Source: Porphyridium purpureum
Lineage: Eukaryota; Rhodophyta; Bangiophyceae; Porphyridiales; Porphyridiaceae
Reading direction: 5' to 3'
Assembly (NCBI GenBank): GCA_008690995.1
Contig: VRMN01000003.1
Location: forward strand, 496,001-560,000
Length of the DNA: 64,000 nucleotides
Shown here: piece after piece, positions 1 to 64,000 of the stretch
Layout of the letters: each line of letters starts with the position of its first letter
Position numbering within the stretch: the first letter of the stretch is position 1
The notes under the pieces: generated by a model
The model's input: the letters and a program-made list of their open reading frames with translations, nothing else
Databases searched by the model: none
Told to the model about the DNA's origin: nothing
Made by a program: the position numbers and the translations under genes

Positions 1-78
1 GAAGCAATAAGCGCTGCCATGCTTCGTGATGACGAGCCCCTTCACCCGAGTTCCAACACGTATACCACAGAAGAATAG
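1..78 (+). CDS. possible 3' end of an upstream gene (partial)
   Basis: Frame 1 is open from the first base of the window to a TAG at 76-78, giving 25 residues that end in Tyr-Thr-Thr-Glu-Glu. The other two forward frames close within 30 bases. This may be the C-terminus of a gene that begins outside the window. An open run of 25 codons can easily occur by chance, and the fragment is too short to identify. Confidence 0.25.
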   Translation, partial: EAISAAMLRDDEPLHPSSNTYTTEE

Positions 79-515
79 TTTCCTTCCAATGACCACACTA
101 AACCAGCCTTGGCTCTGTAAAGCTTTTCATGAATCCAACAAGGCCGAAAGCTCGCAAAGCTGACCTGCATGAGCGTTGCGCGACTGTATCCTGTGTGGCA
201 TGTGCATGCACAGTTGCGTGCGGGGAGAACCAGGCAGGCCTCACGGACAAAAGGCGTGGCGTTAGGTAGTCATATTTGCATGCATACAGCCAAAAAAAAG
301 AGGATGCGGCTGCTCTAGACCAACCAGCCACCCCTGTCATTGGGTCCATTCCACGGGGCTGGCTCGCACACCCGCGTTCTCCAAGCCTCGGAGGCCGACC
401 TGGTGCCACCCTCGCGACTTGGCGGCAAACATGGACTCTCACTTGTCGGTCTTCTCACTGTACCGCGTTGCGTCTGATCGTGACGCAAGCGCAAGTCGCT
501 GGTCGAAGATGAGAT
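79..515. other. intergenic, upstream of GT92 gene
   Basis: This interval precedes the glycosyltransferase gene. Short open frames occur on both strands, but their composition is not protein-like. No TATA box or repeat stands out. It presumably holds the promoter and 5' leader of the downstream gene. Confidence 0.4.
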
Positions 516-3500
516 GTGCGGGATTCGGTGAAAAGCATGAAAGTGAGATGGCTCATCATCGTTGTTTCTGCGGTATTTGCGGCTCTCGCACTGCTGCAGT
601 GGACGCATGTGCGCGAACACATCACCGTGCTGGGTCGGTCGGCGGACATTCCGCTCGCAGGCCCCGAAGCACATGCTCAAACTAGACGGCCTCGCACGGA
701 CAGCGATGTCGCGCGCGCGGTAGCTTCACGATCTGGAGAAGCAGGACATGTGGAACGGCGGGAGGCACGGAAGGAGCCACTGTCAGTGGACGAACTGGCC
801 AGGTTAGACGCTGAAGCACAAATTCAGCTGGACACACGGGAGTTACCGCCGCGATTCCTGGAACAACCGCCAGACACGTCCATTCGGATACGAGCGACCA
901 GCAACACATCGGCAGAAGGACCTGCAGATACCACGTGTACTAGCGATCAGCAGCTGAGTGAGTGGGGACCGTTTGCAGAATGGAATCGCGGACAGCATAA
1001 ACTGTTTGTAGTTGAGACATACTTGTTGCGGACAGCGTCGTCACCAAGCGACAGTGCCGATGGTTTGGCTAGCAAGACGGAACCAGTGGCCGTATCGCCC
1101 GCATTTATCATCAAGTATCGGGGCCCATTTCAGGCCAGCAATCATTCGTGGCTCAATGTGGGCCTTCCCTTTGAACTACACCTTTCAGAAGTCTCCGACG
1201 AGGATCGATCAAGGAATAATGCTAGTGTCACTTCGGTGATCCCCTGTCGAATCCAACCACCACCGCTACAGAAGGGAGATCCAGACAATGATTTTGAGAC
1301 TTGGTATTCTTACCGATGCGGAACCGTGTGGCTCGAGTCGTCATCACAAGATGTGAGGCTCAGTGCGAGACTTGCACTGCGCGATCTTCAGACACTGCAA
1401 TTGCTGGCCCGAGACTTTTTGGTGATGATGAATGCCGATCTAACGCTTTGCGAATGGGACGAACGCGTGGGTATTCTCCCACTACCAAAGAAGCGCGTCA
1501 AGTTTGGCTTGGCCACACTCATCAAGGCCGATTTTACACCTAAACTCAGCTTTGAAGAGATGGACCGTACCGTGCGTGATCGGCTTGCGGAGTGGATTGC
1601 GTACAACATCTACTTGGGATTCGAGTTCATATCCATTTATGTAGACGGAGAGTGCGACGCGTCTATACGAGACCTGTTGCGCCCATTCACTCTCGCGGGC
1701 GTAGCTCAGTGCACATCGACATATCGGGTGCATGTGCGCGAAGATCACGAGTACATGCCACGCGATCGGGTCAAGGCGTGGAGGGACGCAATCCGCCATC
1801 ACCAGCGCACTGTTTTTTCCATGCATGTCGAACGGTACCGGGAATACATTCAATACATGAGCTTTATGGATCCTGACGAGTTTCTAGTCATTTCGCAAAG
1901 GGTTCACTCGAGCGAATCAGACTGGAAAACAAAGCCGCCCTTGGCAAGCTTGGAGGATACTTGGAATGCGCACTACAAAAATGCGTGCTCGCTTCGCGCC
2001 ACTTGGATGTATCTGGAGCCCACTTACAATGGGACTGCGACTCTGACGCCATCGTCCAGTAGCAATGTTGCACCACTTTTGACCGAAATCTATACAACTC
2101 AGCGATACAAATACGCAAGGGGTCGCGGCAACAGCAAGGCAATCTTCATAGCCTCTGATGCGTCCAGCTACGTGAACCAGCATGGTCCCTTCGGCTTTTC
2201 TTCGAGTACACGAATTGAAAGGGATCTCAAACCGAAAGATGGCTACATTGCGCATTTGCGTTTCCCCAAAAATAAGAGAGGCATGGAGTTCAATTTGCTT
2301 CCCACGCCGGTCCTTGTTGAGGACTTGAAGCTCCTGAATACGCAGATCCGTTTGGTCCTGGAACATTTCAATGATACTTTTGCAGCAGTGCAACCACAGT
2401 CATTGAAAGCTAGTGCTGGCAAAGATTCTCTGGAGCTCTTGCCGAGCACCTCGAGTAGCGGCGCCTTTCTCGATCCTCTGCAAGCGAGCGACCGAGGCGC
2501 AGGCATCGAACTGTCTGTAAGTCATTTGGTGCAGAATGCCAGTACCAGTTATACCTTTTCTGCCGATCCATTCCGATTTCGAGACGACCTTTTCCATCAG
2601 ACAGTGATCAATCGCACCTCTATAAGAGTGCCATTTACGTCGGGTAGTACTGGAATGATGCAAACTGAGACACCGAGTATGCCTTGTATGAGTGCGCGTG
2701 AAGCAGCAGAAATGGAACCGCTCATGGTATGGGGAGAGGCAAGTGAGCACCAACGCGCAATCTTTTTATTGGACATGTACTTGGTACGAGTTCAGAACGA
2801 CACCAGGGTACGCACTGGAGACATGTCCGTTCATTTTCTCATCAAGTACAGGGGTCCCTTTCAGGACAGCCCATATTCTTGGTTGAACCAGGGCTTGCCT
2901 TTTCGCGTTGGCTTGGGAGTGCGCGGCGAAGAATCGCTAGCCTGTCACATAGATCCGCCACCGCTTGGCTACGACGGCGAGATCGAAGTCATGCACGAGA
3001 CCTGGTTCACCTACCACTGCGATTCATTTTCTTTTGCAGGTGAAGCGGGCACGTCGCACGTTGGAGTTCTTGTGAACGCCAGTCTATTTTTATCCGAGCT
3101 GGACTTGGCTTTTCTTTCGATGCTCGAGCCGACTTTGTGGATGACCAGGACAGCCAGAAACCTGTCAATCTGCGAGCACGCGAGCGCAGAATCTGCACGT
3201 TTTTCTCATCTTTCAAGTGAAGGCATGCCCAATGCTTTGGTCACGATGATTGCGCCTGAGTACCAGACGAATTCACAGGACAGTGTTCGGACACAGCCTT
3301 CGTCTCTTCAGCGGATTCCAGAGTGGCTTGCGTACCATTTGGACCTGGGTTTCGATTTGATCACTGTGTATGTAGATGACGGTGATCTGTCAGAGGTTGC
3401 GCGCCAGTTGGAAAGCTTTATACAGACGCAGCACGTGCGTCTAATGCCGTCTTTTCGAAACCATGTTTTGTCAGAGGTCGCGCCAACATGGCAGCGCATG

Positions 3501-4151
3501 AGCAATGTGACCGGAGAGGTGCTTCGGAAGCGGGACCATCAGCGGACGGTGTTCTCAGCGCATGTGGACCGTTATGGACTTGATCACGAGGTGATGATGT
3601 TCCTCGACGTGGACGAGTTTTTGTTCATCAACGCGACAGGTCTGGTTCTAAATACTGGGAAGTCATCGAAAGAGCTCGCTGGACATGAGAGAGCTCTAGA
3701 CTGGCTGATTGCAACGTATTTGCCCCCTCCAAGTCCCAGGGCCAAGATCCCGTGCCAAGTGCGTTTGCGGTGGTGGCATCACGAGATGAACTCGACGGAC
3801 CCTGACGCACCACTGCTGCAATCCATCACTGCACGGTATTCTCTCCGGAGGCAAGCACCGTGGGCGGCACAAAGAGGCACATCCAAGGCGTTGTTTCGAA
3901 CCAGACTAAGCACCTCGTACGCTAACCAGCATGGTGTGTACAAGTTTTCAACTCGACGCTGTACGACGCATCGATACGTTAATGCGGCGCGCGATGGATA
4001 TATCGCACACCTGCGACCGTCCAAGCAAGGCCCCGGCGCACTCACCCGCAACGCGCTCGAGGCATTCGACCATTCGGACTTTCTCCGCGCGGTCAAACGC
4101 GCGGCTGAGCATCACGGAATTCGCTCCAACAAGACCCAAAATGTACAGTGA
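516..4151 (+). CDS. tandem-domain GT92 (DUF23) glycosyltransferase, Golgi type II
   Basis: This 1211-residue protein is a probable Golgi glycosyltransferase. A basic start and a hydrophobic signal anchor (about residues 9-28) predict a type II membrane protein with a lumenal body. The body holds two homologous GT92/DUF23 units, roughly residues 150-640 and 720-1205. Each contains a KYRGPF motif, an EW(I/L)AY helix followed by a YVD strand, an HQRTVFS motif, an acidic metal/nucleotide-sugar motif (DPDEF near residue 452; DVDEF near 1031), a G(N/T)SKA motif and a final (V/A)NQHG plus GYIAHLR motif. GT92 members usually carry one such unit, so this is an internal duplication within one chain. 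Both acidic motifs are intact, so both units could be active. Known family members add galactose to N-glycans or other glycans; the substrate here cannot be read from sequence. An alternative start is Met8 (537). Confidence 0.88.
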   Translation: MRDSVKSMKVRWLIIVVSAVFAALALLQWTHVREHITVLGRSADIPLAGPEAHAQTRRPRTDSDVARAVASRSGEAGHVERREARKEPLSVDELARLDAEAQIQLDTRELPPRFLEQPPDTSIRIRATSNTSAEGPADTTCTSDQQLSEWGPFAEWNRGQHKLFVVETYLLRTASSPSDSADGLASKTEPVAVSPAFIIKYRGPFQASNHSWLNVGLPFELHLSEVSDEDRSRNNASVTSVIPCRIQPPPLQKGDPDNDFETWYSYRCGTVWLESSSQDVRLSARLALRDLQTLQLLARDFLVMMNADLTLCEWDERVGILPLPKKRVKFGLATLIKADFTPKLSFEEMDRTVRDRLAEWIAYNIYLGFEFISIYVDGECDASIRDLLRPFTLAGVAQCTSTYRVHVREDHEYMPRDRVKAWRDAIRHHQRTVFSMHVERYREYIQYMSFMDPDEFLVISQRVHSSESDWKTKPPLASLEDTWNAHYKNACSLRATWMYLEPTYNGTATLTPSSSSNVAPLLTEIYTTQRYKYARGRGNSKAIFIASDASSYVNQHGPFGFSSSTRIERDLKPKDGYIAHLRFPKNKRGMEFNLLPTPVLVEDLKLLNTQIRLVLEHFNDTFAAVQPQSLKASAGKDSLELLPSTSSSGAFLDPLQASDRGAGIELSVSHLVQNASTSYTFSADPFRFRDDLFHQTVINRTSIRVPFTSGSTGMMQTETPSMPCMSAREAAEMEPLMVWGEASEHQRAIFLLDMYLVRVQNDTRVRTGDMSVHFLIKYRGPFQDSPYSWLNQGLPFRVGLGVRGEESLACHIDPPPLGYDGEIEVMHETWFTYHCDSFSFAGEAGTSHVGVLVNASLFLSELDLAFLSMLEPTLWMTRTARNLSICEHASAESARFSHLSSEGMPNALVTMIAPEYQTNSQDSVRTQPSSLQRIPEWLAYHLDLGFDLITVYVDDGDLSEVARQLESFIQTQHVRLMPSFRNHVLSEVAPTWQRMSNVTGEVLRKRDHQRTVFSAHVDRYGLDHEVMMFLDVDEFLFINATGLVLNTGKSSKELAGHERALDWLIATYLPPPSPRAKIPCQVRLRWWHHEMNSTDPDAPLLQSITARYSLRRQAPWAAQRGTSKALFRTRLSTSYANQHGVYKFSTRRCTTHRYVNAARDGYIAHLRPSKQGPGALTRNALEAFDHSDFLRAVKRAAEHHGIRSNKTQNVQ

Positions 4152-4301
4152 TGGTTGTGGGAAGTACAGTAAATGCTTAGGTGAAACAGCGAGTCGACTT
4201 GTAGCCGCGCAGCTGTCGGGTTGCGGAGCAACACGCGACACGCGCGACGACGAGCGGCGCGAAGCGACCGGAAACGTAAGTAACGCCTGATCCCAGCCGA
4301 T

Positions 4302-5585
4302 ATGAGCGCATACGATCCAGGCGATCGAGGTGGCGGATACTACTCCCGCCCGGCTGGTCGTTACAATGAGGTGTTTGACGGAAAGCAGTTGCGCAAGGCG
4401 GTGCAGCGCCGCACAATCGATTACAATGCAAGTTCGCTCAAGTGGTTGGTGGACCGCCCACGAAAGACGCGCGCGAGAGAGTACCCAAGCATTCTTCCAC
4501 GAACTGAGTATGCGCTGAATCTGTACCCGCCGAGCGCGCCGTGCATGAAGGCAAACTCGGTGACCAGTGTGTGCACCAAGTTTGTGCACAGCAGCGTGAA
4601 CAAGCCGCGATGTCCGATCAATTCGTGTGCGTGGACGCCAGAGGGAAAGAGACTCATTACCGGCGCAGCGACGGGAGAATTCACGCTGTGGCATGGCTTG
4701 ACATTCAACTTTGAAACAATTCTGCAGGCACATTCGTCGGCAGTGCGGGTGATTCAGTGGAGCCGAAACGCGTACTGGATGGTCACGGGAGATCAACAAG
4801 GCGTCATCAAGTACTGGCAAGGGAATATGAACAACCTCAAGGCATTTCAAGCCCATTCAGAGGCCATTCGTGACGTGAGCTTTTCGGCAACAGACCTCAA
4901 GTTTGCGACGTGCTCGGATGACGGTGTGATTAAAGTATGGGATTTCGAGCTCGTACAAGAGGAGAACGTTCTGAAGGGGCACGGATGGGACGTGCGGTGT
5001 GTTGACTGGCACCCGAGCTATCCGATTCTTGCGTCGGGATCAAAGGACGCACTTGTCAAGCTGTGGGATGCAAAGTCCGGCAAGTGCCTCACAACGCTGC
5101 ACGGACATAAGAATATGGTGGTCAAAACGCAGTGGAATCATAATGGGAACTGGTTGGTAACGGGTTCTCGGGACCAGCTGATCAAAATGTTTGATATACG
5201 CATGATGAAGGAGATCATGACATTCCGCGGGCACAAGAAAGAGGTGACCTCCTTGAGCTGGCATCCCGTGCACGAGGACCTTTTCGCATCTGGTGGATGG
5301 GACGGTGCATTGTACTTTTGGCAGGTGGGTCAGGATGAGCCAGTTGCTTGCGTGGCAAACGCCCACCAGTCGTCGATTTGGGACATCGATTGGCACCCGT
5401 GCGGCCACATGCTTGTATCCGCCAGTGGTGACCACACGACCAAGTTTTGGACGCGGAACCGGCCGGGCGAAGGGAAGGACATGATGAGCGACTTTAGTTA
5501 CGGAGATGCCACTGGCGCAGACAACCCCGGCGGCGCTGTGGGTGAGAGGAGACAAGATGGTCGCGAATTTGCCAACAGGTATTGA
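4302..5585 (+). CDS. WDR33: WD40 polyadenylation factor WDR33/Pfs2/FY
   Basis: This 427-residue protein is the WD-repeat subunit of the nuclear cleavage and polyadenylation complex. It is called Pfs2 in yeast, FY in plants and WDR33 in animals, where it helps recognise the AAUAAA signal. The N-terminal signature typical of this family is present (FDGKQLRKAVQRRTIDYN, then SLKWLVDRPRKTR). It is followed by seven WD repeats with regular WH/SD dipeptides such as KVWDFE, KLWDAK, KMFDIR and KFWTRN. The long Pro/Gly-rich C-terminal tail of animal WDR33 is absent, so the protein resembles the compact yeast form. The ATG at 4302 matches the conserved start. A GTAAGT lies about 25 bases upstream but has no credible acceptor. 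Confidence 0.95.
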   Translation: MSAYDPGDRGGGYYSRPAGRYNEVFDGKQLRKAVQRRTIDYNASSLKWLVDRPRKTRAREYPSILPRTEYALNLYPPSAPCMKANSVTSVCTKFVHSSVNKPRCPINSCAWTPEGKRLITGAATGEFTLWHGLTFNFETILQAHSSAVRVIQWSRNAYWMVTGDQQGVIKYWQGNMNNLKAFQAHSEAIRDVSFSATDLKFATCSDDGVIKVWDFELVQEENVLKGHGWDVRCVDWHPSYPILASGSKDALVKLWDAKSGKCLTTLHGHKNMVVKTQWNHNGNWLVTGSRDQLIKMFDIRMMKEIMTFRGHKKEVTSLSWHPVHEDLFASGGWDGALYFWQVGQDEPVACVANAHQSSIWDIDWHPCGHMLVSASGDHTTKFWTRNRPGEGKDMMSDFSYGDATGADNPGGAVGERRQDGREFANRY

Positions 5586-5617
5586 AATTACTCTCATGAT
5601 GTAACGTAAATATTTAA

Positions 5618-5635
5618 AGAGAGAGAGAGAGAGAG
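5618..5635. repeat. (AG)9 microsatellite
   Basis: A perfect AG dinucleotide run lies in the short interval between the convergent WDR33 and bS21c genes, just after the WDR33 stop codon. It is probably in the 3' untranslated region. Confidence 0.9.
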
Positions 5636-5840
5636 GACACATTCGGTGACCGAGAAGATCAAGTCGAAACTTTATCGCCCTACATACTATCTAGTCAAGA
5701 GCGACACGAGCTGTGTCGTTTGCTCGAAAGCACCTATTCGCCTCAAACGTTCAAAACACAGCCGCGCCTATCGCTTTCAATCCGCGTTTCCCGTTCTCAA
5801 AGAGCGGCGCTCACTGAGCAACGTCAAACTGCTTCGACAG

Positions 5841-6182
5841 TTACTGCTCCATTCCACGCAGCAGCTTGGCAATGGCCTTTTTGCGCTTGATGGAGGCGTT
5901 GAACTTTTGCTTCTGCAGGCTCGGCGGCTCGTAATACCTTCGGTTCCTGATCTCCATGAGATGACCCGACTTGAGCACCTCTCGCTTAAATCTACGAATA
6001 GCCATCTCGACGGGCTCGCCGTCGTTCACGTGCACGACGACGCGCACCATGTTCAACGCGGCCTTTCCGGCGCTGCGCACCGGCGCCGCGACGGGCGTCG
6101 GCAGGGCCGTCCCGCACACGCTCTGCGCCTTGGTCGCCGCCGACACCTTGGCTGCCGCCACACCCTGCACAAACGCCGCCAT
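5841..6182 (-). CDS. RPS21: plastid ribosomal protein bS21c, nuclear-encoded
   Basis: The 113-residue product is the small-subunit ribosomal protein bS21 with a plastid transit peptide. Residues 1 to about 45 are rich in Ala, Ser, Thr and Lys with Phe at position 4, as in red algal transit peptides. The mature part begins near the internal Met45 and has the bS21 core VHVNDGEPVEMAIRRFKREV followed by the basic RNRRYYEPPS segment and a Lys-rich C-terminus. bS21 has a bacterial or plastid origin and has no cytosolic counterpart in eukaryotes. The stop codon lies 255 bp from that of the convergent WDR33 gene. Confidence 0.93.
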   Translation of the reverse strand: MAAFVQGVAAAKVSAATKAQSVCGTALPTPVAAPVRSAGKAALNMVRVVVHVNDGEPVEMAIRRFKREVLKSGHLMEIRNRRYYEPPSLQKQKFNASIKRKKAIAKLLRGMEQ

Positions 6183-7221
6183 TCTGTCTCCAACGAGTAC
6201 CGCTACAGTTCCTCTCCCGTCCCCAGTCGTTGTCCCTCAACTTTCCGCTCTTTCGTCCTCTTTGTCATACGCCCTTCAACACTCCTCTAATCTACTAGCC
6301 TCCAACCAAGACTCTATCAAATTCCACCTCTTTCAATAGACGCCAGCTCTCAATCTCGTTCAAACCCTGGCGGCCGACGTGCTCCGTATCGCTCCCCCCG
6401 ACTTTTCCACGTCCCGCGCGACAACTGTACATTGAGCGCCAGCGATTCCATCATACAAAAAAACACCCCCAACAACCACGTCAAACCCTGAATCTAACCG
6501 AGCCCAACCCTCAACCTAACCGCGCCACCGCTGTACCGCTCGCTTGTGTAGCGTCAGGCATTCCACATCATCGCTGTACCTCTCTATTTATTTTTGCGTC
6601 TGTGCAGCCCGCGCTCTTTTTGTGTGCGTGCGGCACGGATTTCCGGCTCCGTGTGGCTGTGTGCCGTGTGCTGTACTGCGACAACGCGCGCACTTGCACA
6701 CAAGCAGCCAGGCCGTGTCCGCCTCCCGCTTCTCATACCAAAAAGGGGCTGTTTGAACAGACAGGCACGTCCGAGCGCGCGTGCGGGCTTTTTATTTTTT
6801 TGGTTTTTGGTTGCGCTCGTAGTGGGTTTCACCCAGACGTGAATACAAAGAACGCCCAGTAGTAGCAGTAGTAAGAAGAAGATGAGGTGGGCGTGCGGGT
6901 TTCTCATACTTTAAGTGTTTTGAGTTTTGGGGGTTCTGAGGAGTATGAGAGCCGGTCAGTCAAAGACGCAGAGCAGGAGTGGCGGCGTGCGGGAGCGTGA
7001 ATGTGAATCGGAGTGATATCGAACCGCGCCGCGAGAGAACAAGCTGACGCCGAGAGGTCAGGGAGCGCGCCCGCTTATCCCCCTCACCGTTTCTCAGCCC
7101 TGCTGCGCGACCGCACGGAGAAGGCTTGGATACGACGGAGCACGAGGGGCTGCGCGGCGTGGGAAGGGCGAGGTAAAGCGTTGGGGCGGAAGTGAAGGTA
7201 GGGCGCGGACGGCTGGGCATC
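6183..7221. other. intergenic, divergent promoter region
   Basis: About 1 kb separates the start codons of plastid bS21c (minus) and PP2A (plus), so it should hold both promoters. It is pyrimidine-rich near 6190-6340 and contains T-rich runs near 6590 and 6790 and an AGT/AAG trinucleotide patch near 6858-6885. No gene is supported. Confidence 0.5.
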
Positions 7222-8160
7222 ATGGCCGCGACAACGTTATCCAATGGGAATGTGGACGCATTCATGACCCAATTGATGGCGGAGAATTGCAAGCCTTTGG
7301 TCGAGGATGAGGTCAAGGCCTTGTGCGATCGCGCGCGCGAGATCCTCACCGAGGAATCGAATGTACAAGCCGTGGCGTGCCCCGTTACGGTCTGTGGCGA
7401 TATCCACGGACAGTTCCATGACTTGCTGGAGCTCTTCCGCATCGGCGGAACGTGTCCAGACACAAATTACCTTTTCATGGGCGACTATGTCGACCGCGGC
7501 TACTATTCGGTTGAGACCGTGACCGCGCTCGTGTGCCTCAAGGTGCGGTACCCGCATCGCGTGACGATTCTCCGCGGCAACCATGAGTCCCGTCAAATCA
7601 CGCAGGTATATGGCTTCTACGACGAGTGTCTGCGCAAATATGGAAACGCGAATGTGTGGAAGTACTTTACTGACATGTTTGACTATCTGCCACTGACAGC
7701 GCTGATCGAGAGCACGATCTTCTGTCTGCACGGTGGGCTCTCGCCATCGATTGACAATCTGGATCAGATTCGTGCGCTCGATCGCGTGCAGGAAGTCCCG
7801 CACGAGGGACCCATGTGCGACCTTTTGTGGTCTGACCCGGACGACCGCTGCGGGTGGGGTATCTCCCCTCGCGGTGCGGGCTACACGTTCGGGCAGGATA
7901 TCTCGGATCAGTTCAACCATCAAAACAACGTGACGCTCGTTGCGCGCGCTCACCAGCTGGTCATGGAAGGGTATAACTGGTGTCATGATCGAAATGTTGT
8001 CACAATCTTTTCGGCGCCAAACTATTGCTATCGCTGCGGAAACCAGGCGGCAATCATGGAACTCGATGAAAACAAGAACTACACCTTTTTGCAGTTTGAC
8101 CCGGCGCCGCGCCGTGGGGAGGATACAGTCTCAAAAAGGAGCCCCGATTACTTTTTGTGA
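7222..8160 (+). CDS. PP2AC: protein phosphatase 2A catalytic subunit
   Basis: This 312-residue protein is the catalytic subunit of Ser/Thr phosphatase PP2A. It carries the metal-binding motifs of the PPP family in order: GDIHGQ, GDYVDRG and GNHE, followed by LHGGLSP and the [11 protein letters not shown] loop. Length and sequence fit PP2A rather than PP4 or PP6. The C-terminus is SPDYFL, where most PP2A subunits have TPDYFL; the Tyr and the carboxymethylated terminal Leu used for holoenzyme assembly are kept, and Ser can replace the phosphorylated Thr. I use the ATG at 7222, which opens the usual N-terminus. An upstream in-frame ATG at 7192 would add ten residues. Confidence 0.96.
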
Positions 8161-8467
8161 AACATGGTTTTCCGTTGCGTATCGCTTGTGGGGATGTCAG
8201 CATAGCGGCTGCACTGGTTTCGTGCTGCCCACGTTTCTTTTCACATTTTCGGGTCTACTTTTGTTCGAAAAGTTAGTTAGGTCTCTTCGTACCGCAGCTC
8301 GGATCTCTGTGAGCTGCTTTGCGTGAGAGCGTTATGACCGCAGCGTGCATCGCGAGCACTCCATAAAATGTGAAAAATTGTTTCCCCCGGATTCTCCCAG
8401 CTTGGTGGCACATTTCAAACGCATAGAAAATTGAAGGAACTTCCCCAGCCGGAAGAAGAAATAGACA
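8161..8467. other. intergenic between convergent genes
   Basis: This 307-bp interval lies between the stop codons of PP2A (plus) and dihydroorotase (minus). It should contain the two 3' untranslated regions. No gene or repeat is visible. Confidence 0.5.
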
Positions 8468-9568
8468 TCACTTCTCGATTCTACTACACGTCCATGCAAC
8501 CTCGTGACCCGCGCGAATCGGAACAATCGCGCTGCCAAGCGGATGAACGGGCACTGAATCCGCTACAGACCGAGCCCGTTTGGCAAGCTTCATGCTGCCT
8601 TTGTTCGGTTCGAGTCCGTAAAACGCTGCGCCGTTCAGACTGCAGAACGCCTCGAGCTTTTCCAGCGCATTCACACTGTCAAATATTTCCGCGTACAGCT
8701 CCATGGCGCATGGAGCGCTGAAAACGCCCGCCGCACACCCTTCCTTCGGCGTGCTCTTGTCCTTTTCCAGGTGAGGCGCTGAATCTGTACCTAGGAAAAA
8801 GCGACCCTTCTCGTTGTGCTTGATAGCGTGCAGGAGCGCAGATCGGTGCTCCTCTGCTTTGAGGACAGGTAGGCAGTACATGTGCGGCCGAAGTCGGCTC
8901 CCTTCAAACAGTGCGGCACGCGTGTACATCAAATGATGACAAGTTAGCGTGCCCGCGATCCGATCCTCTGGAAAGTTGCTCACGAATTCTACCGCTTGCT
9001 TTGTGGTGCAATGCTCCAGAACGACGCGCAGCTTTGGCGCGGCCGCCATAAGGCCAGGTAGCGTCTGCTGCACAAAGTGCGCTTCGCGGTCGAAGGGGTC
9101 GACGTCTTTGGCGGTTGACTCGCCATGGATACAAAGCACAATGCCGCAGTCGGCCATGGCATTCAGCGCAGGATACAAGCCTTCGAGCGACGTCACACCC
9201 GCCGCCGAATTTGTTGTAGCACCGGCTGGGTAGAGCTTGTACGCCTTTACCACTTTCGAAGCAGCTGCCTCCCGCACCATCTCGGGAGTGGTTCCATCTG
9301 TCAAGTACAATGCCATGAGCGGCTCGAAACTTGGCGCATGAGGAACCTCACTTTGGCCACCATGGATTGCAGCCATGATGCGTTCCCGGTACGCAAGTGC
9401 GTCTCGCACCGTCCGCACGGGCGGGTTCAAGTTGGGCATGATCAGCGCGCGTCCAAATTGCGCGGCAGAGATGGGCGCGACGGCTTCTAGCATGGGTCCA
9501 TCACGCAGATGAAGATGAAAGTCATCTGGCGTGCGGATAATCAACGTGTGCTCCGCCCCTGTCTCCAT
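8468..9568 (-). CDS. PYR4: dihydroorotase, class II (PyrC type)
   Basis: The enzyme closes N-carbamoyl-aspartate to dihydroorotate in de novo pyrimidine synthesis. The 366-residue core is of the monofunctional bacterial/plant PyrC type, not the CAD-fused type. Metal and catalytic residues are visible in FHLHLRDG (two His), the lysine of KAYKLYPAGATTNS, CIHGE, LEHCT and the GTDSAPH motif with the catalytic Asp. I chose the ATG at 9568 because it gives the same spacing to the HLHLRDG motif as E. coli PyrC. The frame stays open to an ATG at 9700, which would add 44 residues that could be an organelle targeting peptide. Confidence 0.95.
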   Translation of the reverse strand: METGAEHTLIIRTPDDFHLHLRDGPMLEAVAPISAAQFGRALIMPNLNPPVRTVRDALAYRERIMAAIHGGQSEVPHAPSFEPLMALYLTDGTTPEMVREAAASKVVKAYKLYPAGATTNSAAGVTSLEGLYPALNAMADCGIVLCIHGESTAKDVDPFDREAHFVQQTLPGLMAAAPKLRVVLEHCTTKQAVEFVSNFPEDRIAGTLTCHHLMYTRAALFEGSRLRPHMYCLPVLKAEEHRSALLHAIKHNEKGRFFLGTDSAPHLEKDKSTPKEGCAAGVFSAPCAMELYAEIFDSVNALEKLEAFCSLNGAAFYGLEPNKGSMKLAKRARSVADSVPVHPLGSAIVPIRAGHEVAWTCSRIEK

Positions 9569-9783
9569 ACTTGATGTTAACTCCGCTTGGTTTGCGAACA
9601 AACTTTCATGCTCATCTCTTTCTCCAACCGGCGACACTCGGCATGCGGCAGGGGTGGCCTCAAAAAAGGTTTCTCGCGCAGCATGGCGCCACGGATGCAA
9701 AAGTGTTCAATTAGAGGCCAGTTTTAATTCTCTACTCATGAAGCAGGCGACAGTGTCCAACAGCCACGCGGCGGTGTGCGATC

Positions 9784-10200
9784 TCACAGATCCATGCTTC
9801 GCTTCAAGAAGTCCGGGAATGGGCCATACTTGCGCAGATCCGGTTGGTTGAAAGAGCCCTTGCCTCCCTTCATCTCCGCCTGTCTGCCGTCGCCGGATGG
9901 CCACGCAATGCCCATATCCGCGGGCTTTTGCGGCATGAACTTGCCCGAGCTGTAATCAAAAAGGGTGTCCTCGCTGTCGTCGCCGGCAAACGTCTGCAGC
10001 GTGACCATCTCCAGCTTGACACCTTTCTTTCCGTCAAAGGAGATCACAGGCGCCTTATTCTTGATGTTCTTTGGGTACGCGGCGTTCACCACGTCGGCCG
10101 CGGACGCCGCCATGCGCAGCTTGCTCTGGCTGGCGTTGCACACGGTGCGCAACGCCGGCGCGCTCGAGCTCCCCACCAATCCTCCCGTCACAAACGCCAT
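9784..10200 (-). CDS. small plastid-targeted protein of unknown function
   Basis: I do not recognise this 138-residue protein. It begins MAFVTGG, with Phe at position 3, and continues with a Ser/Ala/Arg-rich stretch to about residue 35 that looks like a red algal transit peptide; the KLRMAA segment is a plausible processing site. The mature part is soluble, with no membrane segment, and rich in Gly, Lys and Asp. It has a VKLEMVTLQTF strand and an acidic TFAGDDSEDTLFDY stretch, and ends KYGPFPDFLKRSMDL. Size and charge would suit a small plastid accessory or linker protein, but nothing identifies it. The frame is open to 10275; the ATG at 10200 is preferred because it gives the targeting signal. 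Confidence 0.75.
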   Translation of the reverse strand: MAFVTGGLVGSSSAPALRTVCNASQSKLRMAASAADVVNAAYPKNIKNKAPVISFDGKKGVKLEMVTLQTFAGDDSEDTLFDYSSGKFMPQKPADMGIAWPSGDGRQAEMKGGKGSFNQPDLRKYGPFPDFLKRSMDL

Positions 10201-10556
10201 CTTCTCTGCGTCGCGGACTACACTTCCTTTCAGCGCACAAACGAGACACGCAACCCACCCACCTCTCACCCTCACGCTCTGGCGAATTCTCTCCCTCTTT
10301 CACCGCCTCTGCTCCCTCCTCCCTTGCACTCACTCGTCCAAACCAGGCAAACGTTGAACCAAGAAGAAAAAACCCTTGTTTGGTAGCGGAGGTCGTCGAG
10401 ATCACTCGAGATGCCCACTCGATCGAAATCGGATAACGGTTTATTGGTCCGCGGTACTGGGTGATGCACGGGTCGACCCGCTCAGACGATCAGACAGACT
10501 AGTGGACGCGGTCAGAGGGCGAAAGCAGCCATGAGCGCACGGAGCCAAGGTCTGGG
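10201..10556. other. intergenic, upstream of plastid protein
   Basis: This interval is pyrimidine-rich near 10285-10335 (CTCCCTC-type runs), like the leaders of several other genes here. It should contain the promoter of the small plastid protein and the 3' region of the first secreted array gene. No gene is supported. Confidence 0.45.
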
Positions 10557-11399
10557 TTAGATCCATTGGACGTTCTTCTTGTACTTGCTCTGGTACCACG
10601 CATGCACCGAATCAAGCACCGCGTCAAAGTCGATGGATTCAATGTCGAGCCCGAGAGACGAGGCCGCGCCCATCAGCTCGGCGAGTCGGACGGCGTACAC
10701 ATTTTTGGTGTGATACGCAGCGAAACAGCACTTGCACGACTTGTCTGGGAACGCGTTCGGGTGAGTCTTCAAGCAAATCTGGTTGCTGCGATGCTTAAGA
10801 ATAAACGACGTGAAGAAAGTGTCCCCTACATCACGAAAATCTCTACGATAATACTCGTGTGTCTTGATAAGCGTTGGACGATTCACGCTTTCTACACTCA
10901 GCTTCAATCTGACCAAGTCAGCTGGCTTGGGTGAATGAATCGTATAAGGATTCAGTCCCAAGTGCGAAAGCAAGTAGTGGATTGAGCGGAGCTGCCAAGT
11001 CGACCCCGAAGTGTATGTACCTGTCTGGACGATCACATTCTGCTTCCGCGCACTCAACCCCCCAGGAATAACTTGCGGACACTCGGTGCGAAGCTCGTCC
11101 AATGTGACTTCGCGCGTCAGCTGACAGTTGAGCGGGTCGGTGCACAGGCTCCGACTGGCTTCGCATGCTCCGATACTAGAATTCGTGAACCAGTCCCCAT
11201 AGTTCACGGAGAGTACGAGATACTTGCCGTTACGTCCGGACCCTCCTCCGTACTTTTGATAAGCTGGCAGGTCTGACGACCGCCGCCCAATGCCGCCCTC
11301 CGGGTTGCCTAGCGCAGTGACATTCTCTGCTGCCGATCGCCAGAGGAGCTGCATGGACACGATGACCACGGTAAAGGATAAAGCGAAGTGCCTGTTCAT
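10557..11399 (-). CDS. secreted sulfotransferase-like protein, array copy 1
   Basis: This 280-residue protein has an N-terminal signal peptide (about residues 1-24) and no other membrane segment, so it is probably secreted or lumenal. A conserved block, LPAYQKYGG and GKYLVLSVNYGDWFTN, precedes a Cys-rich stretch. Residues 121-140 form a strand and loop, NVIVQT then SGSTWQLRSI, resembling the PAPS-binding P-loop of sulfotransferases (SGTTWL-type). Then come an IKTH motif at 178-181, as in sulfotransferases, and FFTSFILKHR near 195-204, where the 3'-phosphate site would lie. The C-terminal third, with CKCC and a helix ending NVQWI, is specific to this family. A sulfotransferase role would suit an alga with sulfated polysaccharides, but it is inferred from motifs only. 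Copies 2 and 3 follow on the same strand. Confidence 0.8.
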   Translation of the reverse strand: MNRHFALSFTVVIVSMQLLWRSAAENVTALGNPEGGIGRRSSDLPAYQKYGGGSGRNGKYLVLSVNYGDWFTNSSIGACEASRSLCTDPLNCQLTREVTLDELRTECPQVIPGGLSARKQNVIVQTGTYTSGSTWQLRSIHYLLSHLGLNPYTIHSPKPADLVRLKLSVESVNRPTLIKTHEYYRRDFRDVGDTFFTSFILKHRSNQICLKTHPNAFPDKSCKCCFAAYHTKNVYAVRLAELMGAASSLGLDIESIDFDAVLDSVHAWYQSKYKKNVQWI

Positions 11400-12636
11400 G
11401 CTTCTGACTAGTAGCCGTTGATCTAGAAACGGACAAGGACACGCGCACGCAAGCCACGCAGCTCTACAGCTCGTCCGACATTACTTGATTCCTGTTGGAA
11501 GTTGGTGGAGATGATCGATCGGCTACGGGTTTCCTGAGAAGGCTGCGCCGTGCCATTCACAACGATCGGAATGCGTCACGATCCTGGTCTCTTATCTGTC
11601 TCATCCAGGACCTTCTCGTATGCTGGACTCTCGAAATGTGCGGCGCACGCCGAAATCCGCCCTCTTCATCGTCGATTGACATGAACCTCCGTTAACACAA
11701 GTGCTTACCGAAAGGTAATCTGGGTTTCAGTTAAGGAGGCTATAATGTGAAAGAAGAGGAGCTGCGTGAGGCCTGGTCACCGACCGACCGCTTGTCTGAC
11801 CCAGCTGGTTTGTCCATGGCGGACGGTCAAGCATGTGCGCAACGGCACCTTGCGGACTAGGTCCTTGTGCGCGCCCTGGCAGGGGCATTGTGATGGGGCG
11901 TGGAATGACCAGGGCCGCTACGGAAAGATTGGCCTTCGGCGATGACTCGCTCACACAAAAAGAAGGCTACGGAAGGCTGCGGAGCGGCGGCGACATGACC
12001 GCTTGACGGTACCGTTGTGAACATCTCTGCAGGGTACGTTCAATTGGTCGCTCGCGTTTTGTCGTCGCAAGATGGCCGTGGTTGCTGCCGTGGCGGTGCC
12101 GCCGGGCCTTGTCGTAATTGGCCTGTTTCCGTGGTCAACTAGAGTAAGAATCACTGAGGTTCGACAAGGACATCTCGGGGGTGCCCTGGGAGCCAGCTCA
12201 CGATGAACCAGCGAGACGTGCAGCGGATCGCCAGGATCTGCAGCCGAGAAGCACTGCCGCCCGGTGCGTGCGTGGTCAGTGCCTGGAAGAGGCAGCTTGA
12301 TAAATCATTGGTTAAGACCCATGTGGCTGCGGCTTCTGGCAATGACGCTGCGATGGGCTGGCCCGCTGAGAACCAGGACGCAAAGCATCATCCTGCAAGC
12401 GTGCAGTACAGCGCTCATGCAATCGCCTATTTCATTTTATTAAGACCTGCCGTCTTCAATGTAGGCAAGTCCAAGCCCCAGCCGCGCATGTCCTGCCACT
12501 TGATCTAGTGACGCAACAGCATGCACGCGACACGATAGCTTTCATGATCCTGGTGGCTCTGGGCGGAGTGACGGTCAATCCCGCCAGTGAAAGAAAGCAG
12601 GCTCAAATGAGCAGCACTGGATGAGCACAGATCGCC
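11400..12636. other. spacer between array copies 1 and 2
   Basis: This 1.2-kb interval separates the first two secreted-protein genes. Short open frames exist, the longest on the plus strand at 12203-12508 (101 codons), but none has a recognisable domain. It should contain the promoter of copy 1. No duplicated block shared with the second spacer was obvious by eye. Confidence 0.5.
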
Positions 12637-13467
12637 CTAGACCCATTTGACGCCCTTAAGATATTTGCCTTTGTACCACGCATGCACCGAATCAAGCACC
12701 GCGTCAAAGTCTATGGATTCAATATCAAGCCCGAGGGACGAAGCCGCGCCCATCAGCTCGGCGAGTCGGACTGCGTACACATTTTTGGTGTGCCAAGCAG
12801 CAAAACAGCACTTGCATGACTTGTCTGGGAACGCATTTGGATGAGTCTTGGCGCAAATTTGATTGTTTCGATGCCTGAGATCAAACGAGGTAAAGAAAAC
12901 GTCGCCGACATCGGCAAACTCTCTTCGATAAAATTCATGCGTCTTGTAGACCGTCGGCTGCATTCGATTATTGGCTTCTTGCTTCAATCTGGTAAGATTA
13001 CTCCCTTTCGCTGCGTGAAAAGTGAAAGGGTTCATACGCTTGTGCGCCAGTAAGAAGACCAGCGAACGGAGCTGCCAAGTCGATCCCGTGCCTCCTGCAG
13101 CTGTTTGGACAATCACAGTCTGCTTCTTCTCACTTACACCTCCAGGAATAATTTGCGGGCACTCGGCGCGAAGCTCGTCCAGCGAGACCTCGCGCGTGAG
13201 CTGACACGTGAGCGGGTCCGTACACAGGCTTCGACTGGCTTCGCACGCTCCGTCAGTGGCATTCGTAAACCAGTCTCCATAGTTTATGGAAAGCACGAGG
13301 TACTTGCCGTTGCGTCCGAACACTCCTCCGTACTTTTGATACGCTGGCGGCTTGGGGGTCGACGGCGCATCTGTGCCGGCGAGGATGCTGAGCGCCGGGA
13401 CATCCGCTGCCACAGCAAGCAGAAGGAGCTGCACAAATACGATACCTAGAACAAAAAGCTTGCTCAT
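12637..13467 (-). CDS. secreted sulfotransferase-like protein, array copy 2
   Basis: This 276-residue paralogue of copy 1 has a clear signal peptide (MSKLFVLGIVFVQLLLLAVA). It shares the PAYQKYGG and NYGDWFTN block, the P-loop-like TGSTWQLRSL segment, the YKTHEFYRREF motif, FFTSFDLRHRNN and the Cys-rich CKCCFAAWHTKN stretch. The last 70 residues are nearly identical to copy 1, while the middle region between the P-loop and the KTH motif differs most. The family assignment is inferred from the same motifs as copy 1. The start codons of copies 1 and 2 are about 2.07 kb apart on the same strand, which indicates tandem duplication. Confidence 0.82.
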   Translation of the reverse strand: MSKLFVLGIVFVQLLLLAVAADVPALSILAGTDAPSTPKPPAYQKYGGVFGRNGKYLVLSINYGDWFTNATDGACEASRSLCTDPLTCQLTREVSLDELRAECPQIIPGGVSEKKQTVIVQTAAGGTGSTWQLRSLVFLLAHKRMNPFTFHAAKGSNLTRLKQEANNRMQPTVYKTHEFYRREFADVGDVFFTSFDLRHRNNQICAKTHPNAFPDKSCKCCFAAWHTKNVYAVRLAELMGAASSLGLDIESIDFDAVLDSVHAWYKGKYLKGVKWV

Positions 13468-14914
13468 CTTGCTGTTCGTTACACCCAGCTATGACAGCGA
13501 AAAGGGGGCCTGCGCTTCGTTGGATAGAGCAGCGTGTGAGTGCGAGCGTGTAAACTCGCCGCAGCTGCTCAGAAGCCATACCATAATGAAACGATCATTT
13601 CTCCTATGCACTGTTTACGACGAGCGTGGCCATGTTCTACTACAAGCTCGGCTTCAATGCTGTCCAGTGCGGCGGTGTCGGTACACGTTGCGGACACAGG
13701 CCGAAAACGCGCAGCAGCGCAAAAATTGTGGGAGCGAGCAGGCTGGCGGTTGCTTTTTTGTTTGTTTTCTTTTTTCTTTGGACGTCATGTCAACATACCA
13801 TTGATCACGCCATACTGTTTGCTGTGTGCACGAGCGGCTCGGGCACGCAAGCGGTTTGTCAAAACGCCGGCGCATCCGCGAAACCGAGTTCATTGATGTC
13901 TGTCTTGGCAACAGGCGCGCCGGAAGCAGAGCACCCTACGAAGTTTTCGCACTGTTCCTTGCGCCGGACACATGTGTTCTCGGAAAGGCCGACGAAGCGC
14001 GTTCCCTTCACAAAGCTCGGACACTTGGCGCTATGAGCCAGGCCAGGTGGCATTCATGGCATGGTGAAGGCTCGTGCGCCCTGTTGGTTCCTAGACACAT
14101 GCTCATGACCGGTTCAAGGAGCGGCTTCACCGACGAACGGCGTATTTGAGAGCGCTTTGATGTCAGGATATACATAGGATAAATTTACTTGACCCGTTCA
14201 AAACGTTTTATGAAGCAACATCAAGGCATGCGCGCCCAGATAAAGCTCAGTTTGTTTTTTTCCACCTGACGTACTCACTCACATGGTGTCGCAAGTTGAC
14301 GAGGAAGGACCGGTGTTTGCGGTTTACGTGTTTCACGAGTTATTGACGCGTTCTTTCGACAAAGCATGAGTGGGAAACGATCCGATAAGCAGAGAATGCA
14401 CATTCGCAAATCCGGCCGGCTACAATGGAAGAAGAAAAAAGTGCGTCTGACAAAACGCCCACGTTTGAAACGCTAATCGTGACCACCCTAAATCACCTCT
14501 GGTGAATGCCAGACGCGGAACCAAACATGAACTCTGTGCCTCTCGAGAAGTCTAGTACATTAGCGGCCATCACTTTCGGTTCAACAGCATGCGGAAGGTG
14601 ATCATGAAGCGCCCGAGTATTTGCGAGTGTGCGGCGGGAAGATTTGGACGTCTCTCGTTTAAGCCGCTAAGGGTTGGCGCTTCTTCAATGGAAGCTGTCA
14701 CATACCAAGTCCACAAGCTAGACTCACACGAACCGCGCTTATCGGTTTACTCAACGTCTCTGAATCCACGGATGTACCGAGACAGGCTGAGCAGCAGACG
14801 CAGCCGAAGATGCTCCGAAGTACACGGCTTGCGCCTAGTCACTGGCAGGCGGACTCGAATATGGACGGCGAGAGTGCACGTATCTGGCATTGGCGGGTAT
14901 GACGGGGGGCCACA
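13468..14914. other. spacer between array copies 2 and 3
   Basis: This 1.45-kb interval separates array copy 2 from the pseudogene. It holds a few open frames of 60-136 codons in several phases, none with a recognisable domain. It includes a T-rich run near 13752-13780 and an AT-richer stretch near 14160-14300. I see no gene. Confidence 0.5.
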
Positions 14915-15860
14915 CTAGATCCAATTGACATTTTTGTGGTACTTGGAGCAGTACCAGCCTTGGATATCTGCGAGCACGCCGTCAAAATCAATAGATTCTG
15001 GAGCAGTACCAGCCTTGGATATCTGCGAGCACGCCGTCAAATCAATAGATTCTGGAGCAGTACCAGCCTTGGATATCTGCGAGCACGCCGTCAAAATCAA
15101 TAGATTCAATGTCGAGTCCGAGAGACGAGGCCGCGCCCATGAGTTCGACTAGCCGGACTGTGTACAAGTTTTTGGTGTGCCAAGCAGCAAAACAGCACTT
15201 GCATGACCTGCGTGGGAATACATGAGGGTGAGTCTTTGCGCAACTTTGATGGTTTCGATGCCTGAGATCAAATGAGGTGAAGAAGGCATCCCCGACGTCA
15301 CCGATCGCCTTGCGATAAAAATCGTGTGTTCGGTAAACTTAGACCGTCACTCCTTTCCCATGACGCGCGTTTTGCTTCAACCTGCTGAGATCACCTTGCT
15401 CGCGCGCGTGCAAGGTGTGAGGCTCGAGACTCGCATGCAACAGCAAGATGAGGATCGAACGGAGCTGCCAAGTCGACCCCGTGCCTCCCGCAGCTGTCTG
15501 GACGATCACATTCTGCTTCTGCGTATTCAGACCCCCAGGAATAGCTGGCGGACACTCGGCGCGAAGCTCGTCCAGCGAGACTTCGCGCGTTAGCTGGCAT
15601 GTGAGCGGGTCAGTGCACAGGTTTCGACTGGCTTTGCATGCTCCGTCAGTAGTTTTCGTAAACCAGTCCCCATAGTTTATGGAAAGCACGAGGTACTTGC
15701 CGTTACGTCCGGAGCCTCCTCCGTACTTTTGATATGCGGGAAGTTCCGTGGCCGACGGCACGTCCATGCCGTGACGAACGTCTTTTCCTGCGACATCGTG
15801 GACGAGCGTCGACAGCAGGAGCAGGGCGTTCATGAATCCGAAAATGAAGAGCATGCCCAT
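14915..15860 (-). pseudogene. array copy 3, disrupted secreted sulfotransferase-like gene
   Basis: The first 173 codons, from ATG at 15860, match copies 1 and 2: signal peptide, AYQKYGG and NYGDWFTK block, and TGSTWQLRSI P-loop-like segment. A TAA at 15339-15341 then interrupts the frame, just where the other copies have the KTH motif. Beyond it the same frame continues and still encodes recognisable family sequence (FFTSFDLRHRNH, CKCCFAAWHTKN, SLGLDIESIDFD), so the stop is not caused by a frameshift. Near the 3' end a 55-bp segment is present three times, which breaks the frame and leads to an early stop at 15042-15044; the ancestral C-terminus (KNVNWI) and stop survive at 14915. Retained similarity on both sides of the lesions suggests recent inactivation. 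A truncated secreted product of 173 residues could still be made. Confidence 0.85.
14945..15107. repeat. 55-bp tandem triplication inside array copy 3
   Basis: Three consecutive units start at 14945, 15000 and 15054, each opening with GGAGCAGTACCAGCC and ending at the TAGATTC sequence. Lengths are 55, 54 and about 54 bp; unit 2 lacks one A of an A-run. One unit corresponds to a single segment near the C-terminus of the intact paralogues, so this is a local tandem duplication. It disrupts the reading frame of copy 3. Confidence 0.92.
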
Positions 15861-16268
15861 GTTGAGAACCAGAACACGTCACTCTGAGAAACGAGGCGGT
15901 TGATACCGTAGCTGAGTAGCCAGCCCCTTTGCCAAAGGCTTGCTGTCCACCAAGGTCATGCCGAAGATGGGGACATGATAACAGAAAGCTCAGGCCCTCA
16001 TATACCCACCATATGAGCGCGCACTGACAAATCCGAAACGAAGAAAGTCAGCACGTCTCCGCGGAGGACGCGGGACAGGTCCGCGTGAGCAGCCGTCGCC
16101 CGTCGCATGCGTGGAGACCGCCTGCCAACCTTCAAAGTGAGGAAACTGGCAACTCGTGCGAGACCAATAAACCGAATTTGCGCCGCATTCGGAGAACCGC
16201 GGATCTCCCATAATTGTCGAACTCGAGCTCGCAAAAAGACAATTAGAGCGGCAGAGTCGGGACGCAAT
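15861..16268. other. intergenic between array copy 3 and DVR
   Basis: About 400 bp between divergently transcribed genes. The plus frame of the downstream reductase stays open up to an ATG at 16107, but the residues there do not look conserved. No repeat is seen. Confidence 0.45.
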
Positions 16269-17474
16269 ATGGCGTGCTGGATACAATCGACTCCCATTGG
16301 AAGCAAGCATGCGCCGGCAGAAGCACGCGGTGCGTGCGCGCTCGGTGCAGGGTTTACGGGCGTGTTGCAGCGTCGGGCACGCGTGCGAGCACCGACGTGT
16401 CGAAGCGCACGTGTGATCTCGATGGATCAACCGGGCCAAGGCATTTATGATCCGGCGACGCGGCCGCAGGATGTGAACGTGGTAGTTTTCGGGAGCACAG
16501 GATACATCGGAAAGTATGTGACGAAGGAGTTCATCAAGCAAGGCTATCGCGTGACTGCGTTTGCGCGGCCTTCGTCCGGGATCGGTGGCAAGAAGACCAT
16601 GCAAGACGTCCGCGACGACTTCGAAGGTGGGGACGTGCGATTCGGCGACGTCACTGATTTAGAATCGGTTAAGGCTGCATTTGAAAACCTGCCGGACGCA
16701 AAGTCAACAATTGTGGTATCGTGCCTGGCGTCTCGTGGTGGTGGAATCAAGGATTCAAACTTGATAGACTACCAGGCCACATTGAACACTCTGCGTGCCG
16801 GCCGGGAGGCAGGTGCTTCCCACTTTATTCTCCTGTCGGCAATTTGCGTGCAAAAACCGCTGCTTGAGTTTCAGCGCGCCAAGCTCAAGTTTGAAGCCGA
16901 GCTCTCAAAGGAGGCAGAGCGAGACCAGGACTTCAGTTTTAGCATCGTGCGCCCGACTGCGTTTTTCAAGTCGCTCGCAGGGCAATTTGAGCGCCTTGGT
17001 CAGGGTAACGCATACATTTATTTTGGCGATGGGAAGCTGTGCAAATGCAACGCGATTTCGGAGTCAGACCTTGCGAAGTTCATGGTGCTATGTGCGCATC
17101 AGGAGGAAAAGAGAAACTCGATTCTTCCAGTCGGCGGACCAGGCGAGCCCGTGACTCCGCTAGAACAAGCAGAGCTGCAGTTTGCACTCCTTGGCAAGAA
17201 GCCAAAGTACTCATCTGCACCTATTGCTCTTTTTGACGTGATTATCAACGTGCTCGACACGATGGGTAGGCTGATTCCTCCCCTTCGCGAAGCGGCTGAG
17301 TTTGGCCGGATCGGGAAGTATTATGCAACGGAGGATATGGTTGGCCCATCCTTCGGCGAAGACACGCTGGAAGCCTTCTTCGTCCAGGCGCGCGATGGGG
17401 GCCTCAGTGGCCAGGAGCTTGGCGATGCGTCCATTTTTAATCGCAAGGAGCAGATGTCGGCTGGGAAAAAGTAG
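16269..17474 (+). CDS. DVR: divinyl chlorophyllide a 8-vinyl-reductase, plastid
   Basis: The 401-residue enzyme reduces the 8-vinyl group of divinyl chlorophyllide to give the monovinyl form in chlorophyll a synthesis, using NADPH in the plastid. It is of the BciA/DVR type, with an extended Rossmann fold. Visible features are the dinucleotide loop VFGSTGYIGKYV (about residue 73), VSCLASRGGGIKDS, IDYQATLNTL, LLSAICVQKPLLEFQRAKLK (the catalytic region), SIVRPTAFFKSL and the C-terminal EFGRIGKYYATE and GQELGDASIF segments, all characteristic of DVR. Residues 1 to about 55 are basic and rich in Ala and Arg, consistent with a transit peptide. I use the ATG at 16269, which opens this peptide; the frame extends to 16107. 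Its 3' end faces a chlorophyllase-like hydrolase 112 bp away. Confidence 0.95.
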   Translation: MACWIQSTPIGSKHAPAEARGACALGAGFTGVLQRRARVRAPTCRSARVISMDQPGQGIYDPATRPQDVNVVVFGSTGYIGKYVTKEFIKQGYRVTAFARPSSGIGGKKTMQDVRDDFEGGDVRFGDVTDLESVKAAFENLPDAKSTIVVSCLASRGGGIKDSNLIDYQATLNTLRAGREAGASHFILLSAICVQKPLLEFQRAKLKFEAELSKEAERDQDFSFSIVRPTAFFKSLAGQFERLGQGNAYIYFGDGKLCKCNAISESDLAKFMVLCAHQEEKRNSILPVGGPGEPVTPLEQAELQFALLGKKPKYSSAPIALFDVIINVLDTMGRLIPPLREAAEFGRIGKYYATEDMVGPSFGEDTLEAFFVQARDGGLSGQELGDASIFNRKEQMSAGKK

Positions 17475-17586
17475 ACAGGGTAGACTAGCGGAGAGTGCGA
17501 GAGTGTCTTCCTCATGATGCTGTGACTAGCTTACCGCTGACGAAGCTGTGCCTAACTTTTGAGAGCTATGGCTGTCCTGGCGAAAT

Positions 17587-18753
17587 CTAATTTGCACCTT
17601 CGCAATGTTGTAACCAACGATCGAGTTTCTCGTTAAACTCGGCCGGGTTTTCGTCATGTGGACAGTGACCGGCCTGAATTGGAATAAAGCAATCATCTCT
17701 CTCCAACATGAGGAGCATTTTCTCGGCTCGCTCACTCGTGATCCATGGGTCCAGAACGCCCCACAAGAGAACGACTGGAATCTTACACTCACGAATTCGG
17801 CTGATCAAGTTATTCACATTCACACCTGTGCGCATGGCGCGGCCTCCAATTGCCGTCCGATAAAAGACCTCGAAGGCATTTGGCGTCATAGCGGCCTCAT
17901 AGATAAACTCCACAATGTCGTCGTCCACTCGCGACTTATCGCTCGGGTACACCTGCTCGAGCACCTTACGAATGCGCTCCTTTCGACGAAACGCCAGGAA
18001 GCCAGCCAGACTCGCTCCACGTGCAAAAATATCCGTGAACAATTCCCACACCGTCTCCTTACTGAACGGGTCCTTTTCAAAAGGATCTGCGTCTTTTGGA
18101 TCCCAGCTCACGTCTTGCACGTCCTCCGGTGCCACAATCGGGCCTGCTGCGTTTACCAGAGCAAGGCCTTTGACGCGCTCCGGATAGTACGCAGCCACAT
18201 TCAAAACTGAGTATCCACCTAGCGAGTTGCCAGCAAGATAGACTTGCTCCTCTGGCATCACCTGCTCGATGAAGTCACTTAGCTGCTGCATCCACACAAA
18301 TGCGCCGTGTGTGGAAAATCCTTCTGGAATAGACGGCTTGGCGCTAAGACCAAAGCCGAGGAGATCAATGGCAAAGACGCGATACCCTCGATCGGCGAGC
18401 ACGGGCGCATTGAAACGCCAGTGGTCAGCGCTAGCTCCGAATCCATGAACGAGCAAAACGCACGGGCCCGTATTGGACTCGCCTAGTGCTGCATACCGAA
18501 CTTTGTGGCCGCGCCAAGTCCACTCCTTGCGCCACTGGCGCGGATCCCGGTGGAGGGACACTGTCGTTTCTTCATTCGTCAGCAGTGACGTCTCCAGCGA
18601 CATTGTCACCGTGGCGGTACCGCACTGAAGAGTTCGAGTCCCTCGACGCCTCGCAGCCCGCGCGGATGCCGCGTTTACATCGCACAACCGCCGAGTCTGG
18701 CCATCCACGCCCGACTCCGTCCTGAATGCATGCCCACTCACCACGAAGCCCAT
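17587..18753 (-). CDS. plastid alpha/beta hydrolase, chlorophyll dephytylase-like
   Basis: This 388-residue protein is an alpha/beta-fold hydrolase close to the plant/cyanobacterial group that includes chlorophyll dephytylase CLD1 and, more distantly, pheophytinase. Residues 1 to about 50 resemble a transit peptide. The fold motifs are W(T/R)WRGHKVRY, the oxyanion loop LLVHGFGASADHW (101-112), AIDLLGFGLSAKP, the nucleophile elbow GNSLGG with Ser177, the acid in WGVLDPW (Asp335) and His363 in AGHCPHDENP. CLD1-type enzymes remove the phytyl tail of chlorophyll a during photosystem repair, so this role is plausible, but the family also contains esterases of unknown substrate. It converges with the chlorophyll biosynthesis gene DVR. 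The frame is open to 19035, but the ATG at 18753 gives the targeting sequence. Confidence 0.85.
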   Translation of the reverse strand: MGFVVSGHAFRTESGVDGQTRRLCDVNAASARAARRRGTRTLQCGTATVTMSLETSLLTNEETTVSLHRDPRQWRKEWTWRGHKVRYAALGESNTGPCVLLVHGFGASADHWRFNAPVLADRGYRVFAIDLLGFGLSAKPSIPEGFSTHGAFVWMQQLSDFIEQVMPEEQVYLAGNSLGGYSVLNVAAYYPERVKGLALVNAAGPIVAPEDVQDVSWDPKDADPFEKDPFSKETVWELFTDIFARGASLAGFLAFRRKERIRKVLEQVYPSDKSRVDDDIVEFIYEAAMTPNAFEVFYRTAIGGRAMRTGVNVNNLISRIRECKIPVVLLWGVLDPWITSERAEKMLLMLERDDCFIPIQAGHCPHDENPAEFNEKLDRWLQHCEGAN

Positions 18754-19055
18754 TCTCCACCGCCACCAAGGCCACAGTCGGTAGCAGCTGTCGAAAATAA
18801 GGACGAACGTGCCAGAAAGAGGTGAACGTGCGACGCCTGTCGACACGTGCGGCCGTGGATACCTTCTGCGCTGCTCAGATCGATGCCGTTCGCGCTCTCT
18901 CACGCGCAGTATAACCTCCACTTCGTCTGTCAAGGCGGTTTCATGCTCCAACCGGTTCACACCGGTTGAATTTGTGGAAACAGAATTCGAAGCCGATAAG
19001 CCACAGTGCGCGGAAATGTTTTGGGGCGGGAGCATGCACGCCGACAGAGTCGGTG
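18754..19055. promoter_or_regulatory. divergent promoter region, hydrolase / pseudouridine synthase
   Basis: About 300 bp lie between the chosen starts of the hydrolase (minus) and the pseudouridine synthase (plus). A near-palindrome, AACCGGTTCACACCGGTT, covers 18951-18968 and contains two ACCGGTT half-sites. No TATA box is evident. A shared promoter is inferred from geometry only. Confidence 0.35.
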
Positions 19056-20399
19056 ATGTGTGCCGCTTTTGCGCAGCTGCTTGTCGATTATGGCGGGAAG
19101 CCCGACTTGAGGACCCGACGAGTTGCGAAATTAAGATGCGCTAGTGTGGATTCCACCTCTCCAGTGCCGAAGTACGTGCAAAGGGGAGGTTGTCTGTACG
19201 TTGTTCCGTATGAGATTTTCCGCGTGCTGAACGTCAAGGAAAGATGGAGTACGGAGCCGATTGCGCAGGTTCTCGCCCGTGAACTGGTAGGGACAAGTCT
19301 AGAGGAGTGGAATACATTTTTTGCGAGCGGTTTGATCCGTGAATGGCGCGGGAGGGACGAAGAGGGCGCGGTCCGTCGCGATCGCCACACATCTTTGTCT
19401 TCCTTTCAGCTCATGCCGGCTGTATCACCGCGTGCTGTACTTACGCAAGGAACGCGCCTCATTCATCGATACCACGCCCACGAACGGCCGGTAAGATTTC
19501 CAACGCAGGTCAGTACCAGTGATCAACGTCATCAAGCATGTGGAGGAATTGTCAGCCTCCTCGGGATCAATGAGCGCGCTGGTGTCGCCGCCGTGACGAA
19601 GCTAGCAAACGTACCGGTCACACCTTGCGGACTTTATAATTATAATTCCGTGCTGGCATTATTACGTGTGTTTGTGCCGGAACTCGGCAGCTACAATTCG
19701 CCACACCCCGTACACCGTCTTGATGGCCCCGTGACGGGCGTTTGCCTCTTTGCTCTGTCTGAAAAGGCCGCTTCACAGCTCACGGAGAAGTTCAGAGCCA
19801 GGCGCATTCGAAAGATGTATCTTGCTGAGACAGCAGGATTCTTTGACCACGAAGAAACTGTGTGTGACGCGCCCCTAAGCGTCCAAACGCAAGTCGATTT
19901 CATTTCTGGCAGGCGGCACAGGATCGGTGTCGTTGACTTTCAGAATGGGTCTCACGCGTCAACTCATATCCGACGCCTTCTTCGCTACAAAACAGACCAT
20001 GGTGAAGCGCGCTCGCTTTTATTGGTTGAGCCTCGGACTGGGCGCACCCATCAAATTCGGTGTCATCTTGCTCACTTGGGGTTCCCGATTGTAAAGGATA
20101 CGCGCTTTGAGTACAAGAGTGCCCGTGGTCCGCTGCCAGGGGTCTTACCTTCAGCAACTTTCGAAGAGGAAACAATGTCAAGAGAAACAATGCACTTAGA
20201 ACTTGCCACCGGTAGCGCGCTCCTGTGTCCGCATTGTCCACGTCTAGGTGTTAAGGACCGAAGCTTTGCAAATGACGCATCTGCAATACACTTGCATGCG
20301 CATCGCTACTGGGATATAGATGGTAGTCTAGACTTCACCGCAGAGCTGCCAAGTTGGATGAGCGGCTTCGAAGAGAGTTTAGAGGGGCGACATCTCTAG
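19056..20399 (+). CDS. RluA-family RNA pseudouridine synthase (RPUSD2/PUS9/Rib2 type)
   Basis: The 447-residue enzyme should isomerise a uridine to pseudouridine in RNA. An N-terminal segment (YVVPYEIFRVLNVKERW, then LIHRYHAHERPV) resembles the region before the catalytic domain in eukaryotic PUS8/PUS9/Rib2 and RPUSD2 proteins, which modify U32 of tRNA. The catalytic motif is HRLDGPVTG with Asp223; most RluA enzymes have HRLDxxTSG, so the two residues before Gly are changed (Val-Thr). Later motifs are present: RKMYLAE, LLLVEPRTGRTHQIRCHLAHLGFPIVKD (Arg-Thr-His-Gln-Ile-Arg signature). The deaminase domain found in yeast Rib2 is absent. The frame opens at 18966; Met at 19056 is a reasonable alternative and I use it. 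The RNA target is inferred. Confidence 0.88.
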   Translation: MCAAFAQLLVDYGGKPDLRTRRVAKLRCASVDSTSPVPKYVQRGGCLYVVPYEIFRVLNVKERWSTEPIAQVLARELVGTSLEEWNTFFASGLIREWRGRDEEGAVRRDRHTSLSSFQLMPAVSPRAVLTQGTRLIHRYHAHERPVRFPTQVSTSDQRHQACGGIVSLLGINERAGVAAVTKLANVPVTPCGLYNYNSVLALLRVFVPELGSYNSPHPVHRLDGPVTGVCLFALSEKAASQLTEKFRARRIRKMYLAETAGFFDHEETVCDAPLSVQTQVDFISGRRHRIGVVDFQNGSHASTHIRRLLRYKTDHGEARSLLLVEPRTGRTHQIRCHLAHLGFPIVKDTRFEYKSARGPLPGVLPSATFEEETMSRETMHLELATGSALLCPHCPRLGVKDRSFANDASAIHLHAHRYWDIDGSLDFTAELPSWMSGFEESLEGRHL

Positions 20400-20547
20400 G
20401 CTTGAACCCTGAGGGTGAAATTGGCACGAGACTACGGAAGCATCATGATTTGAATAGTCCATAGCTTAAATATCCCAATAAGTAGAAAAGCGACCGGAGT
20501 GGTGCTGTACAGAAAACATTTCGCAGCACTTTCTGTCGCCTAGCTCG

Positions 20548-21999
20548 CTACAAGGCAAAGACGAGCGCCGCCGACATGCCATAGAAGACCGGCGACATCC
20601 ATCGAAAGGTGACATCCAAACGACCACAAGTCGTCATGACTTTCTCAGATTCCCACGGCATACTCCGAGTGATGGAAGCAAAGATAAGCCCCGACTTTGC
20701 TTGTATTGGCTGAACCGCCTTCAAAGTGCCAAGACGCTGCTGCTTTGGAAACTCTGGCTGAGTGCTTGGAAGCTCCTTCTCCAAAGCTTCCCGAGCACGA
20801 CGCAGCTTGCGCGCTTGTTTCCGAGCGTAGGTGACCAAAGCGTATTCAACAAGGTGCAGGGTGCAAAACCCCATCGACACGAGCACGAAAACGTTCAGTT
20901 TCGTATCATACTGGATCGGCGGGAGCCCCGTCAAGATCGCATTATTCAAATTCACTAACGCCAGGACCGGGACCACAGCTGCAGTGACGCGCGCCGGCGC
21001 AGCCTCGGCACCAATGAACAACCCCACGTACGAAACAATGTACGAAATGACTGAAGGCACAATGCCGAAGATGGAGTAAAAATAATTGTTTCGCTGCATA
21101 TCATACAGGGCATGAAAGTAGCTACTGTTGCCGGTCAAGTCGGCGTCCCCAACAAGCAGGCCAATGGGCCTAGCAACTTTCTTCTCGCCCACTTCGTAAC
21201 GAAAATTCTGCAGCACAAAACTTGGCGGGTTGTTGATCGGCGGTATGACGGACGCATTTTCAACCATCGGAACCAGTACAGTCAAGCTCGCGGGGTCAAC
21301 AAACATGGCGAAATTAGCCCCACACTTTGAGGTCAAGTCCGCCGGTAGGTCCGCGAAATTGAACGCGCAACGCGTCAAGTACTGCACCCTCATGCTGGCA
21401 GCAACACGTCCCTCGGACGTCGAAATCAAGTGCATACCTCCACTTTGCCCCGCTGAGACGGCATCACGAATGTCAAAATCGTTCGTCGATATGCGGCGGT
21501 TTTCCATCTCCAGAATGGGGAACCAGAGCGTTAATGCATCTTGGTACAGATATTTGACCTCAGTGTCTCCTCCGTCCAGCGAGAACGGCTTGAAAGCCAA
21601 GCGACAATCGGTCCAGGACAGAGTGATGTCCATGAGTATGTTCATATCCTGCGCCTTCTCATTGACATGAAAAACATTAATAAAATCCACAAATACCAGC
21701 ACCTCAAGCGGGCCTTGCGACTGAAAATCCTGGAAGGTGCGGCGCCGCCAAACACGCGGATGCTCAGTGCTCACATACTCGGTCAACAAAAAATCGATCG
21801 CTTCCTTGGATGTTGTCACATTGGCGGGAAACTCTACCGAGCGCAGGCACTCGTTGGTGCCCCCGACCGGTGCTTGCGCGTTCGCAACGAACACAGTCGG
21901 CTTTCCTCGCCATCCCAGCGCCAAAATGAGCGCGAGAACGACACCAGGTGCCGCGTGAGTAACGATACGCGGCCACATACTACAGGCGCCAGTGCGCAT
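20548..21999 (-). CDS. Cys-loop pentameric ligand-gated ion channel homologue
   Basis: This 483-residue protein has the full layout of a Cys-loop receptor subunit. A signal peptide (to about residue 42) precedes a beta-rich ligand-binding domain with the conserved Trp and the WxDxRLxxxP-like WTDCRLAFKP (129-138), LWFPILEMEN (159-168), and a Cys loop C211 to C226 reading CAFNFADLPADLTSKC. The loop has 14 residues between the cysteines; animal receptors have 13. Membrane segments are M1 (about 306-329), M2 (335-358), M3 (367-391) and M4 (466-483), with a basic cytoplasmic M3-M4 loop of about 75 residues. M2 begins AAPARVTAA: Pro-Ala-Arg here is the selectivity-filter signature of anion-conducting members. 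The M2-M3 link GLPPIQYDTK matches the family. The ligand is unknown. Land plants lack such receptors, which makes an algal member unusual. Confidence 0.88.
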   Translation of the reverse strand: MRTGACSMWPRIVTHAAPGVVLALILALGWRGKPTVFVANAQAPVGGTNECLRSVEFPANVTTSKEAIDFLLTEYVSTEHPRVWRRRTFQDFQSQGPLEVLVFVDFINVFHVNEKAQDMNILMDITLSWTDCRLAFKPFSLDGGDTEVKYLYQDALTLWFPILEMENRRISTNDFDIRDAVSAGQSGGMHLISTSEGRVAASMRVQYLTRCAFNFADLPADLTSKCGANFAMFVDPASLTVLVPMVENASVIPPINNPPSFVLQNFRYEVGEKKVARPIGLLVGDADLTGNSSYFHALYDMQRNNYFYSIFGIVPSVISYIVSYVGLFIGAEAAPARVTAAVVPVLALVNLNNAILTGLPPIQYDTKLNVFVLVSMGFCTLHLVEYALVTYARKQARKLRRAREALEKELPSTQPEFPKQQRLGTLKAVQPIQAKSGLIFASITRSMPWESEKVMTTCGRLDVTFRWMSPVFYGMSAALVFAL

Positions 22000-22153
22000 G
22001 TACCCAGCTGAAGACAGGCTTCAAACAATGGTCGCGCTCACATGTTTCTTGCTGGAAATTCTCCGTTGCGCAAATATCTACCATGGAGATGAATCAACAT
22101 CCGAAAGTGATTTACTTCTGAAGAAGAAGAAAGTGGCAGGCGTGCAACAGAGC

Positions 22154-23542
22154 TCAGCGCGACGCGAGGTTCGCGCGAAAACGCCCTGCGCATGTGCGGT
22201 CATTTTTGACAATGAGCAAGTCATGGAATGACTGCCAATGCGGCATATTCCTGCGCTGCAGGATGGTTTGTTCAGCCAGCTGGGCAAACGGCGAGTCCCG
22301 GCATTCTAAGAGAAATTCGGTCCTCAGAAAGCTAGTGTTCATCGAGCGCTTGTCCTGAGCGATGCCTAGAACGGCGAGCTGGTAGCCGGACGTGGCCATC
22401 TGAAGGCTGATGTTCACATCTGTTTCGATACCTTCTAGCAGCACGGACGTACGTCTGCTGATGCCTTTCCGCTTTCCAATCGTAGAGGCGTGCACCGGGA
22501 ATCCGGACGATGGGATAGCACGCGTGCGGAGCAGAGATGAGGATACCGGAACCACATCCACATAAGCAAGACTTACCTTACCCTGCATGTAAGGAATGTA
22601 CCGCACATCACGTGATGTGCACAGACAAGTCAGGAGCGGCGAGCTCAAGCAATGTTCACCGAAAAGCTCCAGAGACTTGTGCCCGGACACCAGAAAGCCT
22701 ACTGACGAGGACACGGCACCGACATCCGGGTCTCTTTCCAGCAGCGCCTGTGCCTCCTCAACCCATGCTAAGGACGGAAGAAATCGATCAGACGCATCCA
22801 GCACAAGCAACATATCAAGCTGGCTCACCCGAAGCGCTGTGTTGTAGCACTCAGAACGCGTCAAGCCGGGACGCACAAGAATCATGTGCTTTGACTTGGA
22901 AAAAACGAGCTGCAGGTTCTGCACGAAATGAGAGGCGCAGGTATCATGCTCAGCACTGGGCGCGTGACGAGAAGGAACAGCGGAGGCGGGCCGGCACGAC
23001 ACGCAGATGAAAAGCTCGTCGAGTGATAGCGCGCGGAGCTTTGTGGCGAATTCGGCCGTGCGTGAGACCAACGAATCGCTTGTGACTAGCTCTTCGAGAT
23101 CAGGAGCGACGTACACCACGCCGCCCACGCCTAATGAAAACATGTCGCTCTCGGAGACCTGTGGGCCGGAGCAGCAGGGCTGCGTGGCGATCGTCTTTGC
23201 AATGCGCTCGTCCTTGGAGCAGATGCCCATGCGATCTGCGTACACGAGCGTGCGGAAGGTCTCGAGGGAGCCGCTCCGCCGAGTGTGCACGAGCGCGCTG
23301 TACGCCAGCAAGCACAGGAACAGCGCGCTCAGCACGTCCACGCCGCGCCCGGCCTTGTGCAGCGGCAGCAGCACCCGGGCGTCCAGCAGCAGGCGCTGCG
23401 TGCCCTTGTCCACATGCTCCACCACGCGCTCCACGGTGCGCGACGTCCGTCCCATCCAGCGCCTCATGGGCGCCATCCTGCCTCCCTCCCGCTGAATCTC
23501 CATGCCGGAACTCCCCCGACCAACCGGATCAACGCCGCGCAC
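22154..23542 (-). CDS. GT2-like (GT-A fold) membrane glycosyltransferase
   Basis: This 462-residue protein is a probable type II membrane glycosyltransferase. One hydrophobic segment (VDVLSALFLCLLAYSALVHT, about residues 68-87) follows a basic N-terminus. The lumenal part contains a GT-A/GT2-like core: LTRSECYNTALRVSQLDMLL, then VLDASDRFLPSLAWVEEA, resembling the GxxxARNxG...FLDxDD...P.WL pattern of family 2, and DPDVGAVSSSVGF. The DAD-type metal site is changed to DASD. A C-terminal segment resembles the acceptor half of GT2 enzymes. The sugar and acceptor cannot be assigned. Other starts at Met14, Met23 or Met26 are possible. It is divergent from ALB3. Confidence 0.65.
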   Translation of the reverse strand: MRGVDPVGRGSSGMEIQREGGRMAPMRRWMGRTSRTVERVVEHVDKGTQRLLLDARVLLPLHKAGRGVDVLSALFLCLLAYSALVHTRRSGSLETFRTLVYADRMGICSKDERIAKTIATQPCCSGPQVSESDMFSLGVGGVVYVAPDLEELVTSDSLVSRTAEFATKLRALSLDELFICVSCRPASAVPSRHAPSAEHDTCASHFVQNLQLVFSKSKHMILVRPGLTRSECYNTALRVSQLDMLLVLDASDRFLPSLAWVEEAQALLERDPDVGAVSSSVGFLVSGHKSLELFGEHCLSSPLLTCLCTSRDVRYIPYMQGKVSLAYVDVVPVSSSLLRTRAIPSSGFPVHASTIGKRKGISRRTSVLLEGIETDVNISLQMATSGYQLAVLGIAQDKRSMNTSFLRTEFLLECRDSPFAQLAEQTILQRRNMPHWQSFHDLLIVKNDRTCAGRFRANLASR

Positions 23543-24074
23543 GCCGCGCCATCATGCGGGCTCGCGGTCCCGCCAAGCTGTCCATGCGCGCTCACCACTG
23601 CGTGTTTCGTTCGTCTGCACAGCCACGTGTGTTCTCACTGTACCTGCTCCAATCGACCGGAGTACAGTGCACGCACGCACGCTCGCTCGTCACGCAGAAC
23701 CCTAGAACGTGTTCCGCTGTACCCATGCAGCTGTACTTGCGTGACGCGGCGGGGCCAGCGAATCTCGAACGAGACGGCATGGCGTGAAGCGCAGTCGTGC
23801 GTGTAGCAGAGAGCGAGAGAGAGAAGAAAATGAGACGCGCGCCTAGTGGAATCGCGGCGCGAGGTACAGTGTGTTGGCGCTGCTTGGGACGGTCGAGTCG
23901 ATCGCCATCTGCGTGATCATGCATGCGTGCCGCAGTGGAGGCTTGAGGGGTGAATGGCGGTAGAGGGTGAAGACGCACGCGGCGGGGAGGGTGTGGGTTT
24001 GGTGGAGCGGAACGGAACGGAACGGAACGGAACGGGACGCGTGGTTAGGGGAGTGGTGCGCTGCAGGAGACGGA
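23543..24074. promoter_or_regulatory. divergent promoter region, GT2-like gene / ALB3
   Basis: About 530 bp separate the divergent start codons. It includes a pentanucleotide repeat (24008-24037) about 40 bp upstream of the ALB3 start and a purine-rich stretch near 23806-23830 on the plus strand. No TATA box is clear. Confidence 0.4.
24008..24037. repeat. (CGGAA)5 pentanucleotide repeat
   Basis: Five perfect CGGAA units followed by one CGGGA lie just upstream of the ALB3 coding region, probably within its promoter or 5' leader. Confidence 0.9.
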
Positions 24075-25280
24075 ATGGAGATGGGATTTGTGGGCACCCA
24101 CCTGGGCGCCCGCGGAGCGCTGCACGCGCAAGTTCAAGCGAGCCGCGCGTGTGTGCGCTCGGATCGCAGCGCGTGGCGTCCCGAAAGCCATGCGCCGGCG
24201 CGGCGTAGTGCATTGCCGCTCCATTCGCGCGGGATGAAGATGGTGGCGGGAACGGGCGTGGACATGGCGTTCAGCGAGCTGCTGGCGCAGAACTCCCACG
24301 TCGTCGCCGCGCACGCGCTGATGAGCTTGCAGATGTTGGCGGACGCCGCGGCCTCCGTGAGCCCTGATGACGCAAAGCAGGTGCTCGAGGAGGCCGCCAA
24401 GCCGGGCCTCTTTGGTCAGTTTGTGAACCTGATCGAGCTTGCGATTGGAGGCATTCATGGCGGCCTGGGCTCTGTGGGTTTGGGTTCCAATACGTGGGGA
24501 TTCTCCATCATTGCGTTCACCATCGTGGTCAAGGCCCTGACTTTCCCGCTCAATTTCAAGCAAATGTCCTCCACGATTAAGATGCAGGAGATCCAGCCCC
24601 GCCTCAAGGAAATTCAGACAAAGTACCGTGACAATCCCCAGGTCATGAACCAGATGATTGCCGAAATGTACCAAAAGGAACAGATCAACCCTTTGGCAGG
24701 CTGCCTTCCCGTCCTGGCGCAACTACCAATTTGGATTGGTTTGTACCGCGCGGTGCTTAATTTAGCGGAGGAGAACAAACTCCAAGAATCATTTTTCTGG
24801 CTCCCTTCGTTGCAGGGGCCTGTGGTGAGCAGTTCGGAGGGTGGCCTCAAAGTCTGGCTCTTCCCATTCGTCAATGGCGCCCCGCCAGTCGGCTGGCACG
24901 ACGCGCTTTGCTACCTTGTATTGCCGGTCGCCCTCGTGCTTTCGCAGGTTTGGTCTCAGCGTGTGCTTACGCCTCCGTCAGACGACCCGCAGATGCAGCA
25001 GACACAAAAAATTCTCCAATTCATGCCTTTGCTCATTGGCTGGTTCTCGCTAAATGTGCCTTCCGCCCTTGGCCTGTACTGGGTGGCTAACAACTTCTTA
25101 TCAACGGGGCAAACCATCCTCATTCGGAAGAGCCTCGGTGCAACCAATCCGGCCATGTCGGGCCCGTCGGGTGGTGCTGATTCGCCTTCGGAGGAATCCA
25201 AGGTCATTGACGTGACTGGATTTGATGCTGGGACGACAAAGAAGAGCGGTAAGGGTGGGAAAAAGTCAAAGAGAAAGTAG
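24075..25280 (+). CDS. ALB3: ALB3/YidC/Oxa1 thylakoid membrane insertase
   Basis: This 401-residue protein inserts proteins, notably photosynthetic subunits, into the thylakoid membrane. An N-terminal region of about 60 residues rich in Arg, Ala and His is a likely transit peptide. The insertase core shows the family pattern: a first membrane helix with FSIIAFTIVVKALTFPLNF, the amphipathic Lys/Gln-rich segment QPRLKEIQTKYRDNPQ and MYQKEQINPLAGCLPVLAQL, then PIWIGLYRAV, a helix near CYLVLPVALVLSQVW, and FMPLLIGWFSLNVPSALGLYW. The C-terminus is very basic (SGKGGKKSKRK), which could contact ribosomes or SRP. The ATG at 24075, or 24081, begins the targeting sequence; the frame extends to 23967 through the CGGAA repeat. 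Confidence 0.94.
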   Translation: MEMGFVGTHLGARGALHAQVQASRACVRSDRSAWRPESHAPARRSALPLHSRGMKMVAGTGVDMAFSELLAQNSHVVAAHALMSLQMLADAAASVSPDDAKQVLEEAAKPGLFGQFVNLIELAIGGIHGGLGSVGLGSNTWGFSIIAFTIVVKALTFPLNFKQMSSTIKMQEIQPRLKEIQTKYRDNPQVMNQMIAEMYQKEQINPLAGCLPVLAQLPIWIGLYRAVLNLAEENKLQESFFWLPSLQGPVVSSSEGGLKVWLFPFVNGAPPVGWHDALCYLVLPVALVLSQVWSQRVLTPPSDDPQMQQTQKILQFMPLLIGWFSLNVPSALGLYWVANNFLSTGQTILIRKSLGATNPAMSGPSGGADSPSEESKVIDVTGFDAGTTKKSGKGGKKSKRK

Positions 25281-25547
25281 CCTTTCGTCTTTGTTTTGTT
25301 AGTCTCGACTCGTTGGTCGAGATCGTGAACGTAACTTTCGACGAGGGTAGGAAGAGGAGGAGGAGACAAGAACGGCAAAAGAAATTACCTTACTGTGGCA
25401 AACAAGCAAACAAGCAGACACGCATTTGCAGAGAAGAGCGTGTGATCGTGCCAATCGTCATCTACAAAGAATTAAACGCTCAGCGCCTATTGGTGTTCAA
25501 GCCTGTGCTCTTTGCGCTCACAAGTAACAGGATGAGCCGTACGGCCA

Positions 25548-26936
25548 TCAGCCACAACCCTCAGGAAGGCTGAGCGCGAGCTGCACGGTCAATCCACAGT
25601 ACGTGCTTGGCGTGAGCTTCAGAAGCGCTTCGCGTTCGCTGGAGGGCAGCTGTTCAGGTAGCTCACGAATGAATGTATGGAGGGTTTCCTGTGTTACACT
25701 CTGACCCTGTGTAAGCTTCTTGAGCGCTTCGTATGGCGCCTCCATGCGATACTTGCGCATCACAGTCTGAATGGGCTCCGCCAAAAGCTCCCAGTGCTCA
25801 TCGAGTTCGCTCGCCACCACTGAGCGATTCACCTCGCCTTTCTTCAGCCCAAAAAGTAAAGATGAGTATCCAATAACCGAGTAGGCGAATCCCACGCCCA
25901 AATTTCGCAACACTGTCGAGTCCGTAAGATCGCGCTGCATTCGGCTAATCGGCAGTTTGCTCCCGATGTGCGCCATCAGCGCGTTCGCTATTCCCAAATT
26001 CCCTTCAGCGTTCTCAAAATCGATTGGGTTCACCTTGTGTGGCATCGTTGACGATCCGACCTCGCCTTCAATTCGCTTCTGTTTAAAGTAGCCCAGCGAA
26101 ATGTAGGTCCACATGTCCTTGCACAGGTCTAATAGCACTGTATTGAGCCTCTGAAACGCGTCGAACAGTTCCGCAATGAAGTCGTGCGGTTCGATCTGGG
26201 TGGTGTGCGAATTCCAATCCAGTCCCAGGCTTTGAACAAACGTGCGCGAGACATCCAACCAGTCAACGTCCGGATACGCCGCCACGTGCGCGTTGAAGTT
26301 GCCTACGGCACCGTTAAACTTTCCGAGGATACGCACGCTGCGAATGCTGTCGATTTGGCGCGCGAGCCTGTGTGCAAAGATCGAAAACTCCTTTCCAATG
26401 GAGCTGGGCGTGGCGCTCTGTCCGTGCGTGCGAGACATCATAAACACGGAGGCGTGTTCCCGACTGAGCGCACACAGCGTGTTGAGCAACGTGCTGAGAT
26501 GTGACGAATCCACGGCGGCGCGCGCTTGCCGCAAGCTCAGTGCCCAAGACAAATTGTTCACATCCTCGGATGTACAAGCGAAGTGGAAGAACTCTGACGC
26601 AACCTTCAGCTCAGGATGTTCTTGCACAGCCTCTTTCAGATAGTACTCGGCTGCTTTGAGGTCGTGCCGCGTCGTGGCCTCGATCTCTTTCACACGCTCT
26701 GCCGCTTTCAGATCAAAGCCGTCCACTAGCGCGTCCAGCCATTGCACCGCGTCGTCCGAGAGCGCGTCCATGTGTTCGAAACGAGCGTCCGCGCACAAGA
26801 ACTTGAGCCATGCTACCTCCACTCGGCACCGGTTACGGATCAGCGCAAACTCGGAGAAGTAAGGGCTTAGCGCGAAGGTCTTGGAGAAATAGCGCCCGTC
26901 CACGGGCGACACAGCGGTCAATGCATTCAGATCCAT
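25548..26936 (-). CDS. PURB: adenylosuccinate lyase, bacterial PurB type
   Basis: The 462-residue enzyme acts twice in purine synthesis: it releases fumarate from SAICAR and from adenylosuccinate. The start MDLNALTAVSPVDGRY and the rest follow the E. coli PurB type, which plants also use, not the animal type. The fumarase-superfamily signature SSTMPHKVNPIDFENAEGN is intact, with SRTHGQSATPSSIGKE and the TTQIEPHD segment that contributes catalytic residues. No targeting extension is present before Met1, unlike many plant enzymes, so a cytosolic location is possible. Confidence 0.96.
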   Translation of the reverse strand: MDLNALTAVSPVDGRYFSKTFALSPYFSEFALIRNRCRVEVAWLKFLCADARFEHMDALSDDAVQWLDALVDGFDLKAAERVKEIEATTRHDLKAAEYYLKEAVQEHPELKVASEFFHFACTSEDVNNLSWALSLRQARAAVDSSHLSTLLNTLCALSREHASVFMMSRTHGQSATPSSIGKEFSIFAHRLARQIDSIRSVRILGKFNGAVGNFNAHVAAYPDVDWLDVSRTFVQSLGLDWNSHTTQIEPHDFIAELFDAFQRLNTVLLDLCKDMWTYISLGYFKQKRIEGEVGSSTMPHKVNPIDFENAEGNLGIANALMAHIGSKLPISRMQRDLTDSTVLRNLGVGFAYSVIGYSSLLFGLKKGEVNRSVVASELDEHWELLAEPIQTVMRKYRMEAPYEALKKLTQGQSVTQETLHTFIRELPEQLPSSEREALLKLTPSTYCGLTVQLALSLPEGCG

Positions 26937-27093
26937 ACTGCGCGTTCTTTCCCCGCTGATTGTATTGACTTTTTAGTGCTCCCCAACGCACGTTTAGCAA
27001 ACCTCTTGGATCGCGACTGACCGCCTTGACGTGATGCACAATGTGCGTGTGCCGCCGTCGAGGCAGAATGGGATTTTATTTCGAGCTCGGTTG

Positions 27094-27642
27094 CTATGCA
27101 TCGAGGTCGTAGTCATCGCGTTTCTCATTAAAAGATACAACTTTGCGCTGAATCTTGCTGCCATCGGCCCAGGTTATGAAGTCTTCCATGTTGCGCGTCA
27201 CAAGGATCGCTGGGTCAGTGATAACTTTTGGTCCGATACGAATGTGGCCCTGCTCGATAAACCGGACGGCGAGGTTCAGCGTCTCGGCAAAGTTCAGACG
27301 CACAAGCATGACTGGAAGCCGCCGTCTGCATATGGCAGAGACAGTCATCTTGCTCACTTGATCCAGGCCGTTCTTTGCTGCGATGAAGCCCGCGTCGAAC
27401 AATTTGTTGAGCATATCATCGGTGAAGCGGATTCGCATCATGTCATCTTCCGGGAGCGCCTTGAGAAGCAGTGCCAGCTTTTGGAGCTTGCCCACCACCT
27501 TACTATACGTGGTGTAATCTTGCGCGTCCTGCACGTAGTACCGGCGACACACCGTGGCCTCACGGCGCCCTCCTTCCCGCTTCCATTGCAGAAAGTCGGA
27601 CTTTTTCAGCAGCTTGTACTCATGATGTTTGAGCTGCCGCAT
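27094..27642 (-). CDS. IMP3: U3 small nucleolar RNP protein IMP3
   Basis: The 182-residue protein is IMP3, a nucleolar partner of MPP10 that helps U3 snoRNA pair with pre-rRNA during 18S maturation. It starts MRQLKHHEYKLLKKSDFL, typical of the family, and has the S4 RNA-binding domain in the second half: RRRLPVMLVRLNFAETLNLA, FIEQGHIRIGPKVITDPA and the end VTRNMEDFITWAD. Full length matches yeast and human IMP3 (about 183 residues). The gene reads away from the plus-strand coiled-coil gene, with 285 bp between their starts. Confidence 0.95.
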   Translation of the reverse strand: MRQLKHHEYKLLKKSDFLQWKREGGRREATVCRRYYVQDAQDYTTYSKVVGKLQKLALLLKALPEDDMMRIRFTDDMLNKLFDAGFIAAKNGLDQVSKMTVSAICRRRLPVMLVRLNFAETLNLAVRFIEQGHIRIGPKVITDPAILVTRNMEDFITWADGSKIQRKVVSFNEKRDDYDLDA

Positions 27643-27927
27643 TCTATGTCACGAACCACTGACACGCACACACGCCCACAACACGCGCAGCGCACCCCGC
27701 AGTCCGCCCCGGCAGCGCAAACCCGTCACGCGCCGTCCGTCATCACCCTCGCGGTAGGTACACTCCACAGTACACAAGCGTGAGGTTCAGCCGGTTCTTG
27801 AGAATGCCACGTAAATGCAGCATTCCAAAGCGATGCTGCATGACATGCGAGGGCGGATTCGTGCGGTCGCCTGGCAAGAAGCGCAAATGCATCTGGCTCG
27901 CTGGGCGGTACATGGCGTGGGAGAAAG

Positions 27928-29265
27928 ATGGCTCACGCCGCGGCAGATGATCACAAGACGCCGTCCGCTCGCTTCTCTATGACTTCGCTGTCAGCCACGC
28001 CAGCAATGGGCCCGAACGAGTCGAACGTTTCGCCCGCCGACGGCGTTGACCCGAGCATCTCCGATCGCTTCGTCACGTCACAGGACAAGCGACCGGCTTC
28101 GTATGCAGTTTCGCGCGCGCTGGATTCCGAGGCCGGCGAGGAGCTTGACACTTCTCATACGATCTGTGGATCAGCTCGGCGGGCATACCACTCGGCGCAG
28201 ACGATGCATATGAATAACGAGCAGGTGCTGGCAGCCCTGGGCGCCAGCTATGCAGACACAGATTCGGCCGAGTATGATCAAATAGAAAGCCTTGGGCTCG
28301 CATTTGGCTCAAATCTTGAACCATGCGCTTTCGATGAAGACACTCCCAATCGGCAAGAGCGACCGGCACGTTGGAATCAATCCACAGCGCACGGCAACGG
28401 CACCATTGTCGCCGATCTCTACGATGACGCCGACCTTGGCCATGATGACAATGACGACGAGAGGGAACCAGACATTGAACATATGAACTCGGATGCCTTG
28501 AGAAGCTTGATTCATCACAAGGATGCCATCATTGCATCTCTTGTCGACGAAAGTCTGGCCGAGCAGCGAAAGAGAAATCGCTTCGGTGATCTCGGGGACG
28601 AGGGGGGGAGCGAAAATCATTTGACCGGCATTCTGCAGCTCTCTGCCTCTGTGTATAATCATAAAGCAGGAACGCCTTTGTTAGACCGGCACACGCTTGA
28701 AGAAACGGTCAGACTTTCGCAAGAGGCATGTGAACGGGCTGTGGCCCAAGTTGTTGCTTTGGAGGTGCAGCAAAGCCAGGCCAAGCTTCTCGTCTCAAGA
28801 CTGATGGTTGAGAACGCTGCGCTACAAAAACAAACCTCAGACCCAACTGTGGCGGGAGGTAATGATGGCGTGAGGGGCGCAGAATGTGCCGTGCAGCGCC
28901 TGGAAGCCCTGAGTGAGGCGCTTGAAGCACGTTTGGGACAAGCCTTCGCGCAGTCAGAGCTGCAGCGCAAGCTTTATGAGCTCGAGCTACGTGTGATCGA
29001 GTCGGAAGCGGCGCACAGAGCCAAAAGCGCTGAATTCGAGCAGCGCTTAATTAACATCTTGGAGGAGAACAAGGCGCTCAGGAGCAAAGTAGTCAAATGT
29101 GAGTCTGCCTTGGAAATGAGCGAACGCGAAAATAGACTTCTTCGTGAGGAGCTTGTTCAGGCTCAAAAGCAGACGGAAGACACAGACTCGTTGCGTGTTC
29201 TGTTGAACGAGAAGGATGCAATCATCTCATCCCTTGTGGAAGAACTAAATGGAGCGGTTCTTTGA
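27928..29265 (+). CDS. coiled-coil protein of unknown function
   Basis: I do not recognise this 445-residue protein. Residues 1 to about 185 are low-complexity and acidic, rich in Asp, Glu, Ser and Ala, with DDADLGHDDNDDERE near 170. From about 240 to 445 the sequence is heptad-like, with long Glu/Leu/Ala/Lys/Gln-rich helices, so a coiled coil is expected. A short motif occurs twice: LRSLIHHKDAIIASLVDE near residue 190 and LRVLLNEKDAIISSLVEE at the very C-terminus, which bracket the coiled coil. No enzyme motif, membrane segment or targeting signal is visible. A scaffold or trafficking role is possible but unsupported. Confidence 0.75.
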   Translation: MAHAAADDHKTPSARFSMTSLSATPAMGPNESNVSPADGVDPSISDRFVTSQDKRPASYAVSRALDSEAGEELDTSHTICGSARRAYHSAQTMHMNNEQVLAALGASYADTDSAEYDQIESLGLAFGSNLEPCAFDEDTPNRQERPARWNQSTAHGNGTIVADLYDDADLGHDDNDDEREPDIEHMNSDALRSLIHHKDAIIASLVDESLAEQRKRNRFGDLGDEGGSENHLTGILQLSASVYNHKAGTPLLDRHTLEETVRLSQEACERAVAQVVALEVQQSQAKLLVSRLMVENAALQKQTSDPTVAGGNDGVRGAECAVQRLEALSEALEARLGQAFAQSELQRKLYELELRVIESEAAHRAKSAEFEQRLINILEENKALRSKVVKCESALEMSERENRLLREELVQAQKQTEDTDSLRVLLNEKDAIISSLVEELNGAVL

Positions 29266-29736
29266 GACTGACACGCCAGCTACAGCGCCATTTCAAGTGG
29301 GTGATTCTTTTCTCAGCATACCATGACCTGGTGCAAGCTTTGCCAGACGTACAAGTGCACGTGAACATATCGAGTTCTTTACTTCGTTCGACATTGAAGA
29401 CCTCTGCCGCTCGCAGACTAAAGACTGTGCGTGAGGAAGTGTGTATGCGATACAAGTAGGTTGCCCTGTTCGTAGTCATCCACAGTGACGCAGTGTCCGT
29501 GATGCGCCTCAGAGTAAAGTAGTACGTCAGTATGCGCGTGTTAGAAAAACTTCTGGAAGGGGAAAATTGAGGTCAGGATATTGTAGCAGCAGGGCGGCGC
29601 AGGAAGAGAAAGGTGTTGTTCCAGAGTGCCAAGCACGAGTTGCAACAACTTTCGTCTTTGCGTCCGTTTTGGCCGAAGAATACAAGATCCCGACGGTCGC
29701 ATCGTTGCGGGTGCTCCGCGTAGATTGGTCGATAAG
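29266..29736. other. intergenic before DDRGK1
   Basis: About 470 bp between two plus-strand genes. The DDRGK1 frame stays open back to an ATG at 29626, but the extra residues are not typical for the family. Nothing else is seen. Confidence 0.45.
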
Positions 29737-30681
29737 ATGGGTGGGTTTGACTGGAGCCTGGTGCCGCTGATTGGGGTGTTTGGGGCCATGCTGATCCTCG
29801 CGGGGGTGTTGATATGGATGCAGAACCACGCAGAAGAGAGCGCGGGACAGGCGCTTGAAGACAATGTCGTCACGCAGAATGAGCAGCAGCAGCAGCGCGT
29901 CGTGGGAGACGGCAATCCCGACCAGCGCAAGAGCGCTACGCTATCCCGCATGAGGAGAAGGAAACCGACGAAAGGCGAGAGTTCATCCGCGGTGGCGCCT
30001 CGCCATGTTGAGCGTCCGGCCGAGGACGAGCAGGATGCGCAGGAAGGCGCCATGGAAGAAAACGATGCGGATGAAGTGTACGCGGCAGGCAAAGGCAAAA
30101 GGAAGAAGGAGGCTCACAAGGAAGCTAAGCGTGCTGCGACGGCAGCTCGCGACGCTGCAATTGCTGCGCAAAAGGAGCGCCGCGAGGCAGAGCGCGAACG
30201 ACAGGAGGAAAAGGAGGAAGCGCGTAAAGAAAAGGAGGAGATAGAGCGTGAAGCGAGACAAAAAGATGAGGAAGAGCGGCTAAAGAAAGAGGAGGAAGAA
30301 TACGAGGCCTGGAAGCACCTTATTTCCGTTGACCAGCAGGGCGACGAAGAAGAAAGGCTGACGCAAGAGTCGCAAGGTTTGTTGGCCGAATTCATTGGGC
30401 GCATCAAGGAGCAAAAAGTTAATGTGCTTGAGGAGCTTGCCGCTGAATTTGGACTCCGCACGCAAGAGGTCATCAGTCGCGTGACGGCGCTCGAGGCCGC
30501 TGGGTCAATATCAGGCGTCTTTGACGACCGCGGTAAATTTATCTACGTCTCGAACGATGAAATGAATGAGCTTGCTGAGTTTATCAAGAAGCGCGGGCGC
30601 GTGTCCTTGCCCGATGTTGTCGATTTTTGTACACAGATTATCAGTAGGGATCTTCGTAAGCCAGCAATAAATTCTGCCTGA
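29737..30681 (+). CDS. DDRGK1: DDRGK domain protein (UFBP1), UFMylation adaptor at the ER
   Basis: This 314-residue protein is the DDRGK1/UFBP1 component of the UFM1 ligase complex, which with UFL1 and CDK5RAP3 modifies ER-bound ribosomes. It begins with an ER membrane anchor (LVPLIGVFGAMLILAGVLIW), followed by a polar linker and a long charged Glu/Lys/Arg helix (about residues 120-220). The C-terminal winged-helix region reads EEYEAWKHLISV, LLAEFIGRIKEQKV, ELAAEFGLRTQEVISRVTAL and the name-giving FDDRGKFIYVS. The ATG at 29737 places the anchor at the N-terminus as in the family. Its presence implies a UFM1 system in this organism. The gene converges with CDC45. Confidence 0.94.
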   Translation: MGGFDWSLVPLIGVFGAMLILAGVLIWMQNHAEESAGQALEDNVVTQNEQQQQRVVGDGNPDQRKSATLSRMRRRKPTKGESSSAVAPRHVERPAEDEQDAQEGAMEENDADEVYAAGKGKRKKEAHKEAKRAATAARDAAIAAQKERREAERERQEEKEEARKEKEEIEREARQKDEEERLKKEEEEYEAWKHLISVDQQGDEEERLTQESQGLLAEFIGRIKEQKVNVLEELAAEFGLRTQEVISRVTALEAAGSISGVFDDRGKFIYVSNDEMNELAEFIKKRGRVSLPDVVDFCTQIISRDLRKPAINSA

Positions 30682-30943
30682 ATCAAGCTGCCTAGTTGCA
30701 GGCACTAAGAAGGTGAAGGCCGGAGCTTTTTTTGGGCGCGTGCAGCATTATGATTTCTTCCCTTGATTGGCTTTCCTTTCATTGTGACCCTCTTGCGTAT
30801 TCGGGTATCGTACTGAGACGAGGCGGCTGTGAATCGCATTGAATGAACGCACATGACCTACAAGTAAGCATAGATGCTCCCCGCGAATCCTTTCCCGAGG
30901 GGCAGATAACAAATTTTGCCATGTGACCGAGCTGACTTTTCAC

Positions 30944-33004
30944 TTACGCGAGGCTGTCGTGCAAAAATCGAATAACGTCCTGTTCGTATCCATCTGCAAT
31001 GAGCACATGCCCGTGGTGGAAGCCCGTGCATCTGACCGGAGCTCGAATCTTACGGGCTGCTTCACGTAAAAGGTTCGAATAGTTATTCGGTTGGTTTGCA
31101 TCGGGCGAGAGGGCGACAGCGTTCCAGAACTTGCCACATTGTGTGCGCGCCACAAGCACAAATGGCTTTTTTCGTGCCTTTTGCATGACACCAAATACGG
31201 TCTGCAACTGCAAGCCGATTCGAGTCAGCACGAGTGCATCAGAAACATACTCTTTGTTCTGCGTGTGATGCAAGAATGCATACCGGAAAGCACCCCCTGA
31301 AACAAAGCGACGTCCTTCCAGAACAGCAGATACCTCCATCTGGACGACCTTTTGCAACAGCAATGCTCGCTCAATTCCAGTGCGGAGGTCGACAGGTCGT
31401 AAGCTCAGAGAGTCGGATGATCTCCAAAACAGAACGACACGGTCGCTCACCTCATGGGTTTTTTCTTGCAATCGCTGATGAGACGAAGTGCTGTTTGCCG
31501 CGCTCTCCTCGGAAGGATTCGATTCGTGCACGAGCATGGCCGCTGCCGCCAAAGCTGCATCACACGCTGAGAGCGAGCCGCTGTATCCAGCAAGGCTTTT
31601 GGTGAAGCCTGGATGTGCAAGCTCTCGTACTCCAAAAAGTTCTGCACACATGGACGGAATACGCTCTAGCAAACTTTCTCGCCGCGTAGTGTCCATGTAG
31701 TAATAGTTCTGCTTTGCATCGCTCAGTGGGATTCCGATGCTTGCAAGAAGCTCCTGCACTTTTCTCCTTCCTGATTGTCGCCATGACCCCAGGCGGGCGG
31801 ACAGCACGGACGAGTAAAGTAATGCATCAAGCAGGGACGTGTGACGAAGCAATTCGACGTGCAGCTCTCTGCTGTAGCGAATTCGGGAGCTTTGTGTTGA
31901 CGCCTCCAGGGATTGTCTCGAGAACAGGCTTCCATTATTGTTGCTTTCGCCAAAGCGATTACCTGCGAACGCGCTGTTAGTATCGTCGTTTTCGTCCTGC
32001 TCGAAACCGGTATGGCGTGGTATCTCGTCTCGGAGGTAGCGATAACAGTCGCTGTATTGCGCATGACTGATACGACGGAAGAAATATTGGTCGGCGAGAC
32101 CAATCATCGCAAACCACACGCTTTCGGCGTCGGCCTTGTTGACCGACGCCACCATGGCGTACGCGTGCACGGCTGAAGGAGTCGACCAGACACATTGCGA
32201 ATAGTATTCACGCGCAAAGGCGCGCGCTTCTCGCGTGTTCTCTGTGTCTTCGTCATCATCGTCCAAGTCTGCCTCGTCCTCGTCCGCGAGACCATCCACT
32301 ACTCGTCGCTTTTCTCGGCGTGCCGATACCTTCTTGCGACGCCGTTTTTTGGATGACTTTGATCCCTCAGCTTGTCTCGCCTTTGAGATTTGATTGTTGC
32401 CCTGCGCAGAAACGCTTCCTATGTCGCCTTCATCCCCACGACCAGTGTCCGAGTCGTCGCCTTGGGAGTCCAAGAGATCATCCGCGTACCACTCGTCCGC
32501 TGGTGTCGGCACGAAGCCGAGATAATCTTCAAATCCCAAGACCGGGTACTCATTTGGAACTGGTGTGTCGTCTAGGAGATGAATCTGTGCGCTGTCGATG
32601 TTGGCTAGATGAACGGGTCTCCTCGGGTCGATGACGAGCATGGCAACTCTGGCCTGGTCCGGGCTACCCTCGAGCAGAAGCTCGTCGAGATTTGCGGCGG
32701 CACCGCAACCGATCAGCACAGCGAGATACTTACTTTCCGCTGATGAGATTGAAGACGACGACGCTGTTTCGGCCGCGTCGAGTGCATTACGAAAGGCGAC
32801 GCGCAGTTCGTCGTAGTCTGCCACTGGGACGAGCGTGTGTTCCATGGCCTCTGCGCGCAGCATGGCGGACACGATCTTGGACGCAGCCACGGCGTCGACC
32901 TCGGCGCACGCCACAAAGATGGGGACGCCTTTTTGATGTGCGCGTGCGCAGCCCAGCTTGAGCTGCTGCCAGAGCTCGCCAAACGCTTCGGGCCGGACCA
33001 GCAT
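30944..33004 (-). CDS. CDC45: DNA replication initiation factor CDC45
   Basis: The 686-residue protein is CDC45, which joins MCM2-7 and GINS to form the replicative CMG helicase. The N-terminal region shows the RecJ/DHH-like family pattern: GVPIFVACAEVDAVAASKIV, LIGCGAAANLDELL and PRRPVHLANI. An acidic and basic linker near residues 185-245 (GRGDEGD, KKRRRKK, DLDDDDEDTEN) matches the charged insertion of CDC45. Later come YSQCVWSTPSAVHAYAMV, a long helical part and the C-terminal FHHGHVLIADGYEQDVIRFL. Divergence from animal sequences is moderate, but the order of segments is complete. Confidence 0.94.
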   Translation of the reverse strand: MLVRPEAFGELWQQLKLGCARAHQKGVPIFVACAEVDAVAASKIVSAMLRAEAMEHTLVPVADYDELRVAFRNALDAAETASSSSISSAESKYLAVLIGCGAAANLDELLLEGSPDQARVAMLVIDPRRPVHLANIDSAQIHLLDDTPVPNEYPVLGFEDYLGFVPTPADEWYADDLLDSQGDDSDTGRGDEGDIGSVSAQGNNQISKARQAEGSKSSKKRRRKKVSARREKRRVVDGLADEDEADLDDDDEDTENTREARAFAREYYSQCVWSTPSAVHAYAMVASVNKADAESVWFAMIGLADQYFFRRISHAQYSDCYRYLRDEIPRHTGFEQDENDDTNSAFAGNRFGESNNNGSLFSRQSLEASTQSSRIRYSRELHVELLRHTSLLDALLYSSVLSARLGSWRQSGRRKVQELLASIGIPLSDAKQNYYYMDTTRRESLLERIPSMCAELFGVRELAHPGFTKSLAGYSGSLSACDAALAAAAMLVHESNPSEESAANSTSSHQRLQEKTHEVSDRVVLFWRSSDSLSLRPVDLRTGIERALLLQKVVQMEVSAVLEGRRFVSGGAFRYAFLHHTQNKEYVSDALVLTRIGLQLQTVFGVMQKARKKPFVLVARTQCGKFWNAVALSPDANQPNNYSNLLREAARKIRAPVRCTGFHHGHVLIADGYEQDVIRFLHDSLA

Positions 33005-36000
33005 GTTTCCCTATCGTGCACGTTCTGCAACTGCACTTGCACGTCCCCTGGCGCCTCCCCACTCCATCCGTATCCACCGCAGTGCGCCAGAGAACCCGAA
33101 GCTCCCTCGCGCACGCACTCGCTCACACGCTCTCTCTCACAGTCGCTCTTGCCCTTTGTCTCTTGTCCCAAAGCCGCATGTCCGCGCTCGCCCATTGCGT
33201 GTGTCGCGCGCGCGCGTTTTTGCCCGCTTAGGGTTTCTTCCCGCTTTCGAAAACGCGCTGTAAGCGCCCACTTTCGCGCGCGCCACGCGAATACACAGCT
33301 GTACCGAAAAACGCGCGCGGTACAGTGATGCGTGCAGGAGCACGCGCGTGAGACGGGAGCGAGGTGCGCCTGACCTGCGGGTGGCGATGCGTCGCGTCTG
33401 TTGCACGAGCGACATCAGCGCGAGGTGTTGAACCCCAGCGAAGGCGTCTGTGTCCAGGCGTGTTTCGTCGGCTGGCGTCGGCGTGGAAGGTGGGTCGAGC
33501 GCCGACTGGCTTTAGAAGTTCATCGTTGCGTAAGGACACATACACGCTGAACGAGAAGGCAAGCACTCATGTCACAAAGCGCGGTGCGAGGCTCGCGGCC
33601 GCATTTGCACGGACAGTGCGTCACCGCATGAGTTTGAAGAATATGAATCTGAACCCCTCTTCGTTCAGCCTATCGCCAACGGTTGGTGCCGAGGTGCTCT
33701 GCTTTCCAGATTGACGCTCATTTTGCGCATGATGGTGTCCAAGTGGCTGCAAAATGCGGCAGTCATGTGATTCGGATGATCCTGAGGGTGACCAATGCGT
33801 GCGTACAAGGTCGCAGGTCTATCGTGCACGCACTTGTCTTCCGCCGTGATGGGAGAGACAAAGTTGACCCAGCCGTGTCCAGTTGCCTATGCAGCAGAGC
33901 GCCGCGGCCTGGCGCAGCGTCTCACTCTTACGTGCGCTCCATAAAGGATGGGGATAAGCATCATCGTAGAGCAGGTCTTTCTCTGCGAGATCCGATCCGC
34001 TGTCTGAACGGAGCTTCCGTTCAATCTTTTGAGGCGTGGACGACGTAAAGCCGCAGTCGAGTGCTGCTGGTGTGGAATTGAGAATGTAGTCGAGCGACGT
34101 CTTGTTCGATACGCGCGAAACTTGCGGCTGTGAGTCATGATACTGGACTTGGCTGGAAAACGGCAGCGTCTGATTATTATTTGGACTCGACGTGCGGCAT
34201 GCGAGGCTGGTCGCGTCGGATACTAGATTTAGAACCTTCGTGAGCCCTCGGCCCGATCGAGCACCACATCATCATGATTGACGATGTATCCTCAGAACAT
34301 TTTGTCCAGGATTCTCGCCAGTTTCTGTCCCTGGACGAGAGGAGATTTGCCAATCTCTTGCTGATCATCTTACAATTTAAATGAAGCAGAAAGGGCTGTT
34401 CTTAGAACTTGTGTCTCGCACGTCTGTGTCCATCTCGGAAACTTTTGCCTTTGACGTAAATGCCTCGTCTCGGCCCCTCTCCCAGTCTGCATGCCCACAT
34501 CTTTTCTTTCTACCGCTTGCCTGTTGACTGTGTCCTCCGTTCAATCCCGAGGATGTGGCCTCCTGTTGTACCCGAGATTCTTCACGGAATACTTGAAGTG
34601 CTTTCTTGAATGCATAGAATAATGGGTCTCGCTTGCCCAGGCGCAACGATGTTGAGTCTGGCATGATTTTTGACTCCTGCGAAATGCGTCCCTTCTCTCA
34701 GGCAGCTGAGATCCGGCTCATCAGGGCTCGCATCGTTCAGCGTGTTCGGCAGATATACATGTCACTCATGGATTTGGAGTAGACTTTTGACGACTTTTGG
34801 TTGCAGTGCGGTCGACAAGTGCCACAAAGGAGATTTTGACGCTTGATAAGTCTGCACACGGCATAGCCGTTGCAAGATACGCCTCAGCACAAATCCTCTG
34901 GAAATAAGCTGCCGGTCGATTCAATTTCAAGCTTTGTGGCTTTCACGAGAGGAGTCATCCTCTCGTTAATTGTACGGCTCAAGTGGACCTTCTGCAATTC
35001 AATGCTGATATCAGGACGAAGTAAGTCGCAAAACAAGCCTCGGAAACGTTTGTATCTCACGAAGATTTCACGTGGCAAGCGAGCTGACTGCGTCAAGATC
35101 TGAAAGCGGCAAACCAATCGGTAGACAAAAATCAACAAAGCTTCGCAACCCTGCGAGGAATTTCTGATTCATATATGCTGGTACAAGCTTCACGCCTCAA
35201 CCTCGTCGACTCGCTGCGCCGCGCGGGCGTCGATAAGCTTCGCGTCGCGCATTCATCGCGTGCAAAAGTGGTGGCACAGCAGATGCAAGGACGAGAGCCA
35301 GAAACAAAACCGATGGGAGTATTAGCTGTGCAAACCGTTGATTGCATCTCAGACGACTGCGCAGTGATGCGAGAAGATCTTGAATGCTGCTGGGTATGGT
35401 CACGTGAGCGACTCATCTGGTAATAACCCAAAGTGCGTTAAATCGCTTTTGGACGCCTTGCAAGCACGAACACACTTAGCAGTGACAGGGCGTACGACAT
35501 TGGACTTCCGGGTCCGAGCACACCTGCACAAGCTCTCATAAAGAACATCAGAAGCATGCAGAAGTACGCAAAGACACAGTCCGTGTTATGTGTCCGCTAA
35601 GAGTGCGCCGTATGTGAACCCGCTTCAGAAGAAAGAATCCCATTCAAACTCAGCGGCGGCAACCGCATGGTCTTTAGCAAGCGCGAGAGCTGCGTTCCAT
35701 CTCTCGAAAGCTTTCAGAAACAACGCCATAAGGACTCACCCAAATTCGACCAGTTTCAGTAGAGCGTGAATGGTGTAGCTCTGTGTTGAGTCCCTCCACG
35801 GCCCTCACTTTTTATATGCAGACCACCTGCCAGAGACTTGCGAAATTCCTACCAAGTTTCAGTCGTCATGCATTGTTCTGCTCAGTGCAGAATTCATTTT
35901 CTTGTCGGGATTCGTCCTATAATGTGAGAGTCGTATCGTACTGTGATGAGAATTCAATCATGGACTGCTGTTTGTTTACTCAGACGATTTGAATGGTGCA

Positions 36001-36045
36001 TAATTTCAAAATTCCTGTTCTACACTGTTTCGAAGACTGACAAGA
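33005..36045. other. gene-poor interval, left flank of PiT palindrome
   Basis: Three kilobases without a gene I can support. The first 500 bp are GC-rich and should hold the CDC45 promoter. From about 33.7 kb onward the DNA is more AT-rich than coding regions. Short open frames (60-120 codons) lie in many phases on both strands; the most protein-like are 34377-34664 (minus) and 35175-35423 (plus), but neither has a known domain. Decayed insertions are possible; I see no terminal repeats or element proteins that would name one. Confidence 0.5.
33272..33279 (+). promoter_or_regulatory. E2F-like site upstream of CDC45
   Basis: TTTCGCGC matches the E2F/DP consensus TTTSSCGC and lies about 270 bp upstream of the CDC45 start codon. 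CDC45 is an S-phase gene that E2F controls in plants and animals. The surroundings are rich in CGCG, so a chance match is quite possible. Confidence 0.3.
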
Positions 36046-37779
36046 TCATTCCTGCTCGACCAGAAGCTCTGACGGGAAGGTCAGCGTGCACGTCTGCAAA
36101 TCTGCATTGCCTGTGCACGTGTACTCATAGTCGTTGAACGAATCCTCAACACCGTTTCCAACAACAGCCGCCGGCGGCACAAACCACTGGCCCTGCGTTC
36201 CTCCGCGGCAGATCACGTACATCAGCGCGTTCAGACCCATCGCAACCGGCAGCGTCAGAACCCACGACGCAGCCACCTTGAGCATCAGCTTCCAGTTCAC
36301 CTTCTTGTACCCCTGCGTCTCGCACAGACCGGCGCCAATCACTCCACCCACGCTGCAGTGCGTCGTCGACACCGGGATACCAACGTACGAAGCAATCAGC
36401 ACAGAAAACGCCGTCGCCAGCTCGGCGCTCAAGCCACGGATCGGCGTCATCAAAGTAATGTTCTGCCCAATCGTGCGCATCACCTTCGCGCCAAACAGCC
36501 ACAGCCCGGCAAGAATGCCGACGGTGCAGTAAGCCAGCGCCCAGTACTCGGGGTCTGGCTTGCTGACCACGCTCGCGTACTCAATCGTCTGGTACACAGC
36601 AATCAATGTCCCGCTCGAGTTACCAATATCGTTGGCACCAAATGCAATCGCCTCGTAGCAAGCAGACACCATCTGCCCAAAAGCAAAGCGCGACTCCAGC
36701 TCAGGGTGCCAAATGTCGTTCGGTGCAAGCCCCTCGGCGCGCATGTCTGCGTCCGACCTCATGATCGAGCTCACCACAGACATCGCGTTCGAGCGCTGCG
36801 ACGCACCAGACACAGCAGCGCTGCCCACCGCGGCCGACGCCGTCGCCGGTGCAGCCGCCGCGGGCGCCGTCGCATTCTCCTCGTCACGCTCGCTCGACGA
36901 GCTCACCTCGTCCAGCTCGTCCAGGTCCTTCGCCACAGTCTCGTCCTCGTCGTGGAACCCGCCAATCAGCCCGCGCTTGGCGTAGTATCCGTTGATCGGC
37001 TTGTGCAGACCGGCAATCCACGCCACGGCAATCGCAGTCGCCACACCAAACGCAATGCCCAGGTTCATCCCCACTGCCTCGTCGTCATACTTGAACGTCA
37101 CAAAGATCAGGAACGTCAGGAACGCCAGGAACAGCACAATGCCCATGTAGAAAATCTGCTGCTTCAGGCCCCACTCCAGGCGCGACTCGTCCTCCTGCAC
37201 CTTGCGCAGAAACCAGTACTTCGCAGTCAGGTAGAACGCCACGGAAAAGATGCCCGTCACCACAGGAGATGCCACCCACGAGATCACAATCTTGCCCACG
37301 CCCGGCCACCAGTCAATGCCAGACCCGCCAAACTGCACCAGCCCAAAGCCCATCACGGACCCAACAACCGAGTGCGTCGTCGACACGGGCATGCTCAGCC
37401 ATGTCGCGAGGCTCACCCACAGGCCCGTCGAGATTGCTGCAGTCAACATACCCAGCGCAAACAGCTGCGGAATATCCTCAAACAGCCTGTAGTTCACAAT
37501 GCCCTTGCCCACGGTCTTCGCCACCTGCGACCCAATGGTCATGGAGCCCAGCGTGATGAAGATGGACGCCGCAATGCACGCCTGCGTCACCGTCAGCACC
37601 TTGGCGCCCACCGACGTGCCAAAGCAGTTGGCAACATCGTTCGCGCCCATCGACGCTCCCTGCAGGAACGAAGCAATCAAGCACGTCGCAAAAATCCACT
37701 GCCACGGCTGCATCTGCGTGGTCCCCGAGAAGGGGTCAATGTTGTACACCACCGTCCCCATCTCACAATCCCTTTGCAC
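36046..37779 (-). CDS. PTA: PiT family Na+/Pi symporter, left palindrome copy
   Basis: The 577-residue protein is an inorganic phosphate transporter of the PiT family (PHO4/PHO89/SLC20 type), probably Na+-coupled and at the plasma membrane. Both PiT signatures are present: GANDVANCFGTSVGAKVLT near the N-terminus and GANDIGNSSGTLIAVYQ in the second half, together with PVSTTHSVVGSVMGFG and PVSTTHCSVGGVIGAG. A hydrophilic loop of about 110 residues, with an acidic ELDEVSSSSERDEE stretch and an Ala-rich part, divides the two membrane halves as is usual. The gene is nearly identical to the one at 39774-41510, read in the opposite direction. Differences cluster in the first 12 residues and in a short stretch near residue 180-205. 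Confidence 0.96.
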   Translation of the reverse strand: MQRDCEMGTVVYNIDPFSGTTQMQPWQWIFATCLIASFLQGASMGANDVANCFGTSVGAKVLTVTQACIAASIFITLGSMTIGSQVAKTVGKGIVNYRLFEDIPQLFALGMLTAAISTGLWVSLATWLSMPVSTTHSVVGSVMGFGLVQFGGSGIDWWPGVGKIVISWVASPVVTGIFSVAFYLTAKYWFLRKVQEDESRLEWGLKQQIFYMGIVLFLAFLTFLIFVTFKYDDEAVGMNLGIAFGVATAIAVAWIAGLHKPINGYYAKRGLIGGFHDEDETVAKDLDELDEVSSSSERDEENATAPAAAAPATASAAVGSAAVSGASQRSNAMSVVSSIMRSDADMRAEGLAPNDIWHPELESRFAFGQMVSACYEAIAFGANDIGNSSGTLIAVYQTIEYASVVSKPDPEYWALAYCTVGILAGLWLFGAKVMRTIGQNITLMTPIRGLSAELATAFSVLIASYVGIPVSTTHCSVGGVIGAGLCETQGYKKVNWKLMLKVAASWVLTLPVAMGLNALMYVICRGGTQGQWFVPPAAVVGNGVEDSFNDYEYTCTGNADLQTCTLTFPSELLVEQE

Positions 37780-37907
37780 ACCCTTACGAATGTAATCCTA
37801 ATGAAAGGGCCCCAATCAACTTGCTCTGCACTGCCTCTGCACCTGTCTTGCTTGGCTATCACTTCTTGCCTGCCTCACTTCTCCCGCAGCGAAGACCGGT
37901 CCTCGCG

Positions 37908-37915
37908 CTCTTATA
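37908..37915 (-). promoter_or_regulatory. TATA-like box of left PiT gene
   Basis: On the minus strand this reads TATAAGAG, about 130 bp before the start codon, within GC-rich DNA. The same sequence is kept at the equivalent place in the other palindrome arm (39637-39644). Confidence 0.55.
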
Positions 37916-38266
37916 CCGCACGCCGGGACGCATGCCGCCGCCATGAGGCGCGCGGCACGAACCCTCCAGTCGCACGCGCGGGCGCGCGGTCGGCGAATCG
38001 ACCCATCGCCGCAACGGACTCTGGACGGAATCTCTGCCGGCACGGAAGGAGCCTGCTGCTCATCCGCCGCTCGCTGCTCATCGCGCGCGTGGGCACGCAA
38101 GCGTATCGAATCGCACGCGCGCCGCCCGCCCAAACGGCTGCCTTTTCCTAGCGCCGCGCGCCGCCCGCAGTGTACTTGTGGTGAACACGCGCGACCCGCG
38201 CAGGGGCGCCCGCGGCTGCAGCCGCAGTTCCGGCGGATTGCGCGCGTTTTATGGTTTTGGTACCAA

Positions 38267-38308
38267 AACGGCTCCATCTTGCGCGGTTTTACCGCAACGG
38301 CTCCATCT
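38267..38308 (-). promoter_or_regulatory. two copies of a 13-bp promoter motif, left arm
   Basis: The minus strand carries AGATGGAGCCGTT at 38296-38308 and again at 38267-38279. The pair lies about 500 bp upstream of the start codon and is kept in the right arm at 39249-39261 and 39276-39288. Repetition of an exact 13-mer suggests a binding site; the factor is unknown. Confidence 0.45.
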
Positions 38309-38570
38309 CAACGCGGACTCGCGCCGGAGGATCTCTGGCGCGCCCATCAGTGCAGCGCAGCCGCGCGTAGTACAGTGCGCGTGGCCTCGCGCGCGCGTTT
38401 TGCTAGTAAGTACTGTGCGGACCCCAAACGCATGATGAGCATCGGCTCGCAGCCTGCGGCAAATGATTCACTTCTCCGCGGCGCAGGTACCGGACCCAGC
38501 GCCTCATCCTTGCGCACAGCGCAGGCCCCATCGTCCGGGCAGAGTCGCACGTCTCCGGTGAGTGCGAATC

Positions 38571-38987
38571 AGGATTTTATACTGAATCGGTTGTGATTCT
38601 GAACGTGACGTAGGGAGGCTCGTATATGCTCTTGAACTGAGCAGTAGTGGCGAGCGTTATTGGTTCGCGTGGCCAAACCAATCCAAGGGATTACGGAAGC
38701 AATGGAAGGCCATGGCGAAACAAGCGACGTCGAGTTTGATTGGCTGAAATTTACAAAATGCGAACGCGAAGGCCTCGAAGCCTGCCGGTCGTAACAACGA
38801 CTCAGCGATGCACCATAACAAAGGCTTTGGAACACAAGTCTCAAAATATCGGACATTTACTGTGCCTGGCGACGAAAGCGTTCGCGGATTTTTGTCTTTG
38901 GCGCTGTCTTGATGCCAGAAGTTGATTAAAGATGAGCATAGGACAGACGATAAGATATTCCTTTTCTCACTGAAGTCTGAATGCGTT
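38571..38987. other. unique spacer at the centre of the palindrome
   Basis: About 415 bp between the two arms is not duplicated. It is more AT-rich than the arms and has no supported gene; an open frame on the minus strand (38569-38856) has no recognisable domain. It contains one exact match to the phosphate-response element consensus. Confidence 0.6.
38622..38629. promoter_or_regulatory. P1BS-like phosphate-response element
   Basis: GTATATGC fits the consensus GNATATNC bound by PHR1/PSR1 MYB-type factors in plants and green algae. It lies in the unique spacer between two divergent phosphate transporter genes. Six fixed bases are easily matched by chance, and PHR binding has to be assumed for red algae. 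Confidence 0.3.
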
Positions 38988-39248
38988 TCACATTCACCCT
39001 CACCAGAAACGTGCGACTCTGCCCGGACGATGGGGCCTGCGCTGTGCGCAAGGATGAGGCGCTGGGTCCGGTACCTGCGCCGCGGAGAAGTGAATCATTT
39101 GCCGCAGGCTGCGAGCCGATGCTCATCATGCGTTTGGGGTCCGCACAGTACTTACTAGCAAAACGCGCGCGCGAGGCCACGCGCACTGTACCACGCGCGG
39201 CTGCGCTGCACTGATGGGCGCCCACAGATCCTCGCGGAGCCCGCGTTA

Positions 39249-39288
39249 AGATGGAGCCGTTGCGGTAAATCCGCAAGATGGAGCCGTT
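39249..39288 (+). promoter_or_regulatory. two copies of a 13-bp promoter motif, right arm
   Basis: AGATGGAGCCGTT occurs at 39249-39261 and 39276-39288, 27 bp apart, equivalent to the pair in the left arm. The intervening bases differ between the two units, so the 13-mer itself is the repeated element. Confidence 0.45.
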
Positions 39289-39636
39289 TTGGTACCTGAA
39301 CCATAAAACGCGCGCAATCCGCCGGAACTGTGGCTGCAGCCGCGGGCCCCTGCGCGGGTCGCGCGTGTTCACCACAAGTACACTGCGGGAGGCGCGCGGC
39401 GCTAGGAAAAGGCAGCCGTTTGGCGGGCGGCGCGGTGCGATTCGATACGCGCTTGCGTGCCCACGCGCGCGATGAGCAGCGAGCGGCGGATGAGCAGCAG
39501 GCTCCTTCCGTGCCGGCCAGAGATTCCGTCCAGAGTCCGTTGCGGCGATGGCCGATTCGCCGACCGCGCGCCCGCGCGTGCGACTCCGGAGGGGTGCCGC
39601 GCGCCTCATGGCGGCGGCATGCGTCCCGGCGCGCGG

Positions 39637-39644
39637 TATAAGAG
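39637..39644 (+). promoter_or_regulatory. TATA-like box of right PiT gene
   Basis: TATAAGAG in GC-rich DNA, about 130 bp upstream of the start codon and conserved in the left arm. Confidence 0.55.
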
Positions 39645-39773
39645 CGCGAGGCCGGGTAGGTTCTGCGGGAGAAGTGAGGCAGGCAAGAAGTGATAGCCAA
39701 GCAAGACAGGTGCAGGGGGCAGTGCAGAGTAAGGTGGTTGGGGCCCTTTCATTAGGATTACATTCGTAAGGGT

Positions 39774-41510
39774 GTGGAAAGGGATTTTGAGATGGAGACG
39801 ACGATAACTTACAACATTGACCCCTTCTCGGGGACCACGCAGATGCAGCCGTGGCAGTGGATCTTTGCGACGTGCTTGATTGCTTCGTTCCTGCAGGGAG
39901 CGTCGATGGGCGCGAACGATGTGGCCAACTGCTTTGGCACGTCGGTGGGCGCCAAGGTGCTGACGGTGACGCAGGCATGCATTGCGGCGTCCATCTTTAT
40001 CACGCTGGGCTCCATGACCATTGGGTCGCAGGTGGCGAAGACCGTGGGCAAGGGCATTGTGAACTACAAGTTGTTCGCGGATATTCCGCAGCTGTTTGCG
40101 CTGGGCATGTTGACCGCGGCGATTTCGACGGGCCTGTGGGTGAGCCTCGCGACATGGCTGAGCATGCCCGTGTCGACGACGCACTCGGTTGTTGGGTCCG
40201 TGATGGGCTTTGGGCTGGTGCAGTTTGGCGGGTCTGGGATTGACTGGTGGCCGGGCGTGGGCAAGATTGTGATCTCGTGGGTGGCGTCTCCGTTGGTGAC
40301 GGGCCTCTTCTCTTCTGCATTCTACCTCGTTGCGAAGTACTGGTTTCTGCGCAAGGTGCAGCAGGACGAGTCGCGCCTGGAGTGGGGCCTGAAGCAGCAG
40401 ATTTTCTACATGGGCATTGTGCTGTTCCTGGCGTTCCTGACGTTCCTGATCTTTGTGACGTTCAAGTATGACGACGAGGCAGTGGGGATGAACCTGGGCA
40501 TTGCGTTTGGTGTGGCGACTGCGATTGCCGTGGCGTGGATTGCCGGTCTGCACAAGCCGATCAACGGATACTATGCCAAGCGCGGGCTGATTGGCGGGTT
40601 CCACGACGAGGACGAGACTGTGGCGAAGGACCTGGACGAGCTGGACGAGGTGAGCTCGTCGAGCGAGCGTGACGAGGAGAATGCGACGGCGCCCGCGGCG
40701 GCTGCACCGGCGACGGCGTCGGCCGCGGTGGGCAGCGCTGCTGTGTCTGGTGCGTCGCAGCGCTCGAACGCGATGTCTGTGGTGAGCTCGATCATGAGGT
40801 CGGACGCAGACATGCGCGCCGAGGGGCTTGCACCGAACGACATTTGGCACCCTGAGCTGGAGTCGCGCTTTGCTTTTGGGCAGATGGTGTCTGCTTGCTA
40901 CGAGGCGATTGCATTTGGTGCCAACGATATTGGGAACTCGAGCGGGACATTGATTGCTGTGTACCAGACGATTGAGTACGCGAGCGTGGTCAGCAAGCCA
41001 GACCCCGAGTACTGGGCGCTGGCTTACTGCACCGTCGGCATTCTTGCCGGGCTGTGGCTGTTTGGCGCGAAGGTGATGCGCACGATTGGGCAGAACATTA
41101 CTCTGATGACGCCGATCCGTGGTCTGAGCGCTGAGCTAGCGACGGCGTTCTCTGTGCTGATTGCCTCGTACATTGGTATTCCGGTGTCCACGACGCACTG
41201 CAGCGTGGGTGGAGTGATTGGAGCCGGTCTGTGCGAGACGCAGGGGTACAAGAAGGTAAACTGGAAGCTGATGCTCAAGGTGGCTGCGTCGTGGGTTCTG
41301 ACGCTGCCGGTTGCGATGGGTCTGAACGCGCTGATGTACGTGATCTGCCGCGGAGGAACGCAGGGCCAGTGGTTTGTGCCGCCGGCGGCCGTTGTTGGAA
41401 ACGGTGTTGAGGATTCGTTCAACGACTATGAGTACACGTGCACAGGCAATGCAGATTTGCAGACGTGCACGCTGACCTTCCCGTCAGAGCTTCTGGTCGA
41501 GCAGGAATAA
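39774..41510 (+). CDS. PTA: PiT family Na+/Pi symporter, right palindrome copy
   Basis: The 578-residue transporter is a near-duplicate of the product at 36046-37779, with both GAND signatures and the same central hydrophilic loop. By eye about 14 residues differ. Most are in the N-terminal dozen (MERDFEMETTIT against MQRDCEMGTVV) and in the segment PLVTGLFSSAFYLVAKYW (PVVTGIFSVAFYLTAKYW in the other copy). Two more lie at YKLFAD/YRLFED and one at SYIGIP/SYVGIP. The two genes read outward from a shared palindromic promoter region. Both appear intact, so they probably give two active transporters or a higher dose of one. Confidence 0.96.
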   Translation: MERDFEMETTITYNIDPFSGTTQMQPWQWIFATCLIASFLQGASMGANDVANCFGTSVGAKVLTVTQACIAASIFITLGSMTIGSQVAKTVGKGIVNYKLFADIPQLFALGMLTAAISTGLWVSLATWLSMPVSTTHSVVGSVMGFGLVQFGGSGIDWWPGVGKIVISWVASPLVTGLFSSAFYLVAKYWFLRKVQQDESRLEWGLKQQIFYMGIVLFLAFLTFLIFVTFKYDDEAVGMNLGIAFGVATAIAVAWIAGLHKPINGYYAKRGLIGGFHDEDETVAKDLDELDEVSSSSERDEENATAPAAAAPATASAAVGSAAVSGASQRSNAMSVVSSIMRSDADMRAEGLAPNDIWHPELESRFAFGQMVSACYEAIAFGANDIGNSSGTLIAVYQTIEYASVVSKPDPEYWALAYCTVGILAGLWLFGAKVMRTIGQNITLMTPIRGLSAELATAFSVLIASYIGIPVSTTHCSVGGVIGAGLCETQGYKKVNWKLMLKVAASWVLTLPVAMGLNALMYVICRGGTQGQWFVPPAAVVGNGVEDSFNDYEYTCTGNADLQTCTLTFPSELLVEQE

Positions 41511-44500
41511 TTTTGTTACTTGTTCAACAGTGGTGAGAAGGCGGTAAGGGCGCACGGAAATGCTACATTAAATTGGTCGAAGTTCATTTATTATGCAAAG
41601 TCATTGAAAATAAATACTTGGTGTATGACGGACATGAGCAAAAGTCGGTCGATCATACTGAGCGCGCCGACATCTCAGCATTTTCTTGGACAACTGGAAA
41701 AGTTAACGATTGATTCTCCGGTCGCCTGAAGCCTAGCCCGGCTTTTTGCCCGTTGCTGTTTGCCTACGCCCCGAGTTATTGCAGTCCGATAGAAATGTGA
41801 GTTGATCCGTGGCACTAGCAGGGTTGAGAACCAAGCCCCTATCTTCTAGTTTAATCCGAGTCGCGCTCATGCGAAGAACCGCCTGAGAGAAGGATCTCCA
41901 TGCGCAAACCTTCGACTGCCGGAAAAAGAGTCGCGCGCTTCCTACCCACTCCTTTCGGCGCGACATCCTGTGCCTGAGAACCTTCCGGTGCGTGACGACT
42001 CACAAACGCTTGCAAAAGCGGCTAGTGCAATACTAGTACCAGCGTCTTCCTCCCCATTCCTACGGCCAGAGCAACTTTTTGTTCCGCTGCCTTCTCCAGT
42101 CACTGCCGTGTTCCCGCAGGAGCCTGTCTCTCTCTTGAAGCCAGCATTGCTCGAGCCAAAACCGTTTGCATCGAGTGCTGCCTGTCGCGGTATGTGTACC
42201 TTTGGATCACGATCACAACGGGTGGCCCGCAAGTACCGCTCGAGCGCCGGCAGCTCACTTGCCGATACTGGCTCTGGACCTGATCTCTCAGCCGCTGCGT
42301 CAATCACTGCCTTCGCCACTCTGTTCAGTTGCCACGCTTGACCCGCCTTCTCCCTCTGCAGTGGATGGCTCGGCTAGATCTGGGTCTCGACGGGCCGGCT
42401 CAACGGCGGTACCCGTAGTCCCGACAAGCCACCCTGCTCAACGGTCGCTCAATTCAGGACCCTCGCCACCGCGCCTTTCTCTCCGCCAAGGTGCACAATC
42501 TTTTTGGCTGCTGTCGGTTCCAGAGTCGCACTTGAAAACCACTTCGCAAACATTGCATTCGCTCGCCCACTCCACATCTCCGCTTCATCCACCAACACAG
42601 GACATGCCTTTCCCTTCTCCACTTGAATTGTCTTCGCCTGATTCATTGTCCGCTCTCAGGGCTTGGCCGATAGCGTCAGCTTGACCACAACCGGACCGGC
42701 TCGGCCGTAGGCTGCCTACTCCAGTCCATTCCATGTCATCAGACGCGACGCAATCTCCACATCCACGCTCGCCCTGATGTGTTGAGCTTGCATCACCGGT
42801 AAGTCCCTTTCCTCATCCAATGCCCAAACCTGCTCTGCATGCAGTCTCGCTCGCAGCTTCACCGCCGTCGGGTCTAAATCCGAAGCCCGTTCCGCACTTT
42901 ATCGCATTCGTCGGCACAGGGGATACGTGCTCCGAGCCCGATAGGCCCTTGTCACGGAGTGTGCCCGACCAATGCAGATGGTTTTCCGATGACAAGAACG
43001 ATATCCATTTGCATTAGCCGTCTCCCGTACCAGCTGCATGAAAGGACAGGTCGTCCGCCCTGCTCTCAGACCCGGAGAGTGTGCCGGTCATCGGCAATGT
43101 GGTAGACGGAACTGCAACTGTAGCTTCCTCGCCAAGACCACATCCACTTCCGGAGCCAATCCATCAGAGTCTGCCCGGGGCACTCTATACAGAAGAAGAC
43201 TGCGATTCATGGGCGAGCATCAGTCCTCGCGTACGAAACATAGCCGCGGCATCGACAACCCTGCCTCTGTCTCGCCCCGCGAGCGGGCTTCGATGGACGT
43301 CCATTTCACATGATGTGCCAGACGACTACGGACACAGTGAGTACGGAACCGTATGACTCGTGTCCAGCCCGTTGTCTGTATTGGAGCCTGGCGGAGAAGA
43401 CACGGGCTAATCCGTGTTCAGATTTCGTTGGAAATGACCGCGCTTTCCTCCTCGAAAAAGTGGATGCCTGACATCATCCTTTGATCCATCCGACCAATGG
43501 TGCGGGAACAGTTTCAATAAGGGTTGACCTCTGCTACACGACATTCTGCCGGCGAATGACATCAGAAATTCAAGACATACTTTTCCCAAACTTCAAGGCC
43601 ATCGAAACTCTTTGCTTGGTTTGCTGAAGAGGCCAGGTCTCGTGTTCTACTTGCTGTTGCTCCCGTTTCAGTGTTCAAGTGACGTGCCATGGTGGGTTTT
43701 GAATGCACCGGGCACTACGACGTATACAGCCCTATTGTAGGTACGCACGCTGTCTCGATGTCGCGGAGAATCTGTGCGGCTTCCCTAGAGTCAACCGAGG
43801 GAGAGAGAGTGACATACGTCTAGTAACGAAACCAGTTGTACCTGGCGTGCGTAAAAAAAATACCAATTCACAGCTATCATGATGCTGCTCTGCTCGGCAT
43901 CGTGGGATCATTCACATGCTCTGATGCGTCAAACACAGATTACGTGGTCTGCTTAGTTCCACATTCTTCCAGACAATCTTCTTCATCATGAAGCGATCAA
44001 TTTTTCAAGAAAGAGTTATGCAGCATACTGCGCTTGTGATTCCTGACGTCTTTCTTGGAATCAAGAGCATGGACGCTCCGAGGACCCGGAGATTTCTTCG
44101 CCCGAAAATGCGCTTTTCGCACATGATGATGAAAATCTAGAGTTTGAGAAGGGACACTTCTACGCTTGTGCCGATCAAACTCGGCGTCGCTTCCAGTGAG
44201 CAACTGTTTCACGGCGACATTTCTCATGTGTCTGTCCGGCACCGCGCATGCGACAAGTATAGGCGCCAGGCCAGGCTCGGTGTCAAAGTGTACAATCCTT
44301 CCCAGCCGCTCTTCAAAGGCACTTCGCTTGGGCATGCCTTGCTCTCCAAGCCCTTCTGCGGATAGCGCGGTGAATCCGCGATCTGATCCGGAATATTAAT
44401 GTGTCATCGGATGGCAAGAAAGGCATCCGATTCGAACGAGTCGGACAGATAATGTCTTGTCTCGATCATCGTCTGGCCTTCCAGCATCGTGGAATTGAGA

Positions 44501-45973
44501 TCTGATGAGGGGCGAAAGTGCAGGTAGTATAAATGCTTCAAAAGTGTGTGCCCCTTGCAGAACATGTCCATTTGTAGGTCATACATTTGCATGGGTGTGG
44601 CGGGAAGCTGCCAAGGCGCACTTGCTATGTTGTTGCCTCGTATAGCTGGCCCGGTCTCGATCGTTCCAAACGTGATCTCGAGTCGTTCAAGGAAGCGAAG
44701 AAACGGTGATCCTAAGCTCTCTGGCGCAAATGCTGCACTAGCATACGCAGCAGTCAAGTCGATCAAGCCTTCTCCGATGTTTCTGGACGCGGCTCCCGTT
44801 CCGATACACTCGCCAGACACGCCGCCGAACGGCGAACGGCCTTAGCTGTTCCAGCCTTCTCGCACGAGTGGCTCGTGAGGTCGCGAACCCACACATATTC
44901 TTCCTTTTGCTTTTTTTTGTTTTGGAACCCGTGGCTCGTTTCCTTGCTTCCACTCTTGATACAGCGTGTCCTTTGTCTGGCTTACCTTTCCTCTCGCAGG
45001 CGCCTGTCACGACGTGATCGACGGCGCCTTCGCTGCTCATGACGTTTCTCCGGTTTGCGATACAACCGCATGCTTAATTTCGCAGCAGAATAATGGTACC
45101 GCGAGGCGTTCTCCAGCGATGTACGCTCCTGGCGGAAGTGGACCGGCTTCGCGCGTTACCGGCTTGGCAGGCCCTTCTCCTTGCCGGCACGCATTTCCGT
45201 GAAGAACATATTGTGACTCCGCCGACGTGGCTTTATGTGAAACACCCACCCGCCCCAGCTTACCAGCGAGCCATGCGCCAGTTTCACCCGAAGCACAGAC
45301 GGTACATGTTTTTCGGCTTCATCAACCATTAATTGTCGACAGGGTGCCCGAAGCTGTCGCCAGCATTGCGCGTCAACTGCTCGCGAGAAATCTCGGGACA
45401 CTAATCATCAGTGCAATCGACCAGGTGACGAAATTTCATGCTCACCGGTTTTCGGCACTCCTGTGTACGCATCATGATGACCTGCCTCGACACCTGTCCA
45501 ACTTCAGTGTCCGTGCTGCCGAATGTCAAGCACGAATGCGAAGAATGAATCTTTTGTCACTGACAGAGCACGTGCCGGTGCTTTTCCAGGTCCTCAGGGT
45601 TCCAGGAAACTCTCTGCGGAGGCGTTTGTGCGTGTGTTTCCCGTGGTGTGAAAACATCGGGATTGCATAGATCTCGATGATGCACAGCTGGTTACCGAAT
45701 CTATTGACAGTGTGTGGAACGTCGCATTTCGAGGCAGGCATTGATCCTGCACCTGAAGCACGATCACGAAAGCCAGCCCTAGTCTAGCCGGCTCGGTGCG
45801 GGAGCGAAAGGAAGTAGGTAACAATGAATTTGTCCTAATCTTGTCTACGCGTCGACTTTACATGTTTCTCGTTTCTATTTCCTCGTTGAACGTGAACATC
45901 TCGAATTCAGCTTGTCAGAGTTTGCCACGTGTCATCAATGTCCTCACATTCCATCAGTTTCCATTTCGTCACG
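41511..45973. other. gene-poor interval, right flank of PiT palindrome
   Basis: Nearly 4.5 kb without a gene I can identify. Between about 41970 and 43356 (plus) successive open frames are rich in Ser, Pro, Ala and Leu and may be remnants of a Ser/Pro-rich coding sequence. A minus frame at 44404-44820 (138 codons) and plus frames at 45093-45332 and 45227-45670 have protein-like composition but no known domain. The interval may be decayed genic or mobile DNA; no terminal repeats were found. Confidence 0.5.
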
Positions 45974-46939
45974 TCATTCGCGCTTCAAGCGTTCTCCTAG
46001 TTGCTCGGTCCGCATCTTCAAGTTTTCGTGTAGACATTGCAGCTCCTCAAGCGAGCACACAATCGCCTCGTCATCCGCGAACTTGTCGAACCAAACCTGC
46101 AACTTGCTGTGTGTTGATGCAAGCGTATCTTTAGCGTGGCCGAGTACCAAAAATGCCTCAGTCATGTCTACCAAGCGATGCTCTAGCTGACGAATTGTCC
46201 TTGTGAGTTGCTCGTCAAGTGCCACGAGCTCTGCCTTCATGTCCGTGCGCTCCTCCGCGAAAGATCTCACGGAGTGGCCCTTATTGGAAACCAGCATCAT
46301 GATTTTCGTGCCAGGTTCGCAGATACCCAACGTGCGCAGAAGTGTCTTGTCAGTTGGCTCGCGGCCCTTGCACAGAAGGCGCAGATGGTATGGTCGCAAA
46401 TGAACCCCAAGCTCGTCACACAACGGGGAGCACTGACCGCGCCCATCACGATCACGGCAAATGCTCGCGAGCGCATGCTTGACGCTTTCGATTGACGGAG
46501 ATTCCGTGTTGGCTGGGTGAACATGAAAACACAGCTGCTTGTATCGAACTTCCACGTAAAACGTGTGCTCGGTCGATCCGCAAATGATTACACTTTTTGC
46601 CCCCGTCTTTACGGCGCGCGTAGACGACGCGCCGGACAGAGCGCTGCTGGTCACCTCATTCTGGGAACTCTTGACAGATGACACCTGTGTATCTGTCAAT
46701 CCAGCAGCATGCGAAATGAGTAGCAGCCGTGCCCGTGGTCCTTTCATCCCGCAGGTGCGCAGCGACGCCGAATCGTGCAACTGCTTACCCTTATGAAAGA
46801 GTCGCACATTCTCTGCCGTCGTGGGAATTCCCTCCGTCTCGCAAAGGCGCTGCTTCAGCCACAGCACTGACCTACCCGCGTCGCATTCGTCAACATGCAC
46901 GGAGAATTTTCGCGCTTTGTGCTGGATTTCCAGCTCCAT
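45974..46939 (-). CDS. tandem ubiquitin-like domain protein with C-terminal helical (BAG-like) region
   Basis: This 321-residue protein carries two ubiquitin-like units. The first (about residues 1-75) reads VLWLKQRLCETEGIP and VRLFHKGKQLHDSASLRTCG, ending RLLLIS. The second (about 115-215) has an insertion but keeps HLRLLCKGREPTDKTLLRTLG and TKIMMLVS. Neither ends in Gly-Gly, so they are not conjugated modifiers. From 225 to the end the sequence is helical and charged (ELVALDEQLTRTIRQLEHRL, LEELQCLHENLKMRTEQLGE), like the BAG or coiled-coil part of BAG-family co-chaperones, where one ubiquitin-like domain precedes a BAG domain that binds HSP70. Two units in a row is unusual for that family. 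The BAG assignment is tentative. Confidence 0.75.
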   Translation of the reverse strand: MELEIQHKARKFSVHVDECDAGRSVLWLKQRLCETEGIPTTAENVRLFHKGKQLHDSASLRTCGMKGPRARLLLISHAAGLTDTQVSSVKSSQNEVTSSALSGASSTRAVKTGAKSVIICGSTEHTFYVEVRYKQLCFHVHPANTESPSIESVKHALASICRDRDGRGQCSPLCDELGVHLRPYHLRLLCKGREPTDKTLLRTLGICEPGTKIMMLVSNKGHSVRSFAEERTDMKAELVALDEQLTRTIRQLEHRLVDMTEAFLVLGHAKDTLASTHSKLQVWFDKFADDEAIVCSLEELQCLHENLKMRTEQLGERLKRE

Positions 46940-47686
46940 AGTCTACGTTCTCACACTGTGCGGGGCCGTTGCAAGGTCCACGACTTCGATGACGACAAAA
47001 TGCATGGGCTTTGCTGATATTTGCAGTCGTGTCTTGCGGGCGGGCGCCGCGTTCATACTCGTAGTGGAGAGACCAATCCGCGCGTCGCGCGCACCCTGCC
47101 ACCTGCGAGCATGCGTGCCGGCCCTCCGTATCTCCGCACCGCGCTGCCTCGCGCCGACCCCACGCCGGGCAGTGTACTCCTCTCTCAGCACTGAACCTAT
47201 TTAACCGCCAAATATTAAAATAATGGGCGAGCATTAAAATATGCGGTTGCACGTTCTCGTGCTGTGCTTACACACTGGCGCGGCGTGTGTCCAGTGCGTG
47301 TGTTCCACAGCGCGCCTGTCGGCACCCCCTCCGTTTCCGCCACAACGGTCATCTTCTTTTTTTGCCCCTCAGATTTGCGGCGCTGCGAGCGCGTGTCTAT
47401 CGCGTCAGCTGCGTGGTGTCTCGAAATTTGTGTGGCGTGTCCGCGCGGAAAGTGCTGATGGTCGACCCCTCCCCAACCCGGCTACATCGTGTCCAACCAA
47501 TGCGGGAAATAGTTGTGTCGCGTCTCGGAAGCTGAGGTGGGGCGTGCGTACGGTGTTACTTAAGCGGAGAGTCCGGTGCCCGGGAAGGCTGGTAGGAGGA
47601 GGGAGCACGTGCGTGGTGGACAAGAGCGACGCTCACGTGCACGCAGGGAGCACACAGGGAGGGATAAAAGATTGCGCCAGGCGAGC
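46940..47686. promoter_or_regulatory. divergent promoter region, UBL protein / cyclin
   Basis: About 750 bp separate two divergent start codons. It contains an AT-rich patch at 47196-47245 (TATTTAA and ATTAAAAT elements) in otherwise GC-rich DNA, a likely core promoter for one of the genes. Confidence 0.4.
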
Positions 47687-48319
47687 ATGGCTGTCACGTT
47701 GGTCATGGCGCCGCATGATAGCCGCGCGCACGAAGGGAAGGCCGCCGACACGATTGTGGCTGCGCGCCAGAAGACAGACCAAGCGCAAGAGCAGCAGGTG
47801 CTTGAGCATGATGAGCGGGCTCAGTTCAAGGCGGTCCCAGAAGGCGAAAGCGACGCGTACCGCGAGCGCCTGGTCGCCAAGCTGTGCACCATCCTCGACT
47901 TGAGCAGGTCGCAAAATGTGAACATGCCGCCAGCCGATAGCTTAGAGAGCATGTTCTACTCAGTCACCAAGCAGGCGTTCTCCCTGGAGTTCTACATTCG
48001 GCGCGTCGTACTCTATCTGCCAGACTGCTCCGCGTCGGTCTTTGTCGCTGCGGTTTACTACCTCGCCAAGCTGCAGGCCGCAAACCCCATGCTGGCTTTG
48101 AACGAAATGAACATCCATCGCTTGTTTTTGACAGCCGTCGTCGTGGCCACAAAATTTGCCGAGGATCTGGGCTACTCGAATGGGTACGTCGCCAAAGTGG
48201 GCGGAATCCAGTCGGTCAAGGAAATGAACCGCATGGAAGTTGTCTTCCTCAAGTTTCTCGAGTACAACTGCTTCATCGAGCCGGAAGTGTATGACGAGTT
48301 CGCGAAACTCGTGTTTTGA
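47687..48319 (+). CDS. PHO80-like (P/U-type) cyclin
   Basis: The 210-residue protein is a small cyclin of the PHO80/CYCP/CYCU group. One cyclin box fills the C-terminal two thirds: FSLEFYIRRVVLYLPDCSASVFVAAVYYLAKL, then NIHRLFLTAVVVATKFAEDLGYSNGYVAKVGGI and MNRMEVVFLKFLEYNCFIEPEVYDEF. The last segments, VATKF.ED and YVAKVGGI, are hallmarks of this group. Yeast PHO80 with PHO85 kinase represses the phosphate-starvation response; plant members pair with CDKA and have diverse roles. The function here is inferred. It lies about 6 kb from a pair of phosphate transporters. The ATG at 47687 follows an open but non-conserved 37-codon extension. Confidence 0.9.
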   Translation: MAVTLVMAPHDSRAHEGKAADTIVAARQKTDQAQEQQVLEHDERAQFKAVPEGESDAYRERLVAKLCTILDLSRSQNVNMPPADSLESMFYSVTKQAFSLEFYIRRVVLYLPDCSASVFVAAVYYLAKLQAANPMLALNEMNIHRLFLTAVVVATKFAEDLGYSNGYVAKVGGIQSVKEMNRMEVVFLKFLEYNCFIEPEVYDEFAKLVF

Positions 48320-49337
48320 GGACCGACGTTTTTCCGTCTGCGACATTTTTTTTCCCAGCGAAGCTGACGTCTCAACGCTGACTCAACCCGTTGCGATTGT
48401 TTGAATTGGATTTGAATGTCTGGTTTTCTTTTCCAAGTCGTGCACAAGTCGTTCGCATCCGGGAAAGGATTTATCGTTGCCAGCGCATACGATCTTCGTG
48501 CGAGACCAGACACGTTCAGTTGGTGGCGGCGCCGCATGGACTTGCCACGCGGCCGCCGTCATCTCTAATGATCGACTATGACTTTCTTCATCATGTGGCT
48601 ATCTGATTCTTGGAGGAAAAGAAAGGGTGCTGAACGGGCGACGGAGCTTTGCCGAGACTTGTCGACTCGCTGGCTCTCGAGATCTCGTCCATGCAGCGGA
48701 TGTACGGGCCCTGCTCCGCTTCAACTTTCAGAATGCTTTTGTTTTGGAATCTAGCGTGCGCTTGTTTTGGCGGCTCGCTCTATCTGCGTGGACACGGACA
48801 GGAGGTTGGGGACGCATGTGACAACACTTGTCCGTTCGCAGATATTCTTGATCGGTCGGAAGCCGATTCGGGGCTGTAACTACGTGTATCTCATAGCATA
48901 AATAACCGCTTACTTTGTGAGACAGGCCAGTCAAGCCCATGTTGGGGCATGTGCGCGTGGCGCGAACGCCGTCACTATTGCGCGGCCAGCGCCTGCGGCC
49001 GCTCTTCCTGCGGTTTTGCGCGCGGCAGCATGGCAGCTTGTTGACCAACATGGCGCCGAAAGTGGCGGTTGAACCGGGTTCACTTCCACGTCGATTTCCT
49101 CCCCTCCCACCAACGGGGTACAGCGGCCGGGCAGAACACCCTCCCACAAGCGTCGGATTCGTCGACGCTTCTTGCACGCTTGCACGCGAGGCGCTTACAC
49201 GCGGTTGCGCCCACCCGCACCCTGTCACGCTCGCGCATGTAACCGGTCCTTCGACCAGCCCCGGCTCAATCCGGGAGGCTGCCCGGTCAAACCGCCATCA
49301 GCTTGCCGCGAAGGAGCACTCGCGTTGGCCACGAAAT
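48320..49337. other. intergenic between cyclin and globin gene
   Basis: About 1 kb between two plus-strand genes. The globin frame is open back to an ATG at 48939, but those 133 codons are Arg/Pro/His-rich and not protein-like, so I treat them as leader. Nothing else is visible. Confidence 0.45.
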
Positions 49338-50612
49338 ATGAGTGCCGAGGTGGACAACGGCGGCGTCGCCGCGCCGGCGGACGCATTGGACGAGCGTGCT
49401 CGGTTCGTGCTCGAGCGTGCCACCGTCGAATGCGTGCAGGCGTCGTGGCAGCTGCTCATGCAGCAGCGCTTCCCGTTCGCGCAGCACTTTTACGTGCTCT
49501 TGTTCGCCAGACATCCGCAGCTCGAGAGCATGTTTCCGCAGAACTGGGTCGCGCGCCAGCATCATCTCACAGATGTCCTGAACACAGTGGTGCACAGGCT
49601 GGGCGTGTTCGAGCAAGAGCTGGTGCCCGTCGTGCGTGCTCTAGGCCGCCGTCACGCATCGTACGGCGTCACGCAGTCCATGTTTGACCAGGTGGGCGAG
49701 TGTCTGCTCGAAACTTTGCGCAAGGGACTCAGAGACGCGGCCGATGAACACACCCTGGCCGCATGGGCACAAATGTACGGCGTTGTTGCCGCTGTTGCAT
49801 CTGCGGAGTGTCCTGTGTCGAAGAAGCATTCGGCCATGTGCACTCTCTGGTCAAGTGACGTGTTTCGGGCCGCTGTTTCTTCCAACAGTGCAGAGGTGTT
49901 CTGTGAGCAAGTGCGGTGCCCTGACTTCAAGTGGCAAGTGGTCGAGAAGACATGTGGCGCGGAAGAGCTACAGTTTGTGGTAGAGACGAGCGCAGAGCTT
50001 GACGTGAACACAAGTGGTGGCGAGAAAGGAGAGGCTCCTCTCATCTTCGACCTGACATCGTTAATGTCCGCGATTCTGGATGGCATGGGCGCCATCGTAG
50101 ATAAGTCATTCAGCAGGGGCGACCTTTCTGTGCACTGCTGTGATATTCTGCTTCAGCTCTCTAGGAGTGGCCTGACCGCGTCAAACGCGCAGGTTCTGTT
50201 CAAGTTCCTTCAGCGCGTGGTGTGCACTTTACTGCTTGCGTGCAATGTGGAACAATGCGGTCAATCACATCAACAAATCGAGTTGGAGCAGCGCTTTTGG
50301 GCGGACATTTTCGGGTGCTTTCTACAGCTCGTAGAAGAGCTCGAGACCGACTGGGAGCGACTGAGCACTCTTGAAGTCGAGCATATGTTGCCATGTTGCG
50401 ACGAAGAGTCGGCCTCCTCCAATCTTCCGCTCTCAAGAGCGCGTTCCAGTTTGAGATCGAACGACGGCCTTTCTTCGCGAAGATCGAGGTCCAAAAGTCT
50501 CAAATCCAACATCATCCGATTGCATGGCTACACCAGTAATTATCTTGAGCCCATCCCCGACGATGAAGAGGCTGAGGAAAGCTCGTCTAGCGACGAGGAT
50601 GCGGACAGCTGA
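49338..50612 (+). CDS. globin-domain protein with C-terminal extension
   Basis: The 424-residue protein begins with a globin domain (about residues 20-155). Helix motifs match flavohaemoglobin-type globins: HFYVLLFARHPQLESMF, then RQHHL and LGRRHASYGVTQSMFDQVGE. By alignment the haem pocket has Tyr52 at B10, Phe66 at CD1, Gln74 near E7 and His106 as the proximal F8 ligand, the set used by NO-detoxifying globins. There is no FAD/NAD reductase domain. The remaining 265 residues are mostly helical, and the part from about 235 to 345 looks like a weak second globin-like fold without a proximal His. The end is Ser/Arg-rich then acidic (EESSSSDEDADS), with possible phosphorylation sites. NO or O2 binding, and possibly sensing, is inferred. 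The frame extends to 48939. Confidence 0.78.
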   Translation: MSAEVDNGGVAAPADALDERARFVLERATVECVQASWQLLMQQRFPFAQHFYVLLFARHPQLESMFPQNWVARQHHLTDVLNTVVHRLGVFEQELVPVVRALGRRHASYGVTQSMFDQVGECLLETLRKGLRDAADEHTLAAWAQMYGVVAAVASAECPVSKKHSAMCTLWSSDVFRAAVSSNSAEVFCEQVRCPDFKWQVVEKTCGAEELQFVVETSAELDVNTSGGEKGEAPLIFDLTSLMSAILDGMGAIVDKSFSRGDLSVHCCDILLQLSRSGLTASNAQVLFKFLQRVVCTLLLACNVEQCGQSHQQIELEQRFWADIFGCFLQLVEELETDWERLSTLEVEHMLPCCDEESASSNLPLSRARSSLRSNDGLSSRRSRSKSLKSNIIRLHGYTSNYLEPIPDDEEAEESSSSDEDADS

Positions 50613-50905
50613 CCTTAGCAGGGAAGTCGCTGGCTTCCTGTTGCGAAGCGTGCGCACATAGTAAACTTCTGCGTGAGACGGTTTTTCCATGTCGTTCGTG
50701 TCGCGAGCACTGCGCTGATACGGTGGATCGTGAGAAGCTTGATACCTGGCGATTTATCTTCTCAGGGATGGGAACTCGACCGCAGGTTGCGACACTTCAG
50801 CTGCACGTTGTGAATCATACAAATCAAAGCCTTTGTGCTCGGTAGCTTTTGTGTGTGGCGAGGACGAACGATCGCGCACGCATGTAAATCCACGTATCCT
50901 ATCCT

Positions 50906-52006
50906 ATGGCTCCGAGGAACGGCGCATCTTGCTTTGTGTCAGCCGTTCGGCCTGGAGCGCCGCGGTTTTGTCCTGCCTCACGTGCAGCCCAGTTTACCGA
51001 AGTCTCGCGGCACCGACAGACTGTGGGAGTGGTGGTGGCACCTGCACCTAGGTTTGCGGCGACGCGACGCTCTAGAGACGTTCGGGTTGAGAGCGCCGGA
51101 GATCAGTACGGAACGCAGACGAGTCTGCATGCAGGATTTCCGACAGGCCGCGAATGGGACGAGCTCGTGCAGGAATTTGAAACGCGGGCGGAGCAAGCGG
51201 GAAATGGCGGGGTGCAGCCACTGGATCTGCGCGATGAGCTGGCGGTAGTGAATGGGCAGTTCGGTCAGCGTAACCCGCAGGTGTACGCGAGTATGCCTGT
51301 GATCGAGACGGCATTTATGGCGGCTCTGATGGTGGTGTTGTGGTTCCTCGGGCGCTACTTGAAACTCGACGCGTTCCTGGTTCTCACCTACCCTTTGCCC
51401 ATTTTTTTGCTTGCGCTGCGATGGGGATTGAGGTACGCCGCCGTAGGCTTTCTCATGGCGTGCTTAATGATCTCGCTTCAAATGGGCCTATTATTTGGAA
51501 TCTCGTATCTGTGCAACCAGGGCGTCATGAGTATCATGTTTGCGATTGGCATGTTGCTGCCCATCCATTGGTGTTTCGTTCTCGTTCTGGGTTCGCTCGG
51601 CAAGATGACTGGCATTCTGATGAGCATTCAGATAAGTGGATTTGTATTCCGCGAGGACATTTGGGATCTGGTACGCAAACAGGCTGTGGCCGTGTGCGAA
51701 ACCGTTATGAAAGTGATCGCCGCGAGCAAGGCTAAGGGCGGCGCAGTGCCGGAAGCCGTAAAAATCGGCGCGCCGACGTCAGCTGCAATCAATCGAGCCA
51801 TGCTGGGCCTGCTCGTTTTCAGCTCCGTATACAGCGCATTCTTCACGTATCTTATCTCGAGTTTTGTGCTCGAAAACTACTCGTACATGCTGCGCAAACG
51901 CGTTACCTTGATTCCGGTCGTCGAGTACCTGCGCAAGCGAAGGCAACGACGGCTCGAAAAACAGATAAAGCGTGAGCAAGATCGAAAATATGTCGAGCGC
52001 GGATAA
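50906..52006 (+). CDS. DUF2232 plastid membrane protein
   Basis: This 366-residue protein belongs to the DUF2232 family of cyanobacteria and plastids. Residues 1 to about 60 (MAPRNGASCFVSAVRPGAPR and on) look like a transit peptide. A family-type segment VIETAFMAALMVVLWFLGRY is followed by PLPIFLLALRWGLRYAAVGF, MGLLFGISYLC, a MLLPIHWCFVLVLG helix and a final membrane helix near 310-330, for five to six membrane spans. The C-terminus is a very basic helix (RKRRQRRLEKQIKREQDRK) that probably stays in the stroma. The molecular function of the family is not established; bacterial relatives suggest membrane transport or envelope roles. Confidence 0.85.
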   Translation: MAPRNGASCFVSAVRPGAPRFCPASRAAQFTEVSRHRQTVGVVVAPAPRFAATRRSRDVRVESAGDQYGTQTSLHAGFPTGREWDELVQEFETRAEQAGNGGVQPLDLRDELAVVNGQFGQRNPQVYASMPVIETAFMAALMVVLWFLGRYLKLDAFLVLTYPLPIFLLALRWGLRYAAVGFLMACLMISLQMGLLFGISYLCNQGVMSIMFAIGMLLPIHWCFVLVLGSLGKMTGILMSIQISGFVFREDIWDLVRKQAVAVCETVMKVIAASKAKGGAVPEAVKIGAPTSAAINRAMLGLLVFSSVYSAFFTYLISSFVLENYSYMLRKRVTLIPVVEYLRKRRQRRLEKQIKREQDRKYVERG

Positions 52007-52032
52007 TACGACCATAAAGCTGCGCAATGTCA

Positions 52033-52053
52033 AACACACACACACACACACAC
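52033..52053. repeat. (AC)n microsatellite
   Basis: An AC dinucleotide run lies just after the DUF2232 stop codon, with a shorter second run at 52076-52085. It is probably in the 3' untranslated region. Confidence 0.9.
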
Positions 52054-52277
52054 ATGCACGCATGCACCCGCGAAAACACACACACGCACGAAAGTAAACA
52101 CGTATAAAAGTTCTCTGGATCATCGTCATTTACAGGTGATAATCTTTTCTGTTGAATGAGAAGTACGGCGAGACGGCCACATAGAAATGAGTCAAGTTCG
52201 TCCGTCGTTTCGCGCGAATCACTTCGCTGGCGCAGCACTAGGGCGTACTGCGTGGACAAAATATGCCTGAGAAGGGA

Positions 52278-53210
52278 TCAAAATGTGAGACTTGTGTGTC
52301 CTTTGAATGTACATATCCGCACGTTGTGACCATGCCGGCCACACTTGTTGCAGACGAGATCGGCCTTGTCGCCCGCGGCGCTTTTGTGCACAATATGTTG
52401 CAAGTGTGCATAAATTGCCCGTAACATTTCGAGGAATAGTTCGTACGAAAACTCACGTGCGCCGTGGATTTTCTCGTCCGGTCCGATAACCGGACCCATG
52501 TATTCATCCTCTGAACTTTGTAGGAGTGCATCCAGACTGTCTTGCAATTCCAGAGCAGCCGCAATTTCTTCGTCACGCGAGAAGAACTCGATGAACTCGC
52601 GATACAGAGGGTGATTGCACTTGATCCCTGACTTCAACGCCCCCCACCCAACTGTGGCAGCGATCATAAAAGTCCAAACGGCCAGCACGCCGCACACCAC
52701 GTTGGCGACCTGATTCACTGCGCGATCGATACATGAGGTTATCATGTACACGCCATAGCTTACCTCGTCTGGTGACCGCACGGATAGGCTCAGGTTCAGT
52801 GCCTTTGCCTTTGCCTGGAGCCACAGGAGGTCTCTCCTTAGCAGGTCCGAGCATGTTCCAACAACTTCGCGGCTCTTCACAGACAAGGATATGGTGCGAG
52901 CGTCTTTACCGTGGCTCGTCCCGCCGACAAGCCGGCTGCTCGCAGCGGCAGCGGCGATGCTTGCGAGCTTCTGATCAATAGTCTGGCAGGCGCTCAACAG
53001 CTTCTCGTTGATCATCACGCGGTCAGCTATCCATGCGTGAAAGAATGGCTCGCGCATTGTGCTCATTTTGACTTCGCCGTAAAACGAGCTGACGGTCACT
53101 CGCGTCCAATCGTTGTGACTGTCCAGTATCCACTGCCCGGTCAGCCCGAGGCCCGCGCCATCAGCATACGAACCGCCCTGCGGCGAGCTCTTACTCGACC
53201 CATCCGCCAT
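52278..53210 (-). CDS. single-span membrane protein with C-terminal zinc knuckle
   Basis: I do not recognise this 310-residue protein. The N-terminal half is helical and polar. One hydrophobic segment (VCGVLAVWTFMIAATVGWG, about residues 170-188) may span a membrane. The following charged region includes a conserved-looking EFIEFFSRDEEIAAALELQD stretch. Near the C-terminus, CNKCGRHGHNVRIC fits the CCHC zinc-knuckle pattern C-x2-C-x4-H-x4-C exactly, with the Gly-His pair typical of nucleic-acid-binding knuckles. A membrane segment and a zinc knuckle in one chain is an uncommon pairing. No polymerase, protease or other mobile-element domain is present. The start at 53210 gives the most natural N-terminus; the frame opens at 53270. 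Confidence 0.7.
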   Translation of the reverse strand: MADGSSKSSPQGGSYADGAGLGLTGQWILDSHNDWTRVTVSSFYGEVKMSTMREPFFHAWIADRVMINEKLLSACQTIDQKLASIAAAAASSRLVGGTSHGKDARTISLSVKSREVVGTCSDLLRRDLLWLQAKAKALNLSLSVRSPDEVSYGVYMITSCIDRAVNQVANVVCGVLAVWTFMIAATVGWGALKSGIKCNHPLYREFIEFFSRDEEIAAALELQDSLDALLQSSEDEYMGPVIGPDEKIHGAREFSYELFLEMLRAIYAHLQHIVHKSAAGDKADLVCNKCGRHGHNVRICTFKGHTSLTF

Positions 53211-54060
53211 GCTGCGGCGCTCGAACCTTCCGCGCAAACACGCTCTGGCGCCCTCCCCGACCTGCGTCACTCCTGGCTACTTCATCCAATCTCCTCGCGC
53301 GCGTGTGCCGGGACTCGCGCTCACCACCACCCGAGCCGTGGCGTGCGGAGATCCTCTCTTTGCCGCGCGCGCCTCGTATGCGTTCTTCCGCACGCGAGTG
53401 TCCATGCGCCGCGCAGACGCACACTGTACCGCACCACCCACCACTCCACACATGAGCGAGCCCGTGTGTCGGAGCCACCACGCCACCCACGCCACCGCTG
53501 CGGTTGAGTGGCTGTCTTCAAAACGTGGACACCAGTCCCCATTTTTTTTCCTTTGGGAAGGGGCGGGTGCACTTTCTCACCGAGCATGAGGTACAGCGCA
53601 GCTGTACACATAAATTCGCACTGTGCATGCTCCGTGCCGAATTTACGGCTTCCAAGCGCTCGCAGTTCCAGAAATAGCGTGTTGCGGTTGCGTGTGCGCG
53701 TGAAAGAAGAGCCTGACCCGCGCGTGGCGCGAACGCCGGAGAGGGGAAGCACAGGGGGAAGGTGAGAATCTTGCTTTCGCTTGGTTCATTTTCTCGTGTC
53801 TTCTTCTTACTTGTCTCCCTCCTTCCCCCTCTCTCCGTTCCTTCTCCTTTCTCGTGGGTGGAAGGAGAACACACGGCTACGAACGTGAGACGCAACACAG
53901 GCGCCCTGCGTGCGCGCACCGCGTCGCTCCCGGAGCGCGTGCTCGTCGCCCTGTTCTATTATTCTTTCCCGTTGGAAGCGCTCGCAAGCTCGCTACCGTT
54001 TGCCTGCGGCTAGGGGCATTGAAGAGTCCGTGCGCGTCGAGTTTGCGGGACGGTGCGATC
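53211..54060. promoter_or_regulatory. divergent promoter region with long polypyrimidine tract
   Basis: About 850 bp between divergent genes. A pyrimidine-rich tract covers 53786-53850 on the plus strand. A good splice donor (AAG-GTGAGA) is at 53759-53767, and a plausible acceptor (GGCTAG) ends at 54013, so a 5' leader intron in the downstream gene is possible. Confidence 0.35.
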
Positions 54061-55119
54061 ATGAAGAAGTTCGTGCCCTTCGCGGGGTCAAAGTCTAAAG
54101 ACCTCGGAAGCAAGTCGGTGTCAAAAGATGACGCGAAGAGTGTCGGTTCAGACGACTATCGCGCGTACAAATTAGACGACACGCACGAGCTGCGCGTGCG
54201 CTTGGCAGAGGCGGAGCAGAAGCTCAAGATTTTGACTGAGGAAGGACGCAAGCTTGAGCGGCATGAGCAGTCGGTGCTTGCGCTTGAAGCTGAAATAGAG
54301 ACCAAGGAGCTTCGTATGCGTGAGATCGAGGAGCAAATGAAGAAGGTCAAGCTAGAAATCTCACAGCAGGAAAAGGTCAACACGGAGGAGCTCACACCGG
54401 CAGTCAAAGAACGAGAGGAAAAGCTCCGAGCCCAGGTGGAAGAAATGCGCGCGGCAAAGGAGGCGCGCGAAAAAGCCATCAAGGATTTGGACGAGGAAAA
54501 TGAGGTTCTGTTTGCGTATGTGGAGAAGCAGAACGAAAATCTCAAGCTGCTGGGCGAGCTGCTGGTGTCCAAAAACATTCAACCGGCGATCTACATTGAG
54601 GATGGGATCTTGGTGGTGATTGAGGAATGGCGCAAGCGGGAGATCGGCCCGCGCAAGCTTATGGACCGAGCGCATCGTCTCAAGACAAAGAAAGAAGGCG
54701 ACGACCCAGCGCCGCCGAAAGAGCTCACTTTGGCGGAGAAGCGACTGGCGGCTCTTCACGACGACGATGAGCACGAATTGGAAGGCGGAATGCTGAGGGA
54801 GAGCTCATCGAAGAAACTGCTCGAAAAGTTCGAGAGGAATGTTTCCACGAAGGACCGGCACAAATCAATCAATTTGGAGAAGGAGAGCAGTGCACCCAAG
54901 GATGGGCTCAAGAACATCTTTGCCATGTTTGAGCGGAACGAATCCCAAACAGAGGTGAAGCGCGAGTTCGATGAGAAAGCCTTGAAGCGCGTGACTTCCG
55001 GCAAGGGCGGCATTGGCAAAGCATTTGAGAGCGGGGAGATCGCTCAGAAGTCTGCCATGGAGCACGAGGGAGCGTTTTCAGGCAAAGAGTTCGACAAATC
55101 TGTCATTAAGCATCGCTGA
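54061..55119 (+). CDS. coiled-coil protein with C-terminal FER-type repeats
   Basis: I do not recognise this 352-residue protein. It starts MKKFVPFAGSKSKDLG and has a long coiled coil at about residues 40-185, rich in Glu, Lys, Arg and Leu with heptad spacing. The part around 186-215 (NIQPAIYIEDGILVVIEEWR) is more globular. In the last 100 residues a short pattern recurs: LLEKFERN, IFAMFERN and IGKAFESG, each a hydrophobic residue, a spacer and Phe-Glu, 35-45 residues apart. No membrane segment or signal is visible. The repeats look like short binding motifs, perhaps for cytoskeletal or scaffold partners, but this is guesswork. The frame extends to 53854 with a low-complexity leader. Confidence 0.78.
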   Translation: MKKFVPFAGSKSKDLGSKSVSKDDAKSVGSDDYRAYKLDDTHELRVRLAEAEQKLKILTEEGRKLERHEQSVLALEAEIETKELRMREIEEQMKKVKLEISQQEKVNTEELTPAVKEREEKLRAQVEEMRAAKEAREKAIKDLDEENEVLFAYVEKQNENLKLLGELLVSKNIQPAIYIEDGILVVIEEWRKREIGPRKLMDRAHRLKTKKEGDDPAPPKELTLAEKRLAALHDDDEHELEGGMLRESSSKKLLEKFERNVSTKDRHKSINLEKESSAPKDGLKNIFAMFERNESQTEVKREFDEKALKRVTSGKGGIGKAFESGEIAQKSAMEHEGAFSGKEFDKSVIKHR

Positions 55120-56646
55120 TCGCTGCTGTGAACTGGTGTCGGCATCGAGGCATGAATTCAGATTCACTTGCGTGTTCTTTTTTCTCGGCCACGCAGGGGC
55201 TTGATCATCTGTACCGCGATCGCATGACATGAAAAGTGTGGAGATTTCGTGCAACACTGACCCACAGGTATTTGGATTATTAAATTTAGATCTCCCCGGT
55301 TCCTTCATCGGCGCACTTTTTGGCCCACACGCTACCAGAGACGGAGACAGACACCTCCCGAACGTGATCTGGTGCCGGTATTCTGCACAGAGTCATACTG
55401 TGCGCGCTGATGATTGTCATATGCACGAACTATCGGAACAGATACTGTCCGCGTCCCTGCTAGACTCTGGTTGTCCCACACACCAGCGATTGCTGGCGCT
55501 GGGCGCGGGACGACGCGACGGCAGCGCCAAAAGCCGTGTGGGACGCGCTCATGAGAGGCTGGGTTGTCGCATCATCACCAAGTCAAGATCAGCGTAGTCT
55601 CACACCTTCACAGCCGCCGAAACGTGCCGGGTCGGCGTTCCGCGGCGAGGCGCGACTTCGCGCGTCTGCTCAACGCGCAACTTGTTAGTTGCACGTGCCT
55701 GAGGAAGTGCTTCTCAGCACTTGATGCCACGCGCCGCCACGCAAACCCTTATTCCACGAAAAGCAGCCCCGCGAGCGCTGGAAACGGCGCCATGACGGCG
55801 CGCCACTCGCTTGACAGGCGACAGGGGAGCCGGAGACACGCCCCCCGTTAGCATTGCCACCCCGCTAGGGAAGCGTGCTAGACCTTGGTTCCATGCCCGA
55901 TGTGCGTGGAAGGAGGGGAGGGGGGAGTTGGAAAAGAATCTCTATCACGGCGGGCGAGATTTCGCGTCTGCGTCAGCAGCTCATGCATGCGCAAGATTGA
56001 AGGCGGTTTGCGCCGCGCCGAAATGGGCGTTTCTGTATAGCAGTGAAATATCTACCCTCGCGGGGTTCTCGGTGGGTGAATCCGCCAAGGCGTACCGCCG
56101 AGTGGGCCCTGTTTTAATAGTATCCGAGTTATGCATCTGCGTCCATCTCGCTTAAGATCATGCGATGACCAAGCCAAAGTCGCCGCAGCACACACACACT
56201 CCGGCATGGTCCGATTCCGCACCACTGGCATAACAGACAAGTCTTGGTAAGACGCGGCTACCAACTATCGGCTATATAAAGCATATGAAGCCGCCGCCGA
56301 GCAGGGCCGTCGCGCACTGATCGAAACATACGTAAACGCGTGCGCTTGTCGTGTCTTGCGCGTGGGTTGACGTCGCGCTTTGTAGTGGCGCTCCTGCGCG
56401 GTGTGGTTCGCAAACGGAAGACCATTCGCTTTCACCGCTCTCACGCGTTTGGCCATACTTTGCGCTCCGCGGCTTCAGCACCTGCACGAAAGCGGATGCT
56501 GGTCGATCTACCGCATCGTATACACACAAAGGCCTTGTGCCCACCGTCGCCGCGACTCGGTCTGCTCCCTGGAAAAGGCGCGGAAGGGCAACTCCGTCTT
56601 CCTATATCAGGTGGGGTGCGAGGGTGTTGCGCGAAACGTCCCGGCG
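55120..56646. other. intergenic upstream of bHLH gene
   Basis: 1.5 kb without a supported gene. Open frames of 95-122 codons on the plus strand (for example 55229-55597) show no domain. It contains a clear TATA box at 56273-56280. Confidence 0.5.
56273..56280 (+). promoter_or_regulatory. TATA box upstream of bHLH gene
   Basis: TATATAAA in GC-rich surroundings, about 370 bp before the preferred start codon and 120 bp before an upstream in-frame ATG. Its strength suggests that transcription starts near 56305. Confidence 0.6.
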
Positions 56647-57423
56647 ATGGATATGATCACATGGGACGACGCGTACGGGCACGGAGAGGAGTTAAACTTG
56701 CTCGGCGTGATAGACGCACCGATAGATGCGCCGCTTGAATCGTTTCACGATGCGGCGCAGCATGGAGGCACGGGAGCGCCTCCGTTTGCCGAGCCGAGCG
56801 CAGAAGACGAATGTCTTTTTCTTCACGGGCACATCAGCGAGTCGGGTGACCCGCTGGAGGACCGGTCGGATTCCTTTGTTACATTGGGAACCGACGGCAC
56901 CGACGACACGAACATGCACAGGACAACTCTCAATGAGTTGAAAACAGTATTTAAGGACGACTCGCAAGCCGCGGTGCGCGGAAAACGCCACCACAAGGCG
57001 CAACGACCAGTAGGCGCGATTTCCAAGCGCGCAGGACCGCAGAGAAAGCAGAAACGTGCAGCTTTGTCGGATGACAGTGTGGGCGTTTTGGGCCTAGGCA
57101 AAACCACCGCGACCGCCAGTTTACGGACGCCTGACAGCGGCGATGGACCCGATACAGACACTGATGCGACCCGCAAGAAGACACGATCGTCGTACTCGCG
57201 CCGCTGTCGCGAAAAGCTCAACGACCTGCTAACGGAGCTATATTCCAAGCTACCACCGCCGAGCGATGACCGCAGAATCAAGCACAAGCATGAAATTCTT
57301 CTGTATGCGATTGAGGTGCTGGAGCGCGTCAGCCAGGACGGGCCATCCATCTCGAATGTGACATCCTCTAGGGGCGCTGGATTCCATCGTACGGTCGCAC
57401 ACTCGATGTCATCGGGAAACTAG
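56647..57423 (+). CDS. atypical basic helix-loop-helix protein
   Basis: The 258-residue protein is a probable transcription factor. An acidic N-terminal half (DDAYGHGEELNLLG, EDECLFLHGH) may be an activation region. A basic segment (KRHHKAQR, QRKQKRAA) may be a nuclear signal. The bHLH domain, about residues 176-230, reads RKKTRSSYSRRCREKLNDLL, a Pro-rich loop (SKLPPPSDDRR) and IKHKHEILLYAIEVLERV. REKLNDLL matches plant bHLH factors, but the residue that is Glu in E-box binders (the E of the HxxxER pattern) is Ser here, so binding to CANNTG is doubtful. No leucine zipper follows. The frame extends to 56401; the Met at 56647 starts the acidic, protein-like part. Confidence 0.8.
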   Translation: MDMITWDDAYGHGEELNLLGVIDAPIDAPLESFHDAAQHGGTGAPPFAEPSAEDECLFLHGHISESGDPLEDRSDSFVTLGTDGTDDTNMHRTTLNELKTVFKDDSQAAVRGKRHHKAQRPVGAISKRAGPQRKQKRAALSDDSVGVLGLGKTTATASLRTPDSGDGPDTDTDATRKKTRSSYSRRCREKLNDLLTELYSKLPPPSDDRRIKHKHEILLYAIEVLERVSQDGPSISNVTSSRGAGFHRTVAHSMSSGN

Positions 57424-57822
57424 CTAGGTAATCGCTAGTCCGACCAGGCGCACGGCCACAGTCATACGTAGAAATTTACATGACGACGACGTCTAGTTGG
57501 CAGGACGGGAAGGGTGGAGATGATAGAAGCAGATAAACCAGTGCGCTCCCCGACCGAACTCTCTTTGTCCTTGTTGTGATCACGTGTGCATCACTTGGCA
57601 CCGTTCGATGCATGCTGTCCTCTGAAGCACATTCACGTGCCCTGTTTCCGTCCCCTTGGACCCAGGGCATGTCCGAGTGTTCCTTCACTGAAACAAACGA
57701 AACCGACTCACCCAATCACGTGAACCGATAACCCGATTGTTCGAAATCCATCATGAGAGAAGCATGGGGCCCCAGCCGAAGGCGCAGGTGGCTTCAGGCG
57801 TTTCATCGCTTCACGGATTGAC
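57424..57822. other. intergenic between bHLH and amine oxidase genes
   Basis: About 400 bp between two plus-strand genes. It contains CACGTG-like cores (TCACGTG near 57579 and 57631, and near 57715-57721), which could be G-box-like sites. No gene is seen. Confidence 0.4.
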
Positions 57823-60078
57823 ATGCGGCAGGGAAAGGGAGGATCTCTTCGTGAAATCACTTCCGCATCCAACGGCAACGAAATGCTGTCCAGCGGTCAG
57901 GCGAATCGTTCGGAGATCCTGAACGGCTCGGACGAACGGCGCGCAGCACGGCGACTCCGTGTGGCGCTGCTAAAGGGGCTTTTGCGGCGGCATGGCGTGG
58001 TATTGGATGCTCACGGTCCACGGTTTTCAAGCCAACTGCTGCGCGAAGATGTCGGGATACTTGCAGAGTATCCCGCGGAGACAAGTCGGCGCGGGGAGCA
58101 GATCCCAAACTTCAGCGATGAGGTGCCATGCGATTTGCGAGAATTGAAACGTCAGGCCGCAGTGCGACGCGAAAAGCTGAGGAAGAAAAGCGTGAAAGAA
58201 ATCGAAGAGTTTTATCCCGAGCACGGAGTCGGAATAAGCGATGAGTACCGTGAACGCCTGATGGAACAGCTGCAAGCTTCTTTGCGACTGGAACCAGAGG
58301 ATGTTGAGGCCGATGCAGATCTACCGGTTCTGCGTTCACCGTTGCCAGTACTGCGATACGCCTCATCTGAGTCAGCATCAAGCACAAGTAGTGAACTTTC
58401 CGTGCACTCAGACGTGGAGATGGTGCCAGAGCTAGAGGAAGCTGCCGACGACGCAGGACATCCATTCGAAATTGAACTGCGACCATCCGTCTTGGACGAC
58501 GCCATGGAGCTTGACTTTGCCTCTGAACATGGTGCCGCTCCTCCGGCAGAAGTGGCTCTTTCCTTCCAAGCCTTACCCGACCCTGTACTTTCATCGCAAC
58601 GACGCGTGCAGCCGGAACCGGAGCAAGAGGTTATGCTAGAGGCAGAGTCTGGACATGACCAGGAGCGTGAGACTGCTCGTTCACCAGCAAAGTCTGTAAT
58701 TATCATTGGCGCGGGTGTATCCGGTCTCAGTGCCGCTTGTATCCTACAAAGCCAGGGTCATGAAGTATTGATCTTGGAGGTCAAGAATCGGGCTGGGGGG
58801 CGCTGCCATACAGATGAGTCACTTGGCTGCTGCGTGGACCTTGGCGCCGCATTTATTCATGGTATCAAGAAGAATCCACTTTCAGATCTCGCGCGCCAAG
58901 CCAAATCTCCTCTTTTCGAGCCGAAAGAAGCGTCTCTTTTCTATCGATCCAGCGGCGAACTGCTGAAGCCGGAGGTCGACCTTGCAGCCACCAAGTTGTG
59001 GAATGAAGCAGTAGAGAAGGCCGACTCACTCAGGCAGAGACCCATGTACGCACAGGCTTCGTATGGCCGAGTCCTGACAGCGGCGCTCGCAGATTTGTTT
59101 GACAAGCACGCTGGCGGATGTGCACGAGAGTGTCTGGTCCAGATGCTTCAGTGGCAGAACCTGAATTTAGATGTGGCATGCGGTGTCACAGCCAGTCAGC
59201 TGTCAACATGGTATGATGTGGACGAAGAGAAGAAGTTTAAAGGTGGGCACTGCCTAATTCAAAATGGCTACAAGTCTCTCGTGCAGTTTCTGGTAGAGCA
59301 GCTGCACGAGGGCACCATTCGTTACGAAAGCGCCGTGGAGTATATCCAGTGGGACAAGAAGAGCACTGTGGGAGTTGCGCTCAACCACGAACCAAATGGG
59401 GAGCCACCGCAAAAGCAGAAGCGCGTGCGTGTTTGGTGTGCATCCGGCGTCACATACCAAGCAGACGCGTGTCTTATCACGCTCCCACTGGGTGTGCTGA
59501 AGACAGATGCTGTTCGATTCTATCCGGCACTTCCGCTCCCCAAACGGAAAGCTATCTCAGCGCTCGGCTTTGGTAACTCGAACAAGGTCGCACTTCGCTT
59601 TGCCGGGACGTTTTGGCCCGAGAAGGAAGACTACATAGGTCTGCTGCCCGACCAGGCCGCTGCAGATGCAGGCTTCCACGTGGTAATGTCGATGTGGAAT
59701 ATACATCAATTGCCGATCCTTGTGGCAACTTGCACAGGACGGCTTGCCGAATGGATTGATCACTCAACGGACCTGGAGGCTGTGGAAAGCTTGTGTCTAG
59801 TGTTGAAGAGAACATTTGGCCAGCAGTATTGTGCGCCTGTGGCCTGGAAAGTATCGCGTTGGGGGAAAGACAAGCATGTACGTGGATGCTACTCGTACGT
59901 TTCGGTCACCGCCGAGCCCTCGCAGTACCTGGAAATGGCCAAACCTGTGGACGACTGCCTTTACTTTGCTGGTGAGGCCACCAGTCGATGGCACGCGGCG
60001 ACGGTGCATGGTGCCCTCATGAGCGGAAGGCGTGAAGCCTGTCGAATCAGTGGATTGCCGGTGGACGTGGACGATTGA
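57823..60078 (+). CDS. LSD1/polyamine-oxidase-like FAD amine oxidase
   Basis: The 751-residue flavoprotein belongs to the amine oxidase family that includes histone lysine demethylase LSD1 and polyamine oxidases. The FAD fold starts at VIIIGAGVSGLSAACILQ (about residue 291), followed by AGGRCHTD and DLGAAFIHG. The substrate lysine is Lys588 in GFGNSNKVALRFAGTFW, matching LSD1 Lys661, and the end RGCYSYVSV, LYFAGEATSRWHAATVHGAL is typical. The 290-residue N-terminal part is acidic and not a SWIRM domain, and the Tower insertion used by LSD1 to bind CoREST is missing. So it could be a demethylase of the reduced type or a polyamine oxidase. Its EFYPEHGVGISDEYRERL segment is of unknown role. Confidence 0.88.
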   Translation: MRQGKGGSLREITSASNGNEMLSSGQANRSEILNGSDERRAARRLRVALLKGLLRRHGVVLDAHGPRFSSQLLREDVGILAEYPAETSRRGEQIPNFSDEVPCDLRELKRQAAVRREKLRKKSVKEIEEFYPEHGVGISDEYRERLMEQLQASLRLEPEDVEADADLPVLRSPLPVLRYASSESASSTSSELSVHSDVEMVPELEEAADDAGHPFEIELRPSVLDDAMELDFASEHGAAPPAEVALSFQALPDPVLSSQRRVQPEPEQEVMLEAESGHDQERETARSPAKSVIIIGAGVSGLSAACILQSQGHEVLILEVKNRAGGRCHTDESLGCCVDLGAAFIHGIKKNPLSDLARQAKSPLFEPKEASLFYRSSGELLKPEVDLAATKLWNEAVEKADSLRQRPMYAQASYGRVLTAALADLFDKHAGGCARECLVQMLQWQNLNLDVACGVTASQLSTWYDVDEEKKFKGGHCLIQNGYKSLVQFLVEQLHEGTIRYESAVEYIQWDKKSTVGVALNHEPNGEPPQKQKRVRVWCASGVTYQADACLITLPLGVLKTDAVRFYPALPLPKRKAISALGFGNSNKVALRFAGTFWPEKEDYIGLLPDQAAADAGFHVVMSMWNIHQLPILVATCTGRLAEWIDHSTDLEAVESLCLVLKRTFGQQYCAPVAWKVSRWGKDKHVRGCYSYVSVTAEPSQYLEMAKPVDDCLYFAGEATSRWHAATVHGALMSGRREACRISGLPVDVDD

Positions 60079-61157
60079 AACGCATTCCGTCCCAGTGTGG
60101 GATCACAGGTAGAAACCGCCGCGTGACGTGGTGGTCTGATTCCCCTTCCTCATCTCCGAGCGCCTCACCCCATGTAGTTGCGCGTGGCGGCGGAGCGTGA
60201 ACCGCGCCGCGAATTGCCGCAGGCTGGCATTTCGGCTCTCGGGCCCAGTCTAACCAACCTCTCATGTCATTTCTCTGGCGCTGGCACGCTCCAGCCCATT
60301 GGCGCGTGTTGCGCAGGCCGCGCACGGTGTCGCAGCCGCGTCCACTCCCAACGGGGCGTGTAATCTACGCGGGTGATTTGGCGTGAATCCGAGGATGACA
60401 AACGAATGGCGGCAGCTTTCCATATTTTGTTCACTGTCAATGCGGCGCGGGCGCGGGCCGGAGCCGCAAGTGTGATCCCTCACAGCTGACCTTTTTTTGT
60501 ATGGAACGCGACGTCTGAATTGGCATCGCCTGTGCTAATCTCTGGCGACGCTCCCACGGCAGAATTCAATTTTGAGCGAGCAACTTTCCGCCCGCCGCGC
60601 CTGTTCGTACTGAAACAGCTCGATTTTCTTAAGAGATTGCGCCAGGCGAGTGGTGCGTGTGCGCAGAGTGCGCACAGAAGAAATCGCATTTTCCGTTCCG
60701 AGTCTCCTCAGGTCCTCTGATTTTGCCACGCTGGGAGGCAACTTACCAGCGTCAACATAGTTTCATGACGTTCGACACACTCATGCTCTTTGTAGCTTAT
60801 CCATGATGAACTTGCTGCGAGCGTAAGCGCTGATGATACGACTGATTTCTTTGACGGCGTGCTACCTGTCCGTGCGCGAGAGCCAGCACAGCAGGTAGAT
60901 AAAGCCTTCCGCAGTAGAAAGCACGCATGCAGCGGGGGATCGAATTCACAAACGTCCACGCGGCTTTGAAGCTGACCTTGACCTGGGCGTAGTGCGTTGC
61001 TTGCGATTCACCCAGCTGGTCCTTGGCAAAAGCAGAAGCCACCTTGCCAGTGGCGCGGTGTGACACTTATAAGCCGTGTCTGTCGGGCGGGGAAGCCCCA
61101 AGCAGCAACACGGAGCGGCTTCTGCGAGGCGACAGCTGCGCTCAGACGCGGGTTCGC
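60079..61157. other. intergenic upstream of zinc-finger gene
   Basis: About 1.1 kb without a supported gene; several open frames of 60-90 codons lie on both strands. The zinc-finger frame is open back to 61023. Confidence 0.45.
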
Positions 61158-63206
61158 ATGGGAGTGCCTGGTGTCATGGATGCGCGAGTGGTGGACCCCG
61201 GCGACGCCGGACCAAAATCGACACCGACCATACCACTCACTGACGACGAGCAACCACAACAAGCATGGCAGCAGTGTCTGCAGGAGAAGTGGACAGACCC
61301 CTTGGACCTGCCCTTTGACGGCTGGTTTGGCGGACAAAACATCGACTCACGCCCGACCAGACACGGACAAGATGCGTCGGCCGAGGCCGGGGGATCGGCG
61401 GTGGTCGATGCACCGCATGTTGTGGGCGAGCGTTTTGCCGACGCGCGGGAGAAGCGTGTGGCGTGGGACGCTGCAACCGTCGAGGAGAAGCTTCTGCCAG
61501 CTGAGTACTCGATGGGGTCGCGCACGTGCTCGGAGAGCGCCGCAGGCGTCACATACAAGCGATCGATGGAATTTGACGAGGACTACGAACCCGGCGAACT
61601 TTTGGCTGCCGCAGCCAGTTTTCGGCGGGGCACGGAGTCGCCGGCGAAACTTGCACGAACAGTGTCCTGCGAAGTGACGGCGAAAGCAAAGCGAAATTTA
61701 ACAGTGAGTGTTCCCGATGGAGACTTTGGGCTTGGGCTTGGGCTTGGATTTGGCTTTCAAGAACCAGAGTGTAGGATACCAGCAGGGCCAGAAATGCTCC
61801 ACACGCTCGCGGATCTCTCTTCGCCGTCGTCTAGATCACTTCTTCGCGGACCTTTCGAGGAACAGCATCATGGAGTCGTGAGTGACTTGGATGGCTTTGC
61901 AGAGTTTTCGTTGCAGCGAACAGTTTCTGCCCCCATCTCATCGTCGGCGCCCGGAACGTGCAGATTCCCCGGCGGGTTCAAGCTTGCAAGCCCCTCACCA
62001 ACTCGTACGCGCGCTTCATTTGCGTCCCCGTCGCTCTCGTCGCCTTCTTTCTCGGTGATCGTTGTCAAGTTGGCAAATGGCGAGACTCGTTTTGAGTGCT
62101 CCTTGTGCGAGTCGCGTTTCACGCAAAAGTACAATCTTACCAAGCACGTCCGCAGTGTTCACGATTGTGTACGCCGCTTTGCATGCGACTTGTGTGCGTC
62201 CAGATTTAAGCAGAAGGATCACCTGCGCAAGCATATGGCAGGCGTACATAGGATGCCCAACGCAAAACCTGTTGTTTGTACAGTATGTCCAGAGTCATTC
62301 GTAGGTGACCACGCGCTACAGGAACACATGAAAGAGGTTCACAGTTTGGAACCGCATGCAAAAGCACAATTAGAAGGCCAAGCCAGCATGAAGCAAGGCG
62401 GTAACTCTCCCGCACTGGCTTCGGACGATGCTATCGTGGATATGGATGGATCGCCGCATCGCACGTCTTCATGTGGGTCGGGAAAGAACGCATCGCACTT
62501 GCACTCGCATTCTCATTCTAGCTCAACGGAGTCTGATCAGAGCTTTCAGGCACGCGTACCTGCGTTCACAGAGTCACGTCCCTTAGTACCAGTATCGACG
62601 GGCAACGAAGTTTTGAATGTGAATTTGAACGGCCAAGACGCACTCACGACGCCAAGGATGGTGTGCACCGAATGCAACGCGGCATTTGCAAATCGCCGGG
62701 CGGTGCTTCTTCATCAACGTAGAATGCATCACGCCGGCGAAAATCTCGCCGTGGCCGTTGAAAGATCGCCAAATGTTCCCTTGGCACAAAGTACCAGTGA
62801 TCTTCGAGCAAAGACACCGCGTGAAGAAATGACGCGCTCGCTTTCCAGAAGGTCTTTCCATCGACCGGCAGAGCACTTTTCAAGTGCGGAAAATAGCGAA
62901 AGCAGACCACTTCATACATCTGGAAGCGATGTGCTAGAACGCCTGACTGCGAGTCTCTTCCCGTCAAAGACTGAATCTTTGGAGTATCCTACGGAACGGC
63001 ATGCGATGGAGCGATTAGGCTCGTCCGCAGATGCGTACGACTCGTTTCTGGTAGACTGTGAGCCCGAGAGCCTGGAATTCCTGCTTGGGCAACGTACACA
63101 GTCCCGCGCCGGCTTGGAGACATCAATTTCGAAACTCCGTGACATGACCGTGAGCGACATGGAAGACGGCTCACGCGCACTTGAAGCGCTCAGATATCGA
63201 ATTTGA
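61158..63206 (+). CDS. C2H2 zinc-finger protein
   Basis: The 682-residue protein is a probable DNA-binding regulator. Three adjacent C2H2 fingers lie at about residues 311-396: FECSLCESRFTQKYNLTKHV, FACDLCASRFKQKDHLRKHM and VCTVCPESFVGDHALQEHM. A separate finger, VCTECNAAFANRRAVLLHQR, is at about 500-522. The rest is low-complexity and Ser-rich: a Gly/Leu run (FGLGLGLGFGFQ) near 190, repeated His/Ser (HLHSHSHSSS) near 450, and acidic patches near the C-terminus. These are typical of disordered regulatory regions. The start at 61158 is the first Met after an unlikely leader; 61176 and 61023 are alternatives. Confidence 0.85.
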   Translation: MGVPGVMDARVVDPGDAGPKSTPTIPLTDDEQPQQAWQQCLQEKWTDPLDLPFDGWFGGQNIDSRPTRHGQDASAEAGGSAVVDAPHVVGERFADAREKRVAWDAATVEEKLLPAEYSMGSRTCSESAAGVTYKRSMEFDEDYEPGELLAAAASFRRGTESPAKLARTVSCEVTAKAKRNLTVSVPDGDFGLGLGLGFGFQEPECRIPAGPEMLHTLADLSSPSSRSLLRGPFEEQHHGVVSDLDGFAEFSLQRTVSAPISSSAPGTCRFPGGFKLASPSPTRTRASFASPSLSSPSFSVIVVKLANGETRFECSLCESRFTQKYNLTKHVRSVHDCVRRFACDLCASRFKQKDHLRKHMAGVHRMPNAKPVVCTVCPESFVGDHALQEHMKEVHSLEPHAKAQLEGQASMKQGGNSPALASDDAIVDMDGSPHRTSSCGSGKNASHLHSHSHSSSTESDQSFQARVPAFTESRPLVPVSTGNEVLNVNLNGQDALTTPRMVCTECNAAFANRRAVLLHQRRMHHAGENLAVAVERSPNVPLAQSTSDLRAKTPREEMTRSLSRRSFHRPAEHFSSAENSESRPLHTSGSDVLERLTASLFPSKTESLEYPTERHAMERLGSSADAYDSFLVDCEPESLEFLLGQRTQSRAGLETSISKLRDMTVSDMEDGSRALEALRYRI

Positions 63207-63469
63207 AGGCCGTTTCACTACCTCGTGCGTCAGCCGAAGCGTACCGTAGATTCCGATACTAATGCTAAACTCCCATTCGTATTTTGTATTGGCTGTGACG
63301 CTCGCGGGTCATCCGCATTGTTTCGCGTTGCCTGCCGGTCCACATCGGGCCATCCTTTTTTTAGTTCCCCGCACTTTGAAATGATCCGGCCACACCTCAG
63401 GTGATTCAACAGGGTCGATCAGTTCCCATCAGGTTCAGACAGTTCGTCTTCGTTTGGCAATTGGGCGGA

Positions 63470-64000
63470 ATGGGCGGGGTCGATGGGGACCCGGCTGCTG
63501 TCCCGCTTTTCGATACACCCTTGGAGACACCTGACGGTACTCGCGTCCTCGTAGCGCAGCGCAGTTCTTCTGCTCCGACAGGTGGGGAACCGTTCTTGCG
63601 CTTGACGGGCCCTGTGGTTCGCGGATTCGGACGCGGGAGCAAGGAGTTGGGCTGCCCCACAGCAAACATACCCGTGGAACCGTATGAACTTCTGTTGTCC
63701 GGAATGCCCACTGGGGTATACTACGGCTATTGTGTGGTGCAGGGCGCGGCGCATGTCGAGCCAGATCTCCGGAAAATGGTGATGAGCTGCGGGTACAACC
63801 CGTATTATGGAAACACGAAGCGCACGATTGAAGCACATGTCCTCGACTTGGTGTGCAAAGACTTTTACGGCTGCGAGTTGACGCTTTACGTGGTGGGGTA
63901 CATCCGAGCCGAACGAGATTTTGTTTCACTGGAGGCACTGAAGACAGCCATACTGGCCGACTGCGTGAGCGCCCGAGGAGCCCTTGAGCTAGATCAACAA
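63470..64000 (+). CDS. FMN1: riboflavin kinase, partial at window end
   Basis: The frame opens at the ATG at 63470, with a TGA upstream in the same frame at 63377, and runs off the window after 177 codons. Residues from about 44 encode riboflavin kinase, which phosphorylates riboflavin to FMN: LTGPVVRGFGRGSKELGCPT (the ATP-binding GRGSKxLGxPTAN signature), GVYYGYCVV, SCGYNPYYGNTKRTIEAHVL and FYGCELTLYVVGYIRAERDF. The first 43 residues are not part of the usual domain and could be a targeting or linker region. The end LEALKTAILADCVSAR matches the family's C-terminal helix, so little of the kinase is missing. A fusion with a hydrolase domain, as in plants, cannot be judged. Confidence 0.93.
   Translation, partial: MGGVDGDPAAVPLFDTPLETPDGTRVLVAQRSSSAPTGGEPFLRLTGPVVRGFGRGSKELGCPTANIPVEPYELLLSGMPTGVYYGYCVVQGAAHVEPDLRKMVMSCGYNPYYGNTKRTIEAHVLDLVCKDFYGCELTLYVVGYIRAERDFVSLEALKTAILADCVSARGALELDQQ

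Follow-up and report, generated by a model that had tools for sequence, protein, structure and literature searches.

A probable anionic-type Cys-loop receptor subunit encoded in the genome of the red alga Porphyridium purpureum

A channel subunit gene and its surroundings

The window, which is the whole 64,000-nucleotide stretch analyzed here, corresponds to bases 496001-560000 of contig C2 (2,309,885 bp) of the Porphyridium purpureum assembly. An ATG-to-stop frame without interruption on the minus strand (20548-21999) encodes a protein of 483 aa, P0001, whose features are collected in Table 1. Both domains of the pentameric ligand-gated ion channels (pLGICs) were identified in the expected order and above their Pfam gathering scores: Neur_chan_LBD (PF02931; E 6.7e-9, 35.9 bits, cut-off 26) followed by Neur_chan_memb (PF02932; E 2.5e-11, 44.7 bits, cut-off 28.1). 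The AlphaFold2 model (pLDDT 80) consists of a beta-sandwich ectodomain and four helices. All 50 PDB structures among the matches listed for this model are anionic animal receptors, and the training set of AlphaFold2 took in PDB entries of these receptors. A preliminary description, made from the DNA letters, had read the locus as a complete pLGIC; the frame, the two domains (the ligand-binding one included) and the four model helices bear this out.

Table 1 Features of the P0001 gene (window positions)
Feature	Position	Strand	Basis
Complete pLGIC subunit gene P0001	20548..21999	-	Translation, Pfam, AlphaFold2 model
Signal-peptide-like N-terminal stretch, residues 1-41 (cleavage point guessed)	21877..21999	-	Hydropathy peak 12-30; low-confidence model helix 18-29
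Extracellular beta-sandwich (ligand-binding) domain PF02931, residues 98-303	21091..21708	-	Pfam, AlphaFold2 model
WxDxRL segment W129-T-D131-C132-R133-L134; extra Cys132 common to paralog	21598..21615	-	Sequence, alignment
Cys loop C211-C226 (C-x14-C), P219 and D221 inside	21322..21369	-	Sequence, alignment
Pre-M1 Arg303, counterpart of Asp221 in known pLGICs	21091..21093	-	Invariant in 80-row alignment
M1 helix, residues 305-328	21016..21087	-	AlphaFold2 model
M2 pore helix, residues 334-358	20926..21000	-	Alignment and AlphaFold2 model
P335-A336-R337 at -2', -1', 0'; codons CCG GCG CGC	20989..20997	-	Sequence, alignment
Pro344 at M2 7', common to paralog	20968..20970	-	Alignment
M3 helix, residues 367-409	20773..20901	-	AlphaFold2 model
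M4 helix, residues 451-482, adjoining C terminus (483)	20554..20649	-	AlphaFold2 model

The three antisense frames over the same DNA contain 6, 12 and 22 stops. Codon usage of P0001 correlates with that of ten pooled neighbor ORFs at r 0.84, within the range of those ten themselves (0.70-0.89). Based on the Pfam domains, the helices, the antisense stops and the codon usage, we conclude that the frame is not a chance ORF.

The features listed for pLGICs are a proline in the beta6-beta7 loop, an aspartate two positions on, a pre-M1 arginine, a proline in M1 and a proline between M2 and M3; the aspartate and the arginine form a salt bridge (PMC4795631). In an alignment of 80 rows, of which P0001 is one, the invariant positions include P219, D221, R303, P315 and P360, and P0001 keeps 7 of the 7 invariant residues. 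The coupling residues P219, D221, R303, P360 and Y364 are all present, and residue 346 is the leucine at 9'. There are four ectodomain cysteines (51, 132, 211 and 226), and C51-C132 is a possible candidate for a second disulfide.

Contamination of the assembly by animal DNA, raised in the preliminary description as a reading that neighboring genes could settle, would fit the PDB sequence matches listed for P0001, which consist of animal receptors and of chimeras made with them. However, no near-identical animal protein is among those matches, the codon usage is that of the neighbors, and the contig is 2.3 Mb long, with CDC45, adenylosuccinate lyase and 60KD_IMP nearby; 8 of the 10 neighbor ORFs scanned, including these, have a family match above cut-off. 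The phycobilisome linker family PF00427 was found in 10 places in the genome (22,164,627 bp in 46 contigs), one of them on the P0001 contig and another on contig C44, which carries the paralog described below. As a control, Synechococcus elongatus alone matched this family among 14 genomes. Proteins with PF00502 are located on contigs C11 and C44. We regard contamination as exceedingly improbable and reject it, given the red algal genes on the contig and the neighbor-like codon usage.

A divergent paralog on another contig

Whole-genome searches with PF02931, PF02932, P0001 and P0002 returned the same two loci each time; these were six-frame searches that ignore introns, so that further split genes could escape them. 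The second locus lies outside the window at C44:80329-82041 (L001:1153-2868, plus strand) and encodes a protein of 571 aa, P0002. The preliminary description had included neither this paralog nor the M2 7' proline common to the pair. In P0002 Neur_chan_LBD again precedes Neur_chan_memb, both above their gathering scores. The two proteins are 28% identical over 309 aligned positions and have in common PAR, a C-x14-C loop (C236/C251 in P0002), WxDCRL, and AVVPxLAL in M2. The stretch between M3 and M4 is longer in P0002, which also keeps a GW motif where P0001 has SF.

The paralog is closer to the family standard in its ligand-binding domain, with an E of 1.8e-20 versus 6.7e-9 in P0001, and its Pro loop has the canonical FPFD, where P0001 deviates from [F/Y]PxD with LPAD. 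This difference, in a genome that holds two paralogs, would be explained if P0001 were a partner subunit that needs P0002 and forms no working receptor alone, a reading compatible with the one we prefer for the pair. Homomeric channels are numerous in the pLGIC family, and P0001 keeps all seven of the invariant residues noted above; both points count against a partner-only role, which we consider possible but doubtful.

Pore, Cys loop and ligand site

In the alignment, P0001/P0002 have P/P at -2', A/A at -1', R/R at 0', T/T at 2', V/V at 6', P/P at 7', L/L at 9', N/N at 13', N/N at 16' and T/K at 20'. The GE[K/R] of cationic-type receptors is not found before M2 in P0001; PAR, reported in the preliminary description together with the WxDxRL segment and a Cys loop one residue longer than usual, stands there instead. 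All three features are confirmed in the sequence, with 14 residues between the loop cysteines of P0001 and P0002 versus 13 in each of seven aligned animal receptors.

We compared these features with a bacterial set consisting of the best 80 of 121 loci minus two fragments (L064 and L078). In these 78 pLGICs, which are biased towards canonical loops because the scan patterns were centred on the [FY]PFD loop and the WxP strand, neither PAR nor a proline at -2' occurs (0/78 each), while Ala-Arg/Lys at -1'/0' occurs in six; the first loop cysteine is found once and the second never. The statement of the preliminary description that bacterial channels lack PAR thus holds for the 78 taken from the best 80 of 121 loci. 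The single first cysteine, without the second, belongs to L024 on the Planctomycetota contig JABACD010000019.1, the only such case in that set. Lack of both loop cysteines is the mark of prokaryotic or Cys-less channels, and P0001 and P0002 carry both. Proline at 7' was found in 0/78 bacterial channels from the best 80 of 121 loci and in 0/9 reference pLGICs, and is an unusual element of a pore helix.

Turning the alpha7 nicotinic receptor into an anion channel required replacement of Glu by Ala at -1' and of Val by Thr at 13', together with insertion of a proline (PMC8011927). The proline, the alanine and a polar 13' are all present in the algal pores. Among nematode channels that have been measured, PAR and anion selectivity go together (PMC9962794). 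Outside animals, the pre-M2 motif alone is weak and in general insufficient as evidence (Jaiteh et al. 2016, PMC4795631).

Compared with the animal GlyR, GABA-A and GluCl receptors, P0001 has the same fold, four helices, two-Cys loop, Leu 9', pre-M1 Arg, and Pro and Tyr between M2 and M3. PAR at -2' to 0' is likewise an animal anionic trait (GABA-A beta2 has AAR). P0001 differs from the animal anionic receptors in its longer Cys loop and in Pro 7', Val 6' and Asn 13'. Unlike in GlyR and GluCl, its loop C stretch is longer and without their second Cys pair. Of the aromatic box, F233 of loop B aligns, the loop A residue E166 is non-aromatic, and loop C, whose alignment is uncertain, has S292 with Y294 two away. 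We tentatively read the aromatic ligand box of P0001 as poorly kept, unlike that of GlyR and GABA-A.

The overall fold is also that of GLIC and the bacterial pLGICs, which are without the loop cysteines that the algal pair has; GLIC has EAN at -2' to 0' where the pair has PAR. We also considered a GLIC-like proton sensor and rejected it, as the proton-sensing 11' His of GLIC is Leu in both P0001 and P0002.

Relationship to animal and bacterial channels

Our core tree contains 34 rows: 2 algal, 4 animal anionic, 3 animal cationic and 23 bacterial sequences, GLIC and ELIC. The bacterial rows are <45% identical and were picked from the 78 channels (from the best 80 of 121 loci). Using all columns, the alga groups with the anion channels at 93/82 and with all animal receptors at 98/95, and AU tests give p 0.15 for the alga with bacteria and 0.30 with cation channels. 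After removal of the PAR and Cys columns, the support for alga plus anion channels is 89/82, below the starred level, and that for all bacteria on one side is 93/89; AU values are 0.32 with bacteria, 0.36 with cation channels and 0.28 with GLIC.

Based on the columns of the transmembrane (TM) region without PAR, alga and animal anion channels are joined at 99/99.4, with AU p 0.034 for placement with bacteria, 0.013 with GLIC and 0.065 with cation channels. The grouping recurs in three variants, though none of them rejects placement with bacteria: with P0002 alone (97/91; AU 0.18 with bacteria, 0.16 with cation channels), with P0001 alone (100/99; 0.21 and 0.017) and with 25 of the other 55 bacteria (99/99.8; 0.35 and 0.41). 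In the tree of the ectodomain (ECD), the alga is not grouped with animal receptors, and the animals are together without the alga at only 50/43.5; AU values are 0.31 for alga plus anion channels, 0.28 plus cation channels and 0.37 plus GLIC. Across all analyses, a rival placement has p below 0.05 in 3 of the 16 AU tests and not in the other 13.

The TM region of P0001 scores 54.6 bits with the profile of the four anion channels versus 14.0-30.0 with five four-bacteria sets and 33.4 with all 23 bacteria. It is 28.7-32.3% identical to these four channels and 25.5% to the best bacterial sequence. For P0002 the scores are 40.9, 22.6-34.3 and 44.4, and the identities 21.3-23.4% to the anion channels and 27.7% to the best bacterial sequence. 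ECD scores with anion, cation and the five four-bacteria profiles are 15.3, 15.9 and 15.3-22.4 for P0001, and 32.9, 36.4 and 35.7-48.8 for P0002; in the ECD, P0001 and the four animal anion channels are 15.7-19.9% identical. With PAR masked, the anion channels give P0001 a score of 43.4 and ten bacterial sets give it 18.7-27.3; the corresponding scores of P0002 are 30.5 and 22.6-42.8. The masked anion profile gives five bacterial pores 34.3-47.3 bits (best of 40 shuffles, 6.6), and the masked scores of both algal proteins are therefore unspecific. Taking trees, profile scores and plain identities together, the P0001 pore appears to lean towards the anion group, the P0002 pore would belong there by the tree and not by score or identity, and neither algal ectodomain seems to lean that way. 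The Pro loop of P0002 (RRFPFD) resembles the RRYPFD of GLIC, and GLIC-ectodomain chimeras are the top sequence matches for P0002 and for the profile of the pair.

These patterns bear on whether PAR and the two cysteines might have arisen independently, in a red algal lineage near the Cys-less or bacterial channels, in which case selectivity may differ from that of the animal channels. The C-x14-C spacing, with its extra residue before the second cysteine relative to animal receptors, and the 7' proline can be read as signs of a separate origin. Four of the five bacterial four-sequence profiles give the P0002 ECD a higher score than either animal profile does, and the same mostly holds for the P0001 ECD; over the whole length, the AU tests do not reject placement with bacteria or GLIC. 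The masked anion profile scores bacterial pores too, and the caution of PMC4795631 about the pre-M2 motif outside animals also applies. Against independent origin, the TM tree joins the pair to the anion channels without the PAR columns and places it poorly with bacteria or GLIC, the grouping recurs in the variants, and two independent marks, PAR and the paired cysteines, coincide, each found in none of the 78 bacterial channels from the best 80 of 121 loci. We consider independent origin rather unlikely. Membership of the pair in a clade with the animal anion receptors, in a tree composed without protist sequences, is favored but not proven by these comparisons: the TM tree supports it, the ectodomain does not group with the animal receptors, and 13 of the 16 AU tests give a rival placement a p that is not below 0.05.

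Lateral transfer into the alga from an animal or another protist would agree with the sparse occurrence of pLGICs in protists, for which such transfers have been suggested (PMC4795631). The neighbor-like codon usage of P0001 and its low ECD and TM identities to the four animal anion channels argue against it, and since the paralogs are only 28% identical, any transfer must be old. We judge it very unlikely.

Searches for closer relatives covered 5.8 billion proteins, of which only those sharing exact 5-residue words with the query were scored (8000 candidates sharing most words for P0001 and for the two-paralog alignment, 712 for residues 300-400). These queries returned only the query itself and missed the paralog, so the result is a weak negative. 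No encoded relative was found in the viral contigs scanned with queries A1, A2 and A3, or in the bacterial and archaeal genomes scanned with query A1. Origin from the cyanobacterial endosymbiont was rejected, as no close kin of P0002 was found in a search of 386 genomes from the phylum to which the Aphanocapsa locus L007 belongs: two matches had E <= 1e-5, one of them L007's own, and the best identity was 25%.

Proposed function and significance

We conclude that the P0001 gene of this red alga probably encodes a ligand-gated anion channel subunit of the anionic Cys-loop kind, an interpretation drawn from motifs, alignments and the structural model. pLGICs are pentamers with a ligand site at the subunit interface, a 9' leucine gate and, in anion channels, a selective collar. 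By analogy, five subunits would assemble, as homomers or mixed with P0002, and an extracellular ligand or condition may act at the interface between beta-sandwiches. The movement would be relayed by the Pro loop and the M2-M3 loop to the gate at Leu346 (9'), which would then open. A preference of the pore for anions, probably Cl-, would come from the PAR collar at the cytoplasmic mouth and the polar Asn350 (13'). Anion flow through the open channel could then shift voltage, turgor or pH in a marine cell whose membrane potential is negative.

Aureococcus is photosynthetic, and the plastids of haptophytes are of red origin. Anionic-type Cys-loop receptors have been listed in Emiliania, Aureococcus and ciliates (Jaiteh et al. 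2016, PMC4795631), where protist members are placed in haptophytes, heterokonts, ciliates and opisthokonts. The preliminary description thus overstated how notable a chloride-type receptor in a photosynthetic eukaryote would be; its reading of a red algal pLGIC that has a Cys loop and an anion-type M2 stands. Because receptors of haptophyte and heterokont algae were published in 2016, the red algal pair is not the first of its type. It joins the known anionic-type Cys-loop receptors, with the x14 loop, the 7' proline and WxDC as variant traits. By their description in PMC4795631, the protist receptors of Emiliania, Aureococcus and ciliates are likewise from unicellular organisms and have two loop cysteines and an anion-type pre-M2 segment.

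Chlorophyta are listed as pLGIC holders (PMC4795631), and the pLGICs of diatoms, coccolithophores and chlorophytes were called Cys-less in 2024 (PMC11085791). In the main text of PMC4795631 the string 'rhodophyt' is absent and 'alga' occurs three times, each time for green algae; the accessible parts of PMC7935092 and PMC8618852 name no red algal receptor, and the Cys-loop passage of PMC6259924 concerns land plants. In the open literature, as distinct from subscription papers, figures and database annotations, we found no report of a red algal receptor of this type and no paper on a Cys-loop receptor in Porphyridium.

Anion-type Cys-loop receptors are the fast inhibitory receptors of nervous systems, and the algal sequences suggest that the receptor type may be much older than nerves. 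As of 2016, the pLGICs of unicellular organisms had no known biological role (PMC4795631). Porphyridium, which is single-celled and can be cultivated, would allow the function of such a receptor to be studied where there are no synapses. Presence of the pair in an alga with a primary plastid would bring Archaeplastida into the Cys-loop group, with consequences for dating the two cysteines and the anion pore, which may go back to the last common ancestor of eukaryotes or have spread with red plastids. Stramenopile plastids, too, are of red origin (PMC11085791). Should the pair be a genuine part of the anionic clade, the members found in haptophytes and heterokonts could have arrived with such plastids. 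A fuller version, which we hold to be distinctly unlikely, is that the red algal ancestor, and so Archaeplastida, had anionic-type receptors, that the endosymbiont passed them to haptophytes and heterokonts, and that the algal receptors retain an older ectodomain above an anion-type pore and have a 14-residue Cys loop and a 7' proline of their own.

Other open reading frames near the two genes

About 0.1 kb beyond P0002 lies an Argonaute-like ORF of 936 aa (L092:149-2959, minus strand) with Piwi, PAZ, ArgoN and ArgoL1 domains. Also near P0002, an ORF of 1684 aa (L092:3871-8925, plus strand) matches gag, aspartyl protease and integrase, with a reverse transcriptase match below cut-off, and is a retrotransposon. 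Upstream of P0001 on the same strand, a 462-aa ORF (window 22154-23542, minus strand) has no Pfam match at E <= 0.001. Elsewhere in the window, residues 183-286 of a 557-aa ORF (48939-50612, plus strand) form a globin domain (E 1e-11).
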